A stretch of 64,000 bases of DNA from Acuticoccus yangtzensis (GTDB lineage: Bacteria > Pseudomonadota > Alphaproteobacteria > Rhizobiales > Amorphaceae). The stretch lies in assembly GCF_001927245.1 (NCBI RefSeq), contig NZ_MJUX01000007.1:124001-188000 (forward strand), in the 5' to 3' direction. The position numbers and the translations under genes were made by a program. The notes beneath the pieces were generated by a model. That model saw only the letters and a list, made by a program, of their open reading frames with translations, had not been told where the DNA came from and ran no database searches. Of the stretch, positions 1-64,000 are shown piece after piece. Within the stretch, counting starts at the first letter, position 1. Each line of letters opens with the position of its first letter.

Positions 1-198
1 ATAGCCCACCATCAGAGGCACCATGATCGCCTCGAGCGGTATCGGCAGAACCGTCGATTCGCCGAACGAGAGCGCCCCGATGCCGAGCCTCGAATTGGCC
101 AGCCGGCGCGAAATACGGGCCAGCCGGGATTCGCCCGGCGGCAGGCGTCCCGCGTCCGCATGTGTCATGGTGCTCGCGGAAGTGCTGAGGTCGTTCAT
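1..198 (-). CDS. VTT/YqaA-like membrane protein, 5' part only
   Basis: Only the first 66 codons lie in the window; the gene runs off the left edge. A hydrophilic N-terminus of about 35 residues leads into a hydrophobic segment containing GESTVLPIPLEAIMVPLMVG. That motif, an acidic residue followed by PIP at the start of a membrane segment, resembles the first conserved block of VTT (SNARE-associated/YqaA-type) inner-membrane proteins. The ATG at 198 is the first start in frame. It lies downstream of argC in the same direction but behind a terminator, so it is probably transcribed separately. The family call rests on this one block and is tentative. Confidence 0.5.
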   Translation of the reverse strand, partial: MNDLSTSASTMTHADAGRLPPGESRLARISRRLANSRLGIGALSFGESTVLPIPLEAIMVPLMVGY

Positions 199-273
199 GT
201 GAACAAAATTGCCGATCCTGGCCCGCGGTTCCCCCCAGGTCGTTGGGTCGCACCCGTCACCGTGCGCCGATGC

Positions 274-298
274 AAAAAAGGTGGCCGCTCAGCCAACC
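274..298 (-). terminator. intrinsic terminator after argC
   Basis: On the minus strand a short GC stem (GGTTGGC / GGCCACC, with one bulged T) is followed directly by six T residues. It sits 46 nt past the argC stop and would end the rplM-rpsI-GNAT-argC transcript. Confidence 0.65.
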
Positions 299-343
299 TT
301 TCCGCGGCCCAGATGTAGCGGGCGAGCAAGCTGCAGGGGCCGC

Positions 344-1378
344 TCAGGGGAAGAGGGCGAGCTGCTTCAGCCCCGTCGCCTCGGGCAGCCCGCACATCAC
401 GTTCATGTTCTGCACCGCCTGGCCGGACGCGCCCTTCACCAGATTGTCCAGCGTCGAGATGACGATCGCGCGGCCCTTGCGCCGGTCCGGCACCACGCCG
501 ATGCGCGTGAAGTTCGTCCCCCGCACATGGCGCGACTGCGGCACCTCGCCGAACGGCAGCACGTTCACGAAGAACTCGTCCGCGTAGGCGGCGGCCAGCG
601 TGTCGTGGATCGCCTTCGGGTCCCCCGAAACATAGATCGTCGCGTAGATCGCCCGGTTGATGGGGATGAGGTGCGGCGTGAAGGTCGGCTCTACGGCGGC
701 GCCCGCGGCGAGCGAAAGCTCCTGGTCGAGCTCGGCGGTGTGGCGGTGGTTGCCGACCGAGTAGGCGTGGAAGCCCTCCGCGACCTCGGAGAAGAGCGTC
801 GCCACCTTGGCCGCGCGCCCCGCCCCGGTCACGCCCGACTTGGCGTCGATGACGATGTTGTCCGTCTCGACCACCCCGGCGCCGACCAGCGGAACGAGTG
901 CCAGCAGCGACGTCGTCGTGTAGCAGCCCGGATTGCCGACGAGCCGCGCCTTGGCGATGGCGTCCCGGTGAATCTCGGTCAGGCCGTAGACGGCCTCTTT
1001 CTGCAGCGCCTCGGCCTGGTGGGCATGGCCGTACCAATGGGCGTAGGCGGCGGGGTCCGACAGGCGGAAGTCCGCCGACAGGTCGACGATCTTCAGGTCC
1101 GGCTTGGCCTCGAGCGCGGCCTTGAGCGCGGTCTGCGTGGTGCCGTGCGGCAGGGCGCAGAAGAGGACGTCGACCGGGGCGAGGTCGAGGTCGGCGATGG
1201 TGGTGAGCGTCGGCAGGTCGTAGGCGGCGAGCTGCGGGAAGACGCTCGCCATCGCCTTGCCGGCGTTGGACTCGGCGGACAAAGCGGTGATCTTCGCCTC
1301 GGGATGGACGAGGAGAAGGCGCAGAAGCTCGGCGCCGGTGTAGCCGGACGCCCCGTAGATGGCGACGTTAAGGGTCAT
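344..1378 (-). CDS. argC: N-acetyl-gamma-glutamyl-phosphate reductase
   Basis: Third enzyme of arginine biosynthesis: NADPH-dependent reduction of N-acetylglutamyl-5-phosphate to the semialdehyde, in the cytoplasm. The protein has 344 residues, the usual length of the long form. The N-terminal Rossmann motif GASGYTGAELLRLL starts at residue 9, and the catalytic cysteine is Cys152 in VGNPGCYTT. A histidine-containing block (SVGNHRHTAE) lies in the second half. It is the last gene of a minus-strand run with rplM, rpsI and a GNAT gene; rpsI-argC adjacency is common in Hyphomicrobiales. The ATG at 1378 is 27 nt after the GNAT stop. Confidence 0.96.
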   Translation of the reverse strand: MTLNVAIYGASGYTGAELLRLLLVHPEAKITALSAESNAGKAMASVFPQLAAYDLPTLTTIADLDLAPVDVLFCALPHGTTQTALKAALEAKPDLKIVDLSADFRLSDPAAYAHWYGHAHQAEALQKEAVYGLTEIHRDAIAKARLVGNPGCYTTTSLLALVPLVGAGVVETDNIVIDAKSGVTGAGRAAKVATLFSEVAEGFHAYSVGNHRHTAELDQELSLAAGAAVEPTFTPHLIPINRAIYATIYVSGDPKAIHDTLAAAYADEFFVNVLPFGEVPQSRHVRGTNFTRIGVVPDRRKGRAIVISTLDNLVKGASGQAVQNMNVMCGLPEATGLKQLALFP

Positions 1379-1405
1379 GTTAGTCTCGAAATGGTTCGTG
1401 GGGGA

Positions 1406-2143
1406 TCAGCGGGACGGCGGCCGGTCAGGCGCGCGGGGCCCTGCGTCGTCGCTCCGGCGCTCGAAGCGCTGCTGTCCCACGGAGCCTTGCCCTGAGGCGG
1501 TCCATGTGTCCTCACCCGTTTCGGCCACGAGGCTGAAGCCGTGGCGCTCGTAGAGATCGCGCGCGGCGTCGAGCCCCGCGAATGTCGTCAGCCAGACGAG
1601 CCTATAATGGCGCGCGTCGGCAAATTCCAGGGCGCGGCGCAGGAGAAGGCGGCCGACCCCGGTTCCATGTGCCGCCTCGGCGACGATGAACCACCGCACG
1701 CGGGCGGACGGGCCCAGCGCCGCGTCCCCCGCAGCGCCTTGCGGCCCGGTGATCGTCGCGTCGAGCGTCACCGAGCCGAGCAGCGTGGAGCCGCGCCATG
1801 CGGCCAGGAAGAGGTCGCGTTCGGGGTCCATCTCACGCATAAAGCGGCCGAGGCCGGTCGCCACGTCCGCTTCGAAGTTCGGGCCGAAGCCCCAATGCGC
1901 GCTGTAATAAGTGCCGTGGAGCCGCACCACCTCGCCGATGGCACCGGGCGTAAGCCCGGCGAAGACAGCGGGCGTGAGCCCGGCGACGACACTGGGCGTG
2001 AGCCCGGCGAGGACAGCGGGTCCGGGGTCCCGCGCGGGATCGGCCACGGGCCACGGCAGCGGGCCGGGCGGATGAGGTCCGTCCGGCCGAAAAGCCTCCA
2101 GACGGAGAGGATCGCGGTCCGCGCCCTCCCCCGCCATGCGCAC
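1406..2143 (-). CDS. GNAT-family N-acetyltransferase
   Basis: Acetyl-CoA-dependent acetyltransferase of unknown substrate, up to 245 residues. The acetyl-CoA motif A is visible around residues 149-170 (VRWFIVAEAAHGTGVGRLLL, with the HGTGVG pyrophosphate loop), followed by the family-typical DLYERHGF block. The GNAT part resembles the C-terminal half of MarR-GNAT fusion proteins, but no MarR domain is present. Residues 1-66 are a Pro/Ala-rich extension ending in three 8-residue repeats of AGLTP type. The start is either GTG at 2143, one base after the rpsI stop, or ATG at 2137. The gene is placed between rpsI and argC and looks translationally coupled to rpsI. Possible targets include a ribosomal protein, but nothing in the sequence proves it. 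Confidence 0.8.
   Translation of the reverse strand: MRMAGEGADRDPLRLEAFRPDGPHPPGPLPWPVADPARDPGPAVLAGLTPSVVAGLTPAVFAGLTPGAIGEVVRLHGTYYSAHWGFGPNFEADVATGLGRFMREMDPERDLFLAAWRGSTLLGSVTLDATITGPQGAAGDAALGPSARVRWFIVAEAAHGTGVGRLLLRRALEFADARHYRLVWLTTFAGLDAARDLYERHGFSLVAETGEDTWTASGQGSVGQQRFERRSDDAGPRAPDRPPSR
1946..2017. repeat. 24-bp tandem repeat x3 inside the GNAT gene
   Basis: Three tandem 24-bp units beginning GGGCGT(A/G)AGCCCGGCGA occur at 1946, 1970 and 1994. They encode the 8-residue repeat (A/S)V(L/V/F)AGLTP in the N-terminal extension. The length is a multiple of three, so copy number changes keep the frame. Confidence 0.9.
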
Positions 2144-2144
2144 C

Positions 2145-2639
2145 TTAGCGCTTGGAGAACTGGAACGAACGGCGGGCCTTCCGGCGGCCGTACTTCTTAC
2201 GCTCGACGACGCGCGAGTCGCGGGTCAGGAAGCCGACGCGCTTGAGCATCGGGCGCAGACCCGGCTCGTAGTGCGTGAGCGCCTTGGAGATGCCGTGACG
2301 CACCGCGCCCGCCTGGCCCGACAGACCACCGCCGGAGACGGTGCACATGATGTCGAACTGGCCTTCGCGCTGGGTGATCAAGAGCGGCTGGCGGATGACC
2401 ATCTGCAGCACGGGGCGTGCGAAATACTCTTCCATCGTCTTGCCGCAGACGACGATCTTGCCGGAGCCGGGCTTCACCCACACGCGGGCAACGGCGTCCT
2501 TGCGCTTGCCGGTGGCATAGGCGCGGCCATACTGGTCGAGCTTCTGGACGTGGACGGGCGCCGATTCCTCGTAGCCGCCGTCCTGACCGCCCATGGCGGA
2601 ACCCAAGTCCTCGAGGGACGAAACGGTCGTATCGCTCAC
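2145..2639 (-). CDS. rpsI: 30S ribosomal protein S9
   Basis: Small-subunit ribosomal protein, 164 residues. The core [20 protein letters not shown] begins near residue 38, and the protein ends in the basic tail RRSFQFSKR that reaches towards P-site tRNA. The N-terminal extension of about 35 residues is normal for alphaproteobacterial S9. The ATG at 2639 overlaps the rplM stop by 4 nt (ATGA), so translation is coupled. Confidence 0.98.
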
Positions 2640-3100
2640 GCGGTCCTCACATTCTTGCTGTTCTGGCCGCCGAGGTCGACGGTGACCGGCTGCTGCGCCT
2701 CGTGCGGATGCTCCGCCCCGGCATAGACGCGCAGGTTGCGCATCTGCTGACGGCCGAGCGGGCCGCGCGGCATCATGCGCTTCACGGCGGCTTCGAGCAC
2801 ACGCTCGGGGAACCGGCCTTCGAGGATCTGCTTGGCAGACCGCTCTTTCAGACCACCCGGATAGCCAGTGTGCTTGTAGTACATCTGCTGCTCGTACTTG
2901 CGGCCCGTGAAGACCACCTTGTCGGCATTGATGACGATGACATTGTCACCGCAGTCCACGTGCGGCGTGAAATACGGCTTGTTTTTACCGCGGAGACGAA
3001 GCGCGATCTGCGCGGCGAGACGGCCCACCACGAGATTGGTGGCGTCGATCACCACCCACTGCTTCTCGATCTCCGCAGGTTTTGCGGATTGAGTGTACAT
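2636..3100 (-). CDS. rplM: 50S ribosomal protein L13
   Basis: Large-subunit ribosomal protein of 154 residues. Recognisable family blocks include [15 protein letters not shown] at the N-terminus, the central [16 protein letters not shown], and [19 protein letters not shown] near the C-terminus. It is the first gene of the rplM-rpsI-GNAT-argC run. The ATG at 3100 lies about 50 nt downstream of a credible promoter. Confidence 0.98.
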
Positions 3101-3151
3101 GAGAACGTTCCGATAAAGGAAAGACGGGCCGCCCGAAGGCAGCGTGGTGCG

Positions 3152-3181
3152 CTATGTGTCGATTCCGTCGCGATCCGTCAA
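3152..3181 (-). promoter_or_regulatory. putative housekeeping promoter of rplM
   Basis: On the minus strand a -35 box TTGACG (3181-3176) is separated by 18 nt from ACATAG (3157-3152). Transcription would start about 45 nt before the rplM ATG. The leader contains only a weak GCC-TTCG-GGC hairpin. Confidence 0.5.
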
Positions 3182-3321
3182 GCGGAAAATGTTACGCCTT
3201 ATAAATCAAATACATAGGTCGATGGTAACGGGATACCTTGGCCCCAAATCGCGCTGCCTCTCCGCCCTCCGCGCCTCGGATGGGCATCACACGCCGCCTC
3301 AGGCAGGCATGGCACCCCGTC

Positions 3322-3729
3322 TCAGGCGGGCATCGCGTACGTCATCGTCGTGTGCGCCAAAAGCGCGCCGGACCCGTCGAACGCCTCAGCGACGATCACC
3401 GACAGGCGCCGCCCCGGCTTCACAACCCGCGCTACAGTGCGGATCTCTGCCCCCGCCTTGCCGCCGCGCAGGAACGAGATGTTGAGGTTGGTCGTCACCG
3501 CCATCTTCGCGTCCGCCGACAGGCTGAGGAGCGCCGCGTAAGCCGCCGCGTCCGCCAGCATCATCAATGTCGGGCCGGAGATGATGCCGCCCGGCCGCAG
3601 ATGCGCCTCGCCCGGCGTCAGGACGAGTTCGGCCTCCCCCGCATCGGCCGCCGCGACGCGGACCACGCCCGCCGCGAAGACCTGCGGGAAATCGCGTTCC
3701 AGATAATCGGTGAGTTCGGCAAGCAACAT
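3322..3729 (-). CDS. PaaI-family hotdog thioesterase
   Basis: Probable acyl-CoA thioesterase of 135 residues with a single hotdog fold. The central helix block RPGGIISGPTLMMLADAAAY corresponds to the HGG...D region of the PaaI family; the histidine of that motif is replaced here (GGIISG), as in a subset of family members. The C-terminal strand AEIRTVARVVKPGRRLSVI is typical. I chose ATG at 3729; a TTG at 3753 in the same frame would add eight residues, and neither has a clear Shine-Dalgarno. It is divergent from the enoyl-CoA hydratase gene and upstream of rplM in the same direction. Confidence 0.85.
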   Translation of the reverse strand: MLLAELTDYLERDFPQVFAAGVVRVAAADAGEAELVLTPGEAHLRPGGIISGPTLMMLADAAAYAALLSLSADAKMAVTTNLNISFLRGGKAGAEIRTVARVVKPGRRLSVIVAEAFDGSGALLAHTTMTYAMPA

Positions 3730-3764
3730 TGACTGACGCCGCGATAAGTCCAAAGTTCAGGGCC

Positions 3765-4577
3765 ATGAACGCTCCCTTAAGAGAGACGCCGCCGGTGGAT
3801 ACGCCTCACGTCATGGTGCACGACGAAGGGCGCGTGCGCCGCATCGTGCTCAATCGCCCGGCCCAACGCAATCTGCTGACGCCGGAGATGATGGCCGCCA
3901 TCAAGGCCGCACTCGACGCCCCTTTCGCGCGCGTCATCGTCATCGCCAGCGACGGCCCAGCCTTCTGCGCCGGCCACGACATGAAGGAGATGGCCCGCCA
4001 CCACGCCGACGCGGACGGCGGACGGGCCTACTTCACCGCCCTCTTCAACCAATGCTCCGACATGATGATGGCGATCAGCACCGCGCCTCAGCCGGTGATC
4101 GCCGAGGTGCACTCCGTCGCCGTCGCCGCCGGGTGCCAGCTCGTCGCCGCGTGCGACCTCGCCGTGGCGGCCGATACGGCGAAGTTCGGCACCACCGGCG
4201 TCACCTTCGGCCTCTACTGCTCGACGCCTGCGGTGCCGCTCGTGCGCACCCTTCCCGGTAAGCACGCCGCCGAACTCCTCATGACCGGCGACGTGATCGA
4301 CGCCGCCCAGGCCGAGCGCATCGGCCTCGTCAACCGCGTCGTCCCGGCGGCGGAGCTGACCCCGACGACGATGCGGCTCGCCGCCCACATCGCCACCAAG
4401 TCGGCGGCGGTGCTGGCGCTGGGCAAGCGCACGGCGAGCGCCCAGCGCACGCTGCCGCTGGACGAGGCCTACCGCGTCGCCACCGAGGCGATGGTGGAAA
4501 ACCTCCTCCACGCCGACGGGCGCGAGGGCCTCGACGCCTTCGCCTCCAAGCGCCCCGCCACCTGGGCCGACGACTGA
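3765..4577 (+). CDS. enoyl-CoA hydratase/isomerase family protein (ECHDC3-like)
   Basis: Crotonase-fold protein of 270 residues, acting on a CoA thioester. The first oxyanion-hole block FCAGHDMKEM and the second, VAVAAGCQLVAACDLAVA, are clear. The active-site region reads GLYCSTPAVPLVR, close to mammalian ECHDC3 and its bacterial relatives and lacking the catalytic glutamate of classical hydratases, so the reaction is uncertain. The ATG at 3765 is preferred to an upstream TTG at 3729 that would overlap the divergent thioesterase. Confidence 0.85.
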   Translation: MNAPLRETPPVDTPHVMVHDEGRVRRIVLNRPAQRNLLTPEMMAAIKAALDAPFARVIVIASDGPAFCAGHDMKEMARHHADADGGRAYFTALFNQCSDMMMAISTAPQPVIAEVHSVAVAAGCQLVAACDLAVAADTAKFGTTGVTFGLYCSTPAVPLVRTLPGKHAAELLMTGDVIDAAQAERIGLVNRVVPAAELTPTTMRLAAHIATKSAAVLALGKRTASAQRTLPLDEAYRVATEAMVENLLHADGREGLDAFASKRPATWADD

Positions 4578-4623
4578 GCCGCGGTCGGCAGGGGCGTTCG
4601 CTCCCCCGGCCCCACCTCGCCGG

Positions 4624-4698
4624 CACGACCCGCACCATCACGCCGGGCACCGTCACGACCCGCACCGTCACGACCCGCACCATTACGACGCGACCTCA
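4624..4698. repeat. 15-bp tandem repeat, about 4.5 copies
   Basis: In the gap between the enoyl-CoA hydratase and the GST gene, the unit CACGACCCGCACC(A/G)T recurs at 4624, 4639 (diverged), 4654 and 4669, with a decayed partial copy from 4684. It is not in a credible reading frame. Confidence 0.85.
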
Positions 4699-4741
4699 GA
4701 GCCCCCGCCCCGACACGGCTCCCACATACGGCAGGACATCC

Positions 4742-5365
4742 ATGCTGACCCTCTTCACGGCGCCGGGCACGTGCGCCTTCGCCACCCACATCGCCCTCGC
4801 CGAAGCCGGTGCGGACTATCAGATCCGCCGGGTGAAGTTCGCCGACAACGAGCAGACCTCCGAGGACTACCTCGCCATCAACCCGCTCGGGCGCGTCCCG
4901 GCTCTCGTTACTCCGGACGGTGTGCTGACCGAGACCCCGGCCCTTCTCGTCTACGTCGCCCAGACCCACCCCACGGCCAAGCTCGCCCCGGTGTCCGACC
5001 CGCTCGCCTTCGCCCAGTTGCAGCGCTTCAACAGCTACCTCGCCTCCACCGTCCACGTCGCCCATGCCCACAAGATGCGCGGCTACCGCTGGAGCGACGA
5101 CCCCGCCGCCCATGCGAGCATGAAGGCGAAGGTGCCGGAAACGATGCTCGCCGCCTTCAGCCTCGTCGAAGACGCGCTCGAGGGGCCGTGGGTGATGGGT
5201 GAGCAGTTCACCGTAGCGGACGGCTACCTCTACACCCTCGGCCGCTGGCTGGAGCCGGACAGCGTGGACATGGCCAAGCTCCCCAAGGTGCTCGCCCACC
5301 GCGGGCGGATGAACGAGCGCCCCGCCGTGCAGCGCGCCCTCGCCGAGGAAAAGCCGCCGCGCTGA
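4742..5365 (+). CDS. glutathione S-transferase family protein
   Basis: Cytosolic GST-fold protein of 207 residues. The thioredoxin-like N-terminal domain covers about residues 1-78, with a cysteine at residue 11 (APGTCAFATHIAL) in the position used by beta-class bacterial GSTs. The cis-proline block NPLGRVPALV and the glutathione-binding TETPALLVYVA follow. The helical C-terminal domain contains FTVADGYLYT, the usual N-capping motif. The substrate is unknown; such proteins conjugate or reduce electrophiles. Confidence 0.93.
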   Translation: MLTLFTAPGTCAFATHIALAEAGADYQIRRVKFADNEQTSEDYLAINPLGRVPALVTPDGVLTETPALLVYVAQTHPTAKLAPVSDPLAFAQLQRFNSYLASTVHVAHAHKMRGYRWSDDPAAHASMKAKVPETMLAAFSLVEDALEGPWVMGEQFTVADGYLYTLGRWLEPDSVDMAKLPKVLAHRGRMNERPAVQRALAEEKPPR

Positions 5366-5412
5366 GGCATCCCGGACCCATGACGGACCGCGGCGCGGCC
5401 TCTCCCAGCGTC

Positions 5413-5967
5413 TCAGGCGGCGACGGCTGCGGCCGCCTGGGACGCCGCCCGCTCGGCCACCGCGCAGGCGGCCAGCCGCGTCTTGCAGGAGCCGACATGC
5501 TGGCCGTCGACGAAGCAGAGCCACAGGCGATATTTTCCCGCACCGGCCTCCATGAGGTAGAGATCACGCCCGTTGAGGTGACTGCGCCAGCCCCACCGCG
5601 TATCGGTCCACCGCGCGGGGCCCTCTGGCGGGCCGCGCGGGTTGCGCCGACCGCGGGCCCCCGGCTCGTCCGCCAGTACCCGCCCCGCCCCTGCCGCGAT
5701 GACGTGCCGCGCCTCCTCAGCCCGCGCGCCCCATGGCTCCTCGGGCCGGAACAGGCGCACCATCTCCGCCACAAAGAAGGCCACCAGACCGAAGAGGATC
5801 GCGTTCATGATCGCCCCCTGCTCCAACATGTCGAGCAGCGGGATGAACGGATTGCCGGCAACCACCATGTCCGCACGGACGGCCTGGTAGCGCAGGAAAC
5901 GCAACACCGCATAAAGCCAGCACAGCCCGCCAGCGGACTGCAGAACAACGCGAAGTGGGTTCAGCAT
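5413..5967 (-). CDS. membrane protein of unknown function
   Basis: I do not recognise this protein. It has 184 residues and two or three hydrophobic segments in the first half (around LQSAGGLCWLYAVLRFL and GAIMNAILFGLVAFFVAEMV). A Pro/Arg-rich linker follows, then a short C-terminal domain with two cysteines (LWLCFVDGQHVGSCKTRLAA) that may face the cytoplasm. The ATG at 5967 is chosen because GGGAG lies 8 nt upstream; ATG at 5982 is the alternative. It is divergent from the CoA-binding protein gene, with a 78-bp AT-richer gap between them. Confidence 0.6.
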   Translation of the reverse strand: MLNPLRVVLQSAGGLCWLYAVLRFLRYQAVRADMVVAGNPFIPLLDMLEQGAIMNAILFGLVAFFVAEMVRLFRPEEPWGARAEEARHVIAAGAGRVLADEPGARGRRNPRGPPEGPARWTDTRWGWRSHLNGRDLYLMEAGAGKYRLWLCFVDGQHVGSCKTRLAACAVAERAASQAAAAVAA

Positions 5968-6045
5968 GAGCGATGCTCCCATCGGCAAACGCGCAGAACC
6001 CTAAAACACTTATACAATCTTAAATAGAGGAAATGTACCGCATCA

Positions 6046-6576
6046 ATGGTGAACCATGATCGTTATGACGACAGCCTCATCGAGCGCATCCTCGCCGAGA
6101 CGCTCACGATCGCCATGGTCGGCGCGTCCGCGAACCTGACGCGCCCCTCCGCCTTCGTCCTCAAGTACCTCTTGGAAAAAGGCTTCGAGGTCGTCCCGAT
6201 CAACCCCGGCCACGCGGGCAAGACGATCCACGGACAGACCGTCGTCGCATCCCTCGCCGACCTCGAGGGGCCGGTCGACATGGTGGACGTCTTCCGCGGA
6301 TCGGACGCGGTGCCGGGCGTGATCGACGAGGTTCTGGCGCTGTCTGAACCACCCAAGGTGGTATGGCTGCAGCTCGGCGTGCGCAACGACGAGGCGGCCG
6401 CCCGTGCCGAGGCGGCCGGGATCACCGTCATCCAGAACCGCTGCCCGAAGATCGAGTATGGCCGCCTGTCGGGCGAGATCGGCTGGGCCGGCGTCAACTC
6501 GCGGCGCCTGTCCTCGAAGCGTCCGGCCCGGCTGGAAGGGTTTCAGCGCCTCGGCATCGTCCCGAAAGGAAAATGA
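6046..6576 (+). CDS. CoA-binding domain protein (YccU-like)
   Basis: Single-domain Rossmann-like CoA-binding protein, 176 residues, of the family related to the N-terminus of succinyl-CoA ligase alpha. Motifs seen are IAMVGASANLTRPS near residue 22, VVPINPG near 49, and VWLQLGVRNDEAAA with VIQNRCPKIEYGRL towards the C-terminus. No catalytic domain is attached. The biochemical role of this family is not established. The start at 6046 (ATG) follows GAGGAAAT. Confidence 0.88.
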   Translation: MVNHDRYDDSLIERILAETLTIAMVGASANLTRPSAFVLKYLLEKGFEVVPINPGHAGKTIHGQTVVASLADLEGPVDMVDVFRGSDAVPGVIDEVLALSEPPKVVWLQLGVRNDEAAARAEAAGITVIQNRCPKIEYGRLSGEIGWAGVNSRRLSSKRPARLEGFQRLGIVPKGK

Positions 6577-6587
6577 GCCGAGGCGGC

Positions 6588-7139
6588 TCAGCCCGCGGCC
6601 TTGCGCAGCGCTCTCAAACGGGTCTCCACCTCGACCGGATCCATCGCCAGCGCGTGCAGCGGAACGCGGATGACACCGTTCTTCGCCCGCGCATTGCGCG
6701 CGGTCAGGCGCTCGACCAGGCGCAGCGTCTCCGGCGTCTCCACCGCCTCGGCGATCGTCCCCTTGGGAACGATGACGAGGGTGGCGAGGCGCATCGTGCG
6801 CAGCGCATGATGCTCGACGTGAATGTCGGCGACGCGGCTCCAGGGGATCTTGCCGAAGCGCGCCACGTAGAGCCCGTTCACGTCCGCGCCGAGCTGCGGC
6901 CGGCGGTTGTCGAGCGTCGGCCGGAAGTAGAAGGCGCAGAAGGTACCGGCGAGGCTGAGAAGGAAGAAGGCCGGCGTCCCGTTGACGAAGGCCGCCAGCA
7001 CGCCGATCAGGGTGACCACCCCGCCGCCATAGACCATCATGTCGCCCGAATGGGGCTTGTAGCCGGTGGCGAAGGCGCGCGGCATCTGTGGCGCGGGCTC
7101 GCCTCCGGGCTGGTGATGGTCGGGCGGCGAGGCGTCCAT
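6588..7139 (-). CDS. small membrane protein with a PH-like C-terminal domain
   Basis: Not confidently assigned. The protein has 183 residues: a Pro/His-rich N-terminus, two adjacent membrane segments (VVTLIGVLAAFVNGTPAFFL and the next stretch), then a soluble part with GLYVARFGKIPWSRVADIHV. That pattern, a short beta segment followed by IPW, is typical of bacterial membrane-anchored PH-like domains. The ATG at 7139 overlaps the end of the ribB gene's region by only a few bases outside its stop (7144-7146); another ATG at 7151 would overlap ribB. It is probably co-transcribed with ribB. Confidence 0.6.
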   Translation of the reverse strand: MDASPPDHHQPGGEPAPQMPRAFATGYKPHSGDMMVYGGGVVTLIGVLAAFVNGTPAFFLLSLAGTFCAFYFRPTLDNRRPQLGADVNGLYVARFGKIPWSRVADIHVEHHALRTMRLATLVIVPKGTIAEAVETPETLRLVERLTARNARAKNGVIRVPLHALAMDPVEVETRLRALRKAAG

Positions 7140-7143
7140 GGCT

Positions 7144-8244
7144 TCACCCATCCGCCTGCACGGTTTCCGTTGCGCTGATCGTGATGCCGAAGCCTTCCAG
7201 ACCGACGTAGCGCCGGTCCTGCGAGGCGAGAAGATGGATGGAGCTGACGCCGAGGTCCCGCAGGATCTGCGCGCCGAGGCCGATCTCGCGCCACTCGCGC
7301 ACGCGCTGCTGGGCGCTCACGTGGGTCTCGTCCTTGTCGGCCAGCGCCGCGGCCGCCGCCACGCCGACGCCGCCGTCACGCAGATAGACGAGAACACCGC
7401 GCCCCATCTTCTGCAGCCGCTCCAGGATCGCGCGGGGGCCGCCGTTGCCGAGCACGTCGTCCACCACGTGCTCGCGCGTGAGGCGCACCGGCACGTTGGC
7501 CCCGTCACGGATGTCGCCGACCACCACGGCCATGTGCTGCATCGGGTCGAACGGGGTCTTGTAGGTGACGACGCGGGCGGGGCCGGAGGGGAGCGTGCGC
7601 ACCTCGTCCACCACGCGCTCCACCAGCCGCTCGTGGCGCTGGCGCCAGGCGATGATGTCGTTGAGCGAGATCTGCGCGAGGCCGTGCTTCTGGGCGAACT
7701 CGGCCACCGCCGGGCCGCGCATCACCGTCCCGTCATCGTTGACGAGCTCGGACAGGACGCCAACCGGGGCGACACCGGTGAGATGGCACAGGTCGATGGC
7801 CGCCTCGGTGTGGCCGGAGCGGATCAGCACCCCACCTTCGCGCGCGATCAGCGGGAAGATGTGGCCTGGCCGCACGAAGTCCGCCGCGCCCGAGTTGGGG
7901 TTGGCGAGCGCACGCACGGTGTTGCACCGCTCGTCGGCGGCGATGCCCGTGGTCAGGCCGTGCTTGACGTCGACCGACACGGTGAAGGCCGTCGCCAGTG
8001 GGGCGTCGTTGTCGGCCACCATCGGCGCCAGCGAGAGGCGGCGCGCGGACTCCCGCGTCATCGGCGCGCAGATGATGCCGGACGTGTGACGGATCATGAA
8101 GGCGAGCATCTCGGGCGTTGCCAGGGATGCGGCGCAGATCAGGTCGCCTTCGTTCTCCCGGTCGTCGTCGTCGGTGACGACCACCAGTTCGCCGCGTTCA
8201 AACGCGCGCAGCGCCGCAGCCATCCGGCCCGCCATGTCGCTCAA
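7144..8244 (-). CDS. ribB: 3,4-dihydroxy-2-butanone-4-phosphate synthase with degenerate GTP cyclohydrolase II-like domain (RibBX type)
   Basis: Makes the four-carbon precursor of riboflavin from ribulose-5-phosphate. Residues 1-200 form an intact RibB domain: the metal and substrate motif TDDDDRENEGDLI, HTSGIICAPM, and GHTEAAIDLCHLTG. Residues 205-366 align by position with GTP cyclohydrolase II, but the zinc-binding cysteine cluster expected around the middle of that domain is absent; the region reads LTREHVVDDVLGNGG. It is therefore unlikely to hydrolyse GTP and fits the RibBX variant. A TTG start at 8244 is supported by AAGGAG spaced six bases upstream; the ATG at 8235 is too far from it. 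Confidence 0.93.
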   Translation of the reverse strand: MSDMAGRMAAALRAFERGELVVVTDDDDRENEGDLICAASLATPEMLAFMIRHTSGIICAPMTRESARRLSLAPMVADNDAPLATAFTVSVDVKHGLTTGIAADERCNTVRALANPNSGAADFVRPGHIFPLIAREGGVLIRSGHTEAAIDLCHLTGVAPVGVLSELVNDDGTVMRGPAVAEFAQKHGLAQISLNDIIAWRQRHERLVERVVDEVRTLPSGPARVVTYKTPFDPMQHMAVVVGDIRDGANVPVRLTREHVVDDVLGNGGPRAILERLQKMGRGVLVYLRDGGVGVAAAAALADKDETHVSAQQRVREWREIGLGAQILRDLGVSSIHLLASQDRRYVGLEGFGITISATETVQADG

Positions 8245-8409
8245 GTCGCTCTCCTTACCCGGACGCTAACCAATACCCGACCCGATAGACCAACAGGCCG
8301 GCGGGCGCCACCGTGTCGGACTGCGCGCAATGCTGTGTTGACGAGCAATTGCCAATTCCCGCCGCGGGTGTATGTGGGTCTCTCCACTCCGGCACAATCG
8401 AGTTCCGTC

Positions 8410-9021
8410 ATGAACTGGGCGATCTTCCTGCCGGCCTGCTTCGCGCTCAATCTCGCGTTCGGGCCGAACAATCTTCTGGCGCTGACCCACGGCGCCCACC
8501 ACGGCGTCGGCTTCGCGATGAAGGCCGGCATCGGCCGCATCCTCGTCTTCATCCCGATGATCGGCCTGTCCGGCGTGGGGCTCGGCCTCATCCTCAGCGC
8601 TTCGGCGGCCGCCTTCACGGTGCTGAAGGTGATCGGCGCGGCGTATCTGGTGTGGATCGGCATCAAGATCGTGCGCAGCGCCCGCGCCCCCGTAGCCGAG
8701 GGTGCGCCGCGCATCCTCACCCTGCGCCAGGGCTTCGTGCGCGAGGCGATGACCGCAGCCAGCAACCCGAAGGCGATGCTGATCTTCGCGGCCTTCCTCC
8801 CCCAGTTCGTCCCGGCCGACGATTATGTCACGGGATATCTGGAGGTCGGCTCGGTGTTTCTGGTGATGGAATGGTTCGTCATCGGCATCTATGCCGCGCT
8901 CGGCCACCTCGCCGCGTCCTTCGCCGGGTCCAAGCTGCACCTGATGCAGCGCGCGTCCGGCTACGGCATGATGGTGTTCGGCGCGCTCCTGGTGCTCGCC
9001 CGCCGTCCCGAGGCGGCCTGA
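8410..9021 (+). CDS. LysE/RhtB-family amino acid exporter
   Basis: Inner-membrane exporter of 203 residues with about six membrane segments. The N-terminal signature FALNLAFGPNNLLALTHGA matches the conserved PGPN-type motif of the family (here FGPNN). The central SNPKAMLIFAAFLPQFV block is characteristic. The substrate, perhaps an amino acid or homoserine lactone-like compound, cannot be read from the sequence. It is transcribed divergently from ribB across about 165 bp. Confidence 0.92.
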   Translation: MNWAIFLPACFALNLAFGPNNLLALTHGAHHGVGFAMKAGIGRILVFIPMIGLSGVGLGLILSASAAAFTVLKVIGAAYLVWIGIKIVRSARAPVAEGAPRILTLRQGFVREAMTAASNPKAMLIFAAFLPQFVPADDYVTGYLEVGSVFLVMEWFVIGIYAALGHLAASFAGSKLHLMQRASGYGMMVFGALLVLARRPEAA

Positions 9022-9071
9022 CGCCTGATCTGACGGCCGGGACGCCCGCCGCCTAACGCCTCTGGACCCGC

Positions 9072-10169
9072 CTAGAAGGAGACCGGCCCCTCACGGCCGG
9101 TCTGACCCCGGTGGCGCAGGAAATGGTCCGCCAGAACCAGCGCCATCATCGCCTCCCCCACAGGCACGGCGCGGATACCGACGCACGGGTCGTGGCGCCC
9201 GGTGGTCGACACGTCCACCTCCTCCCCGCCCTTTGTGACCGACTGACGCGGCGTGCGGATGGAGGACGTCGGCTTCACCGCGAAGCGCGTCACCACGGGC
9301 GCGCCGTTGGAGATGCCGCCGAGGATGCCGCCTGCGTGGTTGGAGAGGAAGACCGGCGCGCCGTTGCCGCGGCGCATCTCGTCGGCGTTGTCCTCGCCGG
9401 TCAGCCGGGCGGCCTCGAAGCCGTCGCCGATCTCAACACCCTTCACGGCGTTGATGGTCATCATCGCCGCCGCCAGATCCGAATCGAGCTTGCCGTAGAT
9501 CGGCGCGCCCCACCCGGCGGGGACGCCCTCGGCGACGATCTCGACCACCGCGCCCACCGAGGAGCCGGCCTTGCGCACCTCGTCGAGCCGGCTCGCCCAG
9601 CGTTCGGCGGCGGCGGCGTCGGGCGCGAAGAAGTCGTTGTCGTTAACGATCGAGAAGTCGCGAGCCTCGGCCCTGTCCCCACCCATTTCCACCAGCGCGC
9701 CGCGGATGGCGATGCCGGGGATCACGGCACGGGCGATAGCACCGGCGGCCACCCGAACCGCCGTCTCGCGGGCCGATGAGCGCCCGCCGCCGCGATAATC
9801 GCGGATGCCGTACTTGGCATCGTAGGTATAGTCGGCGTGGCCGGGCCGGTAGCGGTCGGCGATCTTGGAATAGTCCTTCGACCGCTGGTCCACGTTCTCG
9901 ATGTAGATGGCGATCGGCGTTCCCGTGGTCACGAAGCGCCCGTCCTCGCGCTCCATCACGCCGGACTTCAGCGTCACCGTGTCAGGCTCGCGGCGCTGGG
10001 TGGTGTGGCGGCTCTGGCCGGGGCGGCGGCGGTCCATGTAGCCCTGGATCACGGCAAGGTCGAGCACGACACCCGGAGGGCAGCCGTCGACGATGCCGCC
10101 GATGGCCGGGCCATGGCTCTCGCCGAAGGTGGTGACGCGGAAGAGATGGCCGAAGGTGTTGTAGCTCAT
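9072..10169 (-). CDS. aroC: chorismate synthase
   Basis: Last step of the shikimate pathway: FMN-dependent elimination of phosphate from EPSP to chorismate. The protein has 365 residues from ATG 10169, which begins [20 protein letters not shown]. Signature 1 (GESHG) is at the start, signature 2 lies around residue 120 ([13 protein letters not shown]), and [17 protein letters not shown] is near the end. An in-frame start at 10214 would add 15 unconserved residues. It lies 109 nt downstream of the histidine phosphatase gene, in the order fabI-phosphatase-aroC known from other Hyphomicrobiales. Confidence 0.97.
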
Positions 10170-10278
10170 CGCTGACTTTTTTGAGGCGGGGACGGATGCG
10201 GCTCCGCCTAGCACCTCGCGCGCCCGCGGTCACGGCCCGAGAGCGCGGAAGCGCTGCGGCGGCCCTACTCGCGGAGAG

Positions 10279-10896
10279 CTAGAAGCTCTCCACGGTGTCG
10301 TTGGTGAAGATGAACACCTTGTCCTGCGGCACCGGGACATTGGGCGTCTCGTGCCAGGGTGTGCCGCAGAGATGGCCGAACAGCACCCGGTGGACGCCGC
10401 CGTGGCTGACGGCGACGGTGTCGCGGGTGATCCCCTCCAGCCATTCGCCGACCCGGGCCGCGAGGTCGGCATAGCTCTCCCCGCCGGGCGGGCGAAAGCT
10501 CCACTTCTCGCGCTTGCGGGCGCGGACCAGGGCCTCGGATCCGTCGCGCCGCAATTCGTCGTAAGTGAAGCCGGACCAGTCGCCGAAGGAGACTTCCTTC
10601 AGGCGGTCGTCGGTCGGCCAGTCGGGCGCGTCCCAGTCGGCGGTGAAGCCGAGGCCGCGGCGCACCCGCGCCATCGTCTCGCGCGGGCGGAACAGGGGCG
10701 AGGAGACGTAAGCGAGCGACGCGGGGTCGATGCCCTCGGCGTCGAGGCGGGCCTTCAGCTTGCGCCCGTTCTCGTCCGCCTGGCCCTGGCCGGTGGCGTT
10801 GATCGGAATGTCGAGCTGCCCCTGGAGGCGGCCTTCCATATTCCAATCCGTCAGGCCGTGGCGAATGTGGATCAGGCGAACCCCGTCCGGCAGCAT
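10279..10896 (-). CDS. histidine phosphatase (phosphoglycerate mutase-like)
   Basis: Phosphatase or mutase of 205 residues with the catalytic RHG at residues 12-14 (IHIRHGLTDWN). The acid/base glutamate region is LKEVSFGDWSG, and the second histidine is in VAVSHGGVHR. The architecture fits GpmB-like phosphatases more than cofactor-dependent glycolytic mutases, so the substrate is open. It starts seven nt after the fabI stop, clearly in one operon. Confidence 0.9.
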   Translation of the reverse strand: MLPDGVRLIHIRHGLTDWNMEGRLQGQLDIPINATGQGQADENGRKLKARLDAEGIDPASLAYVSSPLFRPRETMARVRRGLGFTADWDAPDWPTDDRLKEVSFGDWSGFTYDELRRDGSEALVRARKREKWSFRPPGGESYADLAARVGEWLEGITRDTVAVSHGGVHRVLFGHLCGTPWHETPNVPVPQDKVFIFTNDTVESF

Positions 10897-10903
10897 CCCG
10901 CGC

Positions 10904-11722
10904 TCAGTCCTCGAGCGTCTTGGTGATGTCGGGCGCGTCCACCGCCTTCATGCCGACGACGTGGTAGCCGGAATCGACGTGGTGGACCTCGCCCGTCACG
11001 CCGCGCGACAGCGGCGAAAGCAGATAGGCCGCGGCACCGCCGACATCGTCGATGGTGACGGTCCGGCGCATGGGCGCGTTGTACTCGTTCCATTTGAGGA
11101 TGTAGCGGAAATCGCCGATCCCGGAGGCGGCCAGCGTCTTGATCGGCCCCGCGGAGAGCGCGTTGACGCGGATGCCGGAGGGGCCGAGGTCGACCGCCAG
11201 GTACTTCACCGACGCTTCCAGCGCGGCCTTGGCGACGCCCATCACGTTATAGTGGGGCATCACACGCTCGGCGCCATAATAGGTCAGCGTGAGCAGCGAG
11301 CCGCCCTCGTTCATCAACGGCTCGGCACGGCGCGCGATGTCGGTGAACGAGTAGCAGGAGATGAAGAGCGAGTTCTTGAAGTTCTCGGCGCTGGTCTCGA
11401 CGTAGCGCCCGGTGAGCTCGTTCTTGTCGGAAAAGGCGATGGCGTGAACGAGGAAGTCGATGCTGCCCCATTCGCTCTTAACGGTGTCGAAAACGGCGTC
11501 CATCGAGGCAGGGTCCGTCACGTCGAGGTGGCCGAACACCTTGGCATCCAGGGACTGGGCCAGGGGTTCGACACGCTTTTTCAGCGCATCGCCCTGGTAG
11601 GTGAATCCCAGTTCCGCGCCCTGCTGACGGGCGGCCTGGGCGATCCCCCAGGCGATGGACATCTTGTTTGCGACCCCGAAAATCAGACCGCGTTTCCCCG
11701 CGAGAATGCCGGAGCCGTTCAT
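10904..11722 (-). CDS. fabI: enoyl-[acyl-carrier-protein] reductase (NADH)
   Basis: Reduces trans-2-enoyl-ACP in the fatty-acid elongation cycle. The protein has 272 residues from ATG 11722. The atypical SDR cofactor motif GVANKMSIAWGIA starts near residue 16. The Tyr-x6-Lys catalytic pair is seen in YNVMGVAKAALEAS, followed by VRVNALSAGPIKTLAASGI-type sequence that forms the substrate loop. The 60 residues upstream in the same frame are not conserved and overlap the divergent FAD-oxidoreductase promoter region. It is first in the fabI-phosphatase-aroC run. Confidence 0.96.
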   Translation of the reverse strand: MNGSGILAGKRGLIFGVANKMSIAWGIAQAARQQGAELGFTYQGDALKKRVEPLAQSLDAKVFGHLDVTDPASMDAVFDTVKSEWGSIDFLVHAIAFSDKNELTGRYVETSAENFKNSLFISCYSFTDIARRAEPLMNEGGSLLTLTYYGAERVMPHYNVMGVAKAALEASVKYLAVDLGPSGIRVNALSAGPIKTLAASGIGDFRYILKWNEYNAPMRRTVTIDDVGGAAAYLLSPLSRGVTGEVHHVDSGYHVVGMKAVDAPDITKTLED

Positions 11723-11816
11723 TAGGATTGCCTTTGGGTCGTAAGGTGGCGGACAAGTCCGCGAAGGACGTCCTACATAAAGGCGCCCTGAAGGCCAAGC
11801 AAGCGGAGCCGAACCG

Positions 11817-13259
11817 ATGACCGACGCAACCCTTTCCCGCCCCGACGTCATCGTGTCTTTCAGGCAGGCGCTGGAGACCGAGCTGGGCGCCGACATCCTC
11901 ATCGCCGATGCGGACCGGCTCGCCCCCTATCAGCGCGAATGGCGCAACCTCTACGAAGGCAAGGCGCCCTTCGTCCTGCGCCCGCGCAGCACCGACGAGG
12001 TGGCGGCGATCATGCGACTCGCCACCCGCTTCGGCGTGCCGATCGTGCCGCAGGGGGGCAATACGGGCCTCGTCGGCGGGCAGATCCCCCTGGAGGGCGA
12101 GGTGCTGTTGTCGCTCGACCGCATGACCGCCATCGCTCCTGTGAACGTGTCGGGCAGCACGGTGACGGTGGAGGCCGGCGCGATCCTGTCGGACGTGCAC
12201 GACGCGGCGGACGAGGCGGGGCTGATGTTCCCGTTGTCGCTCGCCTCGAAGGGCTCGGCGCGGATCGGCGGGCTGATCTCCACCAACGCGGGCGGCGTCG
12301 GCGTCCTTGCCTACGGCAACATGCGCGACCAGGTGCTGGGTCTCGAGGTCGTGCTTCCGGACGGGCGGATCTGGAACGGCCTCAGATCGCTCCACAAGGA
12401 CAATGTGGGCTACGACCTCAAGCACCTCTTCATAGGCGCGGAGGGAACGCTCGGCGTCGTCACGAAGGCGGTGCTGTCGCTGGTGCCCAAGCCGCATGCG
12501 CTGGACGTGGCGATGGTGGGCCTCGCCTCCCCCGCCGACGCGTTGACCCTGCTCGGCGAGGTGCGCGGCGCGCTGGGCGATGCGCTGACGGGGTTCGAGC
12601 TTATCCCGAAGATCGGCCTCGACATCGTGAACCGCCACCGCGGCGACACGCGCCGCCCGTTCGCCGAGCTTCCCGAGTGGGCGGTGCTTATCGAGGCGTC
12701 GACCTTCCTGCCGGAGAGGCCGATGCGCGACGTTCTGGAGCAGGTGCTGATGCGCGCTTACGAAGCCGGGCTGATCGGCGACGCGGTGGTGTCGCAGTCG
12801 ATCGCCGAGGCGCAGGAGCTGTGGCTGATCCGCGAGTTGATGAGCGAGGCGCAGTCTGTTCTGGGCGGCTCGATCAAGCACGACGTGTCGGTGCCGGTGG
12901 CGGACGTCCCGGCGTTCCTGGACGAGGCGATCGCGGCGGCGCTGGCGGTGGTACCGGGGGCGATCCCGGTGGCGTTCGGCCATCTGGGCGACGGCAACAT
13001 CCACTTCAACATTTCGCAGCCGGAGGGGAGCGACAAGGCGGCCTTCCTCGCCAAGTACCCCGAGATGCAGGACGCGGTGCATGCGGTGGTGACGCGGTTT
13101 CGCGGCTCGATCGCGGCGGAGCACGGTGTGGGGCGGATGAAGCGGGACATGCTGCCCGGCGTGCGCGACGCGGTGGAGATGGACATGATGCAGGGTGTGA
13201 AGGCGCTGTTCGACCCGCTCAACATCATGAACCCGCACCGCCTGCTGCCGGACCGCTGA
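11817..13259 (+). CDS. FAD-binding D-2-hydroxyacid dehydrogenase (GlcD/D2HGDH family)
   Basis: Flavoprotein of 480 residues oxidising a D-2-hydroxyacid such as D-lactate, glycolate or D-2-hydroxyglutarate. The N-terminal PCMH-type FAD domain shows VPQGGNTGLVGG near residue 79 and GGLISTNAGGVGVLAYGN around 157. The C-terminal FAD-oxidase domain has GHLGDGNIHFN and EHGVGRMKRDML. Length and motifs favour the D-2-hydroxyglutarate/D-lactate branch. It is divergent from fabI. Repeat element A follows its stop by 65 nt, read in the same sense. Confidence 0.93.
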   Translation: MTDATLSRPDVIVSFRQALETELGADILIADADRLAPYQREWRNLYEGKAPFVLRPRSTDEVAAIMRLATRFGVPIVPQGGNTGLVGGQIPLEGEVLLSLDRMTAIAPVNVSGSTVTVEAGAILSDVHDAADEAGLMFPLSLASKGSARIGGLISTNAGGVGVLAYGNMRDQVLGLEVVLPDGRIWNGLRSLHKDNVGYDLKHLFIGAEGTLGVVTKAVLSLVPKPHALDVAMVGLASPADALTLLGEVRGALGDALTGFELIPKIGLDIVNRHRGDTRRPFAELPEWAVLIEASTFLPERPMRDVLEQVLMRAYEAGLIGDAVVSQSIAEAQELWLIRELMSEAQSVLGGSIKHDVSVPVADVPAFLDEAIAAALAVVPGAIPVAFGHLGDGNIHFNISQPEGSDKAAFLAKYPEMQDAVHAVVTRFRGSIAAEHGVGRMKRDMLPGVRDAVEMDMMQGVKALFDPLNIMNPHRLLPDR

Positions 13260-13323
13260 GGCCCCGCGCCCCAATTCCGCGCGGCGCCCCTTGCGAGGCG
13301 CCCACGTATCTCAGGTCCCCTCA

Positions 13324-13517
13324 GCCTGATCGCCGGAGCCGCCTTCGCACAAATCCCTTGGCGGAGATGGTGGTCCCTTGCCAAGGAGCCGCAGGCCGGC
13401 TTTAGCCGCTTGTCCTTGGCGAGGGGCCGCCATCTCTGCCACGCGGTACAGGGCGGAGGTGGGTCCGGCGATCAGGCGGTCCCCTGATCGCTGGTGGGTC
13501 CCGAGCCCGCCGGAGGC
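13324..13517 (+). repeat. structured intergenic element, copy A
   Basis: 194 bp, matching copy B (31602-31795) without gaps and with six substitutions. Layout: left outer arm 13324-13337, inner hairpin arms 13360-13387 and 13413-13440 (24 Watson-Crick plus four G-U pairs), right outer arm 13464-13477 (14 perfect pairs with the left arm), and third arm 13483-13494. The third arm repeats the left arm at 11 of 12 positions and can pair with the right arm across a 6-nt loop. It lies 65 nt after the upstream + strand stop, between convergent genes. It has no T-tract and no credible reading frame. Confidence 0.9.
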
Positions 13518-13536
13518 CGCGGCGCCTCCGCCGGCC

Positions 13537-14325
13537 TCAGCTCTCCTCGTCGTCCTCGCCCGCGGCCGCAGCGGGTCCGCCGCCACGGAACCCGGTGGCC
13601 AAAACGTAGGTTTCGGGCGACTCGGGGCGGGAGGCGGGCGGCTTCACGTGGCGGACCTGGCGGAAGTCGCGGCGGAGCGCGGTGAGGAGGTCGCCCTCGG
13701 TGCCGCCCTGGTAGACTTTGGCGAGGAAGGTGCCGCCGGGCGCCAGGGTGCGCTGGGCGAAGTCCAGCGCCAGTTCCACCAGGCCGACGATGCGCAGGTG
13801 GTCCGTCGCGCGGTGGCCGGTCGTTTCGGGGGCGAGGTCGGAGAGGACGATCTCGGGCCGCCGCCCCTTCAGCGCGTCGATGAGGTTTTGCGGCGCGTTC
13901 TCGTCGTTGAAGTCCTGGGTCAGGATGACGACGTCGTCGAGGTGGTCCATCGGCAGGATGTCGATGGCGACGACGGGGCGCGCGGCGGTGGCGTTGACGC
14001 GGTCGGCCGCGACCTGGCACCATCCGCCGGGCGCGGCGCCGAGGTCGACGACGGTGCGTCCGGGCTTCAGGATGTGGAAGCGATCGTCGATCTCGATGAG
14101 TTTATAGGCGGCGCGGGAGCGGTAGCCCTCGGCCCTCGCCTTTTGCACATAGGGATCGTTGAGCTGGCGTTGGATCCACAGGGTGGACGACAGTTTGCGC
14201 CCCTTCGCGGTTTTCACGCGCTGGGAGATCGCGCGCTGTCCGCCACTGCCGCCGATGCCGGAGCCGGGCCGTTTGGCCCCGCCCTTCGCCCCGCCTTTGG
14301 ACGGGGGCTTTCTGCCGCCGGCCAC
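13537..14325 (-). CDS. rlmE: 23S rRNA 2'-O-methyltransferase (RlmE/FtsJ)
   Basis: SAM-dependent methyltransferase for the A-loop uridine of 23S rRNA, 262 residues. A Gly/Lys-rich N-terminal tail of about 35 residues precedes the catalytic domain. The SAM motif is VVDLGAAPGGWCQVA near residue 92. The K-D-K-E catalytic residues are visible in SRAAYKLIEID, LSDLAPETTGH, FLAKVYQGG and SPETYVLA. The GTG at 14325 is one base after the exopolyphosphatase stop, so the pair is translationally coupled. The Ala/Glu/Asp-rich C-terminal tail is not conserved. Confidence 0.95.
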   Translation of the reverse strand: MAGGRKPPSKGGAKGGAKRPGSGIGGSGGQRAISQRVKTAKGRKLSSTLWIQRQLNDPYVQKARAEGYRSRAAYKLIEIDDRFHILKPGRTVVDLGAAPGGWCQVAADRVNATAARPVVAIDILPMDHLDDVVILTQDFNDENAPQNLIDALKGRRPEIVLSDLAPETTGHRATDHLRIVGLVELALDFAQRTLAPGGTFLAKVYQGGTEGDLLTALRRDFRQVRHVKPPASRPESPETYVLATGFRGGGPAAAAGEDDEES

Positions 14326-14326
14326 G

Positions 14327-15520
14327 TCAGGCGAGGGTCGGGGCCGCGGCGAGTGCCGACGCGCGCTGGCGGCGCGAGCGCTGCCGCACCAGCCGGTCGT
14401 GTTCGATGAGTTCCATCAGCATTCCCTCGCGCAGTCCACGGTCGGCCACGCGCAACCGTTCGCACGGCCACCGCTGGCGGATCGCTTCTAGGATGGCGCA
14501 CCCCGCGAGGACAAGGTCCGCTCTGTCCGCGCCGATGCACGGATTGGCGACGCGCTCGGAAAAGTTCATCGACAGGAGCTGGCCGATGAGCTGGCCGATC
14601 TGAGTGTGGTCGAGCCATGTGCCGTCGACCTGGCGGCGGTCGTAACGTTTCAGCCCCAGGAAGAGGCCGGCGAGGGTGGTGACGGTGCCGGAGGTGCCGA
14701 GGAGGTGGATCTTGCCGCGGGCGACGGCTTCGGCGAGGACGCCTTTGGGGTCGATCCGGTCGAGCATGGTGCGCACATCGGCCACCATGTCGGCGAAGAC
14801 GCGCTCGTCCACCTCTGTGCCGCCGTGGCGTTCGGCCAGCGTGACGACGCCGACGGGCAGCGAGGTCCAGGCGCGGATGCAGCGCACGAGGGCGGCGCCG
14901 GAGAGGTGATAGCGGCTGGTGAGGTCGATCCAGACGATTTCGGACGAGCCGCCGCCGATGTCGAACAGGAGGACGCCTTCAGCATCGTCGTCGATGAGGG
15001 GGGCGCAGCCGGCGACCGCGAGGCGGGCCTCGGTCTCGCGGTCGACGATTTCGATGTCGAGGCCGGTCTCGGTGCGGATGCGGTCGGTGAAGGCGGTTCC
15101 GTTGGCGGCGCGGCGGCAGGCTTCGGTGGCGACGAGGCGGGCGGAGGTGATATCGGCCCCGCTCAGCTTGTCGGCACAGATCTTCAAGGCGGCGATGGCC
15201 CGGTCCATGGCGGGGCCGGACAGGACGCCGTCGGCGGCGAGCCGTTCGCCGAGCCGGACGATGCGCGAAAATCCATCGACGACTTTGAAGCCGCTGCCGC
15301 GGGCTTCGGCGATGAGAAGGCGGCAATTGTTGGTGCCGAGGTCGAGTGCGGCGTAGCGGCGGGAGCGAGTGTGGCTGGACGAGCGCAGGGGAAGGGCGCC
15401 GTGTGAAGCGAGGCGTGCGCGATCCAGTCCGGCGGTCCGACCTGTCGGCGCGCCGCCTGCCAGCTTCCCGCCTATCAGCTTCCCGCCTGTCAGCTTCCCC
15501 TGGTCTTCCTGGACACTCAT
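14327..15520 (-). CDS. Ppx/GppA-family phosphatase
   Basis: Exopolyphosphatase or pppGpp pyrophosphatase of the ASKHA fold, about 397 residues from ATG 15520. Phosphate 1 motif YAALDLGTNNCRLLIA starts near residue 52, the RIVRLGERL block follows, then ATEACRRAANG, the catalytic acid in IVDRETEARLAV, and phosphate 2 LLFDIGGGSSEIV. The order Ppx-RlmE is common in alphaproteobacteria. The frame stays open for 93 residues upstream, but these are Arg/Gly-rich and not conserved. The N-terminus carries a KL-(T/I/A)-GG repeat. Confidence 0.9.
   Translation of the reverse strand: MSVQEDQGKLTGGKLIGGKLAGGAPTGRTAGLDRARLASHGALPLRSSSHTRSRRYAALDLGTNNCRLLIAEARGSGFKVVDGFSRIVRLGERLAADGVLSGPAMDRAIAALKICADKLSGADITSARLVATEACRRAANGTAFTDRIRTETGLDIEIVDRETEARLAVAGCAPLIDDDAEGVLLFDIGGGSSEIVWIDLTSRYHLSGAALVRCIRAWTSLPVGVVTLAERHGGTEVDERVFADMVADVRTMLDRIDPKGVLAEAVARGKIHLLGTSGTVTTLAGLFLGLKRYDRRQVDGTWLDHTQIGQLIGQLLSMNFSERVANPCIGADRADLVLAGCAILEAIRQRWPCERLRVADRGLREGMLMELIEHDRLVRQRSRRQRASALAAAPTLA
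15452..15496. repeat. 15-bp tandem repeat x3 in the Ppx N-terminus
   Basis: Three tandem 15-bp units ending CAGCTT (15452, 15467, 15482) encode KLTGG-KLIGG-KLAGG near residues 8-22 of the phosphatase. The repeats lie before the conserved ASKHA domain. Confidence 0.9.
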
Positions 15521-16114
15521 TCCTGTCCCTCGCCTTCCGCCCTGTGCGGTCTCACCTTGCGGCCTCGTCCGTGCGGTGCTCTCGCGTGCGGTTCTGTCGC
15601 GTCCCCTCGCCGGGCCTCGGCCCGCTTTTTCGCCTCCGATCCGGCTGATGGCCGGTTCATGTCGCGCGGCCCGCCGGGCATTTCCCGGCGCGGTGACCGT
15701 TCGCCCACGACCCGCCAGAGCCCGCGCCGTTGCTTTGCCGGCTCTGGTCTTGCCGCGTTCGGACAGCCTAACAAGAACCTGTCCGTTCGCAAATGCCACA
15801 AATTTAGGCCGGGCCTGAAAGTGGCGTCATCCTGTTCAGTTGCGGGTCTGCCTCTGCTTGTTTCGTCGGCTGTGCATCACCAGCCTACACGCCGAGGCTT
15901 TCCCATCTCTTGCGAACACGAAGCCGGCTCATGATGGCCGCGGAACGCGCCTTGCGGAAATCTTGACTTTCGCCTGCGGCGGCGGACATGATCCGCCATG
16001 CGGAACGTCATTCCGCGAAATTTCGGTCATGCCGCAACTTTCAGCAGCCGCCGCAGAGCGGCGCGCGGTCCGGCGATAAGGCGCAAAAGCGCTACCCGAT
16101 GGGAGGGATTACCG
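15521..16114. other. intergenic region between ppx and the TAXI gene
   Basis: About 590 bp between divergent genes without a credible coding frame. It holds a 7-bp inverted repeat, CGGACAG (15760-15766) with CTGTCCG (15779-15785), that could be an operator for the phosphatase gene. It also contains a possible + strand promoter (TTGACT at 15963, 18 nt, CATGAT at 15987) and a small GCGGAA/TTCCGC hairpin just after it. A strong Shine-Dalgarno (GGGAGGGA) ends the region before the TAXI ATG. Confidence 0.45.
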
Positions 16115-17281
16115 ATGACACTTCGCCTCAGCGCCGCCGTGTTGAGCGCGCCTTTATGCGCGCTCGCCCTCGGCGTCGTCGCCGCCGCCTCTCCGGCCGG
16201 TGCGGACGAGCTGAACTTGCCGCGCCAACTCTCGTGGACCGCTTACGACACCGGCTCGGCGGGATACAATCAGGCGGTCGCCATCGGCGCCGCGCTGCAG
16301 GACGCAACTGGCACCAACCTGCGCGTGCTTCCCGGCAAGAACGACATCTCGCGCACCGAGCCGCTGCGCCGCGGCCGGGTCGACTTCTCGGCCACCGGCG
16401 TCGGCGGGTCGTTCATGGCGCAGGAAGGCGTGTTCGAGTTCGGCGAGCCGGCATGGGGCCCGCAGAAGGTGCGCGTCCTCGCCGCCAACAATGGCGGGGC
16501 GATCAACCTTTCCGTCGGCGTCGCGGGGGACGAGGGGATCGAAACCTACGCGGACCTGAAAGGAAAGCGGGTCGCCTGGGTCGTCGGCGCACCGGCGCTC
16601 AACGTCAACGTGGAGGCCTACCTCGCCTATGGCGGCCTCACCTGGGACGATGTGGAGCGGGTGGACTTCGGCGGCTTCGGCGCGGCCTGGCGCGGGCTGA
16701 TGGACGATCAGGTCGACGCCGCCTTCGCCTCCACCAACTCCGGCATGGCCTACGAGGCGGCGACCGGCCCGCGCGGCCTCTTCTGGCCGCCCGTCGACCC
16801 CGACGACGCGGCGGGGCTGAAGCGCATGACCGGCGTCGCCCCCTTCTTCACCCCGAACAAGGCCACGGTGGGCGCCGACATCGACGGGACGGACGGCTAC
16901 CAGGGCGCCGGCTACGCCTACCCTGTGCTGACGGCGATGGCGGACCAGGACGAGGACCTCGCCTACAACATGACCAAGGCGATGTTCGAGCTGTTCGACG
17001 CCTACAAGGGCAAGGCGCCGGGCATCAACGGCTGGGCGCTGGAGTTCCAGAACTTCACCTGGGTGGTGCCCTATCACGACGGCGCAGTGCGCTACTTCAA
17101 GGAGGCCGGCGTGTGGACCGACGAGGCGGAGGCGCACAACGCCATGCTGATCGCCCGGCAGGACGCGCTCGCCGCCGCCTGGGACGCGCTGAAGGCGGAA
17201 AACCCGGAAAACTGGGAGGAGGCGTGGACCGCGGCCCGGCGCAAAGCGCTCGCGGACGGCGACTTCGCGGTCTACTTCTGA
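16115..17281 (+). CDS. TAXI-family TRAP transporter solute receptor
   Basis: Periplasmic binding protein of a TRAP transporter, 388 residues. A signal peptide of about 31 residues ends near SPAGADE. The mature protein shows the TAXI features WTAYDTGSAGYNQAVAIGAAL and VGAPALNVNVEAYLAYGGLTWDDV. The start is ATG 16115, six to seven nt after GGGAGGGA; the frame is open further upstream but without a ribosome-binding site. The next gene, 13 nt downstream, is the fused permease. The ligand is unknown; downstream genes suggest a carboxylic acid entering CoA-dependent degradation. Confidence 0.93.
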   Translation: MTLRLSAAVLSAPLCALALGVVAAASPAGADELNLPRQLSWTAYDTGSAGYNQAVAIGAALQDATGTNLRVLPGKNDISRTEPLRRGRVDFSATGVGGSFMAQEGVFEFGEPAWGPQKVRVLAANNGGAINLSVGVAGDEGIETYADLKGKRVAWVVGAPALNVNVEAYLAYGGLTWDDVERVDFGGFGAAWRGLMDDQVDAAFASTNSGMAYEAATGPRGLFWPPVDPDDAAGLKRMTGVAPFFTPNKATVGADIDGTDGYQGAGYAYPVLTAMADQDEDLAYNMTKAMFELFDAYKGKAPGINGWALEFQNFTWVVPYHDGAVRYFKEAGVWTDEAEAHNAMLIARQDALAAAWDALKAENPENWEEAWTAARRKALADGDFAVYF

Positions 17282-17294
17282 CCGCGCCGCCGCG

Positions 17295-19289
17295 TTGACC
17301 ACCCCCCTCGCCCCGCCTGCCGCCGTGCCCGGCGAGCGTCCGCCCCTCACGGGGCCGGTGGACCCGGCCGAAACGTTCGGCCCGGCAGCCCGCGCCGCCC
17401 TCCTCGCCGTCACCGCGGCGGGGGTGGCGCTGGTCGTCTACCAGCTCTTCAACTTCAAGACCTTCGGCGTCATCATCGAGGGGCGCTATCTCTACGCCCT
17501 CGGCACGCTCTTCCTCGCCGCCGCCTACATCGTCTTCCGGGTCGACGGCTTCAAAGGCGGGCGCGTTCCGTGGTTCGACTGGGTGGGCGCGGCGCTGGCT
17601 CTCGCATCGGGCGGCTACCTCGTGGCGACGGCGGGCATCAACCTCGCTGAGGCGTGGGAGTTCGCTGCGCCACCCGCCGCGCAGTGGGTGGCGCTCCTCT
17701 TCATCGCCCTGGTGCTGGAGGCGACGCGGCGGGCGGGCGGATGGGTGCTGTTCGCCATCGTCACCATGTTCGCGGCCTACCCCACCTTCGCCGGCCACGT
17801 GCCGGACCCCTTCTCGGGCTTCCAGTCGCTCCCCATGGAGGCGGTCGCCTACCACGTCTTCTCGTCCGAAAGCGCGTTCGGCATCCCGATGAAGGCGTTC
17901 GGCGGCCTCGTCATCGGCTTCATCGTCTTCGGCGCTGTGCTGCAACGCACCGGCGGCGGGCAGTTCTTCAACGACTTCGCCATGGCGCTCGTCGGCCAAT
18001 ATCGCGGCGGGGCCGCCAAGGTGTCGATCTTCGCGTCCGGCTTCATGGGGTCGATGTCCGGCTCGGTGATCTCCAACGTCCTCACCACCGGCGCGGTGTC
18101 GATCCCGGCGATGAAGAAGACCGGCTTCTCCGCCAACACCGCCGCGGCCACAGAGGCCTGCGCCTCCACAGGCGGCGTCCTGATGCCGCCGATCATGGGC
18201 GCGACGGCCTTCGTCATGGCCTCCTTCCTGTCGCGGCCTTATGTCGACATCGCGGTGGCGGCGGCGATCCCGTCACTCCTCTTTTATTTCGGCCTCTTCG
18301 CGCAGATCGACGCCTACGCCGCGCGGCGCGGCCTCTCCGGCATCCCGCGGCCGGACCTGCCGCGCCTCGCCGCCACCATGAAGGAGGGCTGGCTCTACAT
18401 CTCCGTCTTCGCGCTCCTCATCTTCATGATGATCGGCCTCAGGATGGAGACGGCGGCACCCTTCTACGCGACGCTGCTGCTTCTCGCGGTCAACCAGGTC
18501 CTGCCGCGCCACAGGCTGACGCTGAAGGGCGCGGCCAACCTCGTCGTCGGCGTCGGGACGGCGCTGGCGGAGCTCGTCGCGGTGCTGCTCGGCGTCGGGC
18601 TCATCGTCGGCGCCTTCTCGGCGACGGGGCTCGCGGGCACGCTCGTCAACGAACTCGTCTTCATCGCCGGGGACAACGTCTTCGTGCTGCTCCTCATGGG
18701 CGCGCTCACCGCCTTCGTCTTCGGCATGGGGATGACGGTGACGGCCTGCTACATCTTCCTCGCCGTGGTGCTGGCACCGGCGCTGGAGCAGGGTGGGCTC
18801 AACGTCCTCGCCGTCCACCTCTTCATTCTCTACTGGGGGATGGTCAGCTACATCACCCCGCCGGTGGCGCTCGGCGCCTTCACCGCCGCCACCTTGGCGC
18901 GCGGCAATGCCATGAAGGCCGGGTTCGAGGCGATGCGCCTCGGCAGCGTCATCTACATCATCCCGTTCTTCTTCGTCCTCAACCCGGCGCTCATCGGCGA
19001 GGGGTCGACGGTGGACGTCGCCGTCACCCTGGTGACCGCGCTCATCGGCGTCGGCTTCATCTCCATGGCGCTGCAGGGCTACGTCTCTTTCGCGGGGCCG
19101 CTGAAGGGGGCGAGCGGGGCGGCGCTGAGGGTGCTCCTCTTCGTGGGCGGCCTGTTCTTCGCGGTGCCCGAGGTGGCGGCGCTCGGCCTTTCCCACCTAG
19201 AGCTTTCGGCGATTGGCCTTTGCCTCTCCATCCTGCCAATTTTGCACGCGCGGCAGGCGGGCGCGCCGCTGCGGCGGGCGCTCGCCTGA
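17295..19289 (+). CDS. TRAP transporter permease, fused small and large subunits
   Basis: Inner-membrane TRAP permease of 664 residues in which the 4-TM small subunit (about residues 35-190) is fused to the large 12-TM subunit (DctM part), the usual form for TAXI systems. Conserved large-subunit blocks include GGGQFFNDFAMALVGQYRGG, SGSVISNVLTTGAVSIPAMK and GGVLMPPIMGATAFVMASF. The first start is a TTG at 17295, 13 nt after the receptor stop, without a clear Shine-Dalgarno; GTG at 17325 is an alternative. It uses an ion gradient to import the ligand delivered by the TAXI receptor. Confidence 0.93.
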   Translation: MTTPLAPPAAVPGERPPLTGPVDPAETFGPAARAALLAVTAAGVALVVYQLFNFKTFGVIIEGRYLYALGTLFLAAAYIVFRVDGFKGGRVPWFDWVGAALALASGGYLVATAGINLAEAWEFAAPPAAQWVALLFIALVLEATRRAGGWVLFAIVTMFAAYPTFAGHVPDPFSGFQSLPMEAVAYHVFSSESAFGIPMKAFGGLVIGFIVFGAVLQRTGGGQFFNDFAMALVGQYRGGAAKVSIFASGFMGSMSGSVISNVLTTGAVSIPAMKKTGFSANTAAATEACASTGGVLMPPIMGATAFVMASFLSRPYVDIAVAAAIPSLLFYFGLFAQIDAYAARRGLSGIPRPDLPRLAATMKEGWLYISVFALLIFMMIGLRMETAAPFYATLLLLAVNQVLPRHRLTLKGAANLVVGVGTALAELVAVLLGVGLIVGAFSATGLAGTLVNELVFIAGDNVFVLLLMGALTAFVFGMGMTVTACYIFLAVVLAPALEQGGLNVLAVHLFILYWGMVSYITPPVALGAFTAATLARGNAMKAGFEAMRLGSVIYIIPFFFVLNPALIGEGSTVDVAVTLVTALIGVGFISMALQGYVSFAGPLKGASGAALRVLLFVGGLFFAVPEVAALGLSHLELSAIGLCLSILPILHARQAGAPLRRALA

Positions 19290-19351
19290 CCGATGGTGCC
19301 GCCGCCCCCCACCGACGCCGTGCCCAGCCCTGCCAGGCCGGGCGACACACT

Positions 19352-19381
19352 GGAACGACCGACCATGGAACGACCGACCGT
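19352..19381. repeat. 15-bp tandem repeat x2 spanning a start codon
   Basis: GGAACGACCGACC(A/G)T occurs at 19352-19366 and 19367-19381. The first copy runs into the likely ATG (19365) of the bifunctional beta-oxidation gene, and the second gives a possible GTG start at 19380. Confidence 0.85.
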
Positions 19382-21455
19382 GACAGACCCCATCGTCATC
19401 CTGGAGCGCGAAGGCCCGGTGGGGCTGATCGGCCTCAACAATCCGCCCGTCAACGCCGCCTCCCACGCGCTGCGCGTCGGCCTCCGCGATGCGCTCCACG
19501 CCTTCCTGGAGGACCGCGAGGTGCGCGTGATCGCCGTCTACGGTGTCGGCCGCAGCTTCGTCGCCGGGGCCGACATCCGCGAGTTTCAGACCGGCCGCAA
19601 GCCGCCCCTTCTCTCCGACCTCATCACCGAGATCGAGGGGATGGAGAAGCCCGTCGTCGCCGTCTGCCACGGCAATGCGCTGGGGGGCGGGCTCGAGCTG
19701 GCGCTCGGCTGCCACGCCCGCGTCGCCCTCCCCGGCCTGAAGGTGGGCTTTCCGGAGGTCGATCTCGGCCTGTTGCCGGGCGCGGGCGGCACGCAGCGCA
19801 CGCCGCGCCTCGTCGGCCTGAAGGCGGCGCTGGACCTCATCCCGACGGGCAAGCGCATCACCGGCGAGGAGGCGGTCGCCATCGGCCTCTTCGACACCGC
19901 GTCCACCGCCGATCCGCGCACCGCCGCGCTCGGTGCCGCTCACGCCGTCATCGAAGGTGCGCTGCCGGCCCGCCGCACGCGCGAGCTCGACGCCGACATC
20001 GACCCCGCGCTGATCGAGACCGCCAAGGCGAAGGCGGCGAAGAAGGGCCACTTCACCGCGCCCCAACGCGCGATCGAGGCGGTGGCCGCTGCGGCGCTGC
20101 CCATCGACCAGGGGCTGGCCGAAGAGGTGCGCCTCTTCAAGGAATGCATGGAGGACCCGCAGCGCGCCGCCCTCGTCCAGGCCTTCTTCGCCGAGCGCGC
20201 CGTCGCGAAGATCCCCGAGAAGGACGCCGCGCCGCGCAAGGTGGACCACATCGCCGTCATCGGCGGCGGCACCATGGGGTCGGGCATCTCCACCGCCGCC
20301 TTGATGGCGGGGCTGAAGGTCACGCTGATGGAGGTGAGCGCGGAGGCGCTGGCCCGCGGCAAGGGCACCATCGAAAAGAACCTCGGCGGCGCCATGAAGC
20401 GCGGCAAGCTGAGCGATGCCGCCCACGCCGCAGCGCTGACGGCGCTCAACACCACCACCGACCTCTCCGCGCTGGCCGAGGCCGACCTCGTCATTGAAGC
20501 CGTGTTCGAGGACATGGAGGTGAAGAAGGACATCTTCCGCCGCCTGGACGCGGTGATGAAGCCGGGCGCCGTGCTCGCCACCAACACGTCCTACCTCGAC
20601 GTCGACGCCATCGCCGCCGAGACGAACCGGCCCGGCGACGTCCTCGGCCTGCACTTCTTCTCTCCCGCCCACATCATGCGCCTTCTCGAGGTTGTGGTTG
20701 CGCAGGAGACGCTGCCGGAGGTCACCGCGACCGGCTTCGCCCTCGCCAAGCGGCTCGGCAAGGTGGGCGTGCGCGCGGGCGTATGCGACGGGTTCATCGG
20801 CAACCGCATCCTCGCCCACTATCGCAAGGTGGCCGACTATCTGGTGCTGGACGGCGCCGCGCCGCAGGAGATCGACCGCGCGCTCGAGGACTTCGGTTTC
20901 GCTATGGGGCCGTTCGCGGTCGCCGACCTCGCCGGCCTCGACATCGGCATGATGACGCGCAAGCGCCTCGCCCCCACCAGGGACCTGCGCGAGCGTTATA
21001 GCCCGATCCCCGACCGCATCTGCGAGCGCGGCTGGTTCGGCCGCAAGACCGGCCAGGGCTACTACCTCTACGGCGACCGCGAGGGGCCGAACCCGGCCGT
21101 CGCCACCATCATCGACGAGGAGCGCGCCAAGGCCGGCATCACCCCGCGCGAGATCACCGACGGCGAGATCGTCGACCGCTACATGACGGCGATGATCGCC
21201 GAAGGGGCGCGGGTGCTTGAAGACGGCATCGCGCTACGCCCGGTCGACATCGATGCCGCCTTCCTGTTCGGCTACGGCTTCCCGCGCTTCCGCGGCGGGC
21301 CGATGTTCTATGCCGACACCATCGGCGCGGCCGAGCTCGTCAGGCGCATCGAAGCCTACGCCGAGGAGGACGATTTCTTCTGGCGCGTTCCGCCGCTTCT
21401 GGCCCGCATGGCGGCGGACGGCACCACCTTCGCCGATCTCAACGAAAGGGGCTGA
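19365..21455 (+). CDS. 3-hydroxyacyl-CoA dehydrogenase / enoyl-CoA hydratase (FadJ/PimF-like)
   Basis: Bifunctional beta-oxidation enzyme of 696 residues. The N-terminal crotonase domain shows [28 protein letters not shown] with one catalytic glutamate, and [19 protein letters not shown] with the second. The NAD-binding domain starts near residue 290 ([14 protein letters not shown]). Two C-terminal dehydrogenase domains follow, with [15 protein letters not shown] and [14 protein letters not shown]. Its position before two acyl-CoA dehydrogenases matches pimF in pimelate-degrading bacteria, but chain-length and dicarboxylate specificity are inferred. The TGA overlaps the space just before the next ATG by two bases of separation. 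Confidence 0.93.
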
Positions 21456-21456
21456 C

Positions 21457-22644
21457 ATGGACCTCTCCTTCACGCCCGAAGAAGAAGCCTTCCGCGCCGA
21501 GGTGCGGTCCTTCCTGGCCGAGAAGCTCCCTGCCGACATCGCCGAGAAGGTGAAGACCGGCAAGGAGCTGACCAAGGCCGATCACGAGCGCTGGCAGGCC
21601 GCCTTGGAAGAGCGCCACTGGTACGCCACCACCTGGCCGAAGGAGGCGGGCGGCCCCGGCTGGACCCCTGTCGAGCGGCACATCTTCGACGAGGAGGCGG
21701 CGATGGCGCATGCGCCGCGCATCGTCTCCTTCGGCGTCCACATGCTGGGTCCGGTGCTCCTGAAGTTCGGCACCGAGGCGCAGAAGGCGCACTATCTGCC
21801 GAAGATCCTCAGCCAAGAGCATTGGTGGTGCCAGGGCTATTCGGAGCCGGGCGCAGGGTCCGACCTCGCGTCGCTCAAGACCCGCGCGGTGAAGGACGGC
21901 GACACCTACGTGATCAACGGGCAGAAGACGTGGACGACGCTCGGCCAGCACGCGGACCACATCTTCTGCCTCGTGCGCACGGACCCCGCCGCGAAGCCGC
22001 AGGCCGGTATCAGCTTCCTCCTCGTCGACATGGCGACCCCCGGCATCGAGGTGCGTCCGATCAAGCTGATCGAGGGCGGGCACGAGGTGAACGAGGTCTT
22101 CTTCACCGACGTTCGGGTGCCGGCGGACAACCTCGTCGGCGAGGAGAACCGCGGCTGGACCGTTGCCAAATATCTCCTCACCCACGAGCGGACGGGGATC
22201 GCTGGTGTGGGCTTCTCCAACGAGGCGCTGGCGCGGCTGAAGCGGCTGGCGCGGGAGACCAAGCGCGGCGGCAAGCGGCTGATCGACAACCCGCTGTTCG
22301 CCGCCCGCATGGCCGAGATCGAGATCGACCTTGAGGCCATGAAGGTCACCAACCTGCGGCTGCTCTACGAGGCGCAGAAGAACGGCGCCCCCGGTCCGGA
22401 AACATCGATGATGAAGATCAAGGGCACCGTGATCCGCCAGGCATTGAACGACCTGGCGCGGCGCGCGCTGGGGCCTGCGGCGGCGCCCTTCCCGTCCGAG
22501 GATATCGAGGGCAACGCCGCGCTGGTGGCGCCCGAGCATGCGGGCGCGGCGGCCGCCTACTTCAACAACCGCAAGATCTCGATCTACGGCGGCTCCAACG
22601 AGATCCAGCGCAACATCCTCGCCAAACAGGTGCTGGGTCTTTGA
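21457..22644 (+). CDS. acyl-CoA dehydrogenase, PimC-like large subunit
   Basis: FAD-dependent acyl-CoA dehydrogenase of 395 residues. Blocks visible are WWCQGYSEPGAGSDLASLKT (FAD and substrate binding), VINGQKTWTTLGQHADHIFC, and near the C-terminus ISIYGGSNEIQRNILAKQVL. The glutamate used as base in short-chain enzymes (YEG) is a glycine here (YGG), so the base must come from another position, as in other subfamilies. N-terminal sequence and length resemble the pimeloyl-CoA dehydrogenase large subunit. The start is ATG 21457 with AAAGGGG upstream; it follows the previous stop by one base. Confidence 0.92.
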   Translation: MDLSFTPEEEAFRAEVRSFLAEKLPADIAEKVKTGKELTKADHERWQAALEERHWYATTWPKEAGGPGWTPVERHIFDEEAAMAHAPRIVSFGVHMLGPVLLKFGTEAQKAHYLPKILSQEHWWCQGYSEPGAGSDLASLKTRAVKDGDTYVINGQKTWTTLGQHADHIFCLVRTDPAAKPQAGISFLLVDMATPGIEVRPIKLIEGGHEVNEVFFTDVRVPADNLVGEENRGWTVAKYLLTHERTGIAGVGFSNEALARLKRLARETKRGGKRLIDNPLFAARMAEIEIDLEAMKVTNLRLLYEAQKNGAPGPETSMMKIKGTVIRQALNDLARRALGPAAAPFPSEDIEGNAALVAPEHAGAAAAYFNNRKISIYGGSNEIQRNILAKQVLGL

Positions 22645-22678
22645 TGGTGCGCGCTGTGAAGATGGGCGGACTCTGACG

Positions 22679-23770
22679 ATGGATTTCGAGATCGCGGACG
22701 ACCGGCGGATGCTGGCCGACACCCTGTCGCGCTGGCTGGCGGAGGAATATCCGTTCGCCCTGCGCACCGCCGCCGCCTACGAGGCGCCCTTCCACCGGCC
22801 CGACAAATGGGCCGACCTCGCCGAGCTGGGCGCTCTGATGGCGCTCGCCCCAGAAAGCCGGGGCGGCTTCGGCGGCACGGGGTTCGACGTGACGACCGTG
22901 TTCGAGGAGATCGGCCGCGCCCTCTGCCCGGAGCCCGTACTGCCGCAACTGATGGCCGTCCGGCTTCTGATGGCCTCGGGCGTGGATGTGGTGGGTGACG
23001 AGTTGGCGGGCGCGCTCGACGGGACGGTGCGCTATGCTGTCGCACTGGGCGAGCTGGGCGCCCCCTACGCGCTGGATGACATCGAGACACGCTATGCCGC
23101 GGGCACCGTGTCGGGCCGCAAGAGCGTCGTCTACGGCGCGCCGGGGGCGGACCGCATCCTCGTCGCGGCACGGGGCGATGACGGGCGGCTGGCGCTCGCC
23201 GAGGTGGACGGCGCCGCCGCCGAGATCGCCGCCTACGGGATGATCGACGGAGGCCCCGCGGGCGAGGTCTTCCTCGACGCGGCCCCCGCCCGCCTCGTCC
23301 TCGCCGACGCCGCCGGGGCGCTGCAGGACGCGCTCGACTGGGGCGCGCTCGCCCTGTGCGCCGAGGCGGTCGGGGCGATGGACCACGCCTTCAAGGTGCT
23401 GATCGACTACCTGAAATCGCGCAACCAGTTCGGCCGGGCTATCGGCGATTTCCAAGCGCTGCAGCACCGCGCGGTGGACCTTTCCATCGAGATCGAGCAG
23501 GCGCGGTCGATCACCATCCTGGCGGCAAGCCGCATGGGGACGCCCGCCCAGTCCCGCACAAGCTCGATGGCGAAAAATCTCATCGGACGTGCGGCAAAAA
23601 TGACAGCCGAGGAGACGATCCAGATGCACGGCGGCATCGCCATGACCTGGGAGTATCCGATCTCTCATTATGCCAAGCGGCTCATCATGTTGGACGCGCA
23701 GCTCGGCGATACGGATTTCCATTTGGAACGCGTCATGCGCCTCGCGGGGCCGGGCGATTTGGCCGCATGA
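22679..23770 (+). CDS. acyl-CoA dehydrogenase, PimD-like small subunit
   Basis: Second acyl-CoA dehydrogenase, 363 residues and more diverged. It keeps the C-terminal helical FAD domain (KSRNQFGRAIGDFQALQHR, ETIQMHGGIAMTWEYPISHY) but its middle beta domain is degenerate and lacks a clear SEP-type FAD block. This combination of one canonical and one diverged partner is what pimeloyl-CoA dehydrogenase and related heteromeric dehydrogenases show, so a complex with the preceding protein is likely. It begins 34 nt after that gene. Confidence 0.9.
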   Translation: MDFEIADDRRMLADTLSRWLAEEYPFALRTAAAYEAPFHRPDKWADLAELGALMALAPESRGGFGGTGFDVTTVFEEIGRALCPEPVLPQLMAVRLLMASGVDVVGDELAGALDGTVRYAVALGELGAPYALDDIETRYAAGTVSGRKSVVYGAPGADRILVAARGDDGRLALAEVDGAAAEIAAYGMIDGGPAGEVFLDAAPARLVLADAAGALQDALDWGALALCAEAVGAMDHAFKVLIDYLKSRNQFGRAIGDFQALQHRAVDLSIEIEQARSITILAASRMGTPAQSRTSSMAKNLIGRAAKMTAEETIQMHGGIAMTWEYPISHYAKRLIMLDAQLGDTDFHLERVMRLAGPGDLAA

Positions 23771-23854
23771 GCTATATCTCCCGGTTGCCGGACCGCTGAG
23801 AACGCTCCATCCTACCCGTTCACACGCCGATCCCGGCTCTGGGAGGACGTCCCG

Positions 23855-24436
23855 ATGCTGCCCATCCTCTACCAAGCGCGTATCGCAAGCCCGCTCGGGC
23901 GCCTGCGCCTCGTTCATGATGAACAGCATCGCATCCGCGCCCTCGACTTCGACGATTATGAAGGCCGGATGCTGCGGCTCCTGCGCCTGCATCTCGGCCG
24001 TCCGGGCGAAGACTTCACGTTGATGGACGGCAAGGCCGACCCCGCCTTCGGCGACGCACTGGGCGCCTACTTCTCCGGCGACCTCACCGCGCTGGACACG
24101 TTGCCGACCCACACCGGCGGCAGCCCCTTCCAGCGCACGGTGTGGGAGGCGCTGCGCACCATCCCCGCCGGCCGCACGATGAGCTATGGCGAGCTGGCAT
24201 CGGCGATCGGCAAACCGACGGCGGTGCGCGCCGTGGGCCTCGCCAACGGCGCCAATCCGATCGCCATCATCGTGCCGTGCCACCGTGTCATCGGCGCCAA
24301 CCACTCGTTGACCGGCTACGGCGGCGGGCTGGAGCGCAAACGCTGGCTCTTGGCGCACGAGGGCGTGCTCCTCAACACCGGACCGGTCACCTTCCCCGCC
24401 GGCGCCGCGCTCCCCTACGAAGCCGCCCTGCCGTAA
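23855..24436 (+). CDS. ogt: methylated-DNA-[protein]-cysteine S-methyltransferase
   Basis: Suicide DNA-repair protein removing methyl from O6-methylguanine, 193 residues. The helix-turn-helix region and active site are intact: GSPFQRTVWEALRTIPAGRT, YGELASAIGKPTAVRAVGLAN, and the acceptor Cys142 in IVPCHRVIG. An N-terminal domain of about 85 residues precedes it, as in Ogt, without the Ada regulatory domain. It sits 84 nt after the acyl-CoA dehydrogenase gene and converges on the betA gene. Confidence 0.95.
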   Translation: MLPILYQARIASPLGRLRLVHDEQHRIRALDFDDYEGRMLRLLRLHLGRPGEDFTLMDGKADPAFGDALGAYFSGDLTALDTLPTHTGGSPFQRTVWEALRTIPAGRTMSYGELASAIGKPTAVRAVGLANGANPIAIIVPCHRVIGANHSLTGYGGGLERKRWLLAHEGVLLNTGPVTFPAGAALPYEAALP

Positions 24437-24526
24437 CCGAACGCTACCGGCCCGCGGGCGACCACGTGGCCCGCACCGTCTTCCGCGATGGGGCGCCATC
24501 CCGGCTGGCATGCGCACGGCCGACGG

Positions 24527-26188
24527 TCAGCGGTCCGACGTCTCCCAGCGCGGGTTGATCCACGGCGCGGCATCCACCGGGGCCAGCGGCGTGCGGCCCA
24601 GGATGTGGTCCGCCGCCTTCTCCCCCACCATGATCGACGGGGCGTTGATATTGCCGTTGGTGATCTGCGGGAAGATCGACGAGTCCACCACCCGCAAGCC
24701 GTCGACGCCGATCACCCTGCATTCGGGATCGACCACCGCGCCGGGATCGTCCGCCCGCCCCATCCTGCAGGTGCCGCAGGGGTGGAAGGCGCTTTCGGCG
24801 TGCGCGCGGATGAAGCCGTCGATCTCGTCGTCCGACCGCACCGCGGTGCCCGGCTGGATCTCCTTGCCGCGGTACGAGTCGAAGGCGGGCTGGGCGAAGA
24901 TCCCGCGCGCGATCCGCACGCAAGCGCGAAAATCGCGCCAATCCTCCTCACGCGACATGTAGTTGAAGAGGATCCGCGGCGCCTCGTGCGGGTCGGCGCT
25001 CTTCAACGTCACCGCCCCGCGCGACGGCGAGCGCATCGGCCCCACGTGGGCCTGAAAGCCGTGCCCCTCGGCAGCCGCCTTGCCGTCATAGCGCACCGCC
25101 ATCGGCAGGAAGTGGAACTGGATGTCGGGGTAGCGCACCCCGGCGGCTGAGCGCACGAAGGCCGCACTCTCGAACTGGTTGGAGGCGCCGAGGCCGGTCT
25201 TGAAGAACAGCCACTGTGCGCCCGCCCACGCTTTTCCGAAGAGATTCCAGTGCCTGTAGAGGGTGATCGGCTGCGTCGAAGCCTGCTGCACGTAGACCTC
25301 CAGGTGGTCCTGCAGGTTGGCGCCGACGCCGCGCCGGTCCGCCACCACAGGGATGCCGTGCTCGGCCAGATGCGCCGCGGGGCCGATGCCGGAGAGCATC
25401 AGGAGCTTGGGCGAGTTGATGGACGAGGCGGCCAGGACCACCTCCCGCCGCGCCCGCACGACCGACACGCGCCCGCCGCGTTCCACCTCCACCCCCGTCG
25501 CGCGCCCGTCCTTTATGACGATCCGCCGGGCGAGGCCACGGATCAGCGTCAGGTTGGGGCGCTTCAGGGCCGGCTTCAGGTAGGCGTTGGCGGTGGACCA
25601 GCGGCGGCCCTTCCACACCGTCTGCTCCATCGGCCCGAAGCCCTCCTGCTTCTCGCCATTATAGTCGGCGGTGAGTTCGAACCCCGCCTGGCGCCCGGCT
25701 TCCACGAACGCGCCGAAGAGCGGGTTCGTGCGCGGCCCTCGGGTGACGTGGAGCGGCCCGTCCGTGCCGCGCCACGCGGGATCGCCGCCGTGGCCGCCCT
25801 CGTGCCAGTTCTCCATCCGCTTGAAGTAGGGGAGGACGTCGGCATAGGCCCAGCCGGCGGCGCCCATGTCGGCCCAGGTGTCGAAATCGGCGGCGTGGCC
25901 GCGCACATAGACCATGCCGTTGATGGAGGACGACCCGCCGATCACCTTGCCGCGCGGGGTGGCGAGACGCCGCCCGCCCAGATGCGGCTCCGGCTCGGAC
26001 GCGAAGCCCCAGTCATAACGCGCCATGTTCATCGGATAGGACAAGGCGGCGGGCATCTGGATCAGCGGCCTGGCGTCGGTGCCGCCATATTCCACCACCG
26101 CGACGCTGTGCGCCCCGTCTTCGCTGAGGCGCGCCGCGAGGGCGGATCCGGCAGACCCCGAACCCACGATGACGAAATCGGCGTCCAT
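24527..26188 (-). CDS. betA: GMC-family choline dehydrogenase-like oxidoreductase
   Basis: FAD-dependent alcohol oxidoreductase, 553 residues. The dinucleotide motif [14 protein letters not shown] begins near residue 8. The GMC signatures [16 protein letters not shown] and [16 protein letters not shown] are present, and the catalytic histidine block [14 protein letters not shown] with the terminal [17 protein letters not shown]. The presence of betI upstream in the same direction supports choline to betaine aldehyde oxidation, but no betB or betC is adjacent, so other alcohols remain possible. The start ATG 26188 is 45 nt after the upstream stop. Confidence 0.85.
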
Positions 26189-26233
26189 GATGGTCCTGTT
26201 GGTCGCGCCAGTCGGCGGCGGATCGCGGGGCGG

Positions 26234-27640
26234 TCAGAGGGTGACGGCGAGAGGGCGGAAGGCTTCCGCGCCGCCCGGCTCACCGAGGATGAGACGCGCC
26301 CAATCCTCGCGGAACCGGGTGGCGATGCGTGCGGCGGCGGGGTCGGCACCGGCGGCGGTCAGGTCGGGATAACGCACGACGCCGGTGAGGACCGCGGTGC
26401 CGTTGGCGTCGAGCATCACGTCGAGGCCGATGACGCGCGGCACGAAGGCGGTGCTGATGGCGTGGACCTTGCCCCAGAACCCGGCCTTGCCGAGCCGGCC
26501 GACGAGTTGACCGGCGAGCGTCGCCAGTCGGTCGTCGAGCCCGGAGAGGCGCCCCTCCGGCTCCAACGCCTCCAGCGGGATGACCGCATCGCGCCCCATG
26601 ACGAGTTGCCCGCCTGTGCGGCGCGATCCGGCGAGGGCGACCGGGCTCGCCGCGGGCCGCATGTGAGGGTTCACGCCGAAGGGGCTCACGGCGGGGGCCG
26701 CCGCGGCTGCGCCGGAAGGCGGCGTGGCGGCGGCGAGCGTGACGATGCCGCCGCGCCACAACAGGGCCGTGTCGCCCGGCGCGCCGGGGGTCTTGAGGAA
26801 GAGCCGCAGCGAGACGGAGCGTCCGGCGTTGAGGAGCGGCGTGTCGACCACGCCGATGAGGCCCGCATCCACCGCCGCCGCGCGCAGACCCGCGAAGGGG
26901 TGCGCGTCGTATTTCATCCAGAAGAGGATGGCGGCGGTGCGGTCGGCGTGGATGCGCAGCGTCCCGTCCATGTCGTTCCCCGCCCCGGCCTCGACACCGA
27001 GAAGGCGGGCCCGCAGCGCCGCCATAGGCCCCTCCGAGCGCGCGATGATCGACCGTGCGAAGGCGAGGTCGCCGAGGACGGCCGCCGTGTCCGCCGCCAG
27101 TGCCATCAGGTCCCAGCCGGGCTTCAGCACCGTGCCTTCGAGGAATTTCACGAGCGCGCCTTGATAGTCGCCGGCCTGGCGCAGGCAGTAGCCGAGATTG
27201 AAGGCGATGAGCGGGGTCGGCCCCTCCTTCCACAGCGGGTCGAGCACCGCGACGGCACCGGCGAAGTCCTGCACGGCGGCGAGTGCCCCGGCGTGGAGCA
27301 TGGCGACGTCTGCCCGGCCCGGATGGGCGGCCGCCAGCGCGGCGGCGCGGCGGTGCGCGGCCTGCGGGTCCGGGGCGAGAAGGCGCGCCGTGGCGGCGAT
27401 GGCGCCGGTGATCTCGTCGGCCGCGTCGCCCTCCCCCCTCGCGGCTCGTCGGGCGGCGGGTTCCCCTGTGGCGGCCGGCGCGGAGGCCGGCGCGGGCGCG
27501 GCGGCCGGGGCGGACTGCACGGCCCCGTGCGCCGGTCCACTCGCAGCGGAAGTTGAGCGCGGGCCAGGCACAGCGGTCGGTGTTGTCTCAACGTGTGCGG
27601 CGGCTTCGGCGGCGTTGGTCTCGTCGGGCATCTGGCTCAA
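26234..27640 (-). CDS. unknown protein with TPR-like middle region
   Basis: 468 residues, function not recognised. An Ala/Pro/Thr-rich N-terminus of about 75 residues is followed by helical repeats resembling TPRs (around LHAGALAAVQDFAGAVAVLD and IAFNLGYCLRQAGDYQGALV). A C-terminal globular part contains GLDVMLDANGTAVLTGVVRY, a strand-turn-strand that recalls ATP-grasp or tubulin-tyrosine-ligase ends; the nucleotide-binding parts are not evident. It lies between betI and betA on the same strand, 45 nt before betA, so co-expression with choline oxidation is likely. The GTG/ATG start at 27640 or 27631 is uncertain. Confidence 0.6.
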   Translation of the reverse strand: MSQMPDETNAAEAAAHVETTPTAVPGPRSTSAASGPAHGAVQSAPAAAPAPASAPAATGEPAARRAARGEGDAADEITGAIAATARLLAPDPQAAHRRAAALAAAHPGRADVAMLHAGALAAVQDFAGAVAVLDPLWKEGPTPLIAFNLGYCLRQAGDYQGALVKFLEGTVLKPGWDLMALAADTAAVLGDLAFARSIIARSEGPMAALRARLLGVEAGAGNDMDGTLRIHADRTAAILFWMKYDAHPFAGLRAAAVDAGLIGVVDTPLLNAGRSVSLRLFLKTPGAPGDTALLWRGGIVTLAAATPPSGAAAAAPAVSPFGVNPHMRPAASPVALAGSRRTGGQLVMGRDAVIPLEALEPEGRLSGLDDRLATLAGQLVGRLGKAGFWGKVHAISTAFVPRVIGLDVMLDANGTAVLTGVVRYPDLTAAGADPAAARIATRFREDWARLILGEPGGAEAFRPLAVTL

Positions 27641-27800
27641 GAGGGGTTACCCGCCGGGCCGAGGGCCTCGGGGATGGTTTTCGACGGCAGTACATGGAGC
27701 GGCTCGGCCCGGTCGGGACGCAGGGCGGGAACGAGCGTCCCGAGGCGGCGTGTCATCCGCCTGATCATCGGCCCTGTCATCGGCATGGGCGCATCTCCCT

Positions 27801-28400
27801 TCAGGAACCGCTGCGCGCAGCGGCGCGGCCCAGAGACATGTCACAATAATCCGACAGCATTGCGATGGCCTCGGCGCGGTCGGGGGCGCGGTCTTGCAGG
27901 GCGGCGCGGATGTAGAGCCCGTCGATCAACGAGGCGAGGCCCTGCGCGATGCGGCGCGCCTCGTCCACGCCGGTGAGCTGGCGCAGGGCGTGGACGAGAT
28001 TGTCGTCGAGCCGGCGGGCATAGACGGCGAGGAGCCGCGCCGCATCCGGCGACTGGTTGGCGTGGACGTAGAAATTCAGCCAGGCGACGATGACGGCGGG
28101 GTGAAACTGGTCGGCGGTGAAGCAGGCGGCGAAGATCGCGTCGAGCCGCTGCCGCGGGGTCCGCGCTTCGGCCAAGAGTTCGCGTACGGTGGCGCCGAAA
28201 TCGCTGAGGATGCGGCGCATGGCCGCGAGCAGGATCTGCTCTTTGGATCCGAAATAATGATGGGCGAGGGCGGGAGAGACACCGGCGCGGCGGGCGATGC
28301 GCCCAACCGTCACGTCGAGGGAGCCCATGGTGCCGACCTCGACGATCGCGGCGCGGATGAGGGCGTCCTTTCGTAGAGGCTCCATCCCGATTTTTGGCAT
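27801..28400 (-). CDS. betI: TetR-family choline-responsive repressor BetI
   Basis: Repressor of choline-glycine betaine genes, 199 residues. The N-terminus MPKIGMEPLRKDALIRAAI and the helix-turn-helix VTVGRIARRAGVSPALAHHY are the BetI signature. The C-terminal ligand domain is of normal length. I chose ATG 28400; the six residues upstream in frame are not conserved. A perfect inverted repeat 47 nt upstream (28447-28466) is a likely operator, implying autoregulation and choline control of this operon. Confidence 0.92.
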   Translation of the reverse strand: MPKIGMEPLRKDALIRAAIVEVGTMGSLDVTVGRIARRAGVSPALAHHYFGSKEQILLAAMRRILSDFGATVRELLAEARTPRQRLDAIFAACFTADQFHPAVIVAWLNFYVHANQSPDAARLLAVYARRLDDNLVHALRQLTGVDEARRIAQGLASLIDGLYIRAALQDRAPDRAEAIAMLSDYCDMSLGRAAARSGS

Positions 28401-28868
28401 GATCGGCCGCTGTGTCACGTTGCGTCTGCGGCAGAGCTAGGGCGCCTTGATTGTCTCGTCAATCAACAAACATCACGGCCGTTTGACGCGCTGTCGCGAT
28501 GTGCGCTCTGCACTTCGAGGGGGTCTCGAATGCCGATTGTGTCGGATTGTTAACCGAAAAATTGCATTCCATCCCCGAAATGGGCTGGCACTGCGGCATC
28601 GATGTGCTAACGGATGGGTCCGCTCCGGCACGATAGGTCATTAGGGATGCGTTAGAGGCATGCCGTGACGGCATGGCGGCATACCCGCGCCGCACCATCC
28701 CTCTTGTGGATCAGCATAAGAACTGCTACTTAATCCACGTGGCCGGTGAGGAGCGGCCGCGCGGTGCTTTTGCATCGCTCGTATTTGCGCCGTGGCCCGG
28801 CGCCCCATCGGCCCTATATGTGCCGACACATCTCAATCACCGGTTAACCCCGAAGAAACGCGCCCGGC
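28401..28868. other. intergenic region between betI and the DEAD-box gene
   Basis: About 470 bp between divergent genes. Apart from the BetI operator it contains a perfect 7-3-7 palindrome, CATGCCG-TGA-CGGCATG, at 28659-28675. The remaining 190 bp before the helicase start may be a long 5' leader, which is usual for cold-induced genes. I see no credible reading frame and no clear promoter. Confidence 0.4.
28447..28466 (-). promoter_or_regulatory. putative BetI operator
   Basis: TTGATTG-N6-CAATCAA is a perfect 7+7 inverted repeat upstream of betI. Half-site sequence and spacing resemble BetI sites known from other proteobacteria (TTGAT...ATCAA type). Its position would let BetI block its own promoter. 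Confidence 0.65.
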
Positions 28869-30209
28869 ATGCGCCTCGGCGCACGGAAGTATCGTTTGAC
28901 GACATTTACGGACCTCGGCCTGTCCGAGCCCATCCTTCGCGCACTCGAAGCGCAAGGCTACAAAAACCCCACACCGATTCAAGCCAAGGTCGTCCCCGCC
29001 ATGATGGCGGAACGCGACGTCCTCGGTACCGCACAGACCGGTACCGGCAAAACCGCAGCTTTCACGCTGCCCATCATCCACCGTCTCATCGGCAAGGGTC
29101 GTCCCGAGCCGAAGACGTGCCGCGCCCTGATCCTTGCGCCGACCCGCGAATTGGCGGCGCAGATCGAGGAGAACGTGCGCGCTTACGCCGCCAATACGCG
29201 GCTGTCGAGCGCGGTCGTCGTCGGCGGCGTCAAGGCCGGCCCGCAGGAGCGCCGTCTGGCGCGCGGTGTCGACATTCTGATCGCCACACCCGGCCGGCTG
29301 GAAGACCACCTGCGCAACCGCGTTCTGACCCTCGGCGCCGTCGAAGTCGCCGTGCTAGACGAAGCGGACCAGATGCTCGACCTCGGCTTCATCCCGGCGA
29401 TCCGCCGCCTGTTCCGTCAGCTTCCGGCCGACCGACAGACGGCTCTCCTGTCGGCGACCATGCCGCCGGAGATCCGCAAGCTCGCCGCCGACTTCCTGGC
29501 CGAGCCGGAGGAGATCGCCGTCGCCCCGGTGTCCCGCCCGGTCGAGGCGATCGACCAGTCGGTCCGCCACATGGATGCCGGTGCCAAGCGCGACGCGCTG
29601 GCTGGCATCGTCTCGGGCAGCGACGTGGAGCGGGCGATCGTCTTCACCCGCACCAAGCGCGGCGCCGACCGCGTCTCGAAGAACCTCGAGACGGCCGGCT
29701 GTGCCTCCGTGGCGATCCACGGCAACAAGAGCCAGAACCAGCGCCAGCGCGCGCTGGACGCGTTCCGCGACGGCTCGGCCAAGGTGCTGGTGGCGACCGA
29801 CATCGCCGCCCGCGGCATCGACATTTCCGGCATTTCGCACGTCGTGAACTACGAGCTGCCGAATGTTCCGGAAGCCTACGTCCACCGCATCGGCCGCACA
29901 GCGCGCGCCGGCCGGTCGGGCGTGGCCGTCACCCTTTGCGCGCCTGACGAGCTGAAGCTCCTGCGCGACATCGAACGCCTGATCGGCCGCCGCCTGGCAG
30001 CCGAGAATGCACCCGCTTCGACGCCTGAGTCCGCCGCGCCGGCCCCGGCCGACAAGCGGTCCCGGCCCCGCCGCCGCAAGCCGGCCGCGTCGTCGAACCC
30101 GCAACACCGCCGCTCGGCTCCGGCCGACCGGCCCCGCACCGGTCCCCGCCGGACCAAGACTTCCACTTCGCGGCATGCATCCACCACCGCGCCGCAGCAG
30201 ACGATCTAG
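28869..30209 (+). CDS. DEAD-box ATP-dependent RNA helicase (RhlE-like)
   Basis: RNA helicase of 446 residues. Motifs in order: Q motif NPTPIQAKVVPAM, Walker A AQTGTGKT, PTRELAAQI, TPGRLEDHL, DEAD in VLDEADQMLDLG, SAT, then in the second RecA domain VFTRTKRGAD, ATDIAARGIDI and HRIGRTARAG. The C-terminal 75 residues are a basic Ser/Pro/Arg tail for RNA binding. The ATG at 28869 is used; TTG nine codons later is possible. CspA follows ten nt downstream, suggesting joint use in unfolding RNA at low temperature. Confidence 0.94.
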   Translation: MRLGARKYRLTTFTDLGLSEPILRALEAQGYKNPTPIQAKVVPAMMAERDVLGTAQTGTGKTAAFTLPIIHRLIGKGRPEPKTCRALILAPTRELAAQIEENVRAYAANTRLSSAVVVGGVKAGPQERRLARGVDILIATPGRLEDHLRNRVLTLGAVEVAVLDEADQMLDLGFIPAIRRLFRQLPADRQTALLSATMPPEIRKLAADFLAEPEEIAVAPVSRPVEAIDQSVRHMDAGAKRDALAGIVSGSDVERAIVFTRTKRGADRVSKNLETAGCASVAIHGNKSQNQRQRALDAFRDGSAKVLVATDIAARGIDISGISHVVNYELPNVPEAYVHRIGRTARAGRSGVAVTLCAPDELKLLRDIERLIGRRLAAENAPASTPESAAPAPADKRSRPRRRKPAASSNPQHRRSAPADRPRTGPRRTKTSTSRHASTTAPQQTI

Positions 30210-30218
30210 GAGACAACC

Positions 30219-30428
30219 ATGGCCACTGGTTCGGTCAAATGGTTCAACAGCACCAAAGGTTACGGGTTCATCGCGCCTGACGAGGGCGGCCAGGACGTGT
30301 TCGTGCACATCAGCGCCGTTGAGCGCGCCGGTATGCGCGACCTCGCGGAAGGCCAGAAGGTCTCTTACGAGATCGAAGTCGACCGCCGCCGCAACAAATC
30401 TTCGGCTGTGAACCTTCGCGCTCTCTAA
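30219..30428 (+). CDS. cspA: cold-shock domain protein
   Basis: 69-residue single-stranded nucleic-acid-binding protein with one cold-shock domain. RNP1 is KGYGFIAP (residues 13-20) and RNP2 is DVFVHIS (26-32). The start ATG 30219 follows AGGAG by four to five nt. It is co-transcribed with the upstream helicase and ends in a strong terminator. Members may act as RNA chaperones under cold or constitutively. Confidence 0.96.
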
Positions 30429-30456
30429 GCGCCCCCATGTTTGGGACTACGATATG

Positions 30457-30484
30457 AAAAGCCGCCTTCGGGCGGCTTTTTTTA
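30457..30484 (+). terminator. intrinsic terminator after cspA
   Basis: GCCGCC-TTCG-GGCGGC stem with a stable tetraloop, followed by seven T residues and preceded by AAAA. Confidence 0.95.
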
Positions 30485-30580
30485 TGGGCTGGGCCGCCCC
30501 TTTGCGGTTGCTCTTTCCCCCCGCCCGGCCCACTTTCCCCGCCCCGACAACGATAAAAATAGACGACCGGAGGACTTCCC

Positions 30581-31492
30581 ATGACCCGCTATAACGGCGT
30601 GTGGCCCGTCGCCCCCACCCCCTTCAACGCCGACGGCACGCTCGACATCGAGGGCATGAAGCGCGTCATCGACTGCATCGTCGATTCGGGCGCCGACGGC
30701 GTCTGCATCCTCGCCAACTTCTCAGAGCAGTTCCTGCTTACCGACGAGGAGCGCGAGACGCTGACCCGCGTCAGCCTGGAGCACATGGCCGGGCGCATCC
30801 CGGTGATCGTCACCTGCTCGCATTATTCGACCGACATCGTCGTCTCGCGCGTGGCCAAGGCGAAGGCGCTCGGCGCCGCCATGGTGATGCTGATGCCGCC
30901 CTATCACGGCGCGCTCCTGAAGGGCACCGAGGCGCAGACCTACGAGCAGTTCGCCCGTGTGGGTGAGATCGGCCTGCCGATCATGATCCAGGACGCGCCG
31001 CTGTCGGGCGTGGAGCTGACGGTGCCGTTCCTGGTGCGTCTCGCCAAGGAGATCGAGGCGGTGCAATATTTCAAGATCGAGACCCCGCAGGCGGCGGCCA
31101 AGCTGCGCGGGCTGATCGCAGCGGGGGGCGACGCGATCGTCGGCCCGTTCGACGGTGAGGAGGGCATCACCCTGATGGCCGACCTCGACGCGGGCGCCAC
31201 CGGTTCGATGACCTCGGCCACCCTCCCCGACAAGGTGAAGCCCGTCCTGGCGGCCCACGCGGCGGGCGACCGCGCGACGGCGGCGGCGCTCTACAAGGAC
31301 ATTCTGCCGCTGATCAACTACGAGAACCGCCAATGCGGTCTGAGGGCCTGCAAGACGGTGATGATGGAAGGCGGCGTCATCAAGTCCGACGTCGTGCGCC
31401 ACCCGATGCCGCAGATCGCCCCGGCGACGCGCGAGGGCCTTCTGGAGCTCGCCCGCGAGGTGAACCCGCTCGCCCTCACCTGGGGCCGCTGA
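30581..31492 (+). CDS. dihydrodipicolinate synthase-family aldolase/dehydratase
   Basis: TIM-barrel class I aldolase family member, 303 residues. The Schiff-base lysine is Lys165 in QYFKIETP. The GTTGE substrate motif of true DapA is replaced by ANFSEQFLLTDEERE, so it is not lysine biosynthesis; this variant resembles 2-keto-3-deoxy-sugar-acid dehydratases. A sugar-acid or similar alpha-keto acid is the likely substrate. GGAGG lies 7 nt before ATG 30581. Element B begins 110 nt past its stop in the same sense. Confidence 0.88.
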   Translation: MTRYNGVWPVAPTPFNADGTLDIEGMKRVIDCIVDSGADGVCILANFSEQFLLTDEERETLTRVSLEHMAGRIPVIVTCSHYSTDIVVSRVAKAKALGAAMVMLMPPYHGALLKGTEAQTYEQFARVGEIGLPIMIQDAPLSGVELTVPFLVRLAKEIEAVQYFKIETPQAAAKLRGLIAAGGDAIVGPFDGEEGITLMADLDAGATGSMTSATLPDKVKPVLAAHAAGDRATAAALYKDILPLINYENRQCGLRACKTVMMEGGVIKSDVVRHPMPQIAPATREGLLELAREVNPLALTWGR

Positions 31493-31601
31493 CCCTTCCG
31501 CTTCGCACGGCGCCGCCGCCAACAGCGCAGCGATGCCACGCCCACTCCCCCGCGCGGCGCCACCGCCACCCGCGAGGCGCCCACGCACCTCGGGCCCGTT
31601 T

Positions 31602-31795
31602 GCCTGATCGCCGGAGCCGCCTTCGCACCAATCCCTTGGCGGAGATGGTGGTCCCTTGCCAAGGAGCCGAAGGCCGGCTTTAGCCGCTTGTCCTTGGCGA
31701 GGGGCCGCCATCTCTGCCACGCGGTGCAGGGCGGAGGTGGTTTCGGCGATCAGGCGGCCCCCTGATCGCTGGTGGGTCCCGAGCCCGCCGGAGGC
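31602..31795 (+). repeat. structured intergenic element, copy B
   Basis: Near-identical to copy A (six differences in 194 bp). Left outer arm 31602-31615, inner hairpin arms 31638-31665 and 31691-31718 (identical to copy A's), right outer arm 31742-31755, third arm 31761-31772. Two of the differences from A fall in the right arm and still allow G-U or A-U pairs. It lies between the aldolase gene (+) and the AcuI-like gene (-), ending 12 nt before the latter's stop. Confidence 0.9.
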
Positions 31796-31806
31796 TTCAG
31801 CGCCGC

Positions 31807-32808
31807 CTATTTCGCCATGTCGACGACGATGCGCCCGCGGATCTTCCCCTCGAGGATGGCGGTGCCGAGCGCGGGCACATCGGCCAGCGTCTTCTCCTCG
31901 ATCATCGCGTCCAGCAGACCCAGCGGCAGATCCTCAGCGATGCGGCTCCACGCGGAGAGGCGCGCCTCCCGCGGCTGCATCACCGAGTCGATGCCGAGGA
32001 GGTTGACCCCGCGCAGGATGAACGGGAGCACCGTCACGCCCTCGATCGCAGGACCGCCGGCGAGGCCGACAGCGGCGACGGAGCCGCCATACTGGATCAG
32101 CGTCAGGGCATGGGCGAGCATCGACCCGCCTACCGCGTCGATCGCGCCCGAATAGGTCTCGCGGCCGAGAGGGCGCTTGGGCGGGGCGGCGATGTCGCCG
32201 CGCGCCACGATGGTGGAGGCGCCGAGCGACTTCAGGTAGGTCTCCCACTCGGGCCGGCCGGTGACGGCGGCGACCTCGTAGCCGAGCTTGGCGAGGATCG
32301 CGACAGCGACGGACCCGACGCCGCCCGATGCGCCGGTGACGAGGACGGGCCGTCCGCCCGGCGTCAGGCCGTGGCCTTCCAGCGCCATCACGGACAGCAT
32401 CGAGGTGAGGCCCGCGGTGCCGACCGCCATCGCCTGGCGCTGGGTCAGGCCCTTGGGCAGAGGCACCAGCCAGTCCCCCTTCACGCGGGCCTTGTCGGCG
32501 TAGCCGCCCCACCAGATCTCGCCGACGCGCCAGCCGGTCAGAACCACCTCGTCGCCGGGGCTGTAACGCGGATCGTCCGACGCCTCGACGGTGCCCGCGA
32601 AGTCGATGCCGGGGACGTGCGGATAGTCGCGCACCAGCGCACCGCCGCCGGTCATGCACAGGCCGTCCTTGTAGTTCACCGTCGTGTAGTTGACGGCGAC
32701 GGTCACCATCTTGTCGCCGGCCTCGCCGGTGGGCAGGCGGTCCTCGCTGATGGTTTCGATGCCTGCGGTGATGCCGCTGTCGGTCTTGTCGACGATGAGT
32801 GCCCGCAT
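31807..32808 (-). CDS. acuI: AcuI-like NADPH acrylyl-CoA reductase / quinone oxidoreductase
   Basis: Zinc-independent MDR-family reductase, 333 residues. The N-terminal TTVNYKDGLCMTGG and YPHVPGIDFAGTV blocks and the nucleotide motif VTGASGGVGSVAVAIL (about residue 150) match AcuI, which reduces acryloyl-CoA to propionyl-CoA in DMSP and 3-hydroxypropionate metabolism and detoxifies acrylate. No other DMSP genes are in the window, so the physiological substrate is inferred from the family only. Confidence 0.85.
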   Translation of the reverse strand: MRALIVDKTDSGITAGIETISEDRLPTGEAGDKMVTVAVNYTTVNYKDGLCMTGGGALVRDYPHVPGIDFAGTVEASDDPRYSPGDEVVLTGWRVGEIWWGGYADKARVKGDWLVPLPKGLTQRQAMAVGTAGLTSMLSVMALEGHGLTPGGRPVLVTGASGGVGSVAVAILAKLGYEVAAVTGRPEWETYLKSLGASTIVARGDIAAPPKRPLGRETYSGAIDAVGGSMLAHALTLIQYGGSVAAVGLAGGPAIEGVTVLPFILRGVNLLGIDSVMQPREARLSAWSRIAEDLPLGLLDAMIEEKTLADVPALGTAILEGKIRGRIVVDMAK

Positions 32809-32878
32809 GGTCCTCTCCGGTTTCTGTCGTTGGGCGTGAACCTAGGTGACAGAGGCGGCCGGGTCGACCGTGCTTTCG

Positions 32879-33466
32879 CTACCCCTCGCTCCCCTCCCCC
32901 TCTCCGGTGCGACCCTTGCGGCGGCGCATGGGAAGAACATTGCCGGCCTTGTTCATGAGGTCGGTGACCCGTGCGCCGAGCGACAGGAGCTGCACCAGGC
33001 GGTCGGTGTCGAGCCCGTTCATGTCGTCGTACCAGCCGGTGAGAAGCTCGATCAGCGTGGTCAGCTCGGCGATGCGCTGGTCGGCGTAGGCGTCCCCCTC
33101 CAGCGTGTTGCGGGACATCTGAAGTTCGCGCAGCTTGGTGAGGGTGGGGTCGATCTCGCGCCGTTTGCGCTGCTCGACGAGGATGCGCACGATCTCCCAC
33201 AGGTCCGCGGGGGTCGTGAAATATTCCCGCCGGTCGCCGGGGAAGTGCTTCAGGCGGACCAGGGTCCAGGCCTGCAACTCCTTCAGCCCCATGGAGACGT
33301 TGGAGCGCGAGAAGCCCAGCGCGTCGGCGATCTCCTCGGCGTTCAGCGGACGCTCGGTGACGAAGAGCAGGGCGTAGATCTGGCCGACGGTGCGGTTGAT
33401 GCCCCAGCGCGACCCCATCTCGCCGAAGTGGAGGACGAATTCCTCCTGAAGCGGTGGCAGGTTCAC
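32879..33466 (-). CDS. GbsR/MarR-family transcriptional regulator
   Basis: Winged-helix regulator of 195 residues. The GbsR-type N-terminus EEFVLHFGEMGSRWGINRTVGQIYALLF precedes the HTH (EEIADALGFSRSNVSMGLKELQAW) and the wing (KHFPGDRREYF). The founding GbsR senses choline in Bacillus; here the betI-betA genes lie 5-8 kb away, but a link is not shown. The C-terminal helices end in a Lys/Arg/Glu tail. A perfect 15-bp palindrome sits 39 nt upstream of the start. Confidence 0.9.
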   Translation of the reverse strand: MNLPPLQEEFVLHFGEMGSRWGINRTVGQIYALLFVTERPLNAEEIADALGFSRSNVSMGLKELQAWTLVRLKHFPGDRREYFTTPADLWEIVRILVEQRKRREIDPTLTKLRELQMSRNTLEGDAYADQRIAELTTLIELLTGWYDDMNGLDTDRLVQLLSLGARVTDLMNKAGNVLPMRRRKGRTGEGEGSEG

Positions 33467-33504
33467 GGGCGGCTCCTCGCACGCGGCCCCAACGGCCGCA
33501 GGTT

Positions 33505-33519
33505 AGCACTTAAAGTGCT
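33505..33519. promoter_or_regulatory. palindromic candidate operator upstream of the GbsR gene
   Basis: AGCACTT-A-AAGTGCT, a perfect 7-1-7 palindrome, 39-53 nt upstream of the regulator's start. It is the AT-richest part of that gap and a natural place for autoregulation by a dimeric MarR-type protein. Confidence 0.5.
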
Positions 33520-33616
33520 CGCGGCCGGCTTCACAATCCCCGAGCGGCACAGAGGCGTATCACGCCTCGCGCAAAACGGCCGGATCGCCGCATATCAGGC
33601 TGCGGCAAGGGACGAG

Positions 33617-33641
33617 CCGGGGCGCCGTGCGGGCGCCCCGG
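33617..33641 (-). terminator. GC-rich hairpin downstream of fbpA
   Basis: CCGGGGCGC / GCGCCCCGG, nine perfect pairs with a 7-nt loop, lies 15 nt past the fbpA stop. There is no T-tract on the minus strand, so it may stabilise the 3' end or act with Rho rather than be a classic intrinsic terminator. Confidence 0.45.
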
Positions 33642-33655
33642 ACCTGCGGCCCGGC

Positions 33656-34663
33656 TTATTTATAGCCGACCTCGTTATAGATCATCTGTGCGGTGTTGCT
33701 GGCCGCGGCGACCTCGCCGAGCGGCACCTCGTCGGGGCGGAACTCACCCATGGTCTTGGCCGCCTCGGAGGGCTCCAGGCCTTCGACGACCGGGAACTCG
33801 TTGTTGCCGTCGGCGAGCAGCTTCTGCGCCTCGGGCGTCAAGGTGAAGGCGATCAGCTTGCGCGCATTCTCCACGTTCGGCGCCGTCTTCACGATGCCGA
33901 TGGCGGAGATGTTGATATGCGTGCCGGTGGTCTCCTGATTCGGCCAGGAGATGCCGATGTCTTCGATGCCTTCGGTCAGGCCCGACACCTCACCGGCAAG
34001 GCCGCGCGCGAAGTAGTAGTGGTTCGCCAGCGCGATGTCGCATTCGCCGGACACGATGCCGCGCAGCTGATCGGTGTCGCCGCCGACGGGGTCACGGGCG
34101 AGGTTGTTCATCACGCCGGTCGCCCATTCACGCGCGGCGTCTTCGCCTTCGTGGACGATGATGGAGGCCAGCAGCGACTGCATGTAGACGTTCGACGAGG
34201 AGCGGGTGCAGACGAGGCCCTTATATTTCGGGTCCGCCAGATCGTCGTAGGTCTTCGGCGGGTCCGTCACGTCGTTTTTGTCGTAGAAGATGACGCGGGC
34301 GCGGGTGGAAAAGGCGGTCCAATCGTCGGTGCGCAGGTTGGCGGGCACCTCGTCTTCCAGCTCCGGCATGTTCAAGGGCTGGAAGATGTCCGCCTCGTCG
34401 GCGCGGGCGACGCGGCCGACGTCGACGGTGATGAACACGTCGGCGGCGCCGAGGTCGCCCTCGGAGCGGATCCGCTCGATGAGGACGTCGGCATCGTCTT
34501 CGATGCGGTTGACGCTGATGCCGGTCGCCTCGGTGAAGGCGCCGAAGAATGCGTCGTCCGTGTCATAGTGGCGCGAAGAGTAGACGTTGACTTCTTGCGC
34601 GGTGGCGGCCGTTCCCGTGATGAGGAGGGCCGCGAGGGCGCCGGTGGCAATTTTTGTCGTCAC
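33656..34663 (-). CDS. periplasmic Fe(3+)-binding protein (FbpA/FutA family)
   Basis: Iron ABC-transporter solute-binding protein, 335 residues, with a signal peptide ending near ATAQEV. The mature N-terminus VNVYSSRHYDTDDAFF and the iron-ligand tyrosine pair in ALANHYYFARGLAG are typical. GTG 34663 is the start: AAGGAG is spaced six nt upstream (34670-34675). No permease or ATPase gene is adjacent, so its transporter must be elsewhere. The promoter carries a palindrome suited to a Fur-superfamily (Irr/Fur) regulator. Confidence 0.92.
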   Translation of the reverse strand: MTTKIATGALAALLITGTAATAQEVNVYSSRHYDTDDAFFGAFTEATGISVNRIEDDADVLIERIRSEGDLGAADVFITVDVGRVARADEADIFQPLNMPELEDEVPANLRTDDWTAFSTRARVIFYDKNDVTDPPKTYDDLADPKYKGLVCTRSSSNVYMQSLLASIIVHEGEDAAREWATGVMNNLARDPVGGDTDQLRGIVSGECDIALANHYYFARGLAGEVSGLTEGIEDIGISWPNQETTGTHINISAIGIVKTAPNVENARKLIAFTLTPEAQKLLADGNNEFPVVEGLEPSEAAKTMGEFRPDEVPLGEVAAASNTAQMIYNEVGYK

Positions 34664-34735
34664 GCTCAGCTCCTTAAACCTGAGCGCAAGCCCCTAATCG
34701 TCGCCAAAGTTGGCGTCAACTGCCGGACGAAACTA

Positions 34736-34769
34736 TAGATTTATACTGAATCTAAAGTACATCCGGCAA
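34736..34769 (-). promoter_or_regulatory. fbpA promoter with overlapping palindrome
   Basis: Minus-strand -35 TTGCCG (34769-34764) and -10 TATAAA (34745-34740) are 18 nt apart. The inverted repeat TAGATT-N7-AATCTA (34736-34754) covers the -10 box, so a bound repressor would block polymerase. The AT-rich half-sites resemble Irr/Fur-type iron boxes of alphaproteobacteria, though not an exact consensus. Confidence 0.55.
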
Positions 34770-34779
34770 GAGTGCGACA

Positions 34780-37700
34780 TTAATACTCGCGTTCGTAATA
34801 GAGGCCGACGGATGTTTCGTCCGTATAGGTCTCCGCGCGGGCCTTGAGGCCGCGGGTGATGTCGACGTTGACCGTGATCCCGGTCGATTCCGCCCCCGCC
34901 CGCACGCCGATATAGACGTTGTCGGCGATGTAACGCCCCGCCTCCACCGCCGTGCCGCCGGACTCGGTGGTGACGACCTCGAGGTTGTCGAGCCCGGAGA
35001 AGGCGCGCACCTGGTCGAGGATGGAGGGGCCGTTGCCGACACCGGCGAGCTCGGCCACCGCGGCGGCGAGCTGGGCGAGCTGGAAGGCGGACAGGTCCTC
35101 GATAGACCGGCCGAAGATGAGCTGCGACAGCACTTCGTCCTGCGGCAGATCGGGCGTCGATTCGAAGCGCACCTGCGGATCGTTCGCCGGACCGTCGACG
35201 ATGACGCGCACGGTGACCGAATTCCGGCTCGTCTCGGCGACGAGGTAGATGATCGGGTTGAGGTCGCCGACAAGGGACACGCGCCCCTCGGTGAAGACGA
35301 TGCGCTGGGTGAGGATGTTCACCCGCCCGCGGATCAGATCGAACTCACCGACCGGGACGATATCGGAGATCGGGCCGGTGACGCGCAGGCGTCCGCCGAG
35401 TTCGGCGTCGATGCCGCGGCCGCGTACGAAGATGCGGTTGGGGGCATTGATGGTGACGTCGAGCGTCAGACCCGAGGCGCCGGTGCCACCGTCTTCGCCG
35501 GTGTCGGCGAAGGGGCCGGCCTTGGCGCGCCGCAGCGTCTCCATGACGTCGGGCGGCGTGTTGAAGTGGGCGACCTCCATCAGCGCCGCGGTGCCCGAAA
35601 GGCGGGTCGGGACGGTGATTTCGGCGCGATCGATGTCGACGGTGCCGCGCACGGTGGGCCCGGCGGTCAACGGACCGTCGATGCCGAGCGCCGCGTCGAA
35701 GGTGACCGCGATGAGTTCGCCGTCCGCATAGCGCGCATTGTCGGCGGTGAAGCGGAGGCTCGCGGGGAAGCCGGCGCCGAGGCCGATGGAGCCCGCCACG
35801 CTGACCGTGCCGTCGCCGAGGCCCGCGGTCAGCCGGTCGATGACGATCCGGTCCCCGGTGAGGCTGGCGACGAGCTGTCCGTTCGCGAGGGTGAGGTTGG
35901 ACTGCGGGTCGCGGAAGCCGAAGCCGGACGAGCGGACCGAGCCGGAGAGGTTCGGCGCGGTCAGCGATCCCGTCGCGCGGGCGTTGGCGGTGACGGTGCC
36001 GTCCATGGAGGCGCCGCGCTCGGCGAGGAAGCGGTTGGCGAGCGACAGCGGCGCAGTGGCGTCGATCGACACGTCGAGCCCGCCGCCGGACAGAGGCACC
36101 GTGCCGGACGCGGTGACCGAGAGGCCGCTGCCTTCGGCCCGCGCAGAGGCGATGCGCACGCGGTTGTTGGCGAAATCGCCGGAGGCGTTGACGGTCAGTG
36201 CGCCGACCCCGGCGTCGGACAGAGGCAGCGCCGAGATGCCGGTGCCGGAGAGGTTGAAGCGTGCGGACGGGTTGCCGATCGGCCCCGACGCCTGGGCCGA
36301 GCCGGAGAGGCGGCCCGATAGGCCGAGATTGTCGACGAAGCCGTTCGCGATCGCCACCGGCAGCGAGGTGAGGTCGACCGAGACGTTCAGTCTGTCGCCG
36401 ATGCGGCCGGAGGCGCGGGCCGAGCCGCCGCCGAGCTGCACCAGCGCCTCGGTGAGGTCGACGGTGCCGCGGGCGTAGGAGCCGGACGCGGTGAACGAGC
36501 CGGGGCTGATCCCCGCCGCGCGGATGGGCGCCGCGGACAAGGACGGCGCGCGGGCGGTGAAGGTGACGCGCGGGTCGGCGGGGGCGCCCTCGGCCCGCAC
36601 CTCGCCCGACAGGGTGCCGGTCATGCCGAGTTCGGGGCGGAAGCCGTTGGCGATGGCGAGCGGGATCTCGGACAGGCGGGCGGTGAGGTCGAGCCGGTCG
36701 GCACCCGCGGTGCCGGTGAGGGTGATGGTCCCCTGCCCCAGCCGCGCCTCGGCGGTGGTGAAGGTGGCCGTCCCGCCTTGATAGCGGCCGGAGATGTCGG
36801 CGTTGATCGCACCGACGTTCGCGCCCTCGAGCTGCCGCGCGGAGGCCCCGGCAATGCTGACGGAGAAGTCCGCCGCGGGGTCCGCCGGCGCGCCGGTGAC
36901 GGTGGCGCGGCCGGACAGCGTGCCCGACAGGCCGAGCGACGGGTACGCCGCGTTGGCGAGCGCCAGCGGCAGCCGCTCGACGTTGACGGTGATGTCGAGC
37001 GCCTCGCCGATGGTGCCGGCGGCGGTGACGGAGCCGCCGCCCACCGTGGTCAGGAAGCGGTCCAGCGTGGCGGTGCCGTTGGCGTAGGAGCCGCGCGCCT
37101 CGGCGTTGAGCGGCGAGATGCCGGCGGCACGCATCTGGGCGACGGTGGCGCCGGTGACGTCGAGGCTGAAGGTGGCGCTCGGGTCGTCCAGCGCGCCGGT
37201 CGCGGACACGGTGCCGGAGAGGATGCCCGCCGCGCCGAGGCCGGGACGCACCGCCTCGGCCAGCGCCAGCGGAAGGTCGGCGATCGTGGCGGTGACGTTC
37301 AGCGTCTCGCCGATGGCGCCGCTGGCGGTGATGCGTCCGCCGCCGACGGTGGTCTCGAAGGCTTCGAGCTGGGCGGTGCCGTTCGCGAAGGTGCCGGTCG
37401 CGGTGGCGTTCAGCGGCTCCAGCCGCGCATCGCGCAGCGGCTTGGCGTTGGCGTCGGCCACGGTCACGTCGAAGCTGGCGTCGGGGTCGGCGAGGGTGCC
37501 GGTCGCCCGCACGCGGCCCGACAGCGTGCCGGACACCTCGTATTCGGGCGCCACCGCGTTGGCGAGGGCGAGCGGCAGAGCGTCGACGGTGGCGGTGATG
37601 TCCAGCGTCTCGCCCACGGTGCCGGACGCCTGGATGGCGCCGCCGCCGACGTTGGTCTCGAACTGCTGCAGCGTCGCGGTGCCGCCGGCATAGGTGCCGC

Positions 37701-40596
37701 GGGCGACCACGGTCAGCGGCTCGATGCCCTTCTCGGTGAGGAAGGCGGCGGTGACGTCGTTGGCGGTGATGTCGGCGGTGACGTTGGGATCGGCGCGTGT
37801 GCCGGACACGGCCACGGAGCCGTCGACCGTGCCGCCCACGGCAAGGTCGGGGCGGATCAGGTTGGCGACGCGCAGCGGCAGCGCGTCGATCTCGGCCTTC
37901 AGCGACAGCGTGTTGCCGAGGCGGCCTTCGACGATGATCGAGCCGTCGCCCACCGACAGCACCGTGTTCCCAACGGTGATGACGTTGCCGACGACGCTCA
38001 CCTGGGTCGGCATCCTGAGCACGGTGGTGAAGTCGCCCTGGGAGAGGTCGAAGGCGCGAAGGCGGGCGGTGAAGCCGTCCTCGGCGCGGGCGAGAGAGCC
38101 CGCCGCCGTCAGCATGCCGGAGCCGAGATTGGCATCGAACTGGATGTTCGAGGCGTCACCCTGGCGCGTCGCCAGAAGCTCGGCGCTCACCACCTCGTAG
38201 CCCGCCACCGCGAGTTCGCGCAGCGAGGCGCGCCCGTCGAGGGCGGGGACGCCGAACACGTTGTCGACGACGATGTCGAGGTCCGCTTCGCCGAGGCGTG
38301 CCCCGGCGGCGGAGAGGCCCCGCACAAACCCTTCCACGGCGGCGACCTGCTTGCCCTCGTTCACCGAGAGCGTGATCGTCGCGTCGATGGCGCCGGTCGC
38401 CTCCATCATCGCCAGCGCGGCGAGGGTGGCAAGGTCCGGCACGTCCACGTCGAGGTTGCCGACGACGGTGCCCAAACGCTGCAAGGCGATGTCGCCCGAC
38501 AGGGAGGCACCGGCGATCTCGGCCGAGAGGTCCTGAAGCGCGCGGGCGTCGGGCCCGGACTCCAGCGTGGTCGTCAACGTCAGCGGGCGGCCGTCCAGCG
38601 TGCCGGCGACGTTGAGCGCGCCGTCGAGGTCGAAGGCGACGTCCTCGCTGCGGGTATAGACGCCGTCGAAGGTTGCGGTCAGCCGCTCCAGCGTGTGGCC
38701 GGTGAGGGTGAGGGACGGGCTGTCGATCGCCGCTCGCACGTTGGGCCTGGCCGGATTCCCGGTGACGGTCACCGCCGCGTTCAGCGCGCCGGACGCATCG
38801 CCGCCCATGACCGAAGCGTCGGGCAGCGAGGCATCGACGCGCAGGTCCGCCTCGGTGGTGGTCGCCTCGCCGTCGGCGGTGAGGCTGAGCTGCGGATTGG
38901 CGAGGCTGAACCCGTCGAAGATGAGCCCCGTCTCTGACCGGGCGGCGCGGCCCGCAAGGCGCGTCTCGCCGCTCAAGATCCCGTCCAGCGCCTCGGAACC
39001 GGCGATGATGTCGGAAGCGGTGCCGTCCAGCGTGAGGTCGAAGGTGCCGTCGAACCCGGCGCGGCCGTTCGCGGAGATGTCGACGGAGCCGGCAAGGTCG
39101 CGCCCGGCGAGCGCGGCGAAGGCGGAGATATCCTCCGCGGCGAGGCGCATTTGGCCCGTGATGGCGTCCAGGATCGTGCCCGTGAAGGAGGCCTCAACGG
39201 TGTCGGTGCGCAGCTCAAGCGTCGTGACGTCGACCGGCTGGCCGGCCGACCAGGTGCCCGCCACGTCGAGGTCGAGCGCGTCGCCCAGCGCGTCACCCAC
39301 CCCTTCGCGGTCCGAATCGATGCCGGACGCGCGGCCGGTCACGGTGAAGGTCACCGCGCGAGTGGCCGCATCGTCGAGGTTGGTGGCCGTTCCGTTGGCG
39401 CGGATCGTCGCCTCGGGCGCGGCGATCATCGCCGTATCGAGGTCGGAGATCGCGATCTCGGCGCTGAAGGCATCGGAGCCGCCGCCGAGGGAGGCTGTGA
39501 TGCGGGCCGAGCCGATGGTGGACGTGCCGTCGCCGCCCGGAAGCGCGATCGCCTCGCCGTCCTGGCGTTCGAGCGTCCCATCCACGTTCAGCGCCCGCGG
39601 CACGCCATCAGCGCCGATGTCGGCAGTGAATTCGAGTTCGGCGACGCCGGAGCGCAGCCGCCCCTCGCTGACGGTGATGGACCCGTCCGCGGCGCGCGTC
39701 GCATCGACCTTCAGCTCGGAGCCGCCGCCGACGAAGGAGTCATACGCGTCCGGCACCAGAACGCTGAGGTCGCCGTTGATGTCGGCGACGAAGTGGAAAT
39801 TGTCGCCCGCATTGTCGATGGAGGTGGTGCCGGAAAGCAGCGTGTCGCCATCGGCGATCAGGGCGAGGTTCGCCTGGAACTCGGCCAGCGGCCCCTCGCC
39901 TTTGATCGTGAACTCGATCGGCGGCCGGTCCTCGATGTTGAGGGCGTTGGCGATCACCCCGTCCGCCGGCTCGCTCACCTCGAAGTCGATCGCAAGATTG
40001 CGCGTGTCGTTGGCAAAGCTCGCCGAAAGGTTGAGGTTGCCGGGCCGGTCCAGCCGCTCGACGGCCAGCGTCGTGTCGAGCGCGCCGCCGGCCAGAGAGA
40101 TGTTGCCGTTGACCGACAGCGACGCCGCGGGGCCGATGATGCCTTCCGCGATCTCCACCCGCGGGACGCTCAGTTCGCGAAGGATGACCGACACCGGCAG
40201 GCTCGGCAGCTCGAACTGCTCGGCGCCCTGCTCGAGCGGCTCGTCGTTGTTGGTCGAAACGGGGGTCCGCGTCAGGGTGATCGACTCGGCCTCGAGGAGA
40301 TCCACCGACAGGCGGCCGCGCAGCAGCGCCAGGCGGGACCAAACCAGGTGCACGTTGTCGAGCCGCAGCCACACCCCGCGCGTATCGGCGATGGTGATGA
40401 AGGCGAGCCGCACATCCGACGACAGCGCCCCCTGGATGGGGCCGAGATTGATCTGCCGGTCGGGCGTCGAGATCTGCCGTTCGACGAAGCGCACGAAGCG
40501 GCCCGACTCCTCGTCCTGCGCCACGGCGGGGCGCACGGTGGCGACACCCGCCGAGGCGAGGACCAACACGCACAGCGCGGCCAGGATCCGCTTCAT
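34780..40596 (-). CDS. tamB: TamB, inner-membrane-anchored bridging protein of the translocation and assembly module
   Basis: Very large AsmA/TamB protein of 1938 residues spanning the periplasm; works with TamA in outer-membrane protein insertion and probably phospholipid transport. A signal anchor of about 26 residues (LAALCVLVLASAGVATV) starts the protein. Residues about 905-1530 contain seven repeats with a period near 101 residues, each carrying (L/I)P(L/V)(A/R)(I/L/V)AN followed by GxLSG. The DUF490 domain at about 1620-1938 includes GEFDLIRGRVNIL and LSQLIFGRSIEDLS and ends in YYEREY. The start ATG 40596 follows GGGAG. It begins 66 nt after tamA. Confidence 0.95.
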   Translation of the reverse strand: MKRILAALCVLVLASAGVATVRPAVAQDEESGRFVRFVERQISTPDRQINLGPIQGALSSDVRLAFITIADTRGVWLRLDNVHLVWSRLALLRGRLSVDLLEAESITLTRTPVSTNNDEPLEQGAEQFELPSLPVSVILRELSVPRVEIAEGIIGPAASLSVNGNISLAGGALDTTLAVERLDRPGNLNLSASFANDTRNLAIDFEVSEPADGVIANALNIEDRPPIEFTIKGEGPLAEFQANLALIADGDTLLSGTTSIDNAGDNFHFVADINGDLSVLVPDAYDSFVGGGSELKVDATRAADGSITVSEGRLRSGVAELEFTADIGADGVPRALNVDGTLERQDGEAIALPGGDGTSTIGSARITASLGGGSDAFSAEIAISDLDTAMIAAPEATIRANGTATNLDDAATRAVTFTVTGRASGIDSDREGVGDALGDALDLDVAGTWSAGQPVDVTTLELRTDTVEASFTGTILDAITGQMRLAAEDISAFAALAGRDLAGSVDISANGRAGFDGTFDLTLDGTASDIIAGSEALDGILSGETRLAGRAARSETGLIFDGFSLANPQLSLTADGEATTTEADLRVDASLPDASVMGGDASGALNAAVTVTGNPARPNVRAAIDSPSLTLTGHTLERLTATFDGVYTRSEDVAFDLDGALNVAGTLDGRPLTLTTTLESGPDARALQDLSAEIAGASLSGDIALQRLGTVVGNLDVDVPDLATLAALAMMEATGAIDATITLSVNEGKQVAAVEGFVRGLSAAGARLGEADLDIVVDNVFGVPALDGRASLRELAVAGYEVVSAELLATRQGDASNIQFDANLGSGMLTAAGSLARAEDGFTARLRAFDLSQGDFTTVLRMPTQVSVVGNVITVGNTVLSVGDGSIIVEGRLGNTLSLKAEIDALPLRVANLIRPDLAVGGTVDGSVAVSGTRADPNVTADITANDVTAAFLTEKGIEPLTVVARGTYAGGTATLQQFETNVGGGAIQASGTVGETLDITATVDALPLALANAVAPEYEVSGTLSGRVRATGTLADPDASFDVTVADANAKPLRDARLEPLNATATGTFANGTAQLEAFETTVGGGRITASGAIGETLNVTATIADLPLALAEAVRPGLGAAGILSGTVSATGALDDPSATFSLDVTGATVAQMRAAGISPLNAEARGSYANGTATLDRFLTTVGGGSVTAAGTIGEALDITVNVERLPLALANAAYPSLGLSGTLSGRATVTGAPADPAADFSVSIAGASARQLEGANVGAINADISGRYQGGTATFTTAEARLGQGTITLTGTAGADRLDLTARLSEIPLAIANGFRPELGMTGTLSGEVRAEGAPADPRVTFTARAPSLSAAPIRAAGISPGSFTASGSYARGTVDLTEALVQLGGGSARASGRIGDRLNVSVDLTSLPVAIANGFVDNLGLSGRLSGSAQASGPIGNPSARFNLSGTGISALPLSDAGVGALTVNASGDFANNRVRIASARAEGSGLSVTASGTVPLSGGGLDVSIDATAPLSLANRFLAERGASMDGTVTANARATGSLTAPNLSGSVRSSGFGFRDPQSNLTLANGQLVASLTGDRIVIDRLTAGLGDGTVSVAGSIGLGAGFPASLRFTADNARYADGELIAVTFDAALGIDGPLTAGPTVRGTVDIDRAEITVPTRLSGTAALMEVAHFNTPPDVMETLRRAKAGPFADTGEDGGTGASGLTLDVTINAPNRIFVRGRGIDAELGGRLRVTGPISDIVPVGEFDLIRGRVNILTQRIVFTEGRVSLVGDLNPIIYLVAETSRNSVTVRVIVDGPANDPQVRFESTPDLPQDEVLSQLIFGRSIEDLSAFQLAQLAAAVAELAGVGNGPSILDQVRAFSGLDNLEVVTTESGGTAVEAGRYIADNVYIGVRAGAESTGITVNVDITRGLKARAETYTDETSVGLYYEREY

Positions 40597-40662
40597 CGCT
40601 CTACTCCCGTCAGGGCGCCCGTCCGCACCGGGGGCGCCGGCATGTGGCCGCACTCAGAAGAC

Positions 40663-42576
40663 TTAGAAGGCCTGGCCAAGGCCGATATAGAAGGCGACGT
40701 TGGGATCACCTTCGTAGGGGTCGAGCGGCACGGCCACGTCGAAGCGCAGGGGCCCGAGCCCGGTATTGTAGCGAAGGCCGAGACCCGCGCCGACCTTCAT
40801 CGGCTCGTCGAAGTCCGGATATTCGCTGTTGAAGGCGTTGCCGAAGTCGACGAACGGCACGACCCCGATCGACTCGGTGACGCCGATCCGCGCCTCCGCC
40901 GAGCCGACGAAGTAGCTGCGCCCGCCGTGGACGTCGCCGGTCACCGGATCGCGCGGACCGACCCCGCGATAAGGATAGCCGCGGATCGAACCGCCGCCGC
41001 CGGCGAAGAACAGCTTCGAGGCCGGGATCTCCTGCAGCGGCGCCCCGACGATGGAGCCGACCGCCGCGCGCCCTGCCAGGACCAGGCGATCGTCGAGCAG
41101 GCCATAATAGGCGCGCGCGTCGATCTGGCTGATCGCGCCGACATTGCCTTCGACGAACTCGTAGAACGGCTCGACCGACGCGGTCAGGCGATACCCCTTG
41201 GTCGGGTTCAACTCGTTGTTGGACGCGTCATATTCGACCGACAGCGGCAGCGAGGCGAACAGGAAATCACCATCGCCATAGTCGGTCTGGTCGATCGTCA
41301 TCGCCTCGAAATTGGCGAAGCCGGACATGGTGATGCGGGTCGTCGGCCGATGCAGCAGGCCCATGCGCCCGCCCACGGTGCGGGCACGGTAGGTGTCCGG
41401 CGCGTCCTGGTCGGCGAAGACGGTGGACGAGAAGTCCGTGTAAGGCGTGAAGACACCGGGCTTCAGGAAGGTCGCCTCGACCCGGTAGTTGTATTCGTCC
41501 GGGTCCTGCGCGTCGATACCGCCGATCGAGGCCGACAGGTTGAGCTTCTCGGCCCGGCCGAACAGGTTACGGTGGCGCCAATAGGCTTCCGCCCCTGCCC
41601 CGTCCAGCGTGGAATATTTGAGACCGCCGCCGAACACACGGAGAGGTCGCTCGGCCACTTCGATGCCCATGTCGAGCGTACCGTCGGGATTGATGGTGTC
41701 GGCCTCGACGATGCGGGCGGAGTTGAACACCTCCAGCCGCCGCAACTGGTCGCGCGCACGGTCCACCGCATCCGGGTCGAACCGCTCGCCATATTGAATG
41801 CCGGCGTACCAGGCGACGAACTCGGGGTCCATCCGCTGGGTGCCCTTCACCGAGGTGGTGCCGAACACGGCCGGGCGGCCCTCGGCGACGTCGATGGCGA
41901 CGTCGAGCTGATCGCGGTCGTGATAGGCGGAGGCCTGGCGATGGGCGATCGCGGCCTTCGGATAGCCGAGCTCGCGCCAGCGGCCGACCAACGCCGCCTC
42001 GCCTGCGAGGATCTTCGTCGCCAGCGCCGGATCACCCGGAACGAGGCCGATCTCGTCGATCGTCGGCGGAACGGTGTCGTCGTCCGGCACGGGGCCGGGC
42101 TGGTTCGTCACGCTGACGCTGCCGAACGTGTAGGACGGGCCGGGATCGACCGTGATGCGAACGTCGGCGGTGTCGCCGAGCTCGGTGTCGATCGGCAGGT
42201 TGGCCGCCTCGCGCCCGTCCACCAGGATGGAGATGGTGGGCGCATAGTGGCCGGCATTGTAGAGCGAGGCGAGGATCCGCTGATAATCACCGCGCGCACG
42301 TGACAGAAGCGCCGCCGAGCCAGGGCTGCGCTCGCCGCTCTCCTCTTCCAGCGAGGAGGCGTTCTCGACCGCCAGGGTCAGGCTGCGTTCGTCGCCGAGG
42401 ACCTCGAAGGTCACGTCATAGGCGACGGAGCCCGGCTCCGGCGGAGGGGGCGGGCCCTCGAAAAAGCGGAATCCCAGAATCTGGAATGCATCGGCGTGTC
42501 CCGGCGTGAGGCCGAGGATCAAGGCAAGAGCGCCCGCCTTCCATGTCTGGTTTTTCGAAAAACGCACGCACTCCAC
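40663..42576 (-). CDS. tamA: TamA, BamA/Omp85-family outer-membrane assembly protein
   Basis: Outer-membrane protein of 637 residues. A signal region (about residues 12-30, ending HADAF) is followed by three POTRA-like domains (about 50-310) and a 16-strand Omp85 barrel. The barrel's conserved lid-lock motif is GGGGSIRGYPYRGVGP, and the chain ends LGQAF with a terminal phenylalanine, as required for barrel insertion. The GTG at 42576 is used; GTG 42567 is possible. It is transcribed ahead of tamB, the classic TamA-TamB pair. Confidence 0.94.
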   Translation of the reverse strand: MECVRFSKNQTWKAGALALILGLTPGHADAFQILGFRFFEGPPPPPEPGSVAYDVTFEVLGDERSLTLAVENASSLEEESGERSPGSAALLSRARGDYQRILASLYNAGHYAPTISILVDGREAANLPIDTELGDTADVRITVDPGPSYTFGSVSVTNQPGPVPDDDTVPPTIDEIGLVPGDPALATKILAGEAALVGRWRELGYPKAAIAHRQASAYHDRDQLDVAIDVAEGRPAVFGTTSVKGTQRMDPEFVAWYAGIQYGERFDPDAVDRARDQLRRLEVFNSARIVEADTINPDGTLDMGIEVAERPLRVFGGGLKYSTLDGAGAEAYWRHRNLFGRAEKLNLSASIGGIDAQDPDEYNYRVEATFLKPGVFTPYTDFSSTVFADQDAPDTYRARTVGGRMGLLHRPTTRITMSGFANFEAMTIDQTDYGDGDFLFASLPLSVEYDASNNELNPTKGYRLTASVEPFYEFVEGNVGAISQIDARAYYGLLDDRLVLAGRAAVGSIVGAPLQEIPASKLFFAGGGGSIRGYPYRGVGPRDPVTGDVHGGRSYFVGSAEARIGVTESIGVVPFVDFGNAFNSEYPDFDEPMKVGAGLGLRYNTGLGPLRFDVAVPLDPYEGDPNVAFYIGLGQAF

Positions 42577-42810
42577 CCTTCGCTCGCCGGTTCAATAGGG
42601 GTGGAAATGCCGGCCGTGACAAGGCAACGCGCTTGCATCGAACTTCATATGACGAGTCGTGCGGCCTATCCGCAACAGTGCGACACTCTGGCTTTGTGCC
42701 AATTCGATCCGGCCGCCGGCAGTTTTCGTGCCCCTGCTTTGCGGTAGGTGGATAGCGTTCGACTGTCCGATATGAAATGAGGGGAGCAGTACTCGAGCGG
42801 GAGGCGCATC

Positions 42811-43593
42811 GTGACCGACGCAATCCTTCAATTCCTCGGCCTCTGGGCGCTGACCTATGCGTTGACCTTCGGCACCTACCTCGCCTTCGGGTGGGCGTTC
42901 ACGGTGTGGTCGCAGCGGCACCCTGAACGCAAGATCCAACCGAAGCGCGACGGGCAGAAGCGCCGCAACACCGAGATCCGCGCCTCCGCGCGCTCGCTGA
43001 TCGTCACCTGCGGCTGCTTTGCGGCAGGGCTCTTTTGCAGCCTCAATGGCTACACCCTGTTCGAGCCGCTGGCGATGACGTGGTGGTCCTTCCCGCTGAT
43101 GGTCGGCGTCTCCATCGTCCTGTTCGACGGGTGGTTCTACATCGTCCACCGGCTCGGCCACACGGGGATGTTCAAAAAGTACCATCTCCTCCACCACCAG
43201 TCCGTCGCGCCGACGGTGTGGTCGAACTATTCCGACACCTGGTTCGACGCGTGGACCCAGCAGGGCTTCTTCTTCGTGATGCCGGTGATCCTCCCCTTCG
43301 CGTGGCCGGTGTTCGTGGCGCACCGCGTGTTCGACCACTTCAACGGCATGATCGGCCACTCGGGCTTCGAGTTCGCCGCGGGCCCGTCCTCGCGCACGCC
43401 GTGGCCCCTCGCCTCGGTCACCTTCCACGACATGCACCATTCGACCTTCAACTATAATTACGCCAACCACTTCTCGTTCTGGGACCGCGTGTTCGGCACC
43501 ATCCACCCGGACTACGACACCCGGTGCGCGGCGATGGAGGAGAAGATCAACGCCGCCACGGCCGAGCCGTCCAAGGCGGTGCCGACGCGCTGA
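42811..43593 (+). CDS. sterol desaturase / fatty acid hydroxylase family protein
   Basis: Integral-membrane di-iron oxygenase, 260 residues. The histidine clusters HRLGH (about residue 113), HLLHHQ (about 125) and HDMHH (about 210) that bind the iron pair are intact, between four hydrophobic segments. The substrate, a fatty acid, sterol-like or carotenoid lipid, cannot be told. The GTG start at 42811 is supported by GGGAGG six nt upstream. It is divergent from tamA across 234 bp with no obvious operator. Confidence 0.92.
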   Translation: MTDAILQFLGLWALTYALTFGTYLAFGWAFTVWSQRHPERKIQPKRDGQKRRNTEIRASARSLIVTCGCFAAGLFCSLNGYTLFEPLAMTWWSFPLMVGVSIVLFDGWFYIVHRLGHTGMFKKYHLLHHQSVAPTVWSNYSDTWFDAWTQQGFFFVMPVILPFAWPVFVAHRVFDHFNGMIGHSGFEFAAGPSSRTPWPLASVTFHDMHHSTFNYNYANHFSFWDRVFGTIHPDYDTRCAAMEEKINAATAEPSKAVPTR

Positions 43594-43724
43594 GGCGCAA
43601 ACCGCCGCCCGCTGCGGAGCGGGCACAGTGCCTAAATTGTCGGCATGGCGGCGACTTCGGCGCATTGCGCTTTGAGTTCAAGCCGGCGCTGAACTAGTGT
43701 CCGCGCGACCAGCGGACATTGCCC

Positions 43725-45113
43725 ATGAACATTCAAGTCGCCCCCAACGATATCAGCCACGTCATCGAGGCCGACAAGGCCAATGTCTGGCACCACCTGA
43801 CCCAGCACGCCGCGTTCGAGACGGCCGATCCGCGCATCATCGTGGAAGGCAAGGGCCTCCACGTGTGGGACGCGACGGGGCGGCGGATGATCGACGCGGT
43901 GTCCGGCGGCGTGTGGACGGTGAATGTCGGCTACGGCCGCACCCGCATCGCCGACGCGGTGCGGGACCAGATCATGAAGATGAACTTCTTCGCCGCGGCG
44001 GCCGGCTCCGTCCCCGCCGCCCTGTTCGCCGAAAAGCTGATCGAGAAGATGCCCGGCATGAGCCGCGTCTACTACTCGAACTCGGGGTCGGAGGCGAACG
44101 AGAAGGCGTACAAGATCATCCGCCAGATCGCCCACAAGAAGTACGGCGGCAAGAAACACAAGATCCTGTTCCGCGAGCGGGATTATCACGGCACCACCAT
44201 CGCCGCGCTGGCCTCCGGCGGGCAGCCGGAGCGCGCGGCCCACTACGGCCCGTTCCCGCCGGGATTCGTCCAGGTGCCGCACTGCCTCGAATATCGCAGC
44301 CAATATGGTGACGTGGCCGACTACGGCGTGCGCGCCGCAAAGGCGATCGAGGAGGTGATCCTCGCCGAGGGGCCGGACACGGTGGGCGGCATCGTGCTGG
44401 AGCCGATCACGGCGGGCGGCGGCGTCATCACCCCGCCCGAGGGATATTGGGAGACGGTGCAGGAGATCTGCACCAAGTACGACATCCTCCTCCATCTCGA
44501 CGAAGTGGTCTGCGGTCTCGGCCGCACGGGTCAGTGGTTCGGCTACCAGAATTACGGCATCAAGCCCGACCTCGTGACCATGGCGAAGGGCCTCGCCTCC
44601 GGCTACGCGGCGATCTCGTGCACGGTGACCACCGAGCGTGTGTTCGACATGTTCAAGGACGACCCCAGCGACCCGCTGGGCTATTTCCGCGACATCTCGA
44701 CCTTCGGCGGCTGCACGGCGGGTCCTGCGGCGGCGCTCGAGAACCTGAAGATCATCGAAGAGGAAAACCTCCTCGACAACACGCTCGCTCGCGGCGAACA
44801 GCTCGGCGGTCTCCTCGAAGAGATCAAGGCCAAACACGCCATCGTCGGCGACGTGCGCGGCAAGGGCCTCTTCTGGGGGCTGGAGCTGGTGGCAGACCGT
44901 ACGACGAAGGAGCCGCTGGCGGAGAAGCTGGTCGCGGCGGTCGTCGGCGCGGTGGGCAAGCGCGGCGTCATCATCGGCATGACCAACCGTTCGCTGCCGG
45001 GCCTCAACAACACGCTGTGCATAGCCCCGCCGCTGATCGCGACGGCGGCCGACATCGCCGACATCGCCGAGGCGATCGACGGCGCACTCGCCGAGGTCAC
45101 CGCCACGCTCTGA
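43725..45113 (+). CDS. tpa: class III aminotransferase, taurine-pyruvate aminotransferase-like
   Basis: PLP-dependent transaminase of 462 residues. Features: N-terminal WHHLTQHAAFETADPRIIVE, SNSGSEANEKAYKI, HLDEVVCGLGRTGQWFG, the PLP lysine at 288 (VTMAKGLASGY), and FGGCTAGPAAALENL. These fit taurine:pyruvate transaminase (Tpa), which makes sulfoacetaldehyde and alanine. The TauE/SafE-type exporter gene downstream agrees with sulfonate use, since sulfite must then leave the cell. Other omega-amino acids are possible substrates. Element C lies 116 nt past the stop. Confidence 0.78.
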   Translation: MNIQVAPNDISHVIEADKANVWHHLTQHAAFETADPRIIVEGKGLHVWDATGRRMIDAVSGGVWTVNVGYGRTRIADAVRDQIMKMNFFAAAAGSVPAALFAEKLIEKMPGMSRVYYSNSGSEANEKAYKIIRQIAHKKYGGKKHKILFRERDYHGTTIAALASGGQPERAAHYGPFPPGFVQVPHCLEYRSQYGDVADYGVRAAKAIEEVILAEGPDTVGGIVLEPITAGGGVITPPEGYWETVQEICTKYDILLHLDEVVCGLGRTGQWFGYQNYGIKPDLVTMAKGLASGYAAISCTVTTERVFDMFKDDPSDPLGYFRDISTFGGCTAGPAAALENLKIIEEENLLDNTLARGEQLGGLLEEIKAKHAIVGDVRGKGLFWGLELVADRTTKEPLAEKLVAAVVGAVGKRGVIIGMTNRSLPGLNNTLCIAPPLIATAADIADIAEAIDGALAEVTATL

Positions 45114-45228
45114 ACCGGCCCGCTCTGGCCCGCCTGCCCTAACCGCAACGCCCCGACGGGGCGCCGCACCCCGCCCCTCCCCCTTGCCGGCCCCGCCCAC
45201 CAGCGCGGCCGCAGGCGCACCCGCCGCA

Positions 45229-45404
45229 GCCTGTTCACCGGAGCCAGCCGTCGCTGAGACAGCGGCGAGGCGAGCGGGCGCGGGCTGCAAGGGTTCAAGC
45301 ACAGCGGCCCTTGCGGACCGTGCCCGCTTGCCTCAGAGCGTGCGAGGCGATGGCTGGGTTCGGTGAACAGGCGGGCCGCCCTGTTCATCGGTGGAGCCCG
45401 AGCC
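45229..45404 (+). repeat. structured intergenic element, copy C (diverged)
   Basis: 176 bp with the same layout as copies A and B but a mostly different sequence. Left outer arm 45229-45242 (GCCTGTTCACCGGA), inner hairpin arms 45267-45294 and 45307-45334 (23 Watson-Crick, four G-U, one mismatch), right outer arm 45359-45372, third arm 45380-45391 (CCTGTTCATCGG). The arms differ from A at matching positions so that pairing is kept. The right flank (GAGCCC at the end) is still alignable to A and B. Confidence 0.8.
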
Positions 45405-45494
45405 CTCGCGGCCTCTCCCTCCCGTGACGCGGAGCGGGCGCGCCCCGCCCGTTCGCCGTCACCACCCGCACACCCGACCCGCACAGGACCTGCC

Positions 45495-46250
45495 GTGACC
45501 ACCCTCTTTCCCGCGCCCGAGATTCTGGCCGTCCTCTGCGCCGCCGTGTTCGTCGCGGCGGTGCTGCGCGGCCTCACCGGGTTCGGCTTCGCGCTCGCCG
45601 CCGTGCCGCTCATGTCGCTGGTGGTGGAGCCTGCGCGCGCGGTGGTGATGGCGATCGTGCTTCAGCTTCTCGTCGGCGTCCGCGACCTCATCACCCTGCA
45701 CGGCATGCTCGACCGGCCGTCGCTGGTGCGCATGTCGGCAGGGGCGGTGGTGGGCACGCCCGCCGGGGTCGCGCTGCTGTTGGTCTTGGACCCGGCGGTG
45801 ATGCGCCTCGCCATCGCTCTGGTGGTGTTCGCCGGGCTCGCCTTTCTTCTGAAGGCGCCGCAGAAGCCGGCCGCGGACCGGCTGACGCTGGCGCTGCCGA
45901 TGGGGATCGTCGCCGGCGCCTTCGCGGGCCTCGCGGCGATGCCCGGTCCGCCCGCCGTCGCCTATTTTCTCGGCGTCGACAGGCCGGCCGCCGTCAAGCG
46001 CGCGTCGCTGATGATCTTCTTCTTCGCCACGTCCGTCATCGCCATCCCGCTGCTCCTGGCGGGGGGCGAAGTCGACGGGGGCATCGCGCTCGCCAGCCTG
46101 GTGGCGCTGCCGGTGCTGGTCGCGGGCACGGCGGTCGGCACGTGGCTCTTCCGGCGCACCAGCGAGGCCGGCTACCGCAACCTCGCCATCGCCACGCTGG
46201 CGGTGATGGCGCTGATGTCCGGGCTCCGCGGCCTCGCCGGCCTGCTCTGA
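45495..46250 (+). CDS. TauE/SafE-family anion exporter
   Basis: Inner-membrane protein of 251 residues with seven or eight hydrophobic segments, family TSUP/TauE. The N-terminal half shows LRGLTGFGFALAAVPLMSLV and the second half its internal duplicate around LPMGIVAGAFAGLAAMPGPP. I use GTG 45495 with an AGGACC-type ribosome site; the frame is open further upstream but runs through element C and is not conserved. Exported anion is probably sulfite or sulfoacetate if linked to the upstream aminotransferase. Confidence 0.85.
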   Translation: MTTLFPAPEILAVLCAAVFVAAVLRGLTGFGFALAAVPLMSLVVEPARAVVMAIVLQLLVGVRDLITLHGMLDRPSLVRMSAGAVVGTPAGVALLLVLDPAVMRLAIALVVFAGLAFLLKAPQKPAADRLTLALPMGIVAGAFAGLAAMPGPPAVAYFLGVDRPAAVKRASLMIFFFATSVIAIPLLLAGGEVDGGIALASLVALPVLVAGTAVGTWLFRRTSEAGYRNLAIATLAVMALMSGLRGLAGLL

Positions 46251-46277
46251 CCGCGCACGAAGCCGCCGGGGCTCTCC

Positions 46278-48968
46278 TCAGGCGGCGCGCTCGCGTGCCC
46301 AGCGCAGCGGTTCCAGCCGGGCCTTGCGCACGGTCAGATCCTCCGGGTCGGCCGTGTCGCGGAAGCCGAGCTCGCGCACGAATTCCAGCATCATGCGGTT
46401 GGAGGACAGGATGTCGCCGTGCATCTCCTCGATCCCCTCCGACGCGGCATATTCGATCAGCCGCACCATCAGCGCCCTGCCGATGCCCTGCCCCTTCAGA
46501 TCGCTGCGCACCATGACCGCGAACTCGGCGGTGCGATAATCCGCATCGGCCCCGAACCGCGACACGCCGAGAAGCGCGCCATCGGCATCCAGCGCCACGA
46601 AGGCCATCGCGCGGGCATAGTCGATCTGCGTCAACCGGGCGATTTCCTCGTGTGTCAGGGTGGAGAACAGGCGGAAGAAGCGGCGGCGAATGTCCTCCTT
46701 CGACACCTTGGTGAGGAAATCGGGATAGAGCGCCTCGTCCTCGGGGCGGATCGGCCGGATGACCACCGGCCCCATCGCAAGCGTCTCGGTCTTTTCCCAC
46801 GTGGTGGGGTAGGGGCGGATCGACAGACGCGGGTTGGACCCTGGTAGACACGCCTCGGCCGGGGCCACGCGGATGCGCGCGTCCACCGCGACAACGCCCG
46901 TCGCGTCGGCCAGCAGCGGGTTGATGTCGAGTTCGCGCACCTGCGGCAGATCCGCGACGATCTGCGACAGACGCACCAGGGCCGAGGCGATCGCGGTCCG
47001 GTCGGCGGCCGGCTTGTCGCGGTAACCGGCGAGGAGCTTGCCGATGCGCGTCTTGGCGATCATGTCCTCGGCCAGCAGCATGTCGAGCGGCGGCAGGGCC
47101 AGCGCCTTGTCCTTCACCACCTCTACCGCGGTGCCGCCCGCGCCGAACAGCATGATCGGGCCGAAGGTGGCGTCGTCGGAAATGCCGAGCAGCAGCTCGT
47201 GCGCGTTGGGGCGCTTGATCATCGGCTGGACCACCACGCCGTCGATATGCGCATCCGGCCGCCGCTCGGCCACGCGCTGCAGCATGACCTCGGCGGCGCG
47301 GCGGACCTGGTCCGGCGTTTCGAGGTTCAGCATCACGCCGCCGACGTCCGACTTGTGGGTGATGTCGCGCGACAGGATCTTGATGGCGAGAAGCGGCTCG
47401 CCCATCGCCCCGGCCAACGCCGCCGCCTCGTCGGGCGTGCGGGCGATGCGCGTCTCGTTCACCGGAATGCCGTACGCGGCGAGCACCATCTTCGCCTCGA
47501 CTTCCGACAGAATCTCGCGGCCCTCGGCGAGCGCGGCGCCGATGGCGAATTGGGCGGCCTCGCGGTCCGGCTCCGGCCCCGGCGGCAGGCTTCCGGGCGT
47601 GCGCATCAACTGGATCTGCGATTTCCTGTGACGCACCAGCGTGTCGAAGGCCTGGATCGCCTGGCGCGGGGTCGCGTGGGTGGCGATCCCGGCGCGCTCC
47701 AGCACCTGGGCGGCGGACTGGGCCATGTCCCCGCCGAGCCACGTCGCCAGGACCGGCTTGCCCTTGGGGTTCTTCAGCTTCACCGCCGTCACCACCGCCT
47801 CGGCCGCCTCCGAGGAGGAGGCGAGGCCGGTGGGGCAGTTGATGACGAGGACCGCGTCCGCGTCCGGCTCGGCCAGCACCGCCTCCAGCGCGTCCTCGTA
47901 ACGCTGCGGCCCGGCGTCACCGATGATGTCGACCGGATTGCCGTGCGACCATGTGGCCGGCATCGTAGCATCGAGGCCGGCCATGGTGCCTTCCGACAGC
48001 GTGGCGAGCTGGCCCGACGTATGCGCCATGGCGTCCACCGCGAGCACCCCCGCCCCGCCGCCGTTGGTGACGATGGCGAGCCGGTCGCCCTTCAGCGGGC
48101 GATGGCGGGCGAGCGCCTCGGCGGCGTCGAACAGCTCCTGCAGGTCGTCCACGCGCAGGATGCCCGCACGTTCGAATGCGGCATCATAGACGTCGTCCGC
48201 CCCCGCCAGCGCACCGGTATGCGAGGCCGCCGCCTTGGAGGCCGACGCCGTGCGTCCCGCCTTGATGACGATGACCGGCTTGGCACGCGCCGCCGAGCGG
48301 GCCGCCGACATGAACTTCTTCGAGTTGGTGACGCCCTCCAGATACATCAGGATGGCGCGGGTCTGCCGGTCGGACGCGACCTGGTCCAGCATGTCGCCGG
48401 TGTCGACGTCGGCCATCTCGCCCAGCGAGGCGACGCAGGAGAAGCCGACGCCGCGCGCCTCGGCCCAGTCCAGCATGGCGGTGATGATGGCGCCCGACTG
48501 GGACAGGAGCGCGATCTGCCCCTTGCCCGCGGTGACGTGGGCGAAGCTGGCGTCGAGCCCCATGTGCGGGACTTGGAGGCCGACGCAGTTGGGGCCGAGG
48601 ATGCGCAGCGTGTAGGGCTTGGCGGCGTCCAGCATCGCCTGCTTCAACGCGCCGCCGACACCGGCCGTGATGACGACCGCGGCCCGCGCCCCCTTCTCGC
48701 CCAGGTCTTTGACGAGGCCGGGGACGGCGGCGGCCGGGGCGACGATGACGCCGAGATCCGGAACGAAGGGCAGCTCCGCCACGCTGGGATAGCAGGGCTG
48801 GTCGCCGATCGCCTTATATTTGGGGTTCACGAGGCCGATGGTACCGCGGAAGCCCGCCCCCGTCAGGCGGCGCAGGACGACGCCGCCCAGCGAGCCGCGC
48901 CGGTTGCTGGCGCCGATCAGCACAACGGAACGCGGCTCGAGAAGGTACTCGAGATTGCGGACGGTCAT
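46278..48968 (-). CDS. acetate-CoA ligase (ADP-forming) fused to GNAT acetyltransferase
   Basis: 896-residue fusion. Residues 1-460 are the CoA-binding and ligase alpha part, with LIGASNRRGSLGG near the start and the phospho-histidine His250 in AASHTGALAGAD. Residues about 480-700 are an ATP-grasp beta part (LLAIKILSRDITHKSDVGGV, IMLFGAGGTAVEV). Residues about 740-896 form a GNAT domain (MVRSDLKGQGIGRALMVRLI). This architecture is that of the Pat/PatZ protein lysine acetyltransferases, in which the ligase part often serves as a sensor; here the histidine is kept, so ligase activity is possible. Confidence 0.92.
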   Translation of the reverse strand: MTVRNLEYLLEPRSVVLIGASNRRGSLGGVVLRRLTGAGFRGTIGLVNPKYKAIGDQPCYPSVAELPFVPDLGVIVAPAAAVPGLVKDLGEKGARAAVVITAGVGGALKQAMLDAAKPYTLRILGPNCVGLQVPHMGLDASFAHVTAGKGQIALLSQSGAIITAMLDWAEARGVGFSCVASLGEMADVDTGDMLDQVASDRQTRAILMYLEGVTNSKKFMSAARSAARAKPVIVIKAGRTASASKAAASHTGALAGADDVYDAAFERAGILRVDDLQELFDAAEALARHRPLKGDRLAIVTNGGGAGVLAVDAMAHTSGQLATLSEGTMAGLDATMPATWSHGNPVDIIGDAGPQRYEDALEAVLAEPDADAVLVINCPTGLASSSEAAEAVVTAVKLKNPKGKPVLATWLGGDMAQSAAQVLERAGIATHATPRQAIQAFDTLVRHRKSQIQLMRTPGSLPPGPEPDREAAQFAIGAALAEGREILSEVEAKMVLAAYGIPVNETRIARTPDEAAALAGAMGEPLLAIKILSRDITHKSDVGGVMLNLETPDQVRRAAEVMLQRVAERRPDAHIDGVVVQPMIKRPNAHELLLGISDDATFGPIMLFGAGGTAVEVVKDKALALPPLDMLLAEDMIAKTRIGKLLAGYRDKPAADRTAIASALVRLSQIVADLPQVRELDINPLLADATGVVAVDARIRVAPAEACLPGSNPRLSIRPYPTTWEKTETLAMGPVVIRPIRPEDEALYPDFLTKVSKEDIRRRFFRLFSTLTHEEIARLTQIDYARAMAFVALDADGALLGVSRFGADADYRTAEFAVMVRSDLKGQGIGRALMVRLIEYAASEGIEEMHGDILSSNRMMLEFVRELGFRDTADPEDLTVRKARLEPLRWARERAA

Positions 48969-49020
48969 CGCAGGCTCCCAATGCTACGTCGCCTTGATAG
49001 CGGACTGGCCGGTCAACGCC

Positions 49021-49034
49021 TTGACTCCAGTCAA
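49021..49034. promoter_or_regulatory. palindrome upstream of the acetate-CoA ligase/GNAT gene
   Basis: TTGACT-CC-AGTCAA is a perfect 6-2-6 palindrome, 53-66 nt upstream of the ATG at 48968. Position and symmetry suit an operator. No good -10 box is seen at the right distance. Confidence 0.45.
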
Positions 49035-49077
49035 ACTAATTTACAATCCTGACATGCTTCCGTAGCCGGGCGCACGC

Positions 49078-50589
49078 CTAAATTGCCATCGCGCGCGCGG
49101 CGGCCGCCGTCACGGCGTCGGGGTCGGCCGAGGCATCGACCACCGACCAGTGCATCGGCCCGGTGCCACGGGCAATCTGGGCATCCAGAACGGCGGTGTC
49201 GGCGTCCGACGCATCACCGTGGCGGGCGGCGATGCGGCGGCGCAGGGCCGCGTCCGGCGCGCTCAGCCACAGCCCGGTGAAGGGAACGCCCGCCATGGCC
49301 GCCACCGTCTCGGCCCGGTGGCGCTCCGCCGGGTCGGCGAACGTCGCGTCAAGGATGACGGGGCACCCGGCGTGAAGGGCGCGGCGCGCATCCACCCTCA
49401 GGCGGCGATAGACCGCGCCGGTCGCCGCCGCGGTGTAGGACGCTCCGTCGAGCCGCTCCTCGGGCGCGTGGCCGGCGAGGCGCTTCCTGACCGAATCGGA
49501 GCGGATGACCACCGCCCCCGCAGTGAGCGCCAGGCCGCGCGCCACGGTGGTCTTGCCGGTGCCGGAGAGGCCGCCCACGGCGATCAGGCGCGGGAGCACC
49601 TCGGCCGCGTGCGCCAAATAGGTCCGCGCAAGGCGTACCGAGGGCGCGGCGTCCCGGCCTTTGGCGGCACGGGTCAGCGCCCGCACCATCGCCCGCTGCG
49701 ACAGGAAGAGCGGCAGCAGGGCAAGCCCCGCATAGTCCCGCGTCGCCTCCAGATAGCGCGACAGAAGTCGGCTCGCGAGCGCCCGAAGATCACGCGAATC
49801 GAGGTCCACCAGGACGAAGGCGAGGTCGTAGAGAACGTCGATGGTGGCGATGTCCTCGGAAAATTCGATGGCGTCGAACGGGGTCGGGCGTCCGTTCCAC
49901 AGGCAGATGTTGGAGAGGTGCAGGTCGCCGTGGCAGCGGCGCACGAAGCCGTGGCGGGCGCGCCTCTCCGCCAGCGGGGCGAGCCGGCCGAGTGCCGCCT
50001 CCGCCGCGTCCGCCCAGGCGGCGAGGTCGCGGGCCGCCTCCGCGGCGAGGCCGGGCGCGACATCGCGCTGCAACTGCGCCGTCAGCGCGGCGATGCGGTC
50101 CGCCCCGCCTGCGCCTTTGGCGACCGGCGCGCCCCGGTGCATCGCCGCGATGGCGTCGGCCGTGGCGTCGGCCAGTGCCGGGGTCAGCGTCCCCGCGTCC
50201 GCCATGGTGTCGAGCTGGGCATCGGCGGGAAAGCGGCGCATCTCGACCACGTAGTCCACCGGCGTGCCGTCGCCGCCGAGCGCGAGGCCCGTCGCCCCCA
50301 CCGTCACCGGCACCACCGCGAGGTAGAGGTCCGGGGCGAAGCGGCGGTTCACCTCGAGCTCGCGCCGGCAGTAGGCCTCGCGCTTTTCCAGCGACGAATA
50401 GTCCACCACCGACCAGTCGACGCGCTTCTTCAGCTTCAGCGCCCGGTCTGCGGCGAGGAAGAGGTGGGAGAGGTGGGTTTCGATGTGGTCCGGCGCCGCG
50501 CCGCCATGCGTTTCGGGGCTGGCCAGGAAGGCGACGATCGCGGCCTCCGAAACCTCGTCCGGCGCGGGCCGGGCCGGTTCATCAGCCAT
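49078..50589 (-). CDS. bifunctional phosphotransferase-like / P-loop kinase protein
   Basis: 503 residues combining two domains. The N-terminal part (about 20-330) resembles aminoglycoside phosphotransferases, with the catalytic-loop equivalent FVRRCHGDLHLSNICLWNG and DAIEFSEDIATIDVLYDLAF. The C-terminal part (about 335-503) is a P-loop kinase with Walker A VGGLSGTGKTTVARGL and VILDATFADPAERHR. This fusion is widespread but its substrate is unknown. I chose ATG 50589 (MADEP...) with AAGGGG upstream; earlier in-frame codons encode an unconserved Arg-rich stretch. Confidence 0.85.
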   Translation of the reverse strand: MADEPARPAPDEVSEAAIVAFLASPETHGGAAPDHIETHLSHLFLAADRALKLKKRVDWSVVDYSSLEKREAYCRRELEVNRRFAPDLYLAVVPVTVGATGLALGGDGTPVDYVVEMRRFPADAQLDTMADAGTLTPALADATADAIAAMHRGAPVAKGAGGADRIAALTAQLQRDVAPGLAAEAARDLAAWADAAEAALGRLAPLAERRARHGFVRRCHGDLHLSNICLWNGRPTPFDAIEFSEDIATIDVLYDLAFVLVDLDSRDLRALASRLLSRYLEATRDYAGLALLPLFLSQRAMVRALTRAAKGRDAAPSVRLARTYLAHAAEVLPRLIAVGGLSGTGKTTVARGLALTAGAVVIRSDSVRKRLAGHAPEERLDGASYTAAATGAVYRRLRVDARRALHAGCPVILDATFADPAERHRAETVAAMAGVPFTGLWLSAPDAALRRRIAARHGDASDADTAVLDAQIARGTGPMHWSVVDASADPDAVTAAAARAMAI

Positions 50590-50846
50590 CGTCACCCCTT
50601 TCCCGTCTCGCTCGGCCATCGTCGTGACGCCGTCTCGCCCAACGGCGCCTCGCGGGGCCGCACCCGGCGCCTCGTCGCGCGCACACGTCTCGCCGGGTCG
50701 CCGGCGCATCCGGACACTTTCACCTCTGCCCCGCGCCGTCCAGGGGGCCGCCCTGCGACGCACCCGCCTGACAGGGCGCTTCAATTCGCGCTAAAGCGTG
50801 CCGGGCCGGCCGTTCGCACCGCCGGCCACCGCACACCGGGGAGAGC

Positions 50847-51524
50847 ATGGACCGGCTGATCGACACTGTCTCGCGCGCCCGCCTCGGCGGCATCGCCGAC
50901 ACGCTGGCACTGGGCGGCCCGGTCGTGGCACTGCTTCTGGTGCTGTCGGTGGTGGTCGTCACGGTGGCGGTCGGCAAGTGGGTCGGCTTCCGTGCGGCCG
51001 GGGTGGGCCGCCACGCCGCGGCCTGGGCGGCGGTGCGCCAGCATGTCGCCGGGGACACGGCCGCCGCACGCCGCCGCGTCGCCCGCGGTCCCGTGAGCGC
51101 CGCCGTGGTGCGCTACGCCATCGACGCCGCCGCGGCCATGCCCGCCCCCGCCGCCCGCGACGCGGCCGAGACCGTCGCCGTCCTGCGCCTCCACAGGCTG
51201 CGACGGCTGACCGGTGTGCTCGATATCGTCGCGCAAATCGCGCCGCTCCTCGGCCTCTTCGGCACCGTGCTCGGCATGATCGACGCCTTCCGCGTGCTGG
51301 AGGGGCAGGGCGCGTCGGTCGATCCGTCGGCCTTGGCGGGCGGTATCTGGGTGGCGCTGCTGACGACCGCCGTCGGCCTTGCGGTGGCGATGCCCTCCTC
51401 CGTCCTCGCCGCCTGGTTCGAGCGGCAGGTGGAGAACGAGGAGGTGGCGCTGTCCGGCCTCATCGCAGCCTTGTTCAGCCGCACCCTGCCGCCCGAGGGC
51501 CCACCGCGCGGCAGGCGCCGATGA
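50847..51524 (+). CDS. exbB: MotA/TolQ/ExbB-family proton channel protein
   Basis: Inner-membrane proton channel subunit, 225 residues. A first membrane segment (about residues 22-45) is followed by a cytoplasmic region and the conserved pair of segments: LLGLFGTVLGMIDAFRVLE and GIWVALLTTAVGLAVAMPSS. It energises TonB with the proton motive force. GGGGAGAG precedes ATG 50847. The stop overlaps the tonB start (ATGA). The expected partner ExbD is not encoded between the two or nearby. Confidence 0.88.
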   Translation: MDRLIDTVSRARLGGIADTLALGGPVVALLLVLSVVVVTVAVGKWVGFRAAGVGRHAAAWAAVRQHVAGDTAAARRRVARGPVSAAVVRYAIDAAAAMPAPAARDAAETVAVLRLHRLRRLTGVLDIVAQIAPLLGLFGTVLGMIDAFRVLEGQGASVDPSALAGGIWVALLTTAVGLAVAMPSSVLAAWFERQVENEEVALSGLIAALFSRTLPPEGPPRGRRR

Positions 51525-52924
51525 CGCCCGCCACCGCCTCCGCCGCGCCGGTTCACGGCCCGTCGATACTCGACGCCGGCGGCCTCAACCCGCCGCGCCT
51601 GAGACGCACCGCCGGCCGGTCGGCCTGGGTGCTGGCGGTCCTGTTGGCCGTGGCGCTGCACCTCGCCTTCGTCCTGCGGTTCGACCCCGCCCCCGCCGAC
51701 GAGCAGGTGCCGGAGGAGAAGACGTCGCCGATCACCATGTCCGACCAGACGGTCGAGACGCTGCTGGGCGAGGAGCAGGCGCCGGAGGAAGAGGCCGAGG
51801 AGACCGCGGCGCCGGAAACGGGCGCCCCCGCCCCGGCCGCACAGGGCAGCGTCTCCACCTCGCCAGGCGAGATCGACGACACGAGCGACGCGCCGACCCC
51901 GAACGAGGAGTTCGACGTTCCGGACGTGAACGCCGTGTTCGATTCGCTGGAAGACGGCGTTCTCTCGAACCCGCGTGACACGGCCACCGACTCCGCCCCT
52001 AGTGCGGCGGCCGCCTCCGATGATGCCGCCGGCGAGGCCACCGAGGCAGCGCCAGCAGAGCCCGTCGCGGCCGAAACCGCGGTGGCTTCCGCGCAGGAAA
52101 CGGACACCGCCGCGCAGGACGCGCCACCGGGCGATGCGCCTGTGGAAGGCCCGGCGCAGGACGGCTCCGGCACCGAAGCCGCGCCCGCCGACGCCGTGGC
52201 GGACGCCGCTCCCTCCCCCGCACCCGCCCCCTCTCCCGCACCCGCCTCCCCCACCGCGACGCCCGCAACCGCCGCCCCGTCCCTGCCGCTGCCCGATATC
52301 TCCGCCGCCTTCGACGCGGCGAGCGGCGCCGACCCGGACCTTGCCGCCGCACTGCCCGAGGTGGCGGCCGAGGCGGCGGCGCAGCAAACCCCCGACGCGG
52401 CCGGCGCAGCGGCGAGCGCTGCGGCGATCCCGCGGCCGGACGACCCGAGCTTCCCCGTCCCCTTCGCCCGGCCCGAGCCCGGCGCGCGCACCCCGACCTT
52501 CAGCGCCGCGCAGGCCGGTGCGCTGGAGCGCGTGCCCGTGCCCGCCGCCAACCCGGCCCCCGCGGCCGAGCGCGCCGCGGCAACGCCCCAGAACCCCGCC
52601 CCCGCGCGCCCGGCCGCCACCGCCGCGCAGCAGCCCGGCCCCGGCGACGGCGCCCAGGCGTCCTATGCGCGCGCGGTCCGCGCCATCGTCGGCCGCGCCT
52701 TCTTCAGCGCCGCGCGGGACGGACAGATCGGCACCGGCACCGCGGTGGTCACCATCACCATCGGCCGCGACGGGCGCTTCGTGGACGCGCGGCTGGCCCA
52801 GAGCTCCGGCAACCCGCTGCTGGACAACGCCGTTCTCTCCGCCGCCTTCAACGACTTCCCCGCCTTCCCGGCGAGCGTGGCCGACGAGACGATCTCCATC
52901 TCGGTGCCGATCCGCGTGCGTTGA
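51521..52924 (+). CDS. tonB: TonB-family energy transducer
   Basis: 467-residue periplasm-spanning protein. One N-terminal membrane anchor (WVLAVLLAVALHLAFVL, about residues 34-50) is followed by some 320 residues of Ala/Pro/Glu-rich low-complexity linker, then a C-terminal domain (about 380-467) with SYARAVRAIVGRAFF and TAVVTITIGRDGRFVDARL. The C-terminal domain is TonB/TolA-like and would contact TonB-dependent receptors. The linker is about twice as long as in enterobacterial TonB. It overlaps exbB by 4 nt. Confidence 0.88.
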   Translation: MTPATASAAPVHGPSILDAGGLNPPRLRRTAGRSAWVLAVLLAVALHLAFVLRFDPAPADEQVPEEKTSPITMSDQTVETLLGEEQAPEEEAEETAAPETGAPAPAAQGSVSTSPGEIDDTSDAPTPNEEFDVPDVNAVFDSLEDGVLSNPRDTATDSAPSAAAASDDAAGEATEAAPAEPVAAETAVASAQETDTAAQDAPPGDAPVEGPAQDGSGTEAAPADAVADAAPSPAPAPSPAPASPTATPATAAPSLPLPDISAAFDAASGADPDLAAALPEVAAEAAAQQTPDAAGAAASAAAIPRPDDPSFPVPFARPEPGARTPTFSAAQAGALERVPVPAANPAPAAERAAATPQNPAPARPAATAAQQPGPGDGAQASYARAVRAIVGRAFFSAARDGQIGTGTAVVTITIGRDGRFVDARLAQSSGNPLLDNAVLSAAFNDFPAFPASVADETISISVPIRVR

Positions 52925-53085
52925 GCGGTGACAAGGCACACCCCATCGGATCGAGGCGACCGAGGGATATGACCGGCCTTGGTGGCGGCGGGCGGGCGGC
53001 CTAAGGTGCCACCGGCGCACCAGCCTGCGCCGCCAAGGGCCCATGCCCCAAGAGCACAAGACCGGCACGCGCAAGGAGCGACACC

Positions 53086-53841
53086 ATGGCCGACAGACCC
53101 CTTTGCCTCGTCACCGGCGGAAGCCGTGGCATCGGCGCCGCCACCTGCCGCCGCGCGGCCGCCGCCGGCTACGACATCGCCCTCAACTACGTGCGTGACG
53201 CCGCCGCCGCCGACGCCATCGCCGCCGAAGCGCGCGCCATGGGCGTGGAGGCCGAAGCCTTCCAGGCCGACGTGTCCAAGGACGCCGACATCGACGCGCT
53301 GTTCGCGGCGGTCGACGCGCGGTTCGGCCGCCCGCTCACCCACTTCGTGTGCAATGCCGGCGCGACCGGCAAGCTCAGCCGGCTCGACGAGGCCGACCCC
53401 AAGACCATCCGCGACACGATCGACCTCAACGTCACCGGCGCGATCCTGACCTGTCAGGCCGCGGTGAAGCGCATGTCGCCCAAGCACGGCGGCAAGGGCG
53501 GCAGCATCGTCATCGTGTCGTCGGCCGCCGCGCGCCTCGGCAGCCCGAACGAGTTCGTCTGGTACGCGGCCAGCAAAGGGGCGATGGACTCCCTCACCCT
53601 CGGCCTGGCGCGTGAGCTGGCGGGCGAGGGCATCCGCGTCAACGCCGTCACGCCGGGGATGATCGACACCGACATTCACGCCTCGTCCGGCGACCCCGGC
53701 CGCGCGGCGCGGGCGGAAAAGACGATCCCCGCCGCCCGCGTCGGCACCGCGGACGAGATCGCCTCGGCGATCATGTACCTGCTCTCGGACGATGCGGCCT
53801 ATGTGATGGGCGGCAACATCGCAGTGACCGGCGGGCGCTGA
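53086..53841 (+). CDS. SDR-family oxidoreductase (FabG-like)
   Basis: Short-chain dehydrogenase of 251 residues. Cofactor motif VTGGSRGIGAATCRRA at residues 9-24, NAG block CNAGATG, catalytic serine in IVIVSSAAARLGS, and YAASK with the Tyr-Lys pair. The C-terminal NAVTPGMIDTDIH and DDAAYVMGGNIAVTGG are family-typical. Arginine-type residues after the first glycine loop suggest NADP(H). The substrate is unknown. It is preceded by about 160 bp with no clear promoter and converges on the ABC gene. Confidence 0.93.
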   Translation: MADRPLCLVTGGSRGIGAATCRRAAAAGYDIALNYVRDAAAADAIAAEARAMGVEAEAFQADVSKDADIDALFAAVDARFGRPLTHFVCNAGATGKLSRLDEADPKTIRDTIDLNVTGAILTCQAAVKRMSPKHGGKGGSIVIVSSAAARLGSPNEFVWYAASKGAMDSLTLGLARELAGEGIRVNAVTPGMIDTDIHASSGDPGRAARAEKTIPAARVGTADEIASAIMYLLSDDAAYVMGGNIAVTGGR

Positions 53842-53846
53842 GCCGC

Positions 53847-55420
<1,574 letters not shown>

Positions 55421-55421
<1 letters not shown>

Positions 55422-56239
55422 CAGGCGTGGCGTCCTGCAAAGCGCGGGTCGAGCCGGCGGTTCAACCCCTCGCCCAGCGCGGTGGCGGCGAGAACGGTGA
55501 CGACGATGGCGAGCCCCGGCCACACCGCGAGCTGCGGGGCGAGCGAAATGAGCGTCTGCGCCTCGGCCAGCATGCGGCCCCAGGAGACGGCGGGCGGCTG
55601 CGCCCCGAGGCCGACATAAGAGAGCCCCGCCTCGATGAGGATGGCGATGGCGAACTGGGTGGCGGCCTGGGTGAGAAGGATCGGCGCCACCACCGGCAGG
55701 ACGTGCTCGGCGGCGATGCGCGCGCTGCTTTTCCCGGCGAGGCGCGCGGCGTCGACGAAATCGAGCGCGAGAACGCGCCGGGCCGACGAGGCGGTGAGCC
55801 TCATGAACACGGGGATATAGAAAATTCCGATAGCAATCAGCGCATTGAATGCGCCGGGGCCGCGAAAGGTTGACAGGATCGCCGCAACGATCAGCGCCGG
55901 GAAGGCGAACACGATGTCGCTGCCCAGCATCAGCACCGCCCGCCCCGCCCGGCCGGACGACGCCGCGGCAAGGCCGAGCGGCGTGCCGACGAAGAGGCCG
56001 ATGGCGACCGCCCCGGCCGCGACGGCGAGCGAGGTCTGCGCGCCGGCCATCAGCATCGAGACCACGTCGCGCCCGTAGTGGTCGGTCCCCAGCGGATGCG
56101 CGGCGGTGGGCATGGCGAAGCGGTTGCCCATGTCGAACCCGTCGACCGGAAACGGCGTCCACCAGAGCGAGGCGACGGCGGCGGCGATGATGGAGACGAG
56201 CACCGCGGCGGCCACGCCGAGCCCGGCCGATCCCCTCAC
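55421..56239 (-). CDS. ABC transporter permease, DppC-like
   Basis: Inner-membrane permease of 272 residues with about six membrane segments. The coupling-helix region ALDFVDAARLAGKSSARIAAEHVLP carries the EAA-type motif, and AHPLGTDHYGRDVVSMLMAGAQTSL is the characteristic N-terminal periplasmic block of DppC/OppC. GTG 56239 is preferred because it overlaps the upstream stop by 4 nt (GTGA); a GTG at 56287 would overlap by over 50 nt. Confidence 0.92.
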
Positions 56240-57177
56240 GGGCCGCGCCTCAAGCGGGGGTTGGAGGCGACCGCCACCACGTCGCACAACGCGTTGACGA
56301 TGACGACGGTCGCGACCACCACCAGCGTGATTCCCTGGACGAGAACGATGTCACGCTGGGCGACGGCCTGGAAGAGAAGGCGCCCGAGGCCGGGCAGATT
56401 GAAGACGGTTTCGATGACGATCGCCCCCGCGACGAGGAAGCCGAATTGCATGCCGACCACGGTGAGGATCGGCGCCCAGGCGTTCGGCAAGGCGTGGTGG
56501 ATGACGGCGCCCGCGGTACTGCGGCCCTTGGCGCGGGCGAGGGCGACGAAGTCCTCGTCCATCGCCTCGGTCAGCGCGGTACGCACGATCCGCGCGAGGA
56601 TGGCGGCCTGCGGGATGGCGAGAGCGACGGCGGGCAGCGTCAGCGCGCCGAGCGCGCGGGCGGGACCGGCGTCCCATCCGGGGAAGCCGCCGGCGGGCGC
56701 CCAGCGCAGATAGACGGCGAACACATATATAAAGAGAAGGCCGAGCCAGACGGCCGGCACGGAGAGGCCGATTTCAGCCACCCCGCGCACCGCCCGGTCG
56801 GCGAATCGGCCGCGGCGCACGGCGGCGTAGATCCCCGCCGGAAGCGCCAGCGCCACCGACAGCACCAGCGCGTAGACCGCGAGCGGGACCGACACCCGCG
56901 CCCGTTCGGCGAGGAGGCCGAGGACGGACACGTCGTAGGTGCCGGACGTGCCGAAATCGCCGGTGAGGATGCCGCCGAGCCAGGCCACGAACCGCAGCGG
57001 CAGCGGATCGTCGAGGCCCATCTCCGCTCGCAGCGCGGCAACGGCGGCGGGCTCGGCGTTCATGCCGAGCCTCAGGAGTCCCGCGTCGCCGGGCAGAACG
57101 CTCATCGCCATGAAGACGATGAGGCTGGCCACGAACAGCGTCGCGGCCAATTGAGCGAGGCGGGTGAGCACCCTCAT
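56236..57177 (-). CDS. ABC transporter permease, DppB-like
   Basis: Permease of 313 residues with about six membrane segments. The N-terminus LTRLAQLAATLFVASLIVFM and DPLPLRFVAWLGGILTGDFG are DppB/OppB hallmarks, and the EAA-type motif is DEDFVALARAKGRSTAGAVI. The ATG at 57177 begins 16 nt after the binding-protein stop. The upstream in-frame residues are unconserved. Confidence 0.93.
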   Translation of the reverse strand: MRVLTRLAQLAATLFVASLIVFMAMSVLPGDAGLLRLGMNAEPAAVAALRAEMGLDDPLPLRFVAWLGGILTGDFGTSGTYDVSVLGLLAERARVSVPLAVYALVLSVALALPAGIYAAVRRGRFADRAVRGVAEIGLSVPAVWLGLLFIYVFAVYLRWAPAGGFPGWDAGPARALGALTLPAVALAIPQAAILARIVRTALTEAMDEDFVALARAKGRSTAGAVIHHALPNAWAPILTVVGMQFGFLVAGAIVIETVFNLPGLGRLLFQAVAQRDIVLVQGITLVVVATVVIVNALCDVVAVASNPRLRRGP

Positions 57178-57193
57178 GGCGCGGCGGCGGCGC

Positions 57194-58690
57194 TCAGTCG
57201 GTCCAGCGCACGGCGGTGATGTCGTTCGCCTGGATCGGCGCGTTGGCCCAGAAGCCCTCGAGATCCGCATCCCACACGCCGAGCTTGGGGAGGACGAAGA
57301 GGAAGGCGTTCACCGCGTCGTCGGCGATCAGCGTCTGCGCCTCGTGGAGGAGGTCGATCCGCGCATCGGGGTCGGCCTCGGTCTCGAGCTCGGCCATCAC
57401 CGCGTCGAACCGGGAATTCTCGATGTGGAAATAATAGTCGTCGCGGCCGTAGATGCCGATGTCGTTCGGCTCCGTGTGGGCGACGATGGTGAGGTCATAG
57501 TCCTTGCCGCGGAAGGCCGAGGAGAGCCATTCGGCCCACTCCACCGGCTTCAGCGCCGCGTGGATGCCGACCTGGCGGAGCTGGGCGGCGATGAGCTCGC
57601 CCGAGCGGCGCGCATAGGCCGGCGGCGGCAGGGTGATCGTCAGCGACAGATCCTCGGCGCCGGCTTCGGCCAGCAGCGAGCGGGCGCGGTCGGGGTCGAA
57701 GGCGTTGACGCCGGTGAGGTCGAGATAGGCCGGGTTGTGCGGCGGCATGTGCGAGCCGATCGGCGTGCCGGCACCGTACATCGCTCCGGCGATGAGGACG
57801 TTGCGGTCGATCGCCGACGAGATCGCCTGACGCACGGCCAGCTTGTCGAACGGCGGACGCGCGGAGTTGATCGCCAGAATCACCTCCCCTTCCGTGGTGC
57901 CGATCTCGACGTGGAACTGGCCGTTGGATTCCAGCACCGGGATCTGCTCGGGCGCCGGAAAGTTCGGGAAGGCGTTGACGTCACCGGCCAAGAGCGAGGC
58001 GAGCGCGATGCCGGGGTCGGAGATGAAGGCGAACTCGGCGCGGGCGATGGCGGCCGGCTCGCCCCAATAGTCGTCGTTGCGGGTCAGAATCACGCGGTCG
58101 CCGCGGCGCCATTCGGCGAAGCGGAAGGGGCCAGTGCCGATCGGCGTCTGCTTGTTGGCGTCGGCGCTGTCCGGGTGGACCATCACCGCATCGCCCCAGG
58201 CGAGCGAGAAGGGCAGATCCGCCGCCGGGCGCGAGAGGTGGATCACCAACGTCGTGGGATCGGCGGCTTCCACGCCGTCGATGGCGGCGAAGAGCTGGGG
58301 CTGCGCGTTCTCGGCGCCCTCGGCACGGAACCTGTCGAGCGCGAACACCGCCACCGAGGCGTCGAACGGCGCGCCGTCGTGGAAGGTGACGCCGTCCCGC
58401 AAGGTGAAGGTCCAGGTCAGCCCATCGGCGGACACCTCCCACGCGGTCGCCAAAGCCGGGGCGACGGTGCCGTCGGCGGCGATGCGGGTCAGGCCCTCGA
58501 AGACGTTGGCGTAGAGCACCTCGTCGATGGCGGCGGCGGCGCCGGCTGTCGGGTCGAGGTGCGGCGGCTCCAGCGCCATGCCGACGATGAGGGGCCGTTC
58601 CGACTGCGCGGCGACGGGGGCGGATGCCACGAAAGGCGCCGCGACGACCGGCATGAGGGCGAGCGCGAGGGCAAAGCGGCGTGTCAGCAT
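57194..58690 (-). CDS. ABC transporter substrate-binding protein, family 5
   Basis: Periplasmic peptide/nickel-family binding protein, 498 residues, with a signal peptide of about 29 residues (LALALMPVVAAPFVASAPVAAQ). Family blocks include TWTFTLRDGVTFHDGAPFDA, PIGTGPFRFAEWRRGDRVIL and AVRQAISSAIDRNVLIAG. The ligand could be an oligopeptide, metal chelate or opine-like compound. It is the first gene of the binding protein-permease-permease-ATPase operon (58690 to 53847). Confidence 0.94.
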   Translation of the reverse strand: MLTRRFALALALMPVVAAPFVASAPVAAQSERPLIVGMALEPPHLDPTAGAAAAIDEVLYANVFEGLTRIAADGTVAPALATAWEVSADGLTWTFTLRDGVTFHDGAPFDASVAVFALDRFRAEGAENAQPQLFAAIDGVEAADPTTLVIHLSRPAADLPFSLAWGDAVMVHPDSADANKQTPIGTGPFRFAEWRRGDRVILTRNDDYWGEPAAIARAEFAFISDPGIALASLLAGDVNAFPNFPAPEQIPVLESNGQFHVEIGTTEGEVILAINSARPPFDKLAVRQAISSAIDRNVLIAGAMYGAGTPIGSHMPPHNPAYLDLTGVNAFDPDRARSLLAEAGAEDLSLTITLPPPAYARRSGELIAAQLRQVGIHAALKPVEWAEWLSSAFRGKDYDLTIVAHTEPNDIGIYGRDDYYFHIENSRFDAVMAELETEADPDARIDLLHEAQTLIADDAVNAFLFVLPKLGVWDADLEGFWANAPIQANDITAVRWTD

Positions 58691-58865
58691 GAGGTGTCCC
58701 AGCGGTTGATCGGTGGCGGCAGGTTTAGCGCGCGGGTCAGTGAGGCGCCATAGTCCCTGCCCCAGCCCAAAAGCCACGCCTATGGCTCCCGGCCGGACGC
58801 GAAGAAGGCCGCCCGTTCAATTCGCGACTCGTTAAGCGTGACCTGATTGCAACACGCAACGGAAC

Positions 58866-58895
58866 TTCGCACAGCCGGACGTGTTGTGCTATAGA
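58866..58895 (+). promoter_or_regulatory. putative extended -10 promoter for the small RNA
   Basis: TTCGCA (58866-58871), 18 nt, TATAGA (58890-58895) with TGC directly before the -10 box, giving an extended -10 element. A transcript would start near 58902. Confidence 0.5.
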
Positions 58896-58901
58896 ATATG
58901 C

Positions 58902-59041
58902 ACGGCGGGCGATCGCGATGACACATCGTCGACACGGCCGCCGGACCATTCGGGGGAATGGCTGGCATTAGGCAGGCGGGATGACCGCCTTTGCTGAGCC
59001 GCAAAATGAAAAAGCCCGGCCGCGCGGCGGCCGGGCTTTTT
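58902..59041 (+). ncRNA. candidate structured small RNA
   Basis: About 140 nt between a plausible promoter and a strong + strand terminator, with no + strand gene upstream to use that terminator (the neighbours on both sides are on the minus strand). Three hairpins follow one another: CCATTC-GGGG-GAATGG (58946-58961), AGGCGG-GATGA-CCGCCT (58974-58990), and the terminator stem. An internal 17-codon frame (58918-58971) has no convincing ribosome site. A tiny leader peptide is the alternative reading. The family is not recognised. Confidence 0.55.
59014..59041 (+). terminator. strong intrinsic terminator
   Basis: GCCCGGCCGC-GCG-GCGGCCGGGC, ten perfect pairs, followed by TTTTT and preceded by AAAAA, so it may work in both directions. 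Confidence 0.92.
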
Positions 59042-59066
59042 CGTGTTCGGCGTCAGCCTCTCCCCG

Positions 59067-59096
59067 AAAGAAAAGGCCCGGCGTTGCCGCCGGGCC
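59067..59096 (-). terminator. intrinsic terminator of the porin gene
   Basis: On the minus strand GGCCCGGC / GCCGGGCC (eight pairs, 6-nt loop) is followed by TTTTCTTT. It lies 24 nt past the porin stop. Confidence 0.9.
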
Positions 59097-59120
59097 CTCC
59101 ATCCGGGGGAAAGGATGGAA

Positions 59121-60335
59121 TTAGAAGGTGCGCTGAGCGCGGAGGAAGCCCGCGAGAGCAGAGTCGTCGCCGATGTCGCTGGTGTCGACATACTTGTACT
59201 GGATGCCGGCGCCCAGGATGAAGCCACGGACGACTTCGTAGGTCAGGTAGGAGTCGATCGTGACGGTGTTGACGTCACCCAGGTCGTCCTTCGTGTCGAT
59301 GAAGGCATAACCAGCACCGAGCGAGTAGGCGATGGCCGGGGTGAAGTTCGTGGAGAAACCACCGGCGACCGAGAAGCCGTCGTACAGGTCGAGGTCGTTG
59401 CTGACCGGGTTGTACTGGCCGTCGAAGACGTAACCGGCGAGGTCACCCGACAGGTAGTCCGCACCACCGTGAGCGTAGGCACCCTGCAGACCGATCGTCG
59501 TGCCGTTACCGAACGGAACGTTGACCGCCACACCGGCACCGACCGCGAACATCACGTCGGAGTCGGACTCGGCGAAGTCGCCGTTGCCGTTGAACACACC
59601 GGCTTCACGCCAGCCGACCGCACCACGCAGAGCAGCCGAACCCCAGCCCTGGTCGACGCGGATGTTCGCGACCAGATCCGGAACCCACGCCACGCGCTGA
59701 TCGGCACCGAAGCCGGTCGCGGTGTTGAAGATGCCGGCCGAACGGGTGGCCATGTCTTCAACCGAGATGGACGCGGAGAAGCCGTTGCCGAAGGCAGCGG
59801 TGTAGCCAGCGAGGTTGATCTTGCGGTCCGAACCTTCGGTCGCGAAGAAGAACGCGGAACCGAACTGGGCGTCGATGAAGTCCCAGAAGGAGCGCGTACG
59901 ACCGAACGTCAGGCCACCGAACTGGATGAAGGCTTCTTCCAGGTTGACGGCGACGCCACCGGCGTTGTCACGGGTGAACTGCAGCTCGGTGTAGGTGCGG
60001 AGCAGGCCGAACTCGGTGGACGTGCGGGAGTCCATGTAGACGTAGGCACGAGCACGGAAGCGGTAGCCGGCATCGGCATCGTCGTCGTAGCCGAGACCCG
60101 AGAGGATGAAGTCATCCTCGTCCAGATCACCGAAGAACTGGTAGTCGACACGGACGCGGCCAGCGACACGCAGGCAGGTCTCGGTGCCGGGGATGTAGTA
60201 GAAGCCAGCGCCGTAGGCGTCGCAGATGCGGACGTACTCGACAGGCTCGACGACGACGGGAAGATCCGCCGCCTGCGCCCCGGTCACCGCGAGAGCACCC
60301 GCAGCCGTGCCGAGGACAAGACGCTTAATGTTCAT
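59121..60335 (-). CDS. porin of the alphaproteobacterial RopA/Omp2b family
   Basis: Major outer-membrane porin, 404 residues, 16-strand trimeric barrel expected. A 22-residue signal peptide ends AQAADLP. The mature start VEYVRICDAYGAGFYYIPGT with a later cysteine (ETCLRVAG) is the family's signature disulfide region. RVRVDYQFFGDLDEDDF begins the strands, and the terminal residue is phenylalanine (LRAQRTF), the Bam recognition signal. The start ATG 60335 follows GGAG nine nt upstream. Codon use is more restricted than in neighbours, as in highly expressed genes. Confidence 0.95.
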   Translation of the reverse strand: MNIKRLVLGTAAGALAVTGAQAADLPVVVEPVEYVRICDAYGAGFYYIPGTETCLRVAGRVRVDYQFFGDLDEDDFILSGLGYDDDADAGYRFRARAYVYMDSRTSTEFGLLRTYTELQFTRDNAGGVAVNLEEAFIQFGGLTFGRTRSFWDFIDAQFGSAFFFATEGSDRKINLAGYTAAFGNGFSASISVEDMATRSAGIFNTATGFGADQRVAWVPDLVANIRVDQGWGSAALRGAVGWREAGVFNGNGDFAESDSDVMFAVGAGVAVNVPFGNGTTIGLQGAYAHGGADYLSGDLAGYVFDGQYNPVSNDLDLYDGFSVAGGFSTNFTPAIAYSLGAGYAFIDTKDDLGDVNTVTIDSYLTYEVVRGFILGAGIQYKYVDTSDIGDDSALAGFLRAQRTF

Positions 60336-60880
60336 GTCTCGATCTCCAAAGATGTTCACTTGTAGAGGCCCTTTGACTTTCGTTCCGGCGGTGACCCGAG
60401 GGCCGAAAGTCGCCGGACTTCCAACTGATTTGATCAAGCCGCTGCGGCCCGCCCAAACCGCGATGGGGTCGTTTCCGCCCCGTCGCAAAGCCACATTGCT
60501 CAGGTGCCCCGCACTCGGCAACGGAAAGCATGCGGGCGGAACTCGCTGAACCCCGCACGCAATCTGCGATGTTGCATGGACAACACGTTTTCCCGTCCAA
60601 CCCAGGCATTTTCGGCCCATCCGGCAAGGTTCCGTTAGGGAATCCGGGCGTCGGACCCGGCCCCGCTGTGGACAAACGCTTCCGCCGAGCGCGGCTCCCG
60701 CATCCCTTTCCGGGCCCCGAGTCGCGTTCCGATCCCGTCCTCGACACCGCAAGTGATTACCGTACTGGCTTGGCCGAGGCTGACAGACCGGCAGGCCATA
60801 GAAAAGCGCCCCCGGCGGACCGGAGGCGCTATGGCCGAAATGCAACACCGGCCCCAGCCGGCTGGAAACGTCGCAGTCTC
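60336..60880. other. porin leader and treY downstream region
   Basis: 545 bp between two minus-strand genes. Besides the treY terminator it probably contains the porin promoter, which I cannot place. Within 80 nt of the porin start are two inverted repeats that interlock: GACTTTCG (60375-60382) with CGAAAGTC (60404-60411), and CCGGCG (60385-60390) with CGCCGG (60411-60416). As RNA they could be alternatives or a pseudoknot in the porin leader. Confidence 0.4.
60802..60830 (-). terminator. intrinsic terminator of treY
   Basis: Minus strand AGCGCC-T-CCGG-TCCG-CCGG-G-GGCGCT followed by TTTC: two stacked stems with one internal mismatch, 51 nt past the treY stop. Confidence 0.8.
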
Positions 60881-63238
60881 TCAGTCGGCCGCCACAATAA
60901 GGGGAAGGCGCGTCAGCGGTGCGTCCAGCGTGCCTTCACTGTCGAAGACATGACCCGTCAGACGGCACGACAGCCGCGAAAGGGCCGACGCCGTCAGCCC
61001 TGCGACCGCCGTGGGGGAGAGACCCAGCCCCTCGGCCGCCAGCAGAGGCAGAGGCCGCACGGGCACCACCACCGCGACCCGCCCGCGCGGGTCGCGCCAT
61101 TGGAAGGCGGCAAAATGGTCCGACGCCGGACCGGCCAGGCGAATCGGCTCAAGGATGCCGCCGCCCCCCCTCTCGCGCCGCAGCGCAAGGCCGGCGACGA
61201 GAACGCGCGCCTTGATCGCCCCGCTCTGCCACTCCCGCGCGAGGTGCACGGGGTCCGCCGATTCGGCCGCTTCCACCAACGCCGATTCGGCCTCGAAATC
61301 GACCGGACGGCGGTTGTCGGGATCGACCATGGCGAAATCCCAGCCGAAGGTGCCCTGGTAGATGTCCGGCGCGGGCAGCCCCACCGTCTTCAGCGCTGCC
61401 TGGGCGAGGCCGATCACCGCTCCCGCGCGCGCCACGTCGCCCAGCGGCGACAATTTGCGCCGCGCCGCCACCATCTCCTGCGCGGCGCCGGCCACGCGGC
61501 GCTCGAAGTCGGCATCGGTGCGCGTCCAGCTCGTGCGCTCTTTCGCCTCGCGCACCGTCTTCAACGCCGTCTCGCGGAAGCGGTCGGCGAAATCGGGATC
61601 GTCGGCGAGCGGGTTGGCCGCGAACAGCATCTGCGTCATCGCCCATTTGATGCGCGGCCCGATCTGACCCGGCATTTCGGGCCAGATTGCATCGAACACC
61701 GGCACCGCCTCCGGATCGGACAGTGCATAAAGCCGCGCCCGCGAATCCTCGCCGCGCTTGGTGTCGTGGGTCTGCGTTGCGGCGAGCCCTCCCACCGAAG
61801 CGACGTCGAGAAGGTGCTGCGCCCCGGTCTGCGGCGCAAGATCGCCGCCCACCTCATTCAATCCGACGAGGCGATGATTGCGGTAGAACAGCGTGTCTTC
61901 CAGCGATTTGGCCATCAGCGGGCCCGATGTCTGCTGGAAACGGGCGATGAACTCGCGCGCGGCTTCGGGATGGGCCGAGCGGTCCGGATCGGCGGTCAAC
62001 AGCCCCACGAGGTCGTTGAGGATGCGCTCGTCGTCCAGCTTCTCGCGCACCGCTGCGGCGCGGGCCTCGGCCAGCACCTCGCGGTCGGCCGGGTCGTCGC
62101 TCGGCAGGTAGGTGCGGTAGACGCTCATCCCCTTCATCAGCCCGGTGATTCCCTCGCGCACCGTGGCGCGCCCATGGTCGCGCGCGCTGAGGTCGTCCGC
62201 GAACAGGGTCAGGGCCAGCCCGGTCAAGCGCTGCAACTCGCCGGCGAGGTTGTGGGTCAGGATCTCCGTCTTCGCCCGGTCGGTCATCGCCTCGAGGTCG
62301 GTGTCGGCAATGGCATCATAGGCGCTTTCCAGCGCGGCGAGACCGGCCGGATTGGTGAACAGCGCGGCCATGGCGGCGATGAACTCGTAGCCGGTCGTCC
62401 CCTCCACCGGCCAAGGGCGCAGCCTCTCGTGCGCCTCCAAGATCTTCTCGACATAGACCGGGACGCCCGCCTCGGCCTTCAACCGGGCGAGGTAGCCTGA
62501 GGGGTCGGACAGGCCGTCCACGTGGTCGACGCGCAGTCCCGTCACCGCCCCGTCACGAACGAGGCCCAGAATGGTGCGATGCACGTCGTCGAACACGGCC
62601 GGGTCCTCGACGCGCACGCCGACGAGGCCCGTCACCTCGAAGAAGCGGCGATAGGTGAGCCCGTCGCGCCCCAGCCGCCAATAGGTCAGGCGGTAATTCT
62701 GCGCCTCGTGCAGGGCGTGGACGTCGTCGATGCTCTCGGTGCCGGGTGCCAGCGGGAGCTCGGCGCCGGGGACGGCGAGGACGGGGCCCGCCTCGGTCTG
62801 GCGCTTCGTGATGTCGCCGGCGGCGAGCGCGTCGCCGTAGGGCTGGCCCAGGATCGGCAGGATCAGCTTGCCCGCCGACCAGTCGATGTCGAAATGCCGC
62901 GCATAACGCGAGGCGGTGCCGTGCCGGGCCACGTCGCGCCACCATGGGTTTTCCATGGACGCGGCCATATGGTTGGGCACGATGTCGATGATCAGGCCGA
63001 GGCCCGCGGCCTTCAGCGCCGCGGTGAGCTGCGCAAACCCCGCCTCGCCGCCCAATGTGGGGTCGAGGCGGTTGTGGTCGGTGACGTCGTAGCCGTGGGT
63101 CGAGCCCGACGTCGCCGCGAAGATCGGCGAGGCGTAGAGGTCGGTGATGCCGCAGCGGGCGAGGTGCGGCACGATCGCGGCCGCGTCCTCGAACGTGAAA
63201 CCGTTACGGAATTGAAGACGGTAGGTGGCGCCGGTCAT
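60881..63238 (-). CDS. treY: malto-oligosyltrehalose synthase
   Basis: Converts the reducing end of malto-oligosaccharides into a trehalose unit, a cytoplasmic GH13 enzyme, 785 residues. The N-terminal YRLQFRNGFTFEDAAAIVPH and YASPIFAATSGSTHGYDVTD, IIDIVPNHMAAS, the nucleophile block GLRVDHVDGLSDPSGYL and VYVEKILEAHERLRPW are typical. TreY normally works with TreZ; no treZ is in the window. The ATG at 63238 overlaps the malQ end by 35 nt, so the two genes are co-transcribed. Confidence 0.95.
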   Translation of the reverse strand: MTGATYRLQFRNGFTFEDAAAIVPHLARCGITDLYASPIFAATSGSTHGYDVTDHNRLDPTLGGEAGFAQLTAALKAAGLGLIIDIVPNHMAASMENPWWRDVARHGTASRYARHFDIDWSAGKLILPILGQPYGDALAAGDITKRQTEAGPVLAVPGAELPLAPGTESIDDVHALHEAQNYRLTYWRLGRDGLTYRRFFEVTGLVGVRVEDPAVFDDVHRTILGLVRDGAVTGLRVDHVDGLSDPSGYLARLKAEAGVPVYVEKILEAHERLRPWPVEGTTGYEFIAAMAALFTNPAGLAALESAYDAIADTDLEAMTDRAKTEILTHNLAGELQRLTGLALTLFADDLSARDHGRATVREGITGLMKGMSVYRTYLPSDDPADREVLAEARAAAVREKLDDERILNDLVGLLTADPDRSAHPEAAREFIARFQQTSGPLMAKSLEDTLFYRNHRLVGLNEVGGDLAPQTGAQHLLDVASVGGLAATQTHDTKRGEDSRARLYALSDPEAVPVFDAIWPEMPGQIGPRIKWAMTQMLFAANPLADDPDFADRFRETALKTVREAKERTSWTRTDADFERRVAGAAQEMVAARRKLSPLGDVARAGAVIGLAQAALKTVGLPAPDIYQGTFGWDFAMVDPDNRRPVDFEAESALVEAAESADPVHLAREWQSGAIKARVLVAGLALRRERGGGGILEPIRLAGPASDHFAAFQWRDPRGRVAVVVPVRPLPLLAAEGLGLSPTAVAGLTASALSRLSCRLTGHVFDSEGTLDAPLTRLPLIVAAD

Positions 63239-64000
63239 GGAATCCCCTTCGCACCGCGCCGACCGCGGCCATCGTGCGCTGAAAACGCGCGGAACGGCCG
63301 ATGTCGGCGACGGTCAGCGGCAGTGTCCTCCTCCAATTCGGATGCTCGCGGTCCGTTCCCGGCAGATTGACCAGGCGCCGGCCGCCGACCACATCCTCGA
63401 GCCGCACCGCATAGAGGCGGGACGCGGTGCGCGCACCCAGCCGATGGAAGGCGGCGACGATGCCGTCATCGAGCGCGCCGGCCGCCCGTGACGGGGGCAG
63501 CCCGGCCTCGGCCAGCATGGCCGCTTTCTCGCCCGTGCGCCAGGCGTGCTCATGCCGCGCCACGCCGGCGTCGATCCGCCCCAGCGCCAGGCGCAGGTCG
63601 ATCTCGTCCCCCTGCCACCATGCCTCCAGCGGCGCGATGTCGTGGGTGGACAGGCAGGCGAGCGCGTCGGCCGGGTAGCGCGCCGGAGGACGCATGCCGT
63701 GGGCGTCGCGCTCGAAGGAGACGATGCGCATGGAGAAGAGGCGCCTGTCCGCCATCCGCTCGCGAAAGCCGGGCGGCACGATGCCGAGGTCCTCGCCGAT
63801 CGCCATGGCGCGGTGCGTGCGCGTGGCGTTCACCACCTGGTCGGTCAGGCCAGGCTGGCGCACATAGGCGCCTTCGCGGGCGGTGAGACCGTCAGGAATC
63901 AGCCACAGCCGTTCGAGCCCCATGGCGTGGTCGATGCGCATGGCCCCGGCATCGGCCATCACCGCATCCATCACCGCGCGGTACGGGGCGAAATCGCGGT
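63204..64000 (-). CDS. malQ: 4-alpha-glucanotransferase, C-terminal part
   Basis: Only the last 265 codons are present; the 5' end is beyond the right edge. The visible part begins before the GH77 nucleophile block (DAGAMRIDHAMGLERLWLIP), then AIGEDLGIVPPGFRERMAD with the acid/base glutamate, and STHDIAPLEAWWQGDEI. The enzyme transfers glucan segments between malto-oligosaccharides and feeds substrates of suitable length to TreY. The stop TAA lies inside the treY coding region. Confidence 0.93.
   Translation of the reverse strand, partial: RDFAPYRAVMDAVMADAGAMRIDHAMGLERLWLIPDGLTAREGAYVRQPGLTDQVVNATRTHRAMAIGEDLGIVPPGFRERMADRRLFSMRIVSFERDAHGMRPPARYPADALACLSTHDIAPLEAWWQGDEIDLRLALGRIDAGVARHEHAWRTGEKAAMLAEAGLPPSRAAGALDDGIVAAFHRLGARTASRLYAVRLEDVVGGRRLVNLPGTDREHPNWRRTLPLTVADIGRSARFQRTMAAVGAVRRGFHDRRHLPSSIP

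Follow-up and report, generated by a model that had tools for sequence, protein, structure and literature searches.

An interspersed repeat family of Acuticoccus, found mainly at gene 3′ ends, with a predicted hairpin constrained on one strand

The interspersed non-coding repeats of enterobacteria known as ERIC, IRU or RU-1 are similar in size to the repeat described here and, like it, are thought to be mobile. For ERIC-like repeats in general, the mode of spread and the question of RNA or DNA as the form in which the fold matters are, to our knowledge, still unsettled. ERIC is a 127 bp enterobacterial sequence, whereas the Acuticoccus repeat, compared with it by description, has a branched apex, a trio of segments (X1, A′ and X2) and solo forms. 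The Rhizobium-specific intergenic mosaic elements (RIME) come from the same order as Acuticoccus and are intergenic and modular. MITEs are also small, non-coding and multi-copy, and partial inverted repeats were seen by eye at the ends of some Acuticoccus copies only; however, neither a parent transposon nor a unit target duplication is evidenced for the Acuticoccus repeat, and its inner stem changes freely while the pairing is kept.

The REP, REPIN and BIME sequences associated with TnpA-REP (RAYT) resemble the repeat in being palindromic and extragenic and in occurring in many copies in 3′ UTRs. REPs are 20–40 bp long and REP/RAYT systems have GTAG or CGTC tags (PMC3733652); the Acuticoccus repeat, at about 190–230 nt, is far larger than this unit, and the Y1 HUH transposase that REP/RAYT needs was found in none of 10 genomes of the family. 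The Br-REP1 and Br-REP2 sequences of Bradyrhizobium are likewise alphaproteobacterial stem-loops present in many copies, and Br-REP1, which was discovered where the 3′ UTRs of convergent genes overlap, is by placement the nearest case described in the order (PMC5082802); the Br-REP consensus sequences printed there look, by eye, unrelated to the Acuticoccus repeat and are much shorter. ERIC is reported to affect mRNA by way of RNA conformation, in a manner that depends on its orientation (PMC2229807). The literature searched, partly available in excerpt and mostly without subscription papers (it included PMC5082802, PMC2873474, PMC5747140, PMC2267715 and PMC2229807), held no description of this family, which is most likely new and ERIC/REP-like, ERIC and RIME being compared by description only. 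Many copies with strong strand-specific covariation, related species in which the element is full, solo or absent, and copies oriented either way relative to genes make the RNA-versus-DNA question of the fold testable in this family, and a strand bias that is independent of gene direction helps to separate the need of the element from that of host mRNA.

The repeat was recognised in a stretch of 64,000 nucleotides (the window) from the genome of Acuticoccus yangtzensis (5,043,263 bases in 29 contigs; placed by NCBI in Hyphomicrobiales, Amorphaceae). An initial annotation of the window had described two copies, A (13324–13517) and B (31602–31795), and these do align without gaps, with exactly six differences over 194 positions. 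The inner arms are alike in the two copies and form 28 pairs, 24 Watson–Crick and four G–U, as had been claimed; the 14 pairs reported for the outer arms of copy A are all Watson–Crick, and in copy B there are 13 such pairs and one G–U. The element is real, but the size of 194 nt originally given to it was too short: the ungapped repeat between the two copies covers 13314–13529 and 31592–31807, and aligned copies have a common 5′ extension that starts in copy A at about 13294. The full unit, about 190–230 nt long, is ordered as 5′ extension, X1, long hairpin with branched apex, A′, X2 and tail. Copies A and B had also been said to follow a + strand gene, which is correct, but each in addition lies just beyond the end of a − strand gene, 19 nt downstream of the stop codon for copy A and 11 nt for copy B, so this pair is uninformative on orientation. 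A third and more divergent copy in the window, C, belongs to a second subfamily; it spans 45229–45406 with covariance model R3 and 45229–45412 with model R1 (genome position C27:169229–169412). The parts of copy A, the other two copies and the neighbouring genes are given below, the gene calls having been made with a home-made codon score that was trained on the window and, in a comparison made at a single place, matched the deposited annotation.

13294–13323 (start approximate), + strand: 5′ extension of copy A (CGAGGCGC..CTCAGGTCCC), common to many copies; by eye, it may pair in part with the tail
13324–13337, + strand: outer 5′ arm (A1) of copy A, 14 Watson–Crick pairs with 13464–13477
13325–13333, + strand: X1 of copy A (CCTGATCGC), inside A1, from the X1/X2 test
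13360–13387, + strand: inner 5′ arm of copy A, 28 pairs with the inner 3′ arm
13388–13408, + strand: apex of copy A, two small hairpins (RNAalifold and pair counts)
13388–13396, + strand: apex hairpin 1 of copy A, GCC-GNA-GGC
13397–13408, + strand: apex hairpin 2 of copy A, CGGC-TTTA-GCCG
13413–13440, + strand: inner 3′ arm of copy A (pair counts)
13464–13477, + strand: outer 3′ arm (A′) of copy A, complementary to both A1 and A2
13483–13491, + strand: X2 of copy A (CCTGATCGC), from the X1/X2 test
13484–13494, + strand: A2 of copy A, which repeats part of A1 in direct orientation and can pair with A′ in its stead
13495–13517, + strand: conserved tail of copy A, present in solo forms too, without the hairpin
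31602–31795, + strand: copy B, whole element, 97% identical to copy A
45229–45406, + strand: copy C, subfamily 2, 115 bits with R3, aligned as L081
11817–13259, + strand: FAD-linked oxidase gene upstream of copy A (gene call; PF02913, PF01565)
13537–14325, − strand: FtsJ-like methyltransferase gene convergent on copy A (gene call; PF01728)
30581–31492, + strand: dihydrodipicolinate synthetase family gene upstream of copy B (gene call; PF00701)
31807–32808, − strand: zinc-binding dehydrogenase family gene convergent on copy B (gene call; PF00107, PF08240)
43725–45113, + strand: class-III aminotransferase gene upstream of copy C (gene call; PF00202)
45495–46250, + strand: TauE/SafE family gene downstream of copy C on the same strand (gene call; PF01925)

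The predicted fold of copy A has an energy of −146.9 kcal/mol on the + strand (z −10.5) and −113.3 kcal/mol on the − strand (z −6.0), with none of 200 shuffles as stable in either case, and copy B gave −142.7 kcal/mol (z −9.3) on the + strand. Covariation bears this fold out. In subfamily 1 (37 copies, 63 pairs) 97.5% of 2308 cells were paired, compared with only 31–48% in controls in which the structure was slid along the alignment, and 33 of the 63 pairs showed double changes; the 254 double-change cells compare with 72.4 (SD 8.7) in shuffles, and none of 500 shuffles was as high on any measure. The sequence of the inner stem is nearly free but its pairing is kept, with both-sided changes in 22 of the 28 pairs over the 37 copies. 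At the apex, hairpin 2 has a compensatory G–C to C–G change in 4 of the 37 copies, whereas hairpin 1 is invariant and, as it never varies, is neither supported nor opposed. Subfamily 2 has a similar architecture with a different loop, and invariant motifs such as GGAGCC are present in the repeat. What is conserved is pairing, in agreement with the initial annotation, and the idea of a protein remnant was ruled out because of this and because one-sided changes follow base pairing.

The initial annotation had argued from G–U pairs that the + strand is the one under constraint, and the larger set of copies upheld this, G–U being far commoner than A–C. Subfamily 1 had 225 G–U, 9 A–C and 48 other mismatch cells, and subfamily 2 had 126, 6 and 49, respectively. 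When only one-sided changes were counted (subfamilies 1 and 2), those leading to G–U numbered 178 and 100 (C>U 120 and 76, A>G 58 and 24), those leading to A–C 8 and 5 (G>A 8 and 4, U>C 0 and 1) and other mismatches 38 and 40. Since G–U arises by both C>U and A>G, a single mutational bias cannot explain the strand asymmetry. The excess of G–U over A–C and the compensatory changes are features of a structured single-strand (RNA-like) family. The + strand was also the more stable in all 83 copies folded (L033 being left out as well as L065), by a median of 20.9 kcal/mol, and in 10 of 11 divergent copies, L126 folding better on the other strand. Among the solo forms this was true of only two of six, and the strand bias therefore belongs to the hairpin. 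Few pair-breaking changes were seen between near-identical copies: in one group none of 7 distinct changes was of this kind (3.8 expected) and in another only 2 of 30 were (13.6 expected; overall 2 among 37 against 17.4, with four changes lying outside the columns used for the expectation), which indicates that the constraint on the fold is recent or still acting.

A whole-genome search, as the initial annotation had suggested, revealed a repeat that is amplified, with at least 37 copies in two subfamilies, three of them within the window. The 35 rows returned by blastn with copy A correspond to 25 distinct copies in the genome, the remainder being reverse-strand echoes and fragments; a loop pattern with up to three mismatches found 23 places and the reversed control pattern none. 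Model R1, built from 37 copies, added 12 copies of subfamily 2, counted as those fetched and aligned. Some of the 37 copies in the genome may be duplicated segments rather than separate insertions, as the flanks of L075 and L079 are alike, and likewise those of L074, L078 and L082.

Among 10 genomes of the family, R1 at E 0.001 had matches in seven and none in G007, G008 and G009; in the matches listed, full-length copies were present in five of the seven other Acuticoccus genomes and G002 had short matches only. Across the order R1 matched 7 of 397 genomes, six of them Acuticoccus. Model R2, built from both subfamilies and a copy from G254, matched 16 of the 397, eight Acuticoccus and eight from other families, with G002 and G007 giving partial matches only. 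The G254 copy with R2, and with R3 the seven divergent copies included in its training, match by construction; copy A was in the training of R3 as well, with which copy B scores 126.8 bits over 31602–31787. The best R2 matches outside training were in G369, G203 and G139 (E 2e-8 to 1e-7). With R3 at E 0.01 each of the eight other-family genomes had one to three divergent matches, although in G139 one of the two is the opposite strand of the same place. Four R3 places were outside its training (G288:C20:53518, G288:C20:35964, G203:C136:38786 and G288:C2:97553, the last already detected by R2), and each of them has, by eye, both end motifs and a repeated X. A class-wide search gave, besides the own genome, a single weak match in 385 genomes, by eye without end motifs. 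The pattern scan of named genomes yielded five stretches, all in one MAG (Co_bin.305), from a set that possibly excludes records near the window's own genome.

In plasmid records, copy A had no match and copy C had one, NZ_CP094833.1 of Acuticoccus sp. I52.16.1. Exact patterns of subfamily 1 and subfamily 2 were absent from viral contigs, and two loose anchor patterns hit 35 and 17 stretches there, about chance level by a rough estimate; R3 found nothing convincing in these 52 stretches, with four matches at E 1. The best of these (20.9 bits, E 0.021), on viral contig L196 at 6296–6401, resembles the 5′ end and A′ weakly and in part only, and may be due to chance. Comparison with Rfam, also proposed at the outset, gave no family match: at curated scores the window had none, and in evalue mode six loci had only sub-threshold microRNA-type hairpins over the element. 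A sub-threshold match to the cspA thermoregulator (L003 1–384, 45.8 bits, gathering 78; window 30102–30485) was rejected as an identity for the repeat, as it lies over and before a cold-shock gene (30219–30428, PF00313).

The relation of the copies to genes was determined for 84 copies with flanks; L065 was dropped, and the set omits full-length places such as L055, L059, L062, L066, L069 and L136 and many places in G005. Convergent junctions held 47 of these copies, 23 were tandem antisense, 11 tandem sense and 3 divergent. The convergent share is well above that of the window (8 of 49 junctions, Fisher p 8e-6, with this one window, its own copies included, as background), and 32 of the 34 tandem copies lie nearer to a stop than to a start codon when a 38-nt 5′ extension is counted in the element. 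Antisense tandem copies exceeded sense ones by 23 to 11 (binomial p 0.058). The fold bias did not depend on orientation, with a median of −19.8 kcal/mol in antisense copies compared with −20.3, −21.2 and −35.6 kcal/mol in the other classes (p = 0.68). Thus, of the 3′-UTR element originally proposed, the association with gene 3′ ends is supported, whereas its sense-strand nature is not, and location in a sense 3′ UTR does not explain the one-strand constraint, as antisense copies have the same bias. Placement without regard to gene ends or orientation had been named as evidence against the proposal; in fact the copies respect gene ends and ignore orientation. The bias toward 3′ ends could be a mere purging of insertions elsewhere.

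A 9-nt segment, X, occurs twice in each element. For its analysis X1 was taken as the 9 nt before the conserved YGGAGCC and X2 as the 9 nt before a conserved TGGTG-like motif, X2 being the best-matching candidate and the cross-copy control following the same rule; this was possible in 91 of 95 copies (80 from the genus and 11 divergent), L014, L022, L024 and L083 being lost. X1 and X2 agreed on average at 8.3 of 9 positions in the 80 copies of the genus. In the divergent copies eight agreed at 8 or 9 positions and three at 4, the repeats in these three being, by eye, shifted in register, although X is not the same from copy to copy, agreement across copies averaging 3.5 with none at 8 or more. 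X varies between elements while its flanks stay. A′ was complementary to X1 at 9/9, with G–U allowed, in 77 of the 80 copies (mean for shuffled X, 7.1). We did not adopt the idea that X is a plain target duplication, because within the genus X tracks the element family more closely than it does the site, and because of this match to A′.

A′ can also pair with A2. In subfamily 1 (37 copies) 97.5% of 407 cells pair, with 80 G–U against 3 A–C, and in subfamily 2 356 of 363 cells pair, with 69 G–U against none. Covariation is thinner for A′:A2, as double changes occur in 3 of 11 pairs, a level reached by 69 of 500 shuffles, whereas the other four measures were reached by none of the 500; these shuffle controls cover subfamily 1. 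The A1:A′ and A′:A2 pairings are mutually exclusive, and since A1 and A2 have X in common and both pair with A′, a switch between the two is possible, in which the folded strand would swap the long A1:A′ hairpin for the short A′:A2 hairpin. A switch is the natural reading of this exclusivity, but it may not be general, because in the divergent copies A′ matches X at 7.9/9, hardly above shuffles (7.3); for these copies the identity of X1 and X2 is firmer than the switch.

Solo forms consist, by eye, of the 5′ extension, one X and the tail, without the hairpin. Four such places are in G005, with an X of subfamily-1 type, and one is in G000 (C29); the G005 locus that is orthologous to that of copy A carries a solo with a subfamily-2-type X in place of the full element of G000. 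The origin of solo forms is most simply explained by slippage that deletes the part between X1 and X2, although insertion of a hairpin into a solo is possible. In a different kind of reduced copy, L257 (G005:C1:531752), the inner stem is lost and X1, A′, X2 and tail are kept (by eye). Parts also seem to have been exchanged between copies, since copies A, B and L002 have almost the same hairpin but 5′ extensions that differ more, and since L010, L019 and L028 by eye combine subfamily-1 centres with a subfamily-2-type X.

The positions of copies differ between species. In the set of loci taken, a common position at the same junction of orthologous genes, judged by proteins within 1.5 kb with >45% identity, was seen for a single pair of copies from different species (L076/L086). 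In one operon G000, G003 and G005 have copies at three different junctions; at two of the three a copy-free species has overlapping genes, and the empty junctions are too diverged for a target-site duplication to be read. The copy B locus offers no clean empty site, because the downstream gene is a different one in G003 and G005. The Y1 transposase domain (PF01797) was found in none of the 10 family genomes, six of which carry full-length copies (control 5/14), and the reverse transcriptase domain RVT_1 (PF00078) in none either (control 3/14). A reverse-transcribed or Y1-driven element was rejected for this reason, and the search for these two domains linked no transposase or other partner to the repeat. 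Of the “mobile or amplified” element first proposed, amplification was confirmed, and copy number and differing positions suggest that mobility is likely.

We consider, with a probability of about 0.6, that these sequences form an interspersed repeat family of the ERIC/REP type, non-coding and non-autonomous, which was amplified in Acuticoccus and in which one strand must fold. The repeat would have spread to many loci, mostly just 3′ of stop codons and with a preference for convergent junctions, and its + strand (as oriented in the window) would have to fold, as RNA or as single-stranded DNA. That the constraint is equal in copies antisense to their neighbours suggests that the fold would be needed by the element itself, in its own transcript or in a copying step, more than by an upstream mRNA. 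Resident copies are probably strong hairpins at points where read-through transcription from convergent genes meets, with a possible effect on the mRNAs. A more specific proposal, in our view improbable, is that of a mobile element that spreads by its folded single strand using a strand-exchange switch, with no known transposase or reverse-transcriptase partner. Here the two direct copies of X would compete for the one complementary A′, X would serve either as a tag for self-recognition or as a base-paired target that has been duplicated, and solo elements would remain after precise deletion of the part between X1 and X2, as with solo LTRs.

It is unlikely that the repeat is instead a cis-acting 3′-UTR element, in which a + strand hairpin, forming the 3′ end of the mRNA from the gene upstream, stops exonucleases or terminates transcription, with the fold maintained by selection locus by locus. 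Its very stable fold, its placement near stop codons (32/34 tandem copies) and at convergent junctions (47/84), and recent changes that are mostly silent for pairing would all suit such a role, and a role of this kind has been reported for E. coli REPs located in 3′ UTRs (PMC5082802), but the excess of antisense over sense tandem copies (23 to 11), with the same strand bias (p 0.68), argues against it, as does a pattern scan of 13100–13700, around copy A only, that found no terminator-like or sigma-70-like pattern. Very unlikely, we think, is a mobile element in which an HUH (Y1) enzyme recognises the folded strand as single-stranded DNA, in the manner proposed for REP and TnpA-REP. It would account for foldability being kept on one strand only and for a REP-like extragenic placement, and G–T pairs are tolerated in DNA too; against it is the lack of a Y1_Tnp domain in the 10 family genomes, which are drafts where a gene may be missed and were searched for the Y1 family only. 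The possibility of a stand-alone small RNA gene family, each copy with its own promoter and many copies serving dosage or different targets, we judge quite unlikely. A variable inner stem and an X that differs between elements within constant flanks would suit different targets, and invariant motifs such as GGAGCC and a strand bias independent of gene orientation are also in keeping with it; but no promoter pattern of the sigma-70 type, the one scanned for, was found near copy A, and presence and positions vary between species of one genus, G002 and G007 having partial matches only.

Several minor observations were made in the course of the analysis. In G007 and G002, in which no full elements were found, L128, L129 and L135 have an apical module like AAGG-CCGAAGAGCGAAGCGTG-CCTT amid other flanking sequences; it is absent from the window and is perhaps a third family with only the apex in common. 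Three copies have short palindromes in their end region, AGAACTGCGC..GCGCAGTTCT (absent from the window) and AAGTCCGC..GCGGACTT, which resemble smaller repeats that have been inserted (L014, 5′ side; L022 and L024, 3′ side; L254). Contig C12 of G005 (109,544 bases; L113–L118) carries ten full copies, a high density for a 7.8 Mb genome, and has genes in common with the plasmid contig C6 of G003. At L002/L021 (G000:C12:442413–442695) the 3′ half of one copy is tandemly duplicated, with 94% identity. Finally, a − strand reading frame at 34780–40653 in the window is very long (1957 aa), and its internal repeat at 303-nt spacing suggests a repetitive protein.
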